From the NCBI GenBank assembly GCA_913058255.1, contig CAJXQU010000001.1, positions 566,886 through 605,052 of the forward strand: 38,167 bases of DNA, written 5' to 3'. The notes beneath the pieces are model-generated. The model searched no databases. It saw only the letters and a program-made list of their open reading frames with translations, and was not told where the DNA came from. The stretch comes from an uncultured Pseudomonadota bacterium (GTDB lineage Bacteria; Pseudomonadota; Gammaproteobacteria; CAJXQU01). The position numbers and the translations under genes were made by a program. Shown here one piece after another: positions 1-38,167 of the stretch (the first letter of the stretch is position 1; every line of letters begins with the position of its first letter).

Positions 1-1046
1 CAAGTTTAGTCGCAAGTCTATTAGCTGAGGGTGAGCTCGATCCTACCTATGTTATTGGTGGACGATTGAATAGTTCAGGTAAGCATGCTGAGCTTGGTGA
101 AAGCAGATATTTAGTTGCAGAAGCTGATGAAAGTGACGCCTCATTTTTGCATTTGCAGCCAGTGATAGCGGTACTAACAAATATCGATTTGGATCATATG
201 GAAACGTATGGTGGTGATATTGAAAAATTACGTGAAACATTTTTAGAGTTTTTACTGCGCTTACCATTTTATGGTTTAGCTGTTATTTGTTATGACGATC
301 CTCGAGCGCAAGAATTACTGCCAGAATTAACTAAGCCAGTGATGACTTATGGTACGCATGAAAACGCAGATGTGCGCGCAACAGATGTTAGCTATTTTGA
401 GAATACGAGTACCTTTAAAGTAAGTTTGCCTAATGGTAAAAGTGAAGCATTTTCTGTGACGTTAAATATGCCAGGCTTGCATAATGTTTTGAATTCATTA
501 GCTGCAATTTCAGTTGCTTATGAGCTGGGAGTTTCACAACAAGCGATTTGTAAAGGATTAGAAAACTTTCAAGGAATAGGTCGACGTTTTCAGATCCATG
601 GGCAAATAGAAATAGATCAAAGAAAGGCGATAGTTGTTGATGACTATGGACATCATCCAAGTGAAGTTGCAGCAACGATTGCTGCTGTTCGCGAGGGTTG
701 GCCTGAGAACCGATTAGTGTTGATTTACCAACCGCATCGTTATACAAGAACACGTGATCTATTTGAGGATTTTGTACAAATTTTATCGCAAGCAGACACA
801 CTGTTTTTACTTGATATTTATTCCGCTGGCGAAAAACCAATAGCAGAAGCAGATAGTAAATCTTTAAGCCGTGCGATCAGATTACGAGGGCAGGTTGATC
901 CTATCTTTATTGATCAACCAGACGAGGTTGTATCAGTAATCCCTAGCTCCATAGAAGACGGTGATATTGTCTTAGTGATGGGAGCTGGCAGTATTGGGCA
1001 TGTCGCGGAACAAATAATTGAAAGCTATGGGACCGACTTAGGGTGA
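1..1046 (+). CDS. murC: UDP-N-acetylmuramate--L-alanine ligase MurC, 5' end missing
   Basis: MurC adds L-alanine to UDP-MurNAc with ATP, the first amino-acid step of peptidoglycan precursor synthesis in the cytoplasm. The reading frame is open from base 3 to the TGA at 1044-1046, so the N-terminal Rossmann and P-loop part lies outside the window. There is no real start at base 66; that TTG codes Leu inside the conserved stretch VIGGRLNS. Visible family motifs are NIDLDHMETYGGD in the central ATPase domain, then GIGRRFQ, DDYGHHPSEV, QPHRYTRTRDL and, near the end, VMGAGSIG in the C-terminal ligase domain. It is the first gene of the dcw run and its stop overlaps the murB start. Identification is firm; only the missing end limits it. 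Confidence 0.97.
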   Translation, partial: SLVASLLAEGELDPTYVIGGRLNSSGKHAELGESRYLVAEADESDASFLHLQPVIAVLTNIDLDHMETYGGDIEKLRETFLEFLLRLPFYGLAVICYDDPRAQELLPELTKPVMTYGTHENADVRATDVSYFENTSTFKVSLPNGKSEAFSVTLNMPGLHNVLNSLAAISVAYELGVSQQAICKGLENFQGIGRRFQIHGQIEIDQRKAIVVDDYGHHPSEVAATIAAVREGWPENRLVLIYQPHRYTRTRDLFEDFVQILSQADTLFLLDIYSAGEKPIAEADSKSLSRAIRLRGQVDPIFIDQPDEVVSVIPSSIEDGDIVLVMGAGSIGHVAEQIIESYGTDLG

Positions 1047-1954
1047 TGGCCGTAACGAATTTAACGCCTGAATTACGTGGAGTTTTAAAGCTCGATGAAG
1101 CGATGTCAAAACATACTTCATGGCGTGTAGGTGGAACAGCCGATAAGTATTATGAACCTGCCGATATAAAAGATTTAGCCGTATATTTAGAACAATTACC
1201 TGAGGGAGAACCAGTCATAATGGTTGGCTTAGGTAGTAATTTATTAGTGAGGGATCGGGGGATCCGGGGTAGTGTTATTTGCCCAACTGGGATGTTGGAT
1301 GGTTTTGCAATTTTAGAAGGTCAAATCTTGCGTGTAGAGGCCGGTGTACCTTGTGCGATTGTTGCAAAACGATGTGCGAAGCAAGGCTTTACAGAATTAG
1401 AATTTCTTGCGGGTATTCCTGGGACAGTAGGTGGTGCGCTAGCAATGAATGCTGGCGCATTTGGTGGTGAAACATGGTCGAATGTTGTCAAGGTAGAAAC
1501 ACTGGATCGACAAGGTATATTTCACCTTCGAGATCGTGAACAATATTTGGTTGGATATCGATCAGTTATTGGCCCTATGGTCGGTTTAGAAGAAGAGTGG
1601 TTTGTTGCTGCACATTTCAGCCTAAGTGTCGGTGATGGAGAGGCTGGCTTGAGTAAAATCAAACAATTATTACTAAAAAGATCAGAAACTCAACCAATGG
1701 GGGTGCCTAGTTGTGGCTCCGTTTTCCGTAACCCTGAAGGTGATTATGCTGCGCGACTTATTGAAAGTTGTGGACTAAAAGGTTTCAAAATTGGCAATGC
1801 ACAGGTGTCAGAAAAACATGCGAATTTTATTATTAATTTAGGCAACGCGAAAGCCATAGATATAGAGCAAGTGATTATAACGGTTGCAGAAAAAGTGAAA
1901 CAACAACATGGAATCCAACTAGAGTCAGAAGTTAGGATTGTTGGAGATGAGTAA
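1046..1954 (+). CDS. murB: UDP-N-acetylenolpyruvoylglucosamine reductase MurB (short type II form)
   Basis: MurB is the FAD enzyme that reduces enolpyruvyl-UDP-GlcNAc to UDP-MurNAc using NADPH. The FAD-binding half shows GLGSNLLVRDRGIRG and AGIPGTVGGALAMNAGAFGG. The substrate half shows GYRSV, the catalytic-serine segment PSCGSVFRNP, SEKHANFIIN and the terminal ESEVRIVG with the conserved Glu. The length of about 302 residues and the uninterrupted C-terminal domain fit the short type II form rather than the longer type I enzyme of E. coli. I chose ATG at 1046, which shares its A with the murC TGA; a GTG at 1043 is the alternative. The end overlaps the ddlB start, which suggests translational coupling. 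Confidence 0.96.
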   Translation: MAVTNLTPELRGVLKLDEAMSKHTSWRVGGTADKYYEPADIKDLAVYLEQLPEGEPVIMVGLGSNLLVRDRGIRGSVICPTGMLDGFAILEGQILRVEAGVPCAIVAKRCAKQGFTELEFLAGIPGTVGGALAMNAGAFGGETWSNVVKVETLDRQGIFHLRDREQYLVGYRSVIGPMVGLEEEWFVAAHFSLSVGDGEAGLSKIKQLLLKRSETQPMGVPSCGSVFRNPEGDYAARLIESCGLKGFKIGNAQVSEKHANFIINLGNAKAIDIEQVIITVAEKVKQQHGIQLESEVRIVGDE

Positions 1955-2876
1955 AGTGAGCATGGGTGTGAAAAAAACGTTTGGAAAAGTTGCTGTATTA
2001 ATGGGTGGCAATTCTGCTGAACGAAAGATCTCTTTAGAAAGTGGAAGTGCTGTTCTCAACTCACTTTTACGTTCTGGTGTCGATGCCGAAGGAATTGATT
2101 GGAATGGTGGTATTCCAGAACAATTGTTTAATAAAAAAGTTGATAGGGTTTTTAACGCATTACATGGACGTGGTGGAGAAGATGGCGTAATTCAAGGTGT
2201 TTTAGAAAGCTTAGCATTACCTTATACCGGCAGTGGTGTGCAAGGTTCTGCACTATCCATGGATAAAGAAAGAACAAAGCAACTTTGGTCTGCAGTAGGC
2301 ATATTGACACCGGGGTTTATGGCTCCTCAAGATGAGCCTAACGCTAAGGAGGTTGTTGATAAATTAGGACTGCCACTAATGATTAAGCCCGCAAGAGAAG
2401 GCTCTAGTTGTGGTGCTAGTCGTGTTGATCAATTAGAACAATTAATACCCGCATGGAATGAAGCTAAGAAATTCGATAGTAGTGTTTTGATAGAGCAATG
2501 GATTACTGGCAGTGAATATACGGTTGGAATTTTAAATGATGAAGCACTGCCGATTATTAAGCTAGAAACACCTAGAGATTTCTATGATTACAAAGCGAAA
2601 TATGTATTAGATACGACGAAATATATTTGCCCTTGTGGTTTGGGTTTTGAAATAGAAAAAAATATAAAAGCGGCATGTTTAACGGCTTTTCAAGCAGTCA
2701 ATTGCTCAGGTTGGGGGCGAGTTGATTTAATGATAAATGAAGTTGGTGAGGTATTTTTTATTGAAGTAAATACAGTGCCAGGAATGACGAGCCATTCGCT
2801 TGTTCCAATGGCTGCGAAACAACAGGGTTATGATTTTGATGAGCTTGTTATAAAGATCCTAGAAACAAGTTTGTAA
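1947..2876 (+). CDS. ddlB: D-alanine--D-alanine ligase
   Basis: This ATP-grasp ligase makes the D-Ala-D-Ala dipeptide used for the peptidoglycan stem. Motifs in order are GNSAERKISLESGSAV (first D-Ala side), HGRGGEDG, PYTGSGVQGSALSMDK, IKPAREGSSCGASRV (ATP loop), EQWITGSEYTVGIL, and the Mg-binding end FIEVNTVPGMTSHSLVP. Length (about 309 residues) is normal for DdlB. The start is uncertain: ATG at 1947 overlaps the end of murB, a TTG at 1938 and a GTG at 1956 are in frame, and ATG at 1962 would trim five residues. GGAG at about 1942 is too close to 1947 for an ideal ribosome site but well spaced for the GTG. Its place between murB and ftsQ is the usual dcw order. Confidence 0.95.
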   Translation: MSKVSMGVKKTFGKVAVLMGGNSAERKISLESGSAVLNSLLRSGVDAEGIDWNGGIPEQLFNKKVDRVFNALHGRGGEDGVIQGVLESLALPYTGSGVQGSALSMDKERTKQLWSAVGILTPGFMAPQDEPNAKEVVDKLGLPLMIKPAREGSSCGASRVDQLEQLIPAWNEAKKFDSSVLIEQWITGSEYTVGILNDEALPIIKLETPRDFYDYKAKYVLDTTKYICPCGLGFEIEKNIKAACLTAFQAVNCSGWGRVDLMINEVGEVFFIEVNTVPGMTSHSLVPMAAKQQGYDFDELVIKILETSL

Positions 2877-2884
2877 TTAATAAA

Positions 2885-3757
2885 ATGGACAGAAAAAAAA
2901 CAAGTCGAAAAAAACAAAACAGACGACTAAAACAACGAGCATCAGTCAGCGAAACGGTGGGCTCTGTTGTAAAAGACAAGGAGGTTGTTCGAGGTAGTTT
3001 GGCGATGATAGGTTTTTTAGCTGTATTTGGCTGTATAGCACTAGTGACTTGGGTCACTGGGAAAATGGCAGATCCAGCGACGTTAACAATTAAAAGTGTG
3101 AAGGTTGAAGGGCAGTATAAATATCTTTCGACCTCTACGTTAGAGAGCTTGGTCGCAAATAATGTAGAGGGTGGTTTTTTTACACTGGACGTGGAAAAAG
3201 TACGTGGTGCAGTGATGCAGGCACCTTGGGTTAGAGAAGCAACAGTACGCAAGCTTTGGCCAGATACTTTGTATGTAAAAATTAAAGAACAGAATGCGGT
3301 TGTTCGTTGGGGTGACAAGGGTTTTTTAAATCAAAAAGGAGCGTTGTTTACTCCTGAAGATACAACTAATCCAAAGGGTTTGATCACGCTAACAGGACCG
3401 GAAGGAACCCATAAGTTAGTGTTTGAAAAATATAAAACATTGATGGGGCTTCTTAATCCAAGCAAGCGTAGTGTGGCATGGGTTGAGTTAAACAGCCGGC
3501 GTGGCTGGCGTTTTAAAATAAATAATGGACCAACGGTAATTGTTGGTCGTAAAGATGTCGATGAGAGGCTTTGGAAATACGTGAAGAATGTTGAGGGACT
3601 GTTAGGGCAAGCAATTATTAATATTGCCCAAGTTGACTTGCGATATGCAAATGGATTTACCGTACGAGAACGAGAAAAAGAGGTGGAGGAGATGACTCAA
3701 CATCTCAGCCATAAAATGGGGCAAGTGCAGGGCAATCAAGATTCAAGAGGAACATAG
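2885..3757 (+). CDS. ftsQ: Cell division protein FtsQ
   Basis: FtsQ is the bitopic inner-membrane division protein that links the early Z-ring to FtsB/FtsL and the septal synthase. The sequence has a strongly basic cytoplasmic tail (residues 1-37), one membrane segment at about 38-58, and a periplasmic POTRA domain starting near LTIKSVKVEGQYKYLS (about 67-136), with APWVREATVRKLWPDTL as its typical second half. The FtsQ-type beta domain follows, and the tail after VDLRYANGF is polar. Length of 290 residues is usual. It begins 8 bases after ddlB and ends 3 bases before ftsA, so the three are probably one transcript. Confidence 0.95.
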   Translation: MDRKKTSRKKQNRRLKQRASVSETVGSVVKDKEVVRGSLAMIGFLAVFGCIALVTWVTGKMADPATLTIKSVKVEGQYKYLSTSTLESLVANNVEGGFFTLDVEKVRGAVMQAPWVREATVRKLWPDTLYVKIKEQNAVVRWGDKGFLNQKGALFTPEDTTNPKGLITLTGPEGTHKLVFEKYKTLMGLLNPSKRSVAWVELNSRRGWRFKINNGPTVIVGRKDVDERLWKYVKNVEGLLGQAIINIAQVDLRYANGFTVREREKEVEEMTQHLSHKMGQVQGNQDSRGT

Positions 3758-3760
3758 CTC

Positions 3761-4999
3761 ATGGCTATTAGAAAAGCAGAAAATAATCTGATCGTTGGTC
3801 TTGATATTGGAACATCAAAAGTTGTTGCTATTGTTGGTGAGTCTGATGAAAACGGAGATATTGAAGTCATTGGAATAGGTTCACATGCATCTCGAGGATT
3901 AAAAAAAGGTGTCGTCGTTAACATTGAGTCAACAGTGCAGTCGATCCAACGTGCGGTACAAGAAGCTGAGTTGATGGCTGGTTGTGAAATTAGATCCGTC
4001 TTTACTGGGATTGCTGGTAGTCATATTAGTAGTTTGAATTCTCACGGTATTGTTGCTATTCGAGATAGTGAAGTCGTCCAAAGTGATGTTGACCGAGTTT
4101 TAGATGCGGCAAAAGCTGTAGCGATACCCTCTGATCAGAAAATTATTCATGTCTTGGCGCAAGAATTTATTATCGATAATCAAGAAGATATTCGAGAGCC
4201 TATCGGCATGTCTGGTGTCAGGCTTGAGGCTAAGGTACATATGGTCACCGGTGCTGTCAGCGCTGCTCAGAATATTGAAAAGTGCGTACGTCGTTGTGGC
4301 CTGGATGTCGATGAGGTTATTTTGCAACAATTAGCCTCTAGTCACGCTGTGTTAACAGAAGACGAGAAAGAATTAGGAGTTTGTCTTGTTGATATTGGTG
4401 GTGGTACGACAGACATTGCAGTATTTCTAAATGGTGCAATCCAACACACGGCGGTAATACCCATTGCTGGTGATCAGGTCACAAATGACATTGCTGTGGC
4501 ATTACGTACACCGACACATCATGCAGAGGAAATTAAAATAAAATATGCCTGTGCATTAACACAATTAGCGAACCCCGATGAAACGATAGAAGTTCAAGGG
4601 GTTGGAGAGCGAGCGTCACGACGTTTAGCTCGACAAACGCTGGCTGAAGTAGTTGAGCCGCGTTATGAAGAATTATTCATGTTCATCAATGCAGAGTTAA
4701 AGAAAAGTGGTTTTGCAGAATTGATGGCTGCAGGGGTAGTACTGACAGGCGGTAGTTCCAAAATGGAAGGCGCTATTGATCTGGCAGAAGAAGTATTTCA
4801 TATGCCGGTCCGATCAGGGATCCCTACAGGGGTGACTGGGCTGGTAGATGTTGTAAGTAACCCTATTTATGCAACGGGAGTTGGTTTGTTACTGTTTGGG
4901 AATACGTATTCAAGAGCAGGGGTAAAATCATCCAGAACAGAATTGGGTGCTGGAAATATGTGGGAAAAAATGAAAAGTTGGTTCCAAGGGAATTTTTGA
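3761..4999 (+). CDS. ftsA: Cell division protein FtsA
   Basis: FtsA is the actin-like ATPase that tethers FtsZ filaments to the membrane and recruits later division proteins. Actin-fold signatures are visible: GLDIGTSKVVAIVGE at the N terminus (phosphate 1), VDIGGGTTDIAVF (phosphate 2) and VLTGGSSKMEG (adenosine). The 1C subdomain lies between them. The last residues, MWEKMKSWFQGNF, form the amphipathic membrane-targeting helix expected in FtsA. Length of 412 residues is normal. ATG at 3761 follows ftsQ by three bases, and ftsZ starts 56 bases downstream. Confidence 0.98.
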   Translation: MAIRKAENNLIVGLDIGTSKVVAIVGESDENGDIEVIGIGSHASRGLKKGVVVNIESTVQSIQRAVQEAELMAGCEIRSVFTGIAGSHISSLNSHGIVAIRDSEVVQSDVDRVLDAAKAVAIPSDQKIIHVLAQEFIIDNQEDIREPIGMSGVRLEAKVHMVTGAVSAAQNIEKCVRRCGLDVDEVILQQLASSHAVLTEDEKELGVCLVDIGGGTTDIAVFLNGAIQHTAVIPIAGDQVTNDIAVALRTPTHHAEEIKIKYACALTQLANPDETIEVQGVGERASRRLARQTLAEVVEPRYEELFMFINAELKKSGFAELMAAGVVLTGGSSKMEGAIDLAEEVFHMPVRSGIPTGVTGLVDVVSNPIYATGVGLLLFGNTYSRAGVKSSRTELGAGNMWEKMKSWFQGNF

Positions 5000-5055
5000 G
5001 CCAACAATAATTAATTAGAAAAAAAGCCTTAGGGTTTAAACGGAGGATAAAAGCG

Positions 5056-6198
5056 ATGTTCGAATTAATGGATTCATACAGTCAAAATGCTGTAATCAAA
5101 GTGATCGGTGTTGGTGGTGGCGGCGGTAACGCTGTTGAGCACATGGTTAGCGCAAACCTTGAAGGGGTAGACTTCTTAGTTGCCAATACTGATGCGCAGG
5201 CATTAGGAAACTCTTCATCAAAAACGACCTTGCAGCTGGGAACCGAAGTTACTAAAGGACTCGGTGCTGGAGCAAATCCAGAAATCGGTCGACAAGCAGC
5301 GCTTGAAGATCGTGACCGGATTATGGATGTTCTTGAAGGATCTGACATGGTCTTTATTACAGCAGGAATGGGTGGTGGTACTGGCACTGGCGCAGCGCCT
5401 GTCGTTGCTCAAGTAGCAAAAGAAATGGGAATTTTGACAGTAGCTGTTGTAACACGGCCTTTTCCTTTTGAAGGCAAAAAGCGTTCAGATATCGCACTTG
5501 ATGGAATTAGTGACTTACGTCAATACGTTGATTCATTGATCACGATTCCTAATGAAAAGTTACTAAGCGTTTTAGGTCGGGATATTAGTTTGTTGAATGC
5601 CTTTAAAGCTGCGAACGACGTATTGCTTGGTGCTGTTCAAGGGATTTCGGAACTTATTACGCGTCCAGGACTCATAAATGTAGATTTCGCGGATGTGAGA
5701 ACTGTTATGTCTGAAATGGGTATGGCAATGATGGGAACAGGAACAGGCAAAGGTGAGAACCGTGCAAGGATCGCTGCTGAAGCCGCGGTTGCGAGCCCTC
5801 TATTAGAAGACGTCAACCTTGCTGGAGCAAGAGGTATCTTGGTTAATATTACATCAGGCATGGACTTGAGCATGGGTGAGTTTGAAGAAGTGGGTAATAC
5901 AATCAAACAATTCTCTGCTGATAGTGCAACTGTCGTTGTTGGTACTGTTATCGAACCAGATATGACGGATGAAGTTCGAGTCACAATGGTTGCGACAGGT
6001 CTTGGTGCTGCTGAAGAAAAAGCAGAACCACTAGCGATTGTTGATACAGGTCTCCGTTCTGCAGAGGTTGTTGATTGGGGTAAATTAGATCGCCCAACCA
6101 TTATCCGTAATAGTCCTGAAAACAATAAGGAAATTGAGCCGACTGGAAACAGTGACTATCTTGATATTCCTGCATTCCTTCGCAGGCAGGCTGATTGA
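5056..6198 (+). CDS. ftsZ: Cell division protein FtsZ
   Basis: FtsZ is the tubulin-like GTPase that forms the cytokinetic ring. The N-terminal nucleotide-binding motif [13 protein letters not shown], the tubulin signature [11 protein letters not shown], the [12 protein letters not shown] segment and the T7-loop region [11 protein letters not shown] are all present. The end [14 protein letters not shown] is the conserved C-terminal peptide that binds FtsA, ZipA and ZapD-type partners; a ZapD gene is in this same window. A strong ribosome site, GGAGG-like, sits at about 5042-5046 in the 56-base gap after ftsA. Length of 380 residues is normal. Confidence 0.99.
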
Positions 6199-6231
6199 AC
6201 CGTAATCATTAGTTAGATTTAGAACATCGCA

Positions 6232-6267
6232 TTGCTACGAGCGCTTATGGATGAGCATTTGTAGCAA
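6232..6267. terminator. Stem-loop in the ftsZ-lpxC gap
   Basis: TTGCTAC at 6232-6238 pairs with GTAGCAA at 6261-6267, and a further imperfect stem (GCTTAT with ATGAGC) lies inside. The A/T-rich stretch beyond it is short, so it may be a weak terminator or an mRNA-processing stem that partly separates lpxC from the division genes. Seen in the sequence; the role is inferred. Confidence 0.45.
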
Positions 6268-6367
6268 ATTTGTTGAATTCGATGTCTGTGTTACTATGCG
6301 CAAAAGAATGTGAACGAATGTGAAGTTCGTTCTGACAGCAATAGAAATAGAAAGAAAAGAGGTTTTT

Positions 6368-7279
6368 ATGATCAGGCAATGTACTCTGAAAAATGTTATC
6401 CGTGCTACAGGGGTAGGCCTGCACACCGGTAAGAAGGTTTATCTGACACTTCACCCTGCAGCTGTCGATACGGGCATAATTTTTAGAAGAGTTGATCTAG
6501 AGCCGAATGTAGAGATCCTCGCTCATGCTGAAAATGTTGGTGACACAATGATGTCTACTAGCTTAGCTAAAGATGGCGTATCTATCTCGACAGTAGAACA
6601 TTTACTCTCAGCTTTTGCAGGCCTAGGGATTGACAATGCCTACGTGGATCTCAGTGCAGCAGAAGTCCCCATCATGGATGGTAGTGCTGGGCCGTTTGTA
6701 TTTTTGATCCAATCAGCAGGCATTGAAGAACAAGAGTCTGCTAAGCAATATATTCGCATTAAGAAACCAATTAAGGTAGAAGATGGTGATAAGAGCGCTA
6801 GTTTTGAACCTTTTGATGGGTTTAAAGTATCATTTTCTATTGAGTTTGATCATCCATTTTTTGAAGAAAGCAGTAAGTTTGCAACGATTGATTTCTCATC
6901 AACATCGTTCGTTAAGGAAGTCAGCCGAGCGAGAACATTTGGTTTTCTGAAAGATACAGAAGCCCTAAGGGAAAAAAATCTCGTTTTAGGCGGAAGTTTG
7001 AATAATGCCGTTGTTGTAGATGACTACCGCGTATTAAATGAAGATGGCTTGCGTTACGACGATGAATTTGTGAAACACAAAATTCTTGATGCGATAGGCG
7101 ATCTTTATTTATTAGGCCATAGCCTCATTGGTGCCTTTGAAGGAAACAAATCAGGACATGCACTTAACAACAAGTTACTAAGAGCATTAATCGCAAATCA
7201 AGATGCGTGGGAACTGGTCTCTTTTACTGATAAAGAAAAAAGTCCAATCTCATTTTTGCAAGAATTACCAAGCGGTTAG
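6368..7279 (+). CDS. lpxC: UDP-3-O-acyl-N-acetylglucosamine deacetylase LpxC
   Basis: LpxC is the zinc deacetylase that commits UDP-GlcNAc derivatives to lipid A, so the cell has an LPS outer membrane. Family motifs are [10 protein letters not shown], the zinc and catalytic segment [12 protein letters not shown] (His78, Glu77), [12 protein letters not shown], and the second zinc segment [15 protein letters not shown] (His and Asp ligands) followed by [13 protein letters not shown] start at ATG 6368 (MIRQC, the usual LpxC start) because AGAGG lies 5-6 bases upstream; an in-frame ATG at 6320 would add 16 residues not found in the family. This gives 303 residues, the normal length. Confidence 0.98.
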
Positions 7280-7287
7280 TCAATACA

Positions 7288-7743
7288 TCATTCCTTATGG
7301 CCTTTCTTAGAGTGGCTAGCTAGCCGCTTTAAAACGTCAGCAAGATTATTGTCATCTACGTTAGCCGCGACAGATTTTAATAATTCTGAGGTGCTATCTG
7401 ACATCGGTTCAACCGAACGAAGGCTCTCTTCAACTTGAGTTTTGGGTGGAATTACTTTCACTTTAAGACGCTCAACCATCGCCAAACCACCCTCACTTCG
7501 CATATAATTGATGATATCTGTGGCAATGAAATTGGTACGTGTTGACCAAGCGGGCGAATCTGCCTGTAAAATCAAGGTGTTACCTTTAATATTGCTTGCA
7601 ATGACATGCTCTGAAAGAGGTGAAGGTAGAAAGTGCTGTAGTCGTTTTGTTACATTTTTGAGCTTATTTGCCTGATCGATCAGTGGTTTAAGGCTTGGAT
7701 CTCGAATGATTGAACCAAGTTTTTTGTTTCTATGTATGCTCAT
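7288..7743 (-). CDS. DciA-like protein (DUF721)
   Basis: This 151-residue protein resembles the DUF721/DciA family. DciA proteins load the replicative helicase DnaB in most bacteria that lack DnaC. The N-terminal half carries the characteristic pattern LVNQANKL-like (here LIDQANKLKNVTKRLQHFLP), then a hydrophobic strand ending in LILQADSPAWSTRTNF, the usual DciA core signature with its conserved Trp. The C-terminal tail is polar and probably disordered. It converges on lpxC with only 8 bases between and starts back to back with the M23 peptidase gene. A DUF721 gene next to secA and lpxC is a common gammaproteobacterial arrangement. Function is inferred from the family. Confidence 0.85.
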   Translation of the reverse strand: MSIHRNKKLGSIIRDPSLKPLIDQANKLKNVTKRLQHFLPSPLSEHVIASNIKGNTLILQADSPAWSTRTNFIATDIINYMRSEGGLAMVERLKVKVIPPKTQVEESLRSVEPMSDSTSELLKSVAANVDDNNLADVLKRLASHSKKGHKE

Positions 7744-7778
7744 TTACAGACTATTTTGACATAGCTGGATAAAAATAT

Positions 7779-8726
7779 ATGCAGATTTTGATAACGGATA
7801 CGACAAAAGGACGAATACCTCACTTAAGTAACAGTTGGGTGATGATCATGATAGTTACATTTGCAGTAGTATCTTTAATGGGATCTGCAGGTTATGCGGG
7901 CTTCTATCTAGGCACTGATGGTGATGGTGAGTTAGAGTTGAACTCAGATTCGCAAAATCAGTTATTTACGAGTCAATCCCTCACTGAAGAAATTGATGTA
8001 CAGAAATTACAAATCAATATGGCGGTTCTTGATGCCCAGGAACACTTAAATATACTTGCTATGCGTTTAGGCAGTGTCCAAGCCAAAGTTACTCGTTTAG
8101 AAGCGGCAAGTGCTCGACTAAGCACGCATGCAGGAATTGAAGCTGAAGAATTTAATTTTGATCAACAACCTGCACTAGGCGGTATTTTAGATCCTGCAGA
8201 ACAACAAGAGTTTAATGTCCCTGACTTTATTCAATCACTTGAAACACTCTCTGTTCGTTTAGATGAACATAGAGAAAAAATAAACATGCTGGACTCCATT
8301 ATGTTGATTGATAATCTTGAGAATGCAGCCGTTCCATCAGGAAAGCCTGTCGCGGTAGGTTGGATTTCATCTGGTTTTGGAAAGCGAACGGATCCCCTGT
8401 CTGGCAAGCATGATGTCCATAAGGGCTTAGATTTTGCTGGGCCGAAAGGAACAGAAATTTATGCTGTCGCTAGAGGAGTCGTTACTTGGTCAGGAAAGCA
8501 GACTGGTTATGGAAACATTATCGAAATTGATCATGGTCAAGGCTATGTTACTCGTTATGCACATAATGAAAAAAATCTAGTTAAGGTAGGTGATAAGGTA
8601 GAAAAAGGCCAAAAAATAGCATTGATGGGTTCAACAGGACGATCGACTGGGACACATGTACATTTTGAAGTAGAACAAAATGGGAAAGCTGTCGATCCAA
8701 AACCTTATCTAGCACCTATGGGTTAG
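7779..8726 (+). CDS. M23 family metallopeptidase (LytM domain, membrane-anchored)
   Basis: This is a predicted periplasmic murein endopeptidase or LytM-type activator. One membrane segment (about residues 20-42) is followed by an alpha-helical, probably coiled-coil stretch (about 65-180) and a C-terminal peptidase M23 domain. The catalytic zinc residues are present: His214 and Asp218 in DVHKGLDFAG, and His293 and His295 in GTHVHFE. It therefore looks enzymatically active, unlike degenerate EnvC-type activators. It lies between the dciA-like gene and secA, the usual place for such a gene beside dcw clusters. The 35-base gap to the divergent dciA-like gene must hold both promoters or starts. 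Confidence 0.9.
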   Translation: MQILITDTTKGRIPHLSNSWVMIMIVTFAVVSLMGSAGYAGFYLGTDGDGELELNSDSQNQLFTSQSLTEEIDVQKLQINMAVLDAQEHLNILAMRLGSVQAKVTRLEAASARLSTHAGIEAEEFNFDQQPALGGILDPAEQQEFNVPDFIQSLETLSVRLDEHREKINMLDSIMLIDNLENAAVPSGKPVAVGWISSGFGKRTDPLSGKHDVHKGLDFAGPKGTEIYAVARGVVTWSGKQTGYGNIIEIDHGQGYVTRYAHNEKNLVKVGDKVEKGQKIALMGSTGRSTGTHVHFEVEQNGKAVDPKPYLAPMG

Positions 8727-8802
8727 CTTCAAATTAAAACAAAAAGTATAAAGATACGCATTTTATTAACGTTACAACTTCCTGGATTAATACCTGAAAC
8801 AA

Positions 8803-11550
8803 ATGTCAAATAACCGAGCTTTCTTCGGCGGCCTAATGGGTCGCATTTTCGGCAGTCGCAATAAACGCGTTTTAAAAAAACTGAACCGAGTCGTCTCAAA
8901 AATAAATGTTTTTGAGGAAGAGTTATCTAATTTAAGTGATGATGAACTCAAAAATAAAACCCAAGAGTTTCGTGTGCGCTTGGAAGAAGGAGAGATATTA
9001 GATTCATTAATGCCAGAAGCTTTTGCTGTTGTTAGAGAGGCAAGTAAGCGATGCATGGAAATGCGTCACTTTGACTGTCAGATGATCGGTGGCATGGTCT
9101 TAAACGATGGAAAAATCGCAGAAATGCGTACGGGTGAAGGTAAAACGCTTGTCGCGACGCTTGCCGCCTATCTCAATGCACTGCCGGGCAAGGGCGTTCA
9201 CGTTGTTACCGTGAATGATTATCTTGCGAGTCGTGATGCTGAATGGATGGGAACGTTATACAGCTTCCTTGGTTTGACTACGGGTGTCATCGTTGCAAAT
9301 TTAGATAAGGAACAACGCCAAGCAGCCTATGCCGCAGATATCACTTATGGTACTAATAACGAGTTTGGCTTTGATTATCTTCGCGATAACATGGCCTTTT
9401 CTGATGAGGATCGTGTCCAACGAGGATTGAACTTTGCGGTAGTCGATGAAGTTGATTCTATTTTGATCGATGAAGCCAGAACACCCCTGATTATCTCTGG
9501 CCCGACTAATGATAAAACTGATGTGTATCAAAGCGTTGATCAGTTAATCCCTAAGCTAACGAAGCAGGAAGAAGAAGATGGGCCTGGGGATTATTCACTT
9601 GATGAAAAAGCTAAACAGGTTTACTTGACCGAACAAGGGCATGAGACGGTTGAAAAAATGCTGGTAGAAGAAGGATTGCTGAGTGCAGACGAAAGTCTCT
9701 ATGACACTACGAATATCAGCTTGATGCACCATATCAATTCAGGTCTTCGTGCTCATACGCTTTTTCAAAAAGATGTTGAATATATTGTTCAAGATGATCA
9801 GGTTGTTATCGTTGATGAATTTACCGGTCGTACAATGCCTGGCCGACGTTGGTCAGAAGGGCTTCATCAAGCTGTAGAAGCCAAAGAAGGCGTTGCGATC
9901 CAGAATGAAAATCAGACACTAGCCTCTATCACCTTCCAAAATTATTTCAGGCTCTACAATAAACTTTCTGGAATGACAGGTACCGCGGATACAGAAGCCT
10001 TCGAGTTTCAACAGATTTATGGGCTTGAAGTTATTGTTATACCAACGAACAAACCGACCTCTCGTGATGATATGAGTGATTTGGTTTATCTAACCTACAA
10101 AGAAAAATTTGATGCGATTACTGAAGATATCCGTGATTGTATGACGCGTAAGCAGCCAGTTTTGGTAGGTACAGCATCGATCGAGACATCTGAATATCTT
10201 TCGGATCTCTTGAACGAAGTGAAGATCGATCACGAAGTGTTGAATGCTAAATTTCATGAAAAAGAAGCTCAAATTATCGCTCAGGCCGGTCGACCAGGAA
10301 GTATTACGATAGCGACTAATATGGCTGGACGAGGGACTGATATAGTTCTCGGAGGCAAGTTGGAAGTTGAACTTGAAGAGCTTGGCCTAGAAGAAGGTCT
10401 TGAAGTAGAAAATGTCAAAGCAGCATGGCAAGAGCGCCACAATGCTGTCATCGAGTCAGGTGGTTTACACATCATTGGTACAGAGCGGCATGAATCTCGT
10501 CGGATCGATAACCAGTTACGAGGGCGTTCGGGTCGTCAAGGAGATGCTGGCTCTAGTCGCTTTTACCTTTCTTTAGAAGATAGTCTAATGCGTATCTTTG
10601 CCTCAGAACGTGTTTCTGGCTTGATGCAGAAGATGGGAATGGAAGAAGGTGAAGCGATAGAACATCCTTGGGTTTCGCGTGCGATAGAAAATGCGCAACG
10701 TAAAGTTGAAGGTCGAAACTTTGATATGCGTAAGCAATTGTTGGATTATGATGATGTTGCTAATGATCAACGTAAGGTTATTTACGAGCAACGTAATGAT
10801 CTGATGGAAGCCAATGAAATTAGTGAGAATATCGAAGGTATTCGCCATGACGTGATTGAAGAAATCATCGATGAACACATTGTGCCTAAAAGTATCGATG
10901 AAACTTGGGATATTGTAGGTTTAACGGAGGCTGTTGAAGACGAGTTAGCGATGAAGCTACCGATTCAGCAGTGGTTAGACGATGATGATGATTTACACGA
11001 AGAAACACTTCGAAAGAAAATTCATGAAGAGCATTTAAAAGCCTACAAAGAGAAAGAAGAACTTGCTGGTGAAGAGACTGTTCGTCATTTTGAAAAGACG
11101 TTAATGCTTCAGGTTCTAGATAATAACTGGAAAGAACATTTGTCGGCAATGGATCATCTTCGTCAAGGCATTCACCTTCGGAGCATGGCTCAGAAAAATC
11201 CTAAGCAAGAGTTCAAACGTGAATCATTTGAAATGTTTTCTGAGCTTCTGGAAAATATCAAACGTGAAGTGATCAAAATGCTATCGCATGTACAAGTTCG
11301 TGCTGAAGAAGATGTTGAAGCGATGGAACGACAACGTCAGGAAGAAGTCGAAGCCGCTGCAATGCTATTCCAACATAAACAAGCTGAAAGCCAGCTGACG
11401 AGTGATGAGCAAGGCTCTACTGCTGGAAAGAGTGAAGAGCAGCAACATGCGACACCTTTTGTCAGAAATGATCGTAAAGTTGGTCGAAACGAACCTTGCC
11501 CATGTGGTTCAGGTAAAAAATTCAAGCAATGTCATGGCAAAATCCCCTGA
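8803..11550 (+). CDS. secA: Preprotein translocase ATPase SecA
   Basis: SecA is the motor ATPase that drives unfolded preproteins through SecYEG. The 915 residues show Walker A as GEGKT (residues 111-115), the [12 protein letters not shown] Walker B segment from residue 215, the preprotein cross-linking domain, GRAGRQGD-equivalent [14 protein letters not shown] and the helical scaffold. The C-terminal tail [17 protein letters not shown] carries the zinc ligands Cys899, Cys901, Cys910 and His911, which bind SecB and ribosomes. Length is normal for a gammaproteobacterium. No SecM-like arrest gene lies upstream: the 76 bases before the ATG are non-coding. Confidence 0.99.
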
Positions 11551-11569
11551 CATTAGGTGTGTTTAAATC

Positions 11570-12766
11570 ATGGATAAAGATCTTGCTATCGAGGGCATAC
11601 TACTCGGAACTGCTAGCGCGGGTATTCGCCAGACCGAACGCGATGATATTGCTGTTATAGAAATTTGTGAAGGTAGTAATGTAGCAGCTGTTTTTACTCG
11701 CAATGCTTTTTGTGCAGCTCCAGTCACCATTGCGAAAGAGCATATTTCACAACAAGCACCACGCTACCTTTTGATCAATTCCGGTAATGCTAATGCAGGA
11801 ACGGGTTCAGAAGGCTATCAAGATGGGCTTCAGACTTGTCAGATGCTTGCTGAGACGGTTAATTGTAGCTCAACATCTGTACTACCATTTTCAACAGGAG
11901 TTATTGGTGAGCGGTTGCCTACGGCATTATTTCAGCCTGCAATCGAGACTGCTGTACAAAACTTGAAAGAGACAGGTTGGTCAGATGTTGCACGAGCGAT
12001 TATGACCACAGATACTCGACCTAAGCAGGCTGAGACATCTTTCGAGATTAACGGTCAAACGATTACCATCGTAGGTATTTCGAAAGGTTCTGGTATGATC
12101 CGGCCAGATATGGCGACCATGCTTGCCTATGTGGCTACAGATGCGGAAGTCGAACAGGAGCTCTTAAATTCGTGTCTGAATAATGCTATTGATAAGAGCT
12201 TCAATCGAATAACCGTCGATGGAGATACTTCAACTAACGATGCTTGTGTATTGATTGCGACAGGTAAATCTGAGTTCTGTATTACGCAAGAACAGGTATC
12301 TGAACTCGAGATGTTTCAAGCCGCTTTAGGCAATGTTTGCATTCAGCTAGCCAAGGCGATCATCAAGGATGGTGAAGGGGCAACCAAATTTATTACAATT
12401 GAAGTCCAGGGTGGGCAGGATAAGGAAGAGGCCTTAGAAGTTGCTTACACGATTGCACACTCTCCACTAGTGAAAACTGCTTTTTTTGCCTCTGATCCAA
12501 ACTGGGGCCGTTTATTGGCAGCTATTGGCCGGGCAGGTATTACTGATCTTGATATATCAAAAGTATCAGTCACCCTGGGTGATGTTAGCTTGATCGAAGC
12601 TGGAGAACCCGCCGTAACGTATACAGAAGAGCAGGGAGCAGCTGTTATGGCAGAGGATGAGATCAGCATTTATGTTGATCTTGCCAGAGGTATTGCAACA
12701 GAAACGGTTTGGACCTGCGATTTATCTTATGACTATGTCAAAATCAATGCGGAGTACCGAACCTAA
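11570..12766 (+). CDS. argJ: Glutamate N-acetyltransferase / amino-acid acetyltransferase ArgJ
   Basis: ArgJ moves the acetyl group from N-acetylornithine to glutamate in the cyclic arginine pathway and in many bacteria also makes N-acetylglutamate from acetyl-CoA. The proenzyme cleaves itself before a Thr. Here the site is in DMATMLAYVATDA, which predicts Thr183 as the N-terminal nucleophile of the beta chain. Other signatures are INSGNANAGTG, STGVIGE, GSGMIRPDMA, TVDGDTSTND and ASDPNWGRLLAAIGRAG. The 398-residue length is normal. It starts 19 bases after secA and its last codons overlap the next gene. The sequence alone does not tell whether it is mono- or bifunctional. Confidence 0.97.
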   Translation: MDKDLAIEGILLGTASAGIRQTERDDIAVIEICEGSNVAAVFTRNAFCAAPVTIAKEHISQQAPRYLLINSGNANAGTGSEGYQDGLQTCQMLAETVNCSSTSVLPFSTGVIGERLPTALFQPAIETAVQNLKETGWSDVARAIMTTDTRPKQAETSFEINGQTITIVGISKGSGMIRPDMATMLAYVATDAEVEQELLNSCLNNAIDKSFNRITVDGDTSTNDACVLIATGKSEFCITQEQVSELEMFQAALGNVCIQLAKAIIKDGEGATKFITIEVQGGQDKEEALEVAYTIAHSPLVKTAFFASDPNWGRLLAAIGRAGITDLDISKVSVTLGDVSLIEAGEPAVTYTEEQGAAVMAEDEISIYVDLARGIATETVWTCDLSYDYVKINAEYRT

Positions 12767-13709
12767 TATTATCCACGTAGCAGTCGCTATCGTGGTCAAT
12801 TCTGCAGGAAAAATCCTCATCGCTCGGCGACCTAAAGGTGTGCATCTCGAGGGTCTCTGGGAGTTTCCTGGTGGCAAAGTCAAGTCTGGCGAATCTGCAT
12901 TTGAAGCTCTCCAGCGGGAGATGAAGGAAGAAGTAGGTTTACACATCAAGTCTGCACGTAGACTCATTAATATTATCCATGAATATCCTGAAAAAACGGT
13001 GCAACTTGATACATGGTTATGCAAGGATTGGGCTGGAGAGGCGACAGGTGCGGAAGGTCAAAAAATTTACTGGTGTGCATTGAATGAACTTGCAGACTTT
13101 GAATTTCCTGCGGCAGATCATCCCATCATCACGGCCTTAAAACTACCTTCGAGTTATCAGATCAGCCCTGATCCAAGTCGTGATTATGCAAATTTTTTGA
13201 GCAGTTTAGAAACGTGTTTTGAACAGGGTAACAGGCTATTTCAACTACGAACTAAATCGCTGGCGGCGAATGAAGCTCAACGCCTGATAGAGCCGATTAA
13301 ACAACTATGCTCTAAATATAATGCTAAATGGTTGATTAATGGTGAACCTGATGACGCGAGAAGACATTGTGCAGATGGGGTGCATCTTAACAGTAAGCGT
13401 TTACTCACACTTTCCTCTCGGCCATTAGATAGTAATTTTTTAGTGGCGGCCTCATGTCATAATGCAGAGGAACTCGCCCATGCTGAACGGATAAATGTCG
13501 ATTTTGCTGTGTTATCTCCGGTTAAAAAAACACGCTCTCACCCTGAAGTAAAACCGATAGGGTTAGATAATTTTGAAGAACTGATCGCTGGGATTAATAT
13601 GCCTATTTATGCTTTGGGTGGTATGAGTAGCCATGATCTTGAAAGTGTGTGGAAATCAGGCGGGCAAGGCATCGCAATGATCAGATCGGGATGGCCGGTT
13701 TCGGAGTAA
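12747..13709 (+). CDS. mutT: Nudix hydrolase (MutT-like) fused to a thiamine-phosphate-synthase-like domain
   Basis: The N-terminal domain (about residues 1-130) is MutT-like and should hydrolyse 8-oxo-dGTP. It has the full Nudix box, GKVKSGE, seven residues, then REMKEEVGL. The C-terminal domain (about 140-320) is a TIM barrel like ThiE/TenI: FQLRTKSL, GVHLNSKRL, VAASCHNAEELAHA, FAVLSPVKKTRSHP and YALGGMSS. This fusion is known in many gammaproteobacteria, where the ThiE-like half is thought not to be the main thiamine-phosphate synthase. The start is uncertain. ATG at 12747 (MRSTEP) overlaps the argJ end by 20 bases; ATG at 12735 is also possible, and neither has a clear ribosome site, so coupling to argJ is likely. 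Confidence 0.9.
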   Translation: MRSTEPNIIHVAVAIVVNSAGKILIARRPKGVHLEGLWEFPGGKVKSGESAFEALQREMKEEVGLHIKSARRLINIIHEYPEKTVQLDTWLCKDWAGEATGAEGQKIYWCALNELADFEFPAADHPIITALKLPSSYQISPDPSRDYANFLSSLETCFEQGNRLFQLRTKSLAANEAQRLIEPIKQLCSKYNAKWLINGEPDDARRHCADGVHLNSKRLLTLSSRPLDSNFLVAASCHNAEELAHAERINVDFAVLSPVKKTRSHPEVKPIGLDNFEELIAGINMPIYALGGMSSHDLESVWKSGGQGIAMIRSGWPVSE

Positions 13710-13724
13710 CTTTTAGTTGGATGA

Positions 13725-13910
13725 TCAGTGCGGTGGCATTTCATCATCTGGAATGATGAAGGTTTCTTCGCCAGGGATGGAATGACTACCATCGATCCAT
13801 GAACCGAAGTCGATCAGTTTGCATCTTTCACAGCAAAAAGGTAACCATTGATCATTTTTGTTTTTTTCGATCGATTTTTTACAGCTAGGGCAGGTTGATT
13901 TTTTTTTCAT
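13725..13910 (-). CDS. yacG: DNA gyrase inhibitor YacG (zinc protein)
   Basis: YacG is a tiny zinc protein that binds GyrB and inhibits DNA gyrase in E. coli. The 61 residues contain the four-Cys site: Cys7 and Cys10 in TCPSCKK, then Cys26 and Cys30 in FCCERCKLIDFGSWI. The LIDFGSWI block is the family signature. It is the most distal gene on the same strand as zapD, coaE and pilD, the same partners as in E. coli (coaE-zapD-yacG), but 225 bases separate it from zapD here, so it probably has its own promoter. Confidence 0.92.
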   Translation of the reverse strand: MKKKSTCPSCKKSIEKNKNDQWLPFCCERCKLIDFGSWIDGSHSIPGEETFIIPDDEMPPH

Positions 13911-14135
13911 TAAGCTTAGCTCGGAAGATGAATAGTTTGATGTTAATTATATTACAACTGTCTGTTGAAAAACTATCGAGAGAGAAAAAAAACATCTGTG
14001 GCCAATAGAATATTTATTCTACTAAAGATCAATACATCACCGTGTTGAAAGGCAGAAATAGGATAAGTTACTCTGATGTAGGGTCGTTATAAAAAGCGTA
14101 TTGGATAAAGGCCTATAATCCTGATGTTTGCTTAA

Positions 14136-14942
14136 TTAGGTACAACACTGGAGTTCAAAATCAATGGTTCGTTTTATTTGACTAGGCCGTTCCTGAGTAT
14201 TGTTTTGTTCTAAAAAACGAACAGAGAAACGGTGTTTACCACCGCTAATTTCAGGAAAGTAAGGATCGCCGATAGGTAGCAATATTCTAATCAATTGAGC
14301 AGGTCTATTTTGTTCTAGCGAGTATTGGAAGAATCCCTCTTTAGCGGCTTGTTTTGTAACTTCTGCACTAGTTCTTAGAATAACCATAACCAGCTTGATC
14401 GCCTCGTGCATGTATTTTAAATCACCGGCCCAATTGTTAAGTTGAAACTTTCGCTCCCCTGTACTTTTTCTCAACCAGTGATGGTAAGAGGGTAGATCAA
14501 AATTACAGGTTCCACCAGCGATCGAGAGACGTTGTCGTATCGAGTTAATTAGCCCATCATGACGTAAGACGTGGCCTGGCTGATAGGTTGGGTTCGTTAA
14601 CTGGCGATGCGCATCTTCTAGGTTATTTAGCATTCCATCAAGGACTTTACTATCGACATCAGGATTTTTTTGAAAACTTTGAAACAGCTTAATATGCCGA
14701 TCAATTTCCTTGGCAAGCTCGCCTTTAATATCTGTTCTTGAAATAAGGTCACTAATCTCAATTAAGCTATTTACACACTGGCGGCTATCCCAATCAGTAC
14801 TCTTGTCTATAGAGTAGTCAACGAGCTGGAATAAAAATTCTAGCCGTAAAAAATTGCGAACCCGTTCATTGATCGGTAGCTCGTAGATCGCTTTATCTTG
14901 AATTTCTGCAAAGAGCCCAAATTGATTATCTGAATCAGTCAT
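14136..14942 (-). CDS. zapD: Cell division protein ZapD
   Basis: ZapD cross-links FtsZ filaments by binding the FtsZ C-terminal peptide in the cytoplasm. The N terminus has the family pattern YELPINERVRNFLRLEFLF, followed by a long helical domain and, in the second half, RLSIAGGTCNFDLPSYHHWL and the beta-rich end with LLPIGDPYFPEISGGKHRFSVRF. Length of 268 residues is normal. The start ATG lies two bases after the coaE stop, so the two are translationally linked. The matching FtsZ tail is encoded at 6150-6195 in this window. Confidence 0.95.
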   Translation of the reverse strand: MTDSDNQFGLFAEIQDKAIYELPINERVRNFLRLEFLFQLVDYSIDKSTDWDSRQCVNSLIEISDLISRTDIKGELAKEIDRHIKLFQSFQKNPDVDSKVLDGMLNNLEDAHRQLTNPTYQPGHVLRHDGLINSIRQRLSIAGGTCNFDLPSYHHWLRKSTGERKFQLNNWAGDLKYMHEAIKLVMVILRTSAEVTKQAAKEGFFQYSLEQNRPAQLIRILLPIGDPYFPEISGGKHRFSVRFLEQNNTQERPSQIKRTIDFELQCCT

Positions 14943-14944
14943 GG

Positions 14945-15583
14945 TTAATTTATCGAGAATCCCCTTAATGTTTCCATAGATAAATATTGATCATGTAGTG
15001 CTGTTACCTGTGGCATTAGATCAGAAACAGAACCGTCGTTTATAATTATATCATCAGCTAGTGCTAGCCGTTTTTCACGAGTGAGCTGATGCTTCATGAT
15101 AGCTTCGATCTGATTAATGTTGTTGCCATCTCTCGCTACAACACGCTGTTTTTGTATATCCGAGGCTATATCGACAACCAGTACACGATCAACTTCATCT
15201 TCTAATTTTTTTTCGAATAGAAGTGGCACACATAAAATACAGTAATCAGATGTACTTTGTTTAACTTGGTCGCGCATTGTCTTAATGATACGGGGATGAG
15301 TAATTTTTTCCAGTTGCTCCAATTTATTTTTGTCTTTGAAAACAATAGCACGTAATTTTTGACGATCAATTAATCTGTTTTCAGTAAGAATTTTTGAAGC
15401 AGAAAAAGTCTCTAGTATCTTGTTGTAAGCAGGTTTATTAGGTTCAACAATTTCATGAGCAATAACGTCGGCATCGATGATCTTAATACCTAACTGTTCG
15501 AATAAATTACAAACAGTAGTTTTGCCACAACCAATTCCACCAGTGAGTCCAATTCGTAAGGGGTAGGTTGATGCTTGTGTCAC
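14945..15583 (-). CDS. coaE: Dephospho-CoA kinase
   Basis: CoaE phosphorylates dephospho-CoA, the last step of coenzyme A synthesis. The P-loop GLTGGIGCGKTTV begins at about residue 12. DADVIAHE and LVVDIASDIQKQRVVARDGN, typical of the family, follow. The 212-residue length is normal. The start is a GTG that directly follows the TAG of pilD with no spacer, which points to coupling with pilD. The order pilD-coaE-zapD is conserved in gammaproteobacteria. Confidence 0.96.
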   Translation of the reverse strand: MTQASTYPLRIGLTGGIGCGKTTVCNLFEQLGIKIIDADVIAHEIVEPNKPAYNKILETFSASKILTENRLIDRQKLRAIVFKDKNKLEQLEKITHPRIIKTMRDQVKQSTSDYCILCVPLLFEKKLEDEVDRVLVVDIASDIQKQRVVARDGNNINQIEAIMKHQLTREKRLALADDIIINDGSVSDLMPQVTALHDQYLSMETLRGFSIN

Positions 15584-16459
15584 CTAATGTAGGCTCCCTA
15601 AATAGAGGTTGGTTAAATCTTGTCCCCAGCATAATGCAATCCAACCTGCAATCGCAAGGTAGGGGCCAAAAGGAATGGGAGTTTCACGTCCATGAGACTT
15701 AAACATGATGAGAGAGACACCAATAACAGCACCTGCTACAGATGAAAGAATGATCGTTAATGGTAAAACTTCCCAGCCTAACCAAGCTCCAATCAAGCCG
15801 AGTAATTTGAAATCACCGTAGCCCATGCCTTCTTTTTTTGTAACTAATTTAAATAACCAGTAAACAGACCATAGTGACAAATAGCCAGCCATTGCTCCAA
15901 TAACACTGGATGCTAAGTCGGTATATGCGGCAAAGAATAGATTGAAGGCAATACCTAACCATAAAAAAGGTAATGTAATCGAGTCGGGTAAAAGCTGGGT
16001 GTCAAAATCAATACCGCTGAGAGTAATTAAAGCCCAAGTTAGAACGATACCACCAAAAGCGGGCCAGCCGAAGCCAAACCGCCAAGCAACGATAGCGGTA
16101 AGAATAGCCGTCATTAATTCAACGACGGGATATCGGACCGAAATTTTGTCTCCACAACCTTTACATTGACCACCCTGAATTAAATAACTAACAATAGGAA
16201 TGTTTTCTAAGGCCGTTATCGCATGATTACAATTAGGACAACGAGAACGTGGTTTTGAAAGGTTAAAGGTTCTTTGAGTTTCCTTGGTTGGATTGTCTTG
16301 CTCTAACAATTCACAACATTGAGATTTCCATTCACGTTCCATCATAATGGGTAGACGGTAAATAACGACGTTTAGAAAGCTACCAACGAGCAGCCCAATC
16401 ATACTGACTACAATGATAAAAGCGGTTGGATTAGTTTGGAAGAAAGCGATAAAAGACAT
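15584..16459 (-). CDS. pilD: Prepilin peptidase / N-methyltransferase PilD
   Basis: PilD cleaves the leader of type IV pilins and type II secretion pseudopilins and methylates the new N terminus. It is an integral membrane aspartyl protease. The cytoplasmic N-terminal loop has the zinc Cys pairs CPNC and CKGC. The two catalytic aspartates are in the segment GIDFDTQLLPD and in GMGYGDFKLLG. Several membrane segments follow the first one at residues 12-34. Length of 291 residues is normal. It lies 72 bases downstream of pilC, with a stem-loop in the gap. Confidence 0.95.
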   Translation of the reverse strand: MSFIAFFQTNPTAFIIVVSMIGLLVGSFLNVVIYRLPIMMEREWKSQCCELLEQDNPTKETQRTFNLSKPRSRCPNCNHAITALENIPIVSYLIQGGQCKGCGDKISVRYPVVELMTAILTAIVAWRFGFGWPAFGGIVLTWALITLSGIDFDTQLLPDSITLPFLWLGIAFNLFFAAYTDLASSVIGAMAGYLSLWSVYWLFKLVTKKEGMGYGDFKLLGLIGAWLGWEVLPLTIILSSVAGAVIGVSLIMFKSHGRETPIPFGPYLAIAGWIALCWGQDLTNLYLGSLH

Positions 16460-16490
16460 GCAGTAAGTATATCGTAGTTATTAATGAAGA

Positions 16491-16522
16491 ACTTCCCTCT
16501 TTTAGAGTTGTAAGAGGGAAGT
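16491..16522 (-). terminator. Stem-loop between pilC and pilD
   Basis: ACTTCCCTCTT (16491-16501) and AAGAGGGAAGT (16512-16522) form a perfect 11-base-pair stem with a 10-base loop directly after the pilC stop. On the minus strand the stem is followed by only a mixed T-rich stretch (TTCTTCATT). It may act as a partial terminator or mRNA stabiliser that lowers pilD relative to pilC. Role inferred. Confidence 0.6.
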
Positions 16523-16531
16523 GTAGAGGTC

Positions 16532-17752
16532 TTATACTACTTGACCCATTTTGAATATAGGTAGGTACATTGCGATAACTAAACCACCAATGACAACTCC
16601 CAAGAATGCCATAATGATAGGCTCTAAAAGACTGGTGAGAGATGCAACAGCATCGTCGACTTCTTGTTCATACCAATCAGCTACCTTTGCGAGCATATGA
16701 TCAACAGAACCTGATTCTTCGCCAATCGCGACCATTTGGATGACCATGTTGGGGAATAGCTCTGAATCCTTCATCGCTTCCTGTAATTGTGTACCAGTAG
16801 AAACTTCATCACGCATTTTTAACGTTGCATCGTAGAACAAAATGTTACCACAGGCCCCAGCGACGGAGTCCATCGCTTCGACTAGAGGTGTGCCTGCAGA
16901 AAACATAGTTGATAGTGTTCGTGAGAATCGAGCGATTGCAGATTTTTCTAGAATATCTCCGATAACGGGTATCTTCAGAGATACTCTATCAAGAAAATGT
17001 GCAAATTTCTTCGAGCGTCTTTTGCCTTGGGAAAAGCCAATAACCACAGCGACCACAATTCCAAACATGATGTACCATTTAGAGACGAAAAACTCTGACA
17101 TGTTTACGACCATCTGAGTCAATGCAGGCAAGTCAGCTCCAAAGTTTGCAAACATCTCTGAGAATGCGGGAATAACAAAAATCATCAAGATTGTGACGAT
17201 GATTGCAGCGACAACAATAACCGCTGTAGGATAAAATAGGGCTGATTTGATCTTTGATTTTAAAGCTTCGGTTTTTTCTTGATAGTCAGCGATCTCATTG
17301 AGCATATTTTCGAGATTACCCGACTGCTCACCTGCGCCGACCAAATTTACATAGAGTTCATTGAATTGTAATGGATGTTTAGCTAAAGCTTCCGTCAGAG
17401 TACCGCCAGCTTCGACATCACCTTTCAGTGACATCAGAAGATCTTGCATATTCGAATTAGCATGGCCACGTCCAGCAATATCAATAGATTGTACTAATGG
17501 CACACCGGATTGCATCATTGTGGCAAGCTGACGACTGAAGATCGCAATATCTTTTGTGACAATTTTCTTCGCGCTTTTTTGGAATAAAGGCTTAGTCTTC
17601 TTTTTGACTCTTAGAGGGTTAACGCCTTGTCGTCGTAACGTTGCGTTGATCAAAGAGACGCTGGTGCCATTCATTTCACCTTTAACACGCTTCCCATTCT
17701 TATCCATGCCTTCCCAGGCGAATGTATGTTTTTTTATTGCATCAGCAGTCAT
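16532..17752 (-). CDS. pilC: Type IV pilus inner-membrane platform protein PilC
   Basis: PilC is the polytopic inner-membrane protein on which the PilB and PilT motors work during pilus assembly and retraction. It has two repeated T2SSF domains, about residues 75-200 and 278-400, each with the family pattern (FSRQLATMMQSGVPL in the first, FSRTLSTMFSAGTPLVEAM in the second). Membrane segments lie at about 175-200, 225-245 and near the C terminus. Length of 406 residues is normal. It starts 20 bases after pilB. No pilin gene is in the window. Confidence 0.96.
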   Translation of the reverse strand: MTADAIKKHTFAWEGMDKNGKRVKGEMNGTSVSLINATLRRQGVNPLRVKKKTKPLFQKSAKKIVTKDIAIFSRQLATMMQSGVPLVQSIDIAGRGHANSNMQDLLMSLKGDVEAGGTLTEALAKHPLQFNELYVNLVGAGEQSGNLENMLNEIADYQEKTEALKSKIKSALFYPTAVIVVAAIIVTILMIFVIPAFSEMFANFGADLPALTQMVVNMSEFFVSKWYIMFGIVVAVVIGFSQGKRRSKKFAHFLDRVSLKIPVIGDILEKSAIARFSRTLSTMFSAGTPLVEAMDSVAGACGNILFYDATLKMRDEVSTGTQLQEAMKDSELFPNMVIQMVAIGEESGSVDHMLAKVADWYEQEVDDAVASLTSLLEPIIMAFLGVVIGGLVIAMYLPIFKMGQVV

Positions 17753-17772
17753 ATCTCTTTTCCCTACTTATT

Positions 17773-19485
17773 TTATTCTACAGTAACTCTATTAATTTCT
17801 TTTAAACTGGTTATTCCGTCTTGAACTTTCTTCAAGCCAGAAGTACGTATGTCTGGAATACCTTCATTTGCGGCTTGATCGGCCAATATAACGGCATTTG
17901 CATCTTCCATTATTAGTCTCTTCATAGCGTCTGATACGGGCATAACTTGATATATACCTGTTCGACCCTTGTAACCATTGCTACATTGATCACAGCCAGT
18001 GGCTTCAAAAAGTGTAAAACCTTCATCAATAGCTCGTTCTGAGAAGCCTTCTGAAACCAGTGCATCCTTAGGTATATTCATGGGTTGTTTGCAATGTGGA
18101 CACAAGCGTCTGGCTAAACGTTGTGCGACGATGAGATTAATCGTAGTTGCAACCGCAAAAGATGGGATCCCCATATCTTTAAGACGAGTTAATGTTTGAG
18201 GGCCATCATTGGTATGTAATGTCGACATCACCATATGGCCGGTTTGTGCTGCCTTAACGGCAATACTGCCCGTTTCAAGATCTCGAATCTCACCAACAAG
18301 AATAATGTCAGGATCTTGGCGCAAGAAAGCTTTGAGAGCTTTTGGGAATGACATTCCTGTTTTTTCATCGACTTGAACCTGATTCACACCAGGCAAGTTG
18401 ATTTCGACAGGATCTTCTGCAGTCGAAATATTAATGTCTTCCGTGTTGAGAATATTGATTCCTGTATATAACGATACCGTTTTACCACTACCGGTAGGTC
18501 CGGTGACAAGGAACATCCCATAAGGTTTTTGCAGGTTTTCGAGAAAAATCTCTTTTTGGAAATCTTCATACCCAAGTACATCGATACCTAACTTTGCACT
18601 GTCAGAGTCTAGAATACGTAAAACGATCTTTTCTCCATAAAGAGTCGGACAGGTACTGACACGAAAATCGATGGACTTATTTTTTGAAATTTTCAGTTTG
18701 ATTCGACCATCTTGAGGTACACGTCGCTCAGAAACATCGAGTCGAGACATTACTTTTATACGGGCGGCGATTTTACCGGCAAGACTTGATGGCGGATTAG
18801 AGGCTTCATGTAGCACGCCATCAACACGGAAACGTACTCGATAGGTCTTTTCGTACGGTTCAAAGTGGAGGTCGGATGCGCCTTTTTTGATCGCGTCCAT
18901 AAGCATTTTATTAACAAAGCGCACAACAGGAGCATCATCAACTTCAGAGTCTGCAGTGTCATTGCTTTCATCTGAGATGGTCAGGTTATCAAGATCGGCC
19001 AGATCCTCATCACTCATATCGTCAAAAACAGAATCCGTCTCGTCTAGAGTACGCTCGATCAATTTGGCTAACTTTGACTCTTCAACCAGTACCATTTCGG
19101 TGTTAGCGCCAACATGAAACTTAATTTCATCGAGTGCTTGGATGTTGGTCGGGTCAGAGCCCGCAATATAAACACGATTACCACGTTTAAATATGGGCAG
19201 TACGTGATGTTTTTCGATTAAATCATTGGCGACAAGATCAGTGACTTCTTTATCCAGCTCAATAGTTGCAATATCGAGCAAAGGAACACCAAACTCTTCC
19301 GATGCGGCTTTCGCGATATCCGCATCATTTGCTAGCTTATTAGCCACAAGGTAAGCAACGAAAGGTATGCCTTCCGCAAGTGCCTTTTTATGTGCCTCCT
19401 GCGCTTTTTCCTCATCTAGAATATTTTCTAGGATCAGTTTCCGTGCAAGTCCACCCAAATTAATTTTATTTTTCGTAACTGCCAT
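17773..19485 (-). CDS. pilB: Type IV pilus assembly ATPase PilB
   Basis: PilB is the hexameric ATPase that powers pilus extension. The N-terminal MshEN domain (about residues 1-150), a cyclic-di-GMP-binding fold in some homologues, is followed by a linker rich in Asp and Glu (about 150-185). The ATPase core has Walker A GPTGSGKTVSLYTG, the Asp box, the Walker B segment DPDIILVGEIRD and the His box GHMVMSTLHTND. A zinc tetracysteine is made by CPHC and CDQC. Length of 570 residues is normal. It is first in the pilBCD run; the 217 bases upstream, to the radical SAM gene, should hold the promoter. Confidence 0.97.
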   Translation of the reverse strand: MAVTKNKINLGGLARKLILENILDEEKAQEAHKKALAEGIPFVAYLVANKLANDADIAKAASEEFGVPLLDIATIELDKEVTDLVANDLIEKHHVLPIFKRGNRVYIAGSDPTNIQALDEIKFHVGANTEMVLVEESKLAKLIERTLDETDSVFDDMSDEDLADLDNLTISDESNDTADSEVDDAPVVRFVNKMLMDAIKKGASDLHFEPYEKTYRVRFRVDGVLHEASNPPSSLAGKIAARIKVMSRLDVSERRVPQDGRIKLKISKNKSIDFRVSTCPTLYGEKIVLRILDSDSAKLGIDVLGYEDFQKEIFLENLQKPYGMFLVTGPTGSGKTVSLYTGINILNTEDINISTAEDPVEINLPGVNQVQVDEKTGMSFPKALKAFLRQDPDIILVGEIRDLETGSIAVKAAQTGHMVMSTLHTNDGPQTLTRLKDMGIPSFAVATTINLIVAQRLARRLCPHCKQPMNIPKDALVSEGFSERAIDEGFTLFEATGCDQCSNGYKGRTGIYQVMPVSDAMKRLIMEDANAVILADQAANEGIPDIRTSGLKKVQDGITSLKEINRVTVE

Positions 19486-19702
19486 GTGTACTGTATTCGT
19501 GTCTCAAATATAACGGTGAATTATCCCTTTAAGAGGGAATCAAAAAAATCCATAAATAACAATGGGATAAAAGTAATCCGCATGGTTGAACATAGATGGC
19601 TTAATTTCTTAGTAAGTCCTTTTATGACGTCTAACGGCAAAAAGGCGTTATTACTTGATAGAAGTTACAGCAAGGATCGTTCCAGATTTAGTGAGTGGTT
19701 TT

Positions 19703-20548
19703 TTAGCTACTGATTTTTACAGGCAGGGATAAGGCTCGGATTCTTTCGGCAAAGCTTTCTAGCCATTCAGGTTCAAGTGTTTCGAGTTCAGCTGCTTCTT
19801 GTTGTAAAGATGGGCGAGCAAGTCCATAAAGCAGTACACCTTTTAACGGAGTGTTATTTTTTAGTAGCTGTTGGATAAAATGAATATAGGCATCCTGCTC
19901 CTCTGTTGAAGGAGAAAGCCCATTTTGTTGGAACATGCAGGTTTGTAGCCAAGTCGGACAGATCCGGCAAGAGCTATCGAGATTAGTAATGACGCTGTTC
20001 ATTGTTCGGTTGATGCTATTGATTCTTTTCATGCCGTCTTGAGTCGCGCTATCGACCTTGAACCAGACCTCACCATTGAGTTCTGCCATCATTTGTAGAC
20101 CCTTTTGAACATTTGGGCGTTGAATGAAACTACCATTGGTAATGAGCACAAGCTTGATTGAACTGACGAGTTTAAACTCCGACATTATGTCGCCGATCAA
20201 TAGGATCACCGTATCGAATTCAAAGGCACTGGTCGACTCCCCATTGCCTGACAAAGCAATGTCTTTTATGTTCCTTAATTCAGCTTGAACCTTTTGCCGT
20301 TCAAAAAAATCACCTTGTAAGACATCCGCTAATAATTGCCGTAGCTCCATCGCAAGAAGCTGAAGATCAATCGCAGGTGCAGAGCCACGCTTCAGATCAG
20401 GTACCTGGCAATAGACACAACGCCAATTACATTGATTGTTAGGGTTGAGGTTGATGCCAATAGAAAGTCCGCCTGCTCGACGTGACAGAACGGGATAAAC
20501 ATAGGTCAACCCGGCATTATCGCGGTCGTGATTTTCAACGGTTAGCAT
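19703..20548 (-). CDS. Radical SAM protein of unknown substrate
   Basis: The three cluster cysteines Cys40, Cys44 and Cys47 in QCNWRCVYC form the CX3CX2C motif, so the protein should bind a 4Fe-4S cluster and cleave S-adenosylmethionine. A glycine-rich segment, ALSGNGESTSAFEF, matches the SAM-binding GGE-type strand, and LITNGSFIQRP the next strand. At 281 residues it contains the core barrel only. Later cysteines (about 193-205) might hold an extra cluster or metal, but the spacing does not match a standard SPASM set. The substrate cannot be told. It stands alone: no genes overlap it, and pilB is about 220 bases away. Confidence 0.8.
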   Translation of the reverse strand: MLTVENHDRDNAGLTYVYPVLSRRAGGLSIGINLNPNNQCNWRCVYCQVPDLKRGSAPAIDLQLLAMELRQLLADVLQGDFFERQKVQAELRNIKDIALSGNGESTSAFEFDTVILLIGDIMSEFKLVSSIKLVLITNGSFIQRPNVQKGLQMMAELNGEVWFKVDSATQDGMKRINSINRTMNSVITNLDSSCRICPTWLQTCMFQQNGLSPSTEEQDAYIHFIQQLLKNNTPLKGVLLYGLARPSLQQEAAELETLEPEWLESFAERIRALSLPVKISS

Positions 20549-20683
20549 GATCTTCCTCTGTTGAAAAACGGTTTATTGTGCGGATGAGCATATATGTATG
20601 AATATTGAGGCAGTGTAAAATAACACTAGTGTATCAATTGATAGCCTTGTAGGCAGAATTGATTTATCAAGCTGATTTAATTT

Positions 20684-20738
20684 GAGAGCCTTGGCAGAGT
20701 GGCTGAACAGTGCGAGAATCTTTTGCTAAGAAAAATAC
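20684..20738 (+). other. tRNA-Ser-like 5' fragment, degenerate
   Basis: The text from 20684 resembles the 5' half of a serine tRNA: an acceptor-like start, the D-arm block GGCAGAGTGGCTGAA, and later a TTGCTAA that would be an anticodon loop with GCT (Ser). The anticodon stem is mismatched, no matching 3' acceptor strand follows, and no T-arm GGTTCGAATCC block is present. It is therefore a remnant or a chance match, not a functional tRNA. Confidence 0.25.
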
Positions 20739-20831
20739 TTTGGAGCAGAAAATTGCCTCGATAGACGTTTTGATCGTCAACTTATGTTCTAAAAAAATAT
20801 TTTTCCTGCAATTAAAAAAGAGAAAATATGT

Positions 20832-21299
20832 ATGCCCCTAAACTCTACAAGTTCTCAAGATCCTGAGAATAGCCAAAACCGTGAAGCCTCAAGACGCTTT
20901 TTTATTGAAGTGTGGGGAAAATATAGCGCAGGCTCTGTATTGCAACCTTTAGAAAGTTTGATAGCGGGTGTTATATTACAACACGCTGAATATCATAGTT
21001 TATTAGAAGATGACTCAATGGCAATTGAAACGGACTTTGACCCTGAGGCTGGTGAGTCAAATCCATTCTTGCATATGGGCTTGCACATAACGATACAAGA
21101 ACAGATCGGTGCCGATCGACCGTTAGGTATTCGAGAATTGTATGAAATTGGTTTAGAACGCATAGGTGATCCGCACATGTTGGAACATCGGATTATGGAA
21201 TGCCTCGGTGAAGTTTTATGGAGAGCCCAGCGCGATCAAACAATGCCTGATGAAGGGGCCTATTTAGACGGTGTGAGACGAATCGTCGGGTTTAGTTAA
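20832..21299 (+). CDS. DUF1841 family protein
   Basis: This 155-residue soluble protein matches the DUF1841 family: RRFFIEVWGKYSAG near the start, then LQPLESLIAGVILQHAEYH, FLHMGLHITIQEQIGADRP and the C-terminal LGEVLWRAQRDQTMPDEGAYL. The pairs of His residues and Glu/Asp in these helices could bind a metal, but the function of the family is unknown. It is a single + strand gene in a minus-strand region, with a bidirectional terminator after it. An in-frame ATG close upstream is not preceded by a better ribosome site, so I keep ATG at 20832. Confidence 0.85.
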   Translation: MPLNSTSSQDPENSQNREASRRFFIEVWGKYSAGSVLQPLESLIAGVILQHAEYHSLLEDDSMAIETDFDPEAGESNPFLHMGLHITIQEQIGADRPLGIRELYEIGLERIGDPHMLEHRIMECLGEVLWRAQRDQTMPDEGAYLDGVRRIVGFS

Positions 21300-21303
21300 A
21301 ACG

Positions 21304-21341
21304 ATTCCTCATCTCCGCGCGGAAAGCCTGAAATGAGGAAT
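21304..21341. terminator. Bidirectional terminator between the DUF1841 gene and the FHA gene
   Basis: ATTCCTCAT (21304-21312) and ATGAGGAAT (21333-21341) make a perfect 9-base-pair outer stem, and a GC-rich inner part lies between. It sits exactly in the 48 bases between two convergent genes, so it should end transcripts from both sides. Confidence 0.7.
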
Positions 21342-21347
21342 TTGAAA

Positions 21348-22064
21348 TTAGGCTTCTAGCGTAAACTCCATTTTGATATTTGCCAGCTCAAGAATATCGC
21401 CATCAGCTAATGTATAAGCTTTTGCACCAATAGACTCACCATTTACTTCAGGAAAAATTTGCTTGCCATCACGGGCCCCTTCTATATGGGTTAAAAAGTA
21501 ACCCTGCGGGCGTCGGGAAATAACAGCAACCTGCACGCCTGGTTTGCCTAAAGTGATCAAAGCCTTAGTTAGAATTAACTCTTTACCAGCAATCGGGCCG
21601 TTTAGAACATGTAGCTTGCCCTTCGGCATCATCATATCAGAAGGGCTGTTTACAGCAGATGGCTTTATCGCAGCAACGCCTGCATCTTCAGCAAACTTGG
21701 CTGCCATGGCCGCAGCTTTTTCATTGACGGGACTGATTAATACGGTTTTTTCGAAGTCATCTTCATCATCTACCGCATTTTCATTAATGTATTTTAATTC
21801 ATGTTTGCCGACACCGATAACATCACCGTGTTTTAGCGCTTGTTTCTTAACCAGTTTACCGTTGACGTAGGTTCCATTGGTACTACCAAGATCTTCAACA
21901 AATGAGTCATCGAGAACAGACAGGAGTAGCGCATGTTGGCCACTGATGGCAAGGTTGTCTACTGGAATGTCATTCTCAGCTTTGCGACCGATTGTCATAC
22001 GTTCTTTGCCAAGCTCGAACTCGTTTTGTACGTTGCCATTAAGACTGAGGATAATTTTAGCCAT
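21348..22064 (-). CDS. FHA-domain protein with a second, degenerate FHA-like domain
   Basis: Forkhead-associated domains bind phosphothreonine. The N-terminal domain (about residues 1-95) has all key residues: Gly26-Arg27 in MTIGRKAEND, Ser41 and His44 in SGQHALL, and Asn63-Gly64-Thr65 in GSTNGTYVNG. A linker rich in Ala (about 115-150) leads to a second domain (about 152-235) that keeps the FHA strand pattern (KGKLHVLNGPIAGKELIL, LITLGKPGVQVAVISRRPQG, DGDILELANIKMEF) but has lost the canonical GR/SxxH/NG residues. It follows the PP2C gene by 38 bases and very likely reads the phosphorylation made by the kinase in the same run. Confidence 0.9.
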   Translation of the reverse strand: MAKIILSLNGNVQNEFELGKERMTIGRKAENDIPVDNLAISGQHALLLSVLDDSFVEDLGSTNGTYVNGKLVKKQALKHGDVIGVGKHELKYINENAVDDEDDFEKTVLISPVNEKAAAMAAKFAEDAGVAAIKPSAVNSPSDMMMPKGKLHVLNGPIAGKELILTKALITLGKPGVQVAVISRRPQGYFLTHIEGARDGKQIFPEVNGESIGAKAYTLADGDILELANIKMEFTLEA

Positions 22065-22102
22065 AAGTCGTTCCCTATTTTCCCTTATATTTGAGGCCTA
22101 AT

Positions 22103-22924
22103 TTAGTTTCTACTAAATATTTTGTCAAACCAGCCAGTAGAAGCAGGGAATGGTGCGGTGGGCCGACCAAGTATTACGGAGATATTATCTTTTCCACCGC
22201 GGCTGTTTGCGAGGTCTATAAGCTCTTGTGCGGCACGGTTGAGATTATCGGAATGTGAATTAATGGTCGCGCTTATCTCTGCATCGTCAACCATATCGGT
22301 AAGTCCGTCAGTGCAAAGTAAAAATAAATCATCCGGGAGTACGGCATCTTCAAACAGATCAACATTAACAATTTCGCTAATCCCTAATGCTCTAGTGACT
22401 AGGTTGCTTGGTGTTTTAGCTTCAGCTTCTTGCTGAGTATAAAGCCCACGATCAACCAACTCCTGAATTAGAGAGTGATCATTGGTTACTTTTTCTAAAC
22501 GTTCATTGCGGAAAAGGTATAGTCGAGAATCGCCAACATGAGCGACAGTAAAATGGTTGTCATAAAACAACACAACTAAAATAGTTGTTCCCATACCCTT
22601 AAATTTAGGATTCTCTTTCGCAGAACGAAAAATTTCAAAATTAGCTTCTTGAATTGCCTCTCGAAGGAGAATTGATTCTAAAGCAAAGCCGGAAACGGGA
22701 TCGATTTGTTGAGCTTGTAATTGAGGGAGTTGCTGACGAATATATTTTACAATGGTTGAAATAGAAACGGCACTTGCAACTTCCCCCGCATTATATCCCC
22801 CCATACCGTCAGCGATTGCCAGTAAGCCAAGACTGGCATCGATAGCACTACTATCCTCGTTGTAGGCACGTTTACGGCCCACATCAGAGTTGCATGCTAG
22901 TTCCAGTATATCGGTTAGATCCAT
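22103..22924 (-). CDS. PP2C-family Ser/Thr phosphatase
   Basis: This 273-residue PPM/PP2C phosphatase removes phosphate from Ser/Thr with two metal ions. Metal and catalytic motifs are complete: NED at 22-24, ADGMGG with Asp39, VAHVGDSRLYLFR, LLCTDGLTDMVDD and GGKDNISVIL. No membrane segment is visible. Its start follows the kinase stop by one base, so kinase and phosphatase are made from one transcript, as in the classic bacterial eukaryote-like signalling pairs. Confidence 0.95.
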   Translation of the reverse strand: MDLTDILELACNSDVGRKRAYNEDSSAIDASLGLLAIADGMGGYNAGEVASAVSISTIVKYIRQQLPQLQAQQIDPVSGFALESILLREAIQEANFEIFRSAKENPKFKGMGTTILVVLFYDNHFTVAHVGDSRLYLFRNERLEKVTNDHSLIQELVDRGLYTQQEAEAKTPSNLVTRALGISEIVNVDLFEDAVLPDDLFLLCTDGLTDMVDDAEISATINSHSDNLNRAAQELIDLANSRGGKDNISVILGRPTAPFPASTGWFDKIFSRN

Positions 22925-22925
22925 A

Positions 22926-24497
22926 TTATTTTTGAGCGCATTGTTTCAATGCTTCTGCCATTTCGAGTCCTGTTTGAAAACGATCTTTGGCCTCCTTCTC
23001 CAAAGCCTTGTCGAGTATAACGGCAAGTTTAGGGAAAGTTTGAGCAAGTTCAGGGCGGATAGTGAAAGCATCTTGATGAGGCTCATTAGTTATCATATAC
23101 ATCAGCATCGCGAGAGACTCACCTTTAAATGGTAATTCGCCAGTCAATAATTGAAATAGCATGACACTCAATGAAAATAAGTCAGAACGACCATCAATTT
23201 GAGAGCCTTCGAGCTGTTCTGGCGACATATAAGCGGGTGTTCCCAAAATAATACCTGTTCGTGTTCTACTTGCGTCGATCAATCTTGCGATACCGAAGTC
23301 GGTCAGTGTGATTTTTTTATTATTCGTATCGAGCATAATATTGGCTGGTTTTATATCTCGATGAATGACATGTTTAGAGTGGGCATAATCTAACGCCTTA
23401 GCTGCTTTATAAACAATCCCCATAACCATGTTAGGTGATAATAAATTATCCTTGCGAGTGTAGCGGGTTAGGTCATGGCCGTTTAATAATTCCATTACTA
23501 TATAGGCGAGTCCCTCAGTTTCACCGAGGTTATAAATTTTTACAATATTTGGATGAATTAATTGACCTGCCGTTTCAGCTTCTCTGAAAAAACGTTTCTT
23601 TACAGCATCAAGTTCAGATTCATCAAATTCATCGTTAAGCGGTAATGATTTAATCGCCACTTCTTTCCCTGTTTTAGAGTCATAACCTAGATAAACAGTT
23701 CCTGTTGCACCTCTACCGAGCTCTTTGGTTAGCTTGTAGTGATCAAGCATTGGACGAGGAATTGTCTTTCTCATTTTCTGATCTTCATACTGAACGGTTT
23801 CAATTGAAGTTAGGTTGAGTAGGAGTTGTTGCTCTATGCTTTCTTTTTTTATACCAGCATCTTTGAAGTTCTGATCAAAGTCATAGATAAATTGGTACAC
23901 CAGTATGGCCTTTTTTAGAAGTTGTTTTTTTTCATACTCTTGGGCTAGTGTATAAAGGTTAGCCATTAGCTGGGGAGTTTTTGGGCAAGATTGGAATTTT
24001 TCAAATGCCCAGTCGAGCTGCCCTTGCTGTTGAAATGAAAGCCCCAAGGTATAGTTTCTTTCATCCGAATCGATATATTTTTGAGATGATAAACTTGATG
24101 GGTGTAAGTGGTGACGAAAAAATATAGCAATAAAACCTGCAACTAATACTGTCGCCGGGAAGAGTAACTGAAGCCAAAGTTGATGACTTAAAAGTAACAA
24201 AAACTCACTTCCTAGCAAGCCAAACAATAGCATCATAAAAACAAATGATTTACTCGGATTGAATTGACGTAGACTAAAAAAAAGGAAAGCGATAACGGCA
24301 AACAGAGTTAAGGTTTCAATCGGAGATGCCCAACTTGGGTGGATAAACTCTGGTGCTTGTAAGAAAGGAAAAAGTGATTGTGTAGCACTCATAGCCGCAT
24401 GATCGAGGCTTTGAATAAAGGTAAGCTTGGAAAGGAAAAAACAGATGATAAAGCTGCCTATGGCGAACCAATGATTTTTCCAGTTTAAATATTTCAC
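22926..24497 (-). CDS. Membrane Ser/Thr protein kinase, kinase domain at the C terminus
   Basis: The first 130 residues hold about four membrane segments (12-30, 62-78, 85-103, 108-128). A soluble helical linker with TPR-like character follows (about 145-220), and a Hanks-type kinase fills residues 252-520. The kinase motifs are complete: GRGATG (261-266), Lys283 in VAIKSL, HRDIKPAN (379-386, catalytic Asp381), DFG (400-402) and PAYMSPEQ (421-428). The Arg before Asp381 makes it an RD kinase, so activation-loop phosphorylation is expected. The kinase sits after the membrane domain, opposite to the common PknB layout. It heads the kinase-PP2C-FHA run. No type VI secretion genes are nearby. Confidence 0.93.
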   Translation of the reverse strand: MKYLNWKNHWFAIGSFIICFFLSKLTFIQSLDHAAMSATQSLFPFLQAPEFIHPSWASPIETLTLFAVIAFLFFSLRQFNPSKSFVFMMLLFGLLGSEFLLLLSHQLWLQLLFPATVLVAGFIAIFFRHHLHPSSLSSQKYIDSDERNYTLGLSFQQQGQLDWAFEKFQSCPKTPQLMANLYTLAQEYEKKQLLKKAILVYQFIYDFDQNFKDAGIKKESIEQQLLLNLTSIETVQYEDQKMRKTIPRPMLDHYKLTKELGRGATGTVYLGYDSKTGKEVAIKSLPLNDEFDESELDAVKKRFFREAETAGQLIHPNIVKIYNLGETEGLAYIVMELLNGHDLTRYTRKDNLLSPNMVMGIVYKAAKALDYAHSKHVIHRDIKPANIMLDTNNKKITLTDFGIARLIDASRTRTGIILGTPAYMSPEQLEGSQIDGRSDLFSLSVMLFQLLTGELPFKGESLAMLMYMITNEPHQDAFTIRPELAQTFPKLAVILDKALEKEAKDRFQTGLEMAEALKQCAQK

Positions 24498-24584
24498 AGC
24501 TGATATTTGGGATGTTTCAGAGTAAAGAAGAGCGTAATGCTACACTGATTGTATACTGACAGATAGTGAAAGCATTATGTTGCT

Positions 24585-25034
24585 CTAACTGCACCATTGG
24601 TCCACACTTTTTTGAGCATCACTCAAAGCTTCTGCATGTTCTTTATCTTCGAGAACTATTCGACCACCTTGGTTGTCGAGTTTATACAAGTAGCCTGCGG
24701 TTATATATTTCTGAAGGTTGTTTTTAGCATCTTCACATTGCTTTTGTTTACTCGCCTTTTGTTGAGCTAAGAGGAGCTTGTCTGATTTTTTAGCTTCACG
24801 TTCTTCGCTTAGGACGTTCAATAGACGTTCTCTTTTTTCTGTACGCTGTTCAATGTTCTTATCGGGCTTGCTTTTTGTTTTTATTTTTATCTCTTCGGCG
24901 AATTTTGTCGGCCTATCTCCATAGTGAACATTACCATCGGCATCTTTCCACTTATAAACCCCTGCACTAAAAGCTGAGTTGGAAATAGTAAAAATAAATA
25001 GTAAGAAAAAAATATTTTTCATAACGTTATGCAT
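24585..25034 (-). CDS. DUF4124 domain secreted protein
   Basis: A signal peptide (about residues 5-23, FFLLFIFTISNSAFSA) is followed by the DUF4124 signature GVYKWKDADGNVHYGDRPT and a long charged helical tail (about 60-110) rich in Lys and Glu. The C terminus has two Cys residues that could pair. DUF4124 proteins are small envelope proteins of unknown function. The start overlaps the end of the upstream HDOD gene by 8 bases. AGAGG lies 9 bases before the first ATG; a second ATG four codons later would suit the signal peptide better. Confidence 0.8.
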   Translation of the reverse strand: MHNVMKNIFFLLFIFTISNSAFSAGVYKWKDADGNVHYGDRPTKFAEEIKIKTKSKPDKNIEQRTEKRERLLNVLSEEREAKKSDKLLLAQQKASKQKQCEDAKNNLQKYITAGYLYKLDNQGGRIVLEDKEHAEALSDAQKSVDQWCS

Positions 25035-26547
25035 TTTTTTTAACCTCTTCTAATGATGATGTTGTGGCTTGACAAATGGTGATGAATTGATGACAGTCGT
25101 CTGTTGAAATTGATTGCAAAGTCTTGTTTTGAAGATAAAACAAACCGATGGGTTTTTTTTGAATAAATACCGAAATAGCAGCAAAATCTTTTTCATGTAT
25201 TGGTAGTGAAAATTCGGCTGTTAGCAAACTAGAAAATCTTCCTCGGTTATTCTCTGTGATTAAGATTGACTGTTGCTTTTTCATTAAGGCCTTGAAAATA
25301 CTTTTTGATTTTAGTTGTAAAGTAATAGGTTGTTTTTCATTTTCAAAATTTGTAGTAAAACGTGATTTCAACAATGTTTTATTCTTATCTAGAAGGAAAA
25401 AAGCAACGGAATTTTTTTTCATATTCTCTTGCAGTAATTTGAAGCCAAACTCTAAAATTTCTTGTGGAGAATGTTTGCCTTGACTTAAAGCCGCCAATTG
25501 CCTTAAAGCTATTTTTAGATCTGACCCTAGCTGAGGATTAATGGGGTTTTCAGTTGAAGCAGGTGATGATTGTATTTTTCTAGGCTCGACCATTCTCTTC
25601 GGTTTTTTAACCTTGGGATTTACGATAGGTTGTTCTAGTTCGACTAAACGGCAAGCCGCAGGCTTTATGGGGTAAAAATTACTTTCACGTGCAGCAATCA
25701 GGGCACTTTGATGAGCCTGCTGGCTTAATGCAGATTCAGAAAGACCTAATGCAATAGATGATTGAGCGATCAGGTCTTTCATCGTCGTTGAGTACCAACT
25801 GACTTCAGTCAATTGCGAGATATGGTTAGCAAACGCAATAGTCTTTACAAGTCGGTTGGACTTCGGTTGCGGTGTGAAACTTTGTTGGATAGAAATGGGG
25901 CAATTATCTTGTTTGGTAATGATTCTTCCAACTTCGTTAAGAATACCATTAGGTGCATATACTATTTGTTGTGATTCAGCTTTCAGCAGTTTTTCAATCT
26001 TATCGGGGGCATAGAGCCAGAGACTAATAAGATAAGCATCTCGCATTTGAGCCGCTATAAATGCGCTATCTTGAGCATTCTGATCGAGATCAGCCACGAG
26101 TTCTCTAGCTTGTACGCCGGCATGATACATGCGACACATGAGCTGGTAGATCAATGATTTTGTACGAGGTTTGTCTAGCTCCGAAATGAATGGTAATGAT
26201 TTCCCTATTGTGATGACCTGAGGGATGCCCAATACGAGTACAGCGTGCTGTAATGTTGTTGCTGGTTTGCGTTTATGTGAGAAGAGGCCTGAATTTGCGG
26301 TACAGAAGATTTGATATGAATAGCCCGGATCTAAACGTAAGCATTCAACCATTTTCGGAATGGATGAGCTAGGCTCATCATTAAACTTACTCAACTGCTT
26401 AAGCGTCTGTTTGAAGATAGGCAGCGGCTTGTTATGGATTAGCCCTACTAAAGCTTTGGCTTGTGAATTTAGGGCGCTGCTTCCGCCTTGCAATAAATTC
26501 TTGCGAGTAGATGAAGGGGCGTCAACAGCATTTGCGACTACGCTCAT
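25027..26547 (-). CDS. HDOD domain protein with a C-terminal GAF-like domain
   Basis: Residues about 35-235 form an HDOD domain, the catalytically silent relative of HD phosphohydrolases. The pattern IPKMVECLRLDPGYSYQIFCTANSGLF, LQHAVLVLGIPQV and MYHAGVQARELV fits. A linker rich in Pro and Lys (about 300-335) leads to a GAF-like sensor domain (about 340-500) with LLQENMKKNSVAFFLLD and IGLFYLQN. HDOD proteins in gammaproteobacteria are often regulators of motility, biofilm or type IV pili. The nearby pil genes are suggestive only. The ligand is unknown. Confidence 0.8.
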   Translation of the reverse strand: MSVVANAVDAPSSTRKNLLQGGSSALNSQAKALVGLIHNKPLPIFKQTLKQLSKFNDEPSSSIPKMVECLRLDPGYSYQIFCTANSGLFSHKRKPATTLQHAVLVLGIPQVITIGKSLPFISELDKPRTKSLIYQLMCRMYHAGVQARELVADLDQNAQDSAFIAAQMRDAYLISLWLYAPDKIEKLLKAESQQIVYAPNGILNEVGRIITKQDNCPISIQQSFTPQPKSNRLVKTIAFANHISQLTEVSWYSTTMKDLIAQSSIALGLSESALSQQAHQSALIAARESNFYPIKPAACRLVELEQPIVNPKVKKPKRMVEPRKIQSSPASTENPINPQLGSDLKIALRQLAALSQGKHSPQEILEFGFKLLQENMKKNSVAFFLLDKNKTLLKSRFTTNFENEKQPITLQLKSKSIFKALMKKQQSILITENNRGRFSSLLTAEFSLPIHEKDFAAISVFIQKKPIGLFYLQNKTLQSISTDDCHQFITICQATTSSLEEVKKNA

Positions 26548-26642
26548 TTGAAATGCTTTCCGAAATAAAAATATTAACTAATAGATCTATCGGCGGAAGG
26601 AAGGGATTCTTTACTGTCGAGTGTATCGATTTTTCAAACAGG

Positions 26643-26669
26643 AATAGCCTAGCGGATAGCTAGGCTATT
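26643..26669. terminator. Terminator after amtB
   Basis: AATAGCCTAGC (26643-26653) and GCTAGGCTATT (26659-26669) form a perfect 11-base-pair stem with a 5-base loop, 34 bases after the amtB stop and 96 bases before the HDOD gene start. It probably ends the glnK-amtB transcript. Confidence 0.75.
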
Positions 26670-26702
26670 ATCGTGTAGTATGCAGGTAAGCAACTGGTTT
26701 AG

Positions 26703-27977
26703 TTAAATAATATAACCACGCTCTTCATGTTCGGCTATATCCAAGCCTTCAGTTTCTTGCTCATGAGAAACACGTATACCTATGGTCTTATCGAGCACTT
26801 TTAATAGGCCCCAACTAATGACGCCGGACCAAACCCCCGTTACGATTACTCCAAGAGCTTGAACTGCAAATTGTGACATCATCGTCATCCCTTCGGCATA
26901 TCCAATACCACCAAGGCTTTCTGCGACAAAAATTCCGGCAAGCAAAGTACCTAAAATACCACCAACACCGTGAACCGGGAATACATCCAAAGAATCATCT
27001 ATTTCGAGTTTACGTTTGATATACTGAGTTGCAAAGTAACAAACTAAACCGGCGCTGACTCCAATAGCAAGTGCGCCTGCCGGGCCAACAAAACCTGCCG
27101 CAGGTGTGATCGTACCGAGACCTGCAACCATCCCTGTGATTATTCCTAGCGCACTCGGTTTGCCGTATTTTAGCCACTCAATCATTATCCACGTTAGGGC
27201 TCCTGCTGAGGCAGAAATATGTGTAACCAGCATCGCCATTCCGGCACTACCATTGGCGGCTAAGGCGCTACCGGCATTAAAGCCAAACCAACCAACCCAC
27301 ATCATTCCTGCACCAGTGACGGCTAAGGTCATATTGTGTGGCGGCATGGCCGTTTTTGGAAAGCCTTTACGATTACCGAGAACAACTGCAGCAACTAAAG
27401 CAGCCACCCCCGCATTAACATGCACAACAGTGCCTCCTGCGAAATCGAGGAGCCCTATTTGTGCGAGCCAACCGCCACCCCAAACCCAGTGACAAACTGG
27501 CGCATAGACTAATAGTAACCATGCAGCACTAAAAATTAATACTGCTGAGAACTTCATTCGTTCAGCGAAAGCGCCGACGATCAATGCGGGGGTTATGATT
27601 GCAAATGTCATCTGAAACATAACAAAAACTGTTTCAGGGATATCGCCATAAAGGGAATCCCAGCCAACACCAGACAATAGTATCTTGCCTGATCCAATAA
27701 AGTCATTGAAGCTCTCTGAAGTACCGAAGGCTAGCCCGTAGCCGGCGACGATCCACAAGACTGAAACTAAACAAGCAATGGAGAAGCATTGCATTAAAAC
27801 AGATAAGACGTTCTTACTTCGAACTAAACCACCATAAAATAAGGCTAGCCCGGGTAATGTCATAAATAAAACAAGAGCGGTTGAGGTTAATATCCATGCT
27901 GTATTAGCATTATTCAACTCGGCAGCAAAACAGAACTCTGGAAACAGAAGAGCCAGAGAAAGTATGGTTTTAAACAT
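26703..27977 (-). CDS. amtB: Ammonium transporter AmtB
   Basis: AmtB is the trimeric inner-membrane channel for ammonium. A cleavable signal peptide (about residues 1-18, ending FCFAA) precedes a normal 11-span channel. Key segments are GLALFYGGLVRSKN, FQMTFAIITPALIVGAFAER, the first pore His in APVCHWVWGGGWL and the second pore His in DVFPVHGVGGILGTLLAGI. Length of 424 residues is normal. It starts about 30 bases after glnK and should be blocked by the unmodified PII trimer when nitrogen is plentiful. Confidence 0.97.
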   Translation of the reverse strand: MFKTILSLALLFPEFCFAAELNNANTAWILTSTALVLFMTLPGLALFYGGLVRSKNVLSVLMQCFSIACLVSVLWIVAGYGLAFGTSESFNDFIGSGKILLSGVGWDSLYGDIPETVFVMFQMTFAIITPALIVGAFAERMKFSAVLIFSAAWLLLVYAPVCHWVWGGGWLAQIGLLDFAGGTVVHVNAGVAALVAAVVLGNRKGFPKTAMPPHNMTLAVTGAGMMWVGWFGFNAGSALAANGSAGMAMLVTHISASAGALTWIMIEWLKYGKPSALGIITGMVAGLGTITPAAGFVGPAGALAIGVSAGLVCYFATQYIKRKLEIDDSLDVFPVHGVGGILGTLLAGIFVAESLGGIGYAEGMTMMSQFAVQALGVIVTGVWSGVISWGLLKVLDKTIGIRVSHEQETEGLDIAEHEERGYII

Positions 27978-28007
27978 TTTGACCTCAATTAATTGTTATT
28001 TAAAATA

Positions 28008-28355
<348 letters not shown>

Positions 28356-28527
28356 TCATTATTATTGATACTCATATTCTTACAGTGATCTGCTTTGGAT
28401 AGTAGCCACAGACATGATGGCCTATTTTGAGTAAAGATGGTGCGAATGTCTAATGATAGTGAACGAAGAGGCTGATCTATTTATGGAGCTTAAAGCAAAA
28501 AAAGACTAGCCTAGAGCAAGTAAATAA

Positions 28528-28552
28528 CTCGCCTTTCAGGACGAAAGGCGAG
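28528..28552 (-). terminator. Terminator after the ferredoxin gene
   Basis: CTCGCCTTTC (28528-28537) and GAAAGGCGAG (28543-28552) form a perfect 10-base-pair stem with a 5-base loop. On the minus strand it is followed by TTATTT, the T-rich tail of an intrinsic terminator, 35 bases after the ferredoxin stop. Confidence 0.85.
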
Positions 28553-28587
28553 CAGGTGAACGTTTTGAGCTAAGGATAAGTTGAGGC

Positions 28588-28911
28588 TTAGCGCTCAAGC
28601 TGGTCGAGTTTGCCTTCTTTATCTTTCCAATCATCAGCACCTTCAAGAGGCTCTTTAGCTTCGTTAATGACGGGCCATTCTCGGCTCAGTTCTGCATTTA
28701 GCTCAAGGAATTTTTCTTCACCTTCAGCAAGATCATCCTCAGATTTGATCGCCTCAATCGGACATTCAGGTTCGCATAACGTGCAATCAATGCATTCGTC
28801 TGGATCAATGACCAAAAAATTAGGGCCTTCATGGAAGCAGTCTACAGGGCAGACTTCTACACAGTCAGTGTATTTACACTTAATGCAACTTTCTGTTACT
28901 ACGAATGTCAT
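28588..28911 (-). CDS. fdxA: Seven-iron ferredoxin FdxA
   Basis: A small 3Fe-4S/4Fe-4S electron carrier. The nine cysteines match Azotobacter ferredoxin I with a one-residue shift: Cys9, Cys17 and Cys50 for the 3Fe cluster, Cys21, Cys40, Cys43 and Cys46 for the 4Fe cluster, Cys12 and Cys25 free. The signature [13 protein letters not shown] is present. The C-terminal extension (about residues 58-107) is acidic, as in the family. It is a single gene with its own terminator; FdxA is essential or stress-linked in several gammaproteobacteria. Confidence 0.95.
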
Positions 28912-29738
28912 GGGACAAATTACCTATTCAAAACTTTAAAGTAGATCATTATAACGTTGAACGACTACATTATTCGATAGAAAATCTAAAAAAAGTAGCA
29001 ATATTGATCGATCTCAAAGATTTTTTTGCAAAATCTAGGTCTAACGTATTTTCATTCTCATTTAGAACGTTACAACATCAAAGTTAGTAAATGACTAAAC
29101 TCTCGATTAAAAAATAATTTCTTGGGATGATTTTTAGAGGGAAGTTTACTTTTACAGGCGTAAAGATTGGTTTTTGACCGTATAGCGGGATACCGGACAA
29201 TCATTTCAAAATCACATTGAAAATGATGAAAATGATGAAAATGCGAATGTTGATCGTCTAAGAGTTTCTTTTGAGCATTTATTGGATAATGTCTAATGAG
29301 CGACATTACGTTATTCAATGAATAAAATCACTTTTACTGTTTCTGCAAAGCAAATATTTACTTTGTGGTTATTCTAAATTTGTTCGACTTCAATTAACGA
29401 TCTATTTGTATGTGACCAAATAGTAGCCAGATCGAAAGGATTTATGGAGTATGCGATCAACTCAAACCATGAAAGCAATATGTAAGTAAGAAGGCAATTT
29501 GAATTTGTTTAATTCATTTTCTATTTTCTTATGTGAGGATTCTACAGATATAAATAAGCTTTTGTATCCAAAGAAAATAGTAAATTTTAAATATCATAAA
29601 AAGCAATACTTTGAACTTTTAATTTATGCCTTAGTCATATCCTTCGTGATGGCGCTGAAAGGGTTTGTAAATAGATGATAAGAGACTGGCCCCAACTCAC
29701 TTATAAAATTACATCTAACAATATATAGGTAACTACCA
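28912..29738. other. Gene-free AT-rich stretch between fdxA and the bufferin genes
   Basis: No convincing gene lies in these 827 bases. It must hold the promoters of fdxA (right to left) and of the bufA-like gene (left to right). Visible items are three tandem 9-base units (next entry) and an imperfect CCGGTAT-type hairpin near 29180-29197. A TTGAAC with a possible TCATAT about 17 bases later, near 29610-29640, could be a sigma-70 promoter for bufA; I rate this weak. I saw no obvious copper-regulator operator. Confidence 0.6.
29219..29245 (+). repeat. Three tandem 9-base units
   Basis: GAAAATGAT occurs twice in direct succession, followed by GAAAATGCG. On the minus strand this makes a His/Phe-rich stretch in an otherwise unremarkable reading frame. 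It may be a slippage-prone tract or a regulatory spacer. Confidence 0.8.
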
Positions 29739-29999
29739 ATGAAAAAACTAAACGTAACGGGATCTCTTCTAGCGGTTGCAGCAGCAACATTGATCACTGC
29801 AGGCTGCGCGACTCCAACAGCCAGTACATCTGAGGCATCAACAGCAAAAGTTCACTGTAATGGCATTAACGAATGCAAAGGCCATGGTGCATGTGGCTCG
29901 GATTCGAATAGTTGTGCTGGACAGAATGCTTGTAAAGGACAAGGTTTTATAGAGTTAACAACTGACGAGTGCAAAGCTCAAGGCGGTACCGTCGGCTAA
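29739..29999 (+). CDS. bufA2: Bufferin-type RiPP precursor peptide (BufA2-like)
   Basis: This 86-residue peptide has an N-terminal signal (residues 1-22; the ITAGC end is only a weak lipobox) and a Cys-rich core. The core cysteines are Cys40, Cys46, Cys52, Cys59, Cys65 and Cys78, in the pattern HCNGINECKGHGACG, SCAGQNACKGQGF and DECKAQGG. This is the BufA2-type bufferin layout. Bufferins are ribosomal peptides whose Cys residues are modified by a DUF692/DUF2063 enzyme pair to bind copper in the periplasm. The enzyme genes follow directly. AGGTAA lies about 8 bases before the ATG. A Ser/Thr-rich spacer (25-37) separates signal and core. Confidence 0.88.
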   Translation: MKKLNVTGSLLAVAAATLITAGCATPTASTSEASTAKVHCNGINECKGHGACGSDSNSCAGQNACKGQGFIELTTDECKAQGGTVG

Positions 30000-30006
30000 A
30001 TTGAGT

Positions 30007-30043
30007 AAACGGGTTGGTTAGAATGAGATTCCTCAACCCGTTT
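30007..30043 (+). promoter_or_regulatory. Stem-loop between bufA and bufB (attenuator-like)
   Basis: AAACGGGTTG (30007-30016) pairs perfectly with CAACCCGTTT (30034-30043), and an inner GAAT/ATTC stem closes a three-base loop. It begins 8 bases after the bufA stop and the enzyme gene starts 10 bases after it. The T-run is short (TTT), so it most likely lets part of transcription through, or protects the 3' end of bufA mRNA. Confidence 0.75.
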
Positions 30044-30052
30044 AATTGAAAA

Positions 30053-30916
30053 ATGACTTGTCACTATAAAGATACGGATCAAAATACTCTTGAATATTTA
30101 GGTTTTGGTTTAGGCCTAAGAACCAAACACTACAAAACCATCATTGAAGAAAAACCACCGATAGATTGGTTTGAAATTTTAACTGAAAATTATTTAGTTC
30201 CCGGTGGAAAACCATTACATTATCTTCATAAAATTTGTAACGATTATCCTGTTGTTATGCATGGGGTTTCGTTATCGATAGGCTCCGTTGATGCTCTCGA
30301 CAAACAATATCTTTCTCAAGTAAAAAATCTGGCTGACCAGGTCGAAGCAAAATGGATTTCTGATCATCTTTGTTGGACAGGAATGTCAGGGAAGAATCTG
30401 CATGATCTCATGCCACTGCCTTACACCGAGGAAGCACTTGCTCACGTGGTTACGAGAATTGGTCAGGTACAAGAAATTTTAGGAAGACAGCTCCTAATTG
30501 AAAACCCATCAAGCTATCTTGAATTTAAACAATCGACAATGAGCGAGTGGACATTTATGCAAGCAATGGCCGAGCAAGCCGGTTGTTTGATCCTACTAGA
30601 CATTAATAATGTTTATGTTAGCAGTGTAAACCATAGCTTTGATCCGGTGACATATATAAATTCAATCCCTGTGGATCGAGTACAACAGATCCACCTTGCA
30701 GGCCATTTAAATTTAGGCACGCATATTATTGATACTCACGATCAACCGATAATCGATCCCGTATGGGAGTTATATGAGGTCGCGGTGAAGCGCTTCGGAA
30801 AAGTATCCACCATGATCGAACGTGACGATAACATTCCTCCTTTGAAAGAATTACAAAGAGAACTTGCTCAAGCCAAAGGCATTTCTGACCGAGTACTTGG
30901 TGCGATGTCGGCATGA
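30053..30916 (+). CDS. bufB: DUF692 multinuclear iron enzyme (BufB/MbnB-like)
   Basis: DUF692 enzymes are TIM barrels with two or three irons that modify Cys in peptide substrates; MbnB makes the oxazolone/thioamide of methanobactin. The metal-ligand segments are visible: WFEILTENYL, VVMHGVSLSIG, WISDHLCW, LLIENPSSYL, LLDINNVYVSSVNH, IHLAGH, IDTHDQP and TMIERDDNIPP. Length of 287 residues is normal. Its stop overlaps the start of the DUF2063 gene (ATGA), so the pair is coupled. The ribosome site is poor, which fits lower expression than the peptide. Function is from family knowledge; the exact product is inferred. Confidence 0.93.
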   Translation: MTCHYKDTDQNTLEYLGFGLGLRTKHYKTIIEEKPPIDWFEILTENYLVPGGKPLHYLHKICNDYPVVMHGVSLSIGSVDALDKQYLSQVKNLADQVEAKWISDHLCWTGMSGKNLHDLMPLPYTEEALAHVVTRIGQVQEILGRQLLIENPSSYLEFKQSTMSEWTFMQAMAEQAGCLILLDINNVYVSSVNHSFDPVTYINSIPVDRVQQIHLAGHLNLGTHIIDTHDQPIIDPVWELYEVAVKRFGKVSTMIERDDNIPPLKELQRELAQAKGISDRVLGAMSA

Positions 30917-31689
30917 GCGAACTTGAATATCTGCAAAAAAACTTCCAAAACTTGGTAGAGGAAGGGGGCGAGGACTTTAAGCAGAATGTTGTTGGAGATT
31001 CAAAAGAATTTATCAACACGCGAATAGCTATTTATTATGATGGTTATCGGCTGCGTCTGGCAGGTGTGCTTATGGCCGACTACCCAGGCTTACATACATT
31101 GATGGGAGACGAGCAATTTGAAACGCTTTGTCAAAAATACATAAAAGCCTACCCATCAGATCATTTTTCAGCGCGTTACTTTGGCCGTTTCATGTTACCG
31201 TTCTTGAGCACAGTCTCACCCTACAAAGAGCAGCCAATGTTAGCTGACATGGCGAGTTTTGAGTGGATGGTTGGTGAAGTATTAGATGCGGAGGATGCGG
31301 ATCTGTTTAGTTTAGAGCAGTTGCAAGATATATCCCCAGCTCGTTGGCCAACGTTGACCATCAGCTTACATCCATCATATAGAGAAGCTCCGCTGACATG
31401 GAATGCTCCAAAATTTTGGACTGAAGTCAAAGCCGAAAAAAATCCTGATTTACCGACGAAGTACTCAGAGCCGGTCAATTGGATTTTATGGAGAAAAGGC
31501 GTTGAGGTTTATTTTCGATCTCTAAAAAAAGATGAAGCTTGGGTACTTCAAGCTGTTCTCGAAGGCCATAATTTTTCTGAAATCTGTGAAGGGCTTTGTG
31601 AATGGGTTGAGGTAGAGGAAGTCGCCGCGCGTGTAGTAGGATTTCTACAAAATTGGCTGCTTGATGAAATGATTACATCCGTCGACTAA
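30913..31689 (+). CDS. bufC: DUF2063 partner protein (BufC/MbnC-like)
   Basis: DUF2063 proteins pair with DUF692 enzymes and present the precursor peptide. The N-terminal DUF2063 domain (about residues 1-95) shows RIAIYYDGYRLRLAGVLMADYPGL, then KYIKAYPSDHFSARYFGRFM. The C-terminal part (about 170-258) has EPVNWILWRKGVEVYFRSL and a winged-helix-like end, as in the family. It overlaps bufB by four bases. No DoxX-type membrane gene (often BufD) follows: the next gene is a convergent transporter. Confidence 0.92.
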   Translation: MSELEYLQKNFQNLVEEGGEDFKQNVVGDSKEFINTRIAIYYDGYRLRLAGVLMADYPGLHTLMGDEQFETLCQKYIKAYPSDHFSARYFGRFMLPFLSTVSPYKEQPMLADMASFEWMVGEVLDAEDADLFSLEQLQDISPARWPTLTISLHPSYREAPLTWNAPKFWTEVKAEKNPDLPTKYSEPVNWILWRKGVEVYFRSLKKDEAWVLQAVLEGHNFSEICEGLCEWVEVEEVAARVVGFLQNWLLDEMITSVD

Positions 31690-31856
31690 TGTAGATAAGG
31701 AGTAAGTCATTTTTCGATTTCCTAGCCATTAGGTAAATTGCTCTAATCAAAAACAACCACTATTTTTGATGGTGATCAATACAAGATAATGCCTTACATT
31801 AATTAATTTCATCACATATAAAATACTGATTTTTAGAGTTAATTACCTTGGCAATG

Positions 31857-32720
31857 TCAGGAGATTTTTTCTTCACTAGATACAAAATAACGTTTACCAA
31901 GGATCACTATTAGAACGCCGCCAAGTACTAAGCAAGAAGAGAAAGCTAGATGGAGAGTAATCTCTTCATGCGTAAAAATAACACCACCGAAAGCAGCAAT
32001 TATGGGAGCGAATAGTTGGATCACAGCGGCTTGCGTGACTGACAGCGCAGGTAGTGCGACATACCAGATCGAATAACCTAAACCCGAGCAAACCGCCCCA
32101 GAAAGGATTGCAATAAGGACTCCTTCTGAGCTGATATGAGCATCTTGAAGTGCAAACATGATCAATATTACGAGCAGTGGTGAGGTTCTTAAAAAATTAT
32201 AAGCCGTGTCACTTAGCGGATTATTTGATCCTCTTCCACTGAGCGTATAAAAAGCCCATGCAATACCTGCAATCATCATTAGAATAAAGCCAGTTAACGA
32301 TGGTGTGGTGAGACTCGGGGTTACCAAATAAACAATCCCTGAAAAGGCTAGCAGCAAGCCTACCCATTCAACGTTATGCAGCTTACTTCCAGTGATAATA
32401 CTCACGACGATCATCATAATTTGAACAGATCCAAATAGAATTAACGCACCCGTGGCCGTGTCTAAAGAGATGTAGGCATATGAGAAGGTTAAAGCATAAA
32501 TAAATAACATCAGGGCTGCAGACCAACTACCTTTCGAGGTTGACTCACTATTCTTACGAGAGATACTAACAAGCGCCATCAACACGACAATCCCAGATAG
32601 CAAACGTATGCTCGTAAAGCTTGCTGCATCGATTGTATTTTCACCTAAAGCTAAACGACAGAGCACAGAATTTCCTGCAAATGCCAAGAGAGCGAAAATC
32701 GTGCACAGAGTGATTTTCAT
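31857..32720 (-). CDS. EamA/DMT-family transporter
   Basis: This integral membrane protein has about ten hydrophobic segments in two EamA repeats (about residues 1-130 and 140-280), with conserved GNSVLCRLAL at the start and AWAFYTLSGRGS at the start of the second repeat. Family members export metabolites such as amino acids; the substrate cannot be told here. It ends about 170 bases from bufC, convergent. A link to the bufferin genes is not supported. Confidence 0.85.
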   Translation of the reverse strand: MKITLCTIFALLAFAGNSVLCRLALGENTIDAASFTSIRLLSGIVVLMALVSISRKNSESTSKGSWSAALMLFIYALTFSYAYISLDTATGALILFGSVQIMMIVVSIITGSKLHNVEWVGLLLAFSGIVYLVTPSLTTPSLTGFILMMIAGIAWAFYTLSGRGSNNPLSDTAYNFLRTSPLLVILIMFALQDAHISSEGVLIAILSGAVCSGLGYSIWYVALPALSVTQAAVIQLFAPIIAAFGGVIFTHEEITLHLAFSSCLVLGGVLIVILGKRYFVSSEEKIS

Positions 32721-33012
32721 TGAAAGCTTACCTATAATAAAGTTGAAACTAACAACTTATTTGAAATCTTTTTGACTACTTTGACCTTGTTGTAAATACA
32801 ACATAATTTCAACTAAGTTCATTGCTATCATGATTTTATTTATCTTTGGCTCAAGCCTTTCTTTTAATTTCTTTTCTTAGTAAAGCGATTAAACCGTTAT
32901 CAATGTTATTTTTTAGCGGATGCAGAAAACCTGATCCGCTGGAAAGATTATATTTTGCGAGAAGGCTATTGAGAATAATGTTTGTTTTCCTCTCTTTGTA
33001 ACGGATGAGTAG

Positions 33013-33306
33013 CTACTCGGCAGGCTTTTGGCTTCGATGCCCAGGTTTTGCTAGAATTTCCAAATAAAAAGATTCTTGTTGGTTTTCCTCCGCCTCCGAG
33101 ATATATTTATTAATTTCTGAGAGATGGATCACCTTACCGCTTGTTTCATCATCACCGAACTTGCAGTCAAAATCCCAAAAATCGACATCTTCTGGAAGCG
33201 TTTTATTACGTTCTCGTTTTATATATCTTTTAACTTCATGCTTTATCGCATCAACAAGTCTTGGAACTTTGATTTTAGGGTGGGTTAATTTAAACGTTTT
33301 TTTCAT
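33013..33306 (-). CDS. DUF6172 family small protein
   Basis: The block MKKTFKLTHPKIKVPRLVDA, then KRYIKRERNK, DVDFWDFDCKFG and FYLEILAKPG match the DUF6172 family of short cytoplasmic proteins of unknown function. I start at ATG 33306, the family start. An in-frame ATG 16 codons earlier is not supported, while GGAATT lies before the chosen one. This gives 97 residues. The gene stands alone in a region poor in genes. Confidence 0.75.
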   Translation of the reverse strand: MKKTFKLTHPKIKVPRLVDAIKHEVKRYIKRERNKTLPEDVDFWDFDCKFGDDETSGKVIHLSEINKYISEAEENQQESFYLEILAKPGHRSQKPAE

Positions 33307-33722
33307 AGTAATTCCATAAAGTGTAGTGGGTGTTTTTGAATACAAATACTTCAATTGTTGTCTGGCTTGAATATGGGGAGTTTAATAAATCATATCGACA
33401 TAAAAAATAACAGGCTAACCATAAGCCATCTGACATTCAAGGTTGAATTAAAACATAATAAAATGGACATGTTCATACGCTTCTTTCAGGGAACATGACA
33501 ATGATGAGCTATTGGTAATGCGGATAAAAACGCTAACACATATTATATCATACGCTAAGCTACGGCCCGAAGTCTCATCAGAATTATCAGCCTTGATTAA
33601 ACAATAACCTTCATATAGGCCAAGGTCTCGAGGAAATGCCCCTTTATTTATAATCTGTGCACAGAATTACTAAATAATAGGCTTGGAAGGTTTGATATGA
33701 GTGGCTAATCACTGCAATAGGG
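33307..33722. other. Intergenic stretch without a gene
   Basis: No reading frame or RNA gene is convincing here. A 7-base inverted repeat, CATGTTC at 33468-33474 and GAACATG at 33491-33497, could be an operator half-site pair or chance. The 292 bases between the transporter start (32720) and the DUF6172 stop are likewise featureless. Confidence 0.5.
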
Positions 33723-34109
33723 TTAGTTTGGATAAGGTGAAAACTCAATAGATACATTCAGCATATGACATAAGCCCAGCATTTCCGTCGTTAGATGGAC
33801 TGAAGGTGAAAACTCATTTGCTGCATCCACTCCACAACCAATGTCGATAACGCAGCTCACATCCAAGGATTTGAGCTCAGTGAAAAACGGTTCATTACGT
33901 GTTAAAAATGTATGAACTTCAATCAAGTTATCAGTTGGGTTCTCTGTTTCAGAAACGATCGCATCAAACCCTGAATCACTATTTGGATTGCCTAAAATAT
34001 CAGGTTCACCTTTTAGAAAAGGTTGCACCTGAACCGACAACGGATGCTTTTGAAGAAAAGCACCAACATCAAACTCATCTCCCAAAACTCTTAATACAGC
34101 ATCTAACAC
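33723..34109 (-). CDS. Small hypothetical protein, DUF4279-like
   Basis: The 128-residue soluble protein begins VLRVLGDEFDVGAFLQKHP and ends with a strand-helix-strand LDVSCVIDIGCGVDA, LTTEMLGLCHMLNVSIEFS. This alternation resembles DUF4279 proteins, which are often found as orphan or immunity-like genes. I regard the match as tentative. The start is GTG, with GAGGA about 9 bases upstream. It lies between the DUF6172 gene and a divergent ParB-like gene, so it fits an accessory region. Confidence 0.6.
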   Translation of the reverse strand: MLDAVLRVLGDEFDVGAFLQKHPLSVQVQPFLKGEPDILGNPNSDSGFDAIVSETENPTDNLIEVHTFLTRNEPFFTELKSLDVSCVIDIGCGVDAANEFSPSVHLTTEMLGLCHMLNVSIEFSPYPN

Positions 34110-34339
34110 TCGGACTATCCTCGCTTGTTTAATAAAACATCATCATTCTTGAAAGGAGAAGTGTAACCTGACAAAGGTAAATTTGATTGTCTTTAATCTA
34201 TTTCCGTTTGTTGGTATTAAACAAGAATTGAAGGCATGTAATGGTTTCCCTCAAGTTCGTTATAGTCAATAGTAAAACCGCTGTTGAACCATTGGATAAA
34301 TTCCCTACAATAGCGATCTGAAAAATAAGGGGTGCAGTA

Positions 34340-35230
34340 GTGGAATTAGCAACACGTAAATTATCTGAAATAGAAAGAAACAGCAAATACTTGAGGGTTG
34401 ATACGGATGTAGAAATGCTCAAAAAAAGTATCGAAAATGTAGGATTGATTAATCCATTAACGGTAAATAAAAACAATGAACTGCTAGCCGGGGCTAGACG
34501 TTTTCAGGCGGTGACCGAACTAGGCTGGTCTGAAGTGGATGTCCATATCGTGGATAGAGATCTATTGGAGCAGGAGCTAATCTCCATTGATGAGAATTTA
34601 GTACGAACCCCATTGAATAATTTAGAATTAGAGAAGTGCTTAAATCGCGGACGAGAGATTTATGAGCAGATAAACCCCGGGACTTTAAAGGTTAACTTCT
34701 CAACCAAAGAGCTAAGTCCAGAAGAAAAAAACAAACAGCAAGCTCAGGAAGATAAAGATAATGACTCTTTCGCCGCGATCACTGCGGAGAAGACTGGTTT
34801 GTCTAAAGCCGTCATCAAAAGTGCGATTAAGCGTGATGAGCTTGCATCAGACTCAGTTAAAAAAGCACGTGGTGCGGGGGAGTTAAACGCAACTCAAACC
34901 AATGTCATCATTGAGCTTGATAAAGAAATACAGGAAGCAGTGCTGCCGCTAATTACGGATAAAACAGTTAAAGAAACAAGAGAGATTATAAAAGCCGTGA
35001 AAGAGGGCGGAATAGAGGCTGCAAAAGAAGAAAGTGAAAATATCGTTCCTCTTCCTCAAGAATATAAGCTGCTCAAAAGTCCTTTAAAACGGGTCAGTAA
35101 GAACCTATCTCGAATTTTAGTGGAAGGTTTGAAATATGAAGGGCCTGAAAAAGAGCAGATAAACAAAGAGATGTTTGAACTTAAAGAGCAGCTTGATAAT
35201 TATTTTAAGATGGTAAACGGAGATGAGTAG
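34340..35230 (+). CDS. Orphan ParB-like nuclease-domain protein
   Basis: Residues 1-90 form a ParB/Srx-type N-terminal domain with the motif ELLAGARRFQAVTELGW (GARR at 51-54) that in ParB binds and hydrolyses CTP. A central helical region (about 95-200) with helix-turn-helix character (AITAEKTGLSKAVIKSAIKR) follows, and a charged C-terminal coil (about 235-296). The start is a GTG with AAGGGG about 8 bases before it. No ParA gene is next to it. Such orphan ParB proteins occur on plasmids, phages and mobile islands and may be repressors. Role unknown. Confidence 0.8.
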   Translation: MELATRKLSEIERNSKYLRVDTDVEMLKKSIENVGLINPLTVNKNNELLAGARRFQAVTELGWSEVDVHIVDRDLLEQELISIDENLVRTPLNNLELEKCLNRGREIYEQINPGTLKVNFSTKELSPEEKNKQQAQEDKDNDSFAAITAEKTGLSKAVIKSAIKRDELASDSVKKARGAGELNATQTNVIIELDKEIQEAVLPLITDKTVKETREIIKAVKEGGIEAAKEESENIVPLPQEYKLLKSPLKRVSKNLSRILVEGLKYEGPEKEQINKEMFELKEQLDNYFKMVNGDE

Positions 35231-35263
35231 TCGTAAATAATATGAAGAGAACAGTCAGTTTGA

Positions 35264-35456
35264 ATTTCTAATGAAAATACCAAGAGGTTAATTATTCAAC
35301 AGTACTTTCCTAAGGGCACAGGCTTTAGTAGGCATCTCTGATGAACAGCTTCAGTATGTGATCGGTAGGTTGAATAATTATCCTATAAAAACACGGGGAG
35401 ATCGTTCTTCTAATGAATTTTTTAGAAGGCTTCGGGTTGATTTACTCGAGGTTTAA
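35264..35456 (+). pseudogene. IS30-family transposase C-terminal remnant, frameshifted
   Basis: Two frames together match the C-terminal end of IS30-family transposases: ENTKRLIIQQYFPKGTGFSR (like ENTNGLIRQYFPKGT) from 35273, then after a +1 shift near 35333, SDEQLQYVIGRLNNYPIKTR to the TAA at 35454. The first frame stops at 35339. Just after it, the sequence from 35460, GGCACTTATTATTACGAAAC, resembles an IS30-type right inverted repeat. The rest of the element is missing, so it is dead. Confidence 0.75.
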
Positions 35457-35498
35457 TTTAATGGCACTTATTATTACGAAACCACGGTTCACTTCGAG

Positions 35499-36212
35499 CT
35501 AAAACGGACAAGGGTAATGTCCATGAAAGCGTTCTCCACTAGTCGGGTGATCAAAAAATAAATCAGCAGCATGCAAGAGTAAACGATTCGCCATTCCTTC
35601 GCTGCTATCACTATTATACAAATCGCAGCCAAGAATGGGGTGCCCCATTGTCAGGCTATGTATCCGTAACTGATGGGTGCGTCCGGTCATAGGGGTAAAT
35701 TGCACCAGACTTCGACACGGCTGATCAAACCTTTGCAATACGGAGTATTCACTGATCGCGGTTTTGCCCATGGAATGACAAATTTTCACTCGTGGGAAAC
35801 GGCTTTTATCTTTTGCTATGGGGGCGGCAACGTGCCCCTGATCTTCATCAACCCAACCTTCCAGCATGGCTATGTATCGTTTCTGAACGGTGCGAGCTTG
35901 AAACTGCTTGTTGAGATGTTTCGATGAAGCCGAATTTAAACCGACAACCATTACACCCGATGTACCAAAATCTAATCGATGCGGTAATTTAGCACCAGGA
36001 AAACAGGGGCTCAGACCTTCTTGGCCATGCACCAAACGGTGATGAACGGAATCCCAATTAAGAGGATTTTTCCCTGACAAACTAAGAAGTCCGTTGGGCT
36101 TATTGATCAGTAAGATATCGTTATCTTGATACAGTATTTCAATGGAGTCATTGCAAACCGGCGCGACAAAGTCATCAATGATAGTGGGCGTCGTTGAACC
36201 AGTCTCAGACAT
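35499..36212 (-). CDS. RluA-family pseudouridine synthase
   Basis: The protein isomerises uridine to pseudouridine in an rRNA or tRNA target. The catalytic Asp is in the motif LPHRLDFGTSGVMVV; SLVQFTPMTGRTHQLRIH is the other family signature, and ILYQDNDILLINKPNGLLS the start of the fold. At 237 residues it has the catalytic domain only, without an S4 domain. GGAGA lies about 8 bases before the ATG. The substrate is not clear from sequence. It ends close to the IS30 remnant, with no other neighbour on its strand. Confidence 0.88.
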   Translation of the reverse strand: MSETGSTTPTIIDDFVAPVCNDSIEILYQDNDILLINKPNGLLSLSGKNPLNWDSVHHRLVHGQEGLSPCFPGAKLPHRLDFGTSGVMVVGLNSASSKHLNKQFQARTVQKRYIAMLEGWVDEDQGHVAAPIAKDKSRFPRVKICHSMGKTAISEYSVLQRFDQPCRSLVQFTPMTGRTHQLRIHSLTMGHPILGCDLYNSDSSEGMANRLLLHAADLFFDHPTSGERFHGHYPCPF

Positions 36213-36285
36213 TTAAACGTCTCCGAAATGAGTTGGTGATATTTAGGAGCAAAGTAAAAATTCAACTACCTATTGATTTTGAGGA

Positions 36286-36462
36286 ATGATGGAAGTAAAC
36301 GAGAAGAATATCAAGGGGGCGGTGAACTTGATTATTACCGGGCTAACATGCTGCAACGGTTGTGTCTTGCATGATTTCACTAATGAGATACCTTACTCTA
36401 TTGAGAAAAAAACATTACGAAAGGAATTCTCGATCAACCTAAATCAATCGAACCTGAGTTAG
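36286..36462 (+). CDS. Possible small ORF over repeat A (58 residues)
   Basis: An open frame from ATG 36286 to TAG 36460 would make a 58-residue peptide with CCNGCVLHD in the middle. GAGGA lies immediately before, so the second ATG (36289) is better spaced. Its middle overlaps repeat A, and repeat B encodes a similar block (TGYVLHDATNNIAYYF) in a broken frame. It may be a decaying copy of a small gene, or only a chance frame. Low confidence. Confidence 0.25.
   Translation: MMEVNEKNIKGAVNLIITGLTCCNGCVLHDFTNEIPYSIEKKTLRKEFSINLNQSNLS
36322..36411. repeat. Diverged repeat, copy A
   Basis: The best-matching part begins TGCTGCAACGGTTGTGT at 36349 and includes TTGCATGAT, CACTAATGAGATA and CTTACT. 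It pairs with copy B at 37014-37103, with single-base gaps, at roughly three quarters identity by eye. On the minus strand it lies directly upstream of the pseudouridine synthase gene. Its CTAACATGCTGCAAC also shares ATGCTGCAAC with the attC-like site at 38010-38086. Confidence 0.65.
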
Positions 36463-36521
36463 TCGCCATTGATTTTTTAGAATAAAGATTTACGTCCTCT
36501 TTTATCTTTAAAACCTTAATG

Positions 36522-36953
36522 CTATGGCTGGCATAGAGTGTTCCCCTTTATTACAGCTTTAGGCGGTATTTCATCACAATATATCTCTGGCGATCCAAAG
36601 CCTAAATAATAATTAAAGTTACCTCCAATATAACTATCTTCTGAGATACTTCCTATTGATGTTTTATACAAAAATAAGTCACCTTCAACACGTAATTTGG
36701 AAGGTAAATTAGAAATCGATGTTCCTTTAATTTCAAGATTCCCTTTCACATGCAATGTTTTGGGTAAGCCATCAACTTTTCCTTCCACGACTAAGTTATC
36801 TGGGATTATGCATGTTCCGTTTTGTTCATAAGATCCAAAATTACTGAAATTAGAGCATGGCGAATAATTTGGTAGTTTAAGCCAAATAGAAATTAACAAT
36901 AATAAAATTGGAATAAGCCAAACGATTTTTTTCTTTTTAATAGGTTGAACCAT
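36522..36953 (-). CDS. Membrane-anchored protein with short beta-solenoid-like repeats
   Basis: One N-terminal membrane segment (about residues 9-26, after the basic MVQPIKKKKI) is followed by repeats of the form LP..L.V.G.L.L..T.I: LPKTLHVKGNLEIKGTSI, then LPSKLRVEGDLFLYKTSI, with a weaker earlier unit (DNLVVEGKVDG). Such repeats fold as a short leucine-rich or beta-solenoid. The end has two Cys (CDEIPP, LCQP) and the N-terminal part two more (CSNF, TCII), which could pair outside the cytoplasm. Function unknown. It lies alone between two diverged repeats, as a gene cassette might. Confidence 0.7.
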   Translation of the reverse strand: MVQPIKKKKIVWLIPILLLLISIWLKLPNYSPCSNFSNFGSYEQNGTCIIPDNLVVEGKVDGLPKTLHVKGNLEIKGTSISNLPSKLRVEGDLFLYKTSIGSISEDSYIGGNFNYYLGFGSPEIYCDEIPPKAVIKGNTLCQP

Positions 36954-37013
36954 ATTTTTTAAGGTTTTAAAGAATCAATTAGGTTAGTGTTGATTAAATT
37001 CACAGAGAAGGGT

Positions 37014-37103
37014 AATTAACTTGGTACCTGCTAGGGTGAGTGTGCTGCAACTGGTTATGTTTTGCATGATGCCACTAATAACATAGCTTACTATTTTTTG
37101 AGA
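37014..37103. repeat. Diverged repeat, copy B
   Basis: Partner of copy A, with TGCTGCAACTGGTTATGTTT from 37043, TGCATGATGCCACTAATAAC and CTTACTATTTTTTGAG. It lies upstream of the minus-strand gene at 36522-36953. Read rightwards it codes VLHDATNNIAYY, close to VLHDFTNEIPYS in copy A. The 37104-37303 stretch beyond it holds no gene I can support. Confidence 0.65.
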
Positions 37104-37303
37104 TTCTGGGGAAAAAAAGATTGTCTGTCCGGTTAGTTGTTGGTAGTTCATTGTGCGTTTTCCTTTGCCGAGAAAAATGACGAGCTATAACAGCTGGCCC
37201 TCTTTCTTGGCTTGTGCACTTATTTACTCGAAACCGCCCCGCTTTTAACCTCGGAGTCTATCTGAGTAAGGATCAATAATAGAAAGGCTCACCCCCCATA
37301 GAC

Positions 37304-37373
37304 ATTTAACGCCTAGCTCACAGGAAAAGTAGGAGCGCAGCGAGTATTTTTCCTGTGCAGGTATTTGTTAGCT
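37304..37373 (-). repeat. attC-like recombination site after marC
   Basis: Read on the minus strand this begins AGCTAACAAATACCTGCACA and ends CTAGGCGTTAAAT, the core ends of an integron attC site. The arms pair as CTCACAGGAAAA with TTTTCCTGTGCAG, leaving one extrahelical base, and a central GAGCGCAGCGAG loop region. The marC stop codon lies inside its left end. Total about 70 bases, a normal attC size. Confidence 0.8.
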
Positions 37374-37991
37374 TACGATTGGAATGTTGATGGCAGTCTT
37401 AATGCCTACTATCAGCATTTGTACTCCTATCACGGCTAGAATTAATCCCATTAAACGCGTAACAATACCAAGCCCACTCTCTCCTATCGCTGATAAAATT
37501 TTTGCGCTAAAAATAAAACAAAAAAATGTGATGACGCATAGGATTGCAAACGCAAATATTGTTACGGCAATTTCCATCCACCCTCCAGTTGCTGAATAAT
37601 TCATCGCTGTTGCAATAGTTCCTGGGCCAGCGAGAAGAGGTACAGCCATAGGTGACACAGCTATATCTGAATCATCACTTTCTTGGGCGGTATGCAACTT
37701 CGAGTTCGCTCCCTGAAGCATATGATATCCGATAAGAAATACTAAAATACCTCCCGTTATTCGCAATGCCGGAAGAGTTATACCAAATAAATGAAAGATC
37801 GATTTGCCTAATACAGCAAATAGCAGAATTATAATAAACGTAATAATTAGAGCCTTGGCTGCAATTTTAGTCTGCTCAAGTTTATTCTTATTCCCAGTTA
37901 ATCCAGCAAAGACCGTAGTGTTTGCAACAGGATTCATGATGGCAAAAAAAGCCATAAAAACTGTCACTGCATGCTCAAATAATAGACTCAT
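37368..37991 (-). CDS. MarC-family membrane protein, probable integron cassette gene
   Basis: The 207-residue protein has six hydrophobic segments and the MarC/UPF0056 signatures FFAIMNPVANTTVFAGLT, LPALRITGGILVFLIGYHML and VSPMAVPLLAGPGTIATAM. The family is of unknown function; the old link to multiple antibiotic resistance was not upheld. AAGGAAG lies about 9 bases before the ATG. The start is 19 bases from one attC-like site and the stop overlaps the next, the compact layout of a gene cassette. Confidence 0.88.
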   Translation of the reverse strand: MSLLFEHAVTVFMAFFAIMNPVANTTVFAGLTGNKNKLEQTKIAAKALIITFIIILLFAVLGKSIFHLFGITLPALRITGGILVFLIGYHMLQGANSKLHTAQESDDSDIAVSPMAVPLLAGPGTIATAMNYSATGGWMEIAVTIFAFAILCVITFFCFIFSAKILSAIGESGLGIVTRLMGLILAVIGVQMLIVGIKTAINIPIVS

Positions 37992-38009
37992 TTTATTTCT
38001 TCCTTAGTA

Positions 38010-38086
38010 AGCTAACGCCTTGCTCAGCGGAAAAATGCGAGCGCCAGCGAGTTGGTTTTCCAATGCTGCAACTTGTATGGTTAATA
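38010..38086 (-). repeat. attC-like recombination site before marC
   Basis: Read on the minus strand it ends GAGCAAGGCGTTAGCT, a canonical attC right end, and begins near TATTAACCATACAAGTTGCA. The arms pair as TTGCAGC..GGAAAA against TTTTTCCGCTGAGCAA with extra unpaired bases on one side, as in known attC folds. The centre CGCTGGCGCTCGC resembles the centre of the other site. Its orientation matches that of the site at 37304-37373. Confidence 0.78.
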
Positions 38087-38116
38087 AGGTACAAAGAACG
38101 GGTAAACTGAGACCCA

Positions 38117-38152
38117 CCTTTAGTTAGCTACTAAAGGCCCTTATGTAGTAGC
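38117..38152. other. Two overlapping, mutually exclusive hairpins near the window end
   Basis: CCTTTAG (38117-38123) can pair with CTAAAGG (38131-38137), and GCTACTA (38127-38133) can pair with TAGTAGC (38146-38152). The two share bases 38131-38133 and cannot form together. Beyond the attC-like site, this would be part of the next cassette. No gene is visible in the last 80 bases. Confidence 0.4.
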
Positions 38153-38167
38153 TCGATGCAGCACCGG

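Follow-up and report, generated by a model that had tools for sequence, protein, structure and literature searches.

Buf2 bufferins (BufA2, or Buf_6/12Cys) are the closest described relatives of the locus reported here, and thousands of clusters of this kind have already been catalogued. Their precursors range from 51 to 367 amino acids, lipoprotein signals are predicted for about 16% of them, and their clusters in general carry no sigma/anti-sigma genes (PMC12452194). As of that study, no chemical structure had been identified for the Buf2 modification, and it was still open which of the cysteines are modified. With regard to the MNIO enzymes, Asp249 has been proposed as the catalytic base of FonB, and the residue after the base is Phe in enzymes of Lys-Cys (EGKCG) precursors and Asp in enzymes of Cys-Lys (BufA2) precursors, the latter also missing a second Arg (PMC13097082). 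Lipidated bufferins are predictions in the part of PMC12636315 that we draw on. Our locus adds one more member to this known kind of cluster; its useful additions are what is probably a lipid anchor on the peptide and a family-typical, substrate-matching residue in the enzyme.

The operon and its family assignment

The features found in the window (the whole stretch of 38,167 nucleotides that was analysed) are as follows; a slash marks the predicted cleavage point.

29739..29999, + strand: bufA2, precursor peptide, 86 aa, six core Cys (NCBIfam NF050166 Cu_RiPP_BufA2)
29739..29807, + strand: signal peptide with lipobox L18-I-T-A-G22/C23, predicted signal peptidase II site, C23 predicted lipidated (sequence, regular-expression lipobox test)
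30006..30044, + strand: stem-loop with a 12-bp stem, arms 30006-30017 and 30033-30044, weak T tail (z -2.97 vs shuffles)
30053..30916, + strand: bufB, MNIO (DUF692, PF05114) bufferin maturase, 287 aa (NF050167, PF05114, alignment with 3bww and 7dz9)
30913..31689, + strand: bufC, DUF2063 and RRE-type MNIO partner protein, 258 aa (PF09836, AlphaFold2 model)

An earlier note on this DNA had described a cluster of a BufA2-like peptide, a DUF692 enzyme and a DUF2063 partner. All three genes lie where it placed them, as open reading frames on the + strand, and the four-base overlap that it saw between the enzyme genes is present (ATGA). A profile search against the BufA, BufB and BufC families gave 86.4 bits for the bufA2 product with NF050166 (cut-off 60, E 1e-24) and 390 bits for the bufB product with NF050167 (cut-off 310, E 5e-117), both cut-offs being curated at the equivalog level. 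The bufB product also matched PF05114 in Pfam (E 1e-112), and the bufC product matched PF09836 (DUF2063) with 52 bits (cut-off 27.2). A check that could have refuted the earlier note, whether profile searches place the DUF692 protein outside the peptide-modifying clade, did not refute it. The gene at 29739-29999 was the sole BufA2 match in a genome-wide search. Because of these NCBIfam and Pfam assignments, together with the structural matches of the BufC model described below, the initial observation was real and its name was right.

On these profile matches we regard Buf2 membership of the cluster at 29739-31689 as firm, while the family is the basis on which we predict its chemistry, copper binding and lipidation. 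Our reading is that 29739-31689 is a complete Buf2-type bufferin (captophorin) RiPP operon; taken with the full mechanism proposed below, we give this reading a probability of about 0.85.

Enzyme and partner protein

The metal-ligand motifs noted earlier in the DUF692 enzyme held up in alignment. Residues H70, H105, E150, D183, H214, D227, H229 and E256 of BufB align with the solved structures 7dz9 (MbnB) and 3bww, are invariant in 24 homologues, and are the putative metal ligands, as in MNIO structures generally. Both marks of a BufB maturase, an NF050167 score above the cut-off and the putative MNIO metal-binding residues, were thereby found. D258 is the counterpart of FonB Asp249 and the putative catalytic base, and D259 occupies the specificity site (FonB Phe250, BufB2 Asp251) with the residue of the Cys-Lys subtype. 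BufB is also without the second Arg, reading GLGLRT where the EGKCG-type paralogue of the same genome, which has Phe at the specificity site, reads GLGLRR. Across 65 MNIOs from BufA2 loci, a set that includes the window and a few second MNIOs of another type, the specificity residue was Asp in 53 and Ala in 7. Judged from sequence, BufB appears to be paired with a Cys-Lys precursor.

The PDB search with the BufC sequence alone gave no match, and a profile of its homologues found 3dee. The AlphaFold2 model of BufC (mean pLDDT 93) matched 3dee, a partner protein from Neisseria, and TglI in the TglHI complex 8hi7, with weaker matches to RRE-type leader-peptide binders. HvfC was the sole NCBIfam partner model matched, far below its cut-off (38.5 bits against 142), and a partner so distant may simply be unmodelled. 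Sequence and predicted fold, which resembles that of known partner proteins, support BufC as a DUF2063 MNIO partner protein with an RRE-like domain.

Core cysteines of the precursor

The secreted 86-residue peptide was said to hold six core cysteines, and these are present (C40, C46, C52, C59, C65 and C78) and invariant in a 9-sequence alignment; a seventh, C23, stands at the end of the signal peptide. BufA2 combines an N-terminal Sec-type signal with six conserved cysteines, and it had no match in Pfam or in a PDB search with its sequence. The core had also been thought unusually short, a point that falls away since 86 amino acids lie within the published Buf2 range.

In the window peptide Lys follows Cys2, Cys5 and Cys6, with Gly after Cys3 and Ala after Cys4. 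When 90 BufA2 peptides were compared (the window peptide and the surveyed BufA2 loci), Lys followed Cys2 in 88 and Cys5 in 88, Cys3 in 68 and Cys4 in 73. If Lys is required, C46 and C65 would be the modified sites. Since two near-invariant Cys-Lys-Gly sites are kept and the other two are gone, the peptide would make a compact case for mapping the modified Buf2 cysteines. Separately, we observed BufA2-type precursors with extra Cys-Lys repeats inside the core in loci L142 (1925-2356), L052 (6276-6611) and L141 (978-1313).

Lipobox and tandem precursors

A signal peptide on BufA2 had been recognised earlier, and it is present; its type, that of a lipoprotein, had been overlooked. The signal ends in LITAG/C23-A and matches the lipobox pattern in a regular-expression test; its residue at -3 is Thr, not Leu. 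The BufA2 of the closest relative, from the same genus, aligns with LITTG/C at the equivalent position, and in that relative the signal peptide of a second BufA2, encoded in tandem, has no Cys at its end (TTASVYA). This suggests that the BufA2 product is probably anchored to the membrane by a lipid on C23. Lipidation of the window peptide is likely, yet it is a known minority state, and the simple lipobox pattern was found in 15 of the 90 BufA2 ORFs.

The same Buf2 operon could also yield a soluble periplasmic product, were signal peptidase I to cleave at the AGC site and leave C23 unlipidated. Thr at -3 is less usual in a lipobox, and ordinary signal peptides prevail among Buf2 peptides, the pattern being absent from 75 of the 90 ORFs. 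However, the charge-free hydrophobic stretch of the window peptide runs into AG/C and then into a low-complexity tether of Ser, Thr and Ala, as is typical of lipoproteins, and the same-genus orthologue keeps TTGC where its tandem paralogue has no Cys. We consider the soluble product unlikely and retain the lipid-anchored peptide as our reading.

In a first set of loci, 12 had two adjacent bufA2 genes; a lipobox precursor occurred in 10/12, compared with 8/70 single bufA2 genes (Fisher p 1e-6), and 9/12 combined one lipoprotein with one soluble peptide. In a second set, taken from the class, a lipobox copy occurred in 5/6 tandem loci, all five mixed, compared with 8/67 single genes (p 5e-4), and both gene orders were seen in this set. 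These p-values overstate independence, because the G002 locus and the window belong to both sets and related lineages recur. Tandem bufA2 genes, mostly one lipoprotein and one soluble, were observed in loci L026, L032, L035, L039, L045, L052, L055, L058, L095, L130, L138, L141 and L142. Tandem genes and lipoprotein signals are each mentioned, separately, in PMC12452194, where we found no description of their pairing.

Such pairing across Buf2 loci would suggest that bacteria buffer copper at the membrane as well as in the periplasmic fluid. We put forward tentatively, at somewhat below even odds, that Buf2 loci repeatedly form a two-compartment copper buffer in which the tandem pair usually supplies one anchored and one soluble peptide. 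The window, with a single bufA2 of the lipobox type and no second match genome-wide, would be the single-gene, anchored-only version.

A stem-loop between bufA2 and bufB

The stem-loop behind bufA2 had escaped the first inspection of the sequence. Over 60 loci, the first 75 bases past the bufA2 stop had a mean z of -2.8 with 43/60 below -2, compared with a mean of 0.05 and 3/60 below -2 in control windows 350 bases further on. A stem-loop stands 3' of bufA2 in most of these loci; its sequence varies between them, and in several it comes with the runs of T usual in terminators. In the same-genus relative, the lipobox bufA2 is followed by a strong hairpin that resembles a terminator and carries seven T. 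Scans for promoters and terminators yielded counts close to the shuffled mean and were set aside; the intergenic stem-loop escaped them because its loop exceeds the length that the scan allows. Leaky terminators and 3'-stabilising structures that favour precursor over enzyme are common in RiPP operons. The stem-loop in the window is likely to be one or the other and to raise precursor over enzyme.

Surroundings of the operon

Upstream of the cluster, on the opposite strand, lie genes for a ferredoxin with DUF3470, a P-II protein and an ammonium transporter, and downstream, also on the opposite strand, one for an EamA transporter. We take the operon to be the three genes alone, because the neighbours are all on the other strand and none is copper-linked. 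Recent import was considered and set aside, there being no clear sign of it in local base composition (GC 0.345-0.401 over the cluster, 0.353-0.460 elsewhere in the window). Further along, an ORF at 34340-35230 on the + strand has a ParB N-terminal domain (PF02195), with no adjoining parA among the listed ORFs, and a DUF6172 gene (33013-33354, other strand) lies near it.

No copper gene or copper regulator was found in the immediate surroundings. This would fit a bufferin-like metallophore whose metal is not copper, or one that serves against oxidative or metal stress in general, and there are bufferins with a MerC fusion that stand within mercury loci (PMC12452194). Nevertheless, the thiooxazole peptides characterised in PMC13097082 and PMC12538549 bind copper, Caulobacter Buf2 behaves like Buf1, and the window peptide has no MerC fusion. 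We judge a non-copper role improbable, and copper remains the metal of our reading.

The lack of a linked regulator, which had been called unusual, is the general state of Buf2 clusters with respect to sigma/anti-sigma genes (see above). The same applies to the lack of a DoxX-type gene: DoxX stood directly downstream of none of the 51 bufC genes surveyed in BufA2 loci, so that its absence is the rule there, and it occurred within two bufABC loci (L072, L069). Our home-made detection model does find DoxX, mainly just upstream of bufA2 in loci without bufBC. Such an arrangement, in some loci with DoxX overlapping the called start of bufA2, and in all with neither bufB nor bufC found nearby, was seen in L056, L075, L084, L087, L090, L092, L094 and L101. 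DoxX and bufA2 form a two-gene unit that recurs, and its precursor must either be modified elsewhere or stay unmodified.

A second MNIO system in the genome

Contig C21 of the same genome carries a second MNIO cluster (L002/L107, 1-2305), with an EGKCG-repeat precursor of the oxazolin type, HvfB (429.5 bits, cut-off 360) and HvfC (301.7 bits, cut-off 142); the contig start cuts the precursor, leaving only its end at the first bases. The specificity residues of the C21 and window enzymes differ as published for the two substrate types. Two MNIO systems in one genome, each with the residue (Asp or Phe) that matches its own precursor, are suited to a substrate-choice swap test. The EGKCG-precursor cluster occurs in both same-genus genomes and BufA2 in only one of them; the Buf2 operon is the accessory one of the two systems. 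The G002 contig ends just past the second bufA2, before any view of bufBC.

An accessory cluster that is missing its BufA2 from one of two same-genus genomes, and whose precursor has lost two of four Cys-Lys motifs, might be decaying or non-functional. Against this, the three frames are intact with all putative catalytic residues, the bufB-bufC overlap and the stem-loop are retained, and 10 of the 90 BufA2 peptides likewise have no Lys after both Cys3 and Cys4. We regard decay as very improbable and proceed with a functional Buf2 operon.

Proposed mechanism

In the mechanism that we propose, the RRE-like domain of BufC would bind the precursor in the cytoplasm and present it to the iron enzyme BufB, which would turn cysteines that precede Lys into 5-thiooxazoles by oxidation (about -4 Da each); Cys46 and Cys65 are the most probable sites. 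Once the modified peptide had been exported by the Sec machinery, Lgt would add the lipid at Cys23 and Lsp would cleave there. Anchored in the membrane, the product may then bind excess Cu(I) in the envelope, and the bufA2-bufB stem-loop may keep the precursor in excess over its enzymes.

Comparison with known systems

Two other identities were considered and rejected. For oxazolin/HvfABC, BufB reaches 279.7 where the HvfB cut-off is 360, BufC is below that of HvfC (38.5 against 142) and there are no EGKCG repeats; for Buf1, no DUF2282 match was found in the window peptide or the genome.

Oxazolin, HvfABC and fontiphorin systems (EGKCG, Lys-Cys captophorins; PMC13097082) likewise use an MNIO and a DUF2063 partner on a Cys-rich precursor that is secreted. 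Compared with oxazolin/HvfABC, the window enzyme has Asp rather than Phe at the specificity site and the precursor is without EGKCG repeats. Buf1 (DUF2282) bufferins have the same gene order and, by inference, the same function, but they carry four conserved Cys and a DUF2282 signature, whereas the window peptide has no Pfam match. DybA and NedA, as described in the part of PMC12636315 considered here, are likewise MNIO-modified precursors that enter the lipoprotein pathway, but their core motifs, CPACGMG and EGKCG, differ from those of the window peptide. The closest likeness is to the Buf2 bufferins (BufA2-BufB-BufC; PMC12452194; NF050166, NF050167), with which the locus shares the six-core-Cys precursor, the MNIO maturase, the DUF2063 partner, the strict ABC order, the lack of a linked regulator and the same profile families above curated cut-offs; within that family, its lipobox is the minority state and its Cys3 and Cys4 are without a following Lys.
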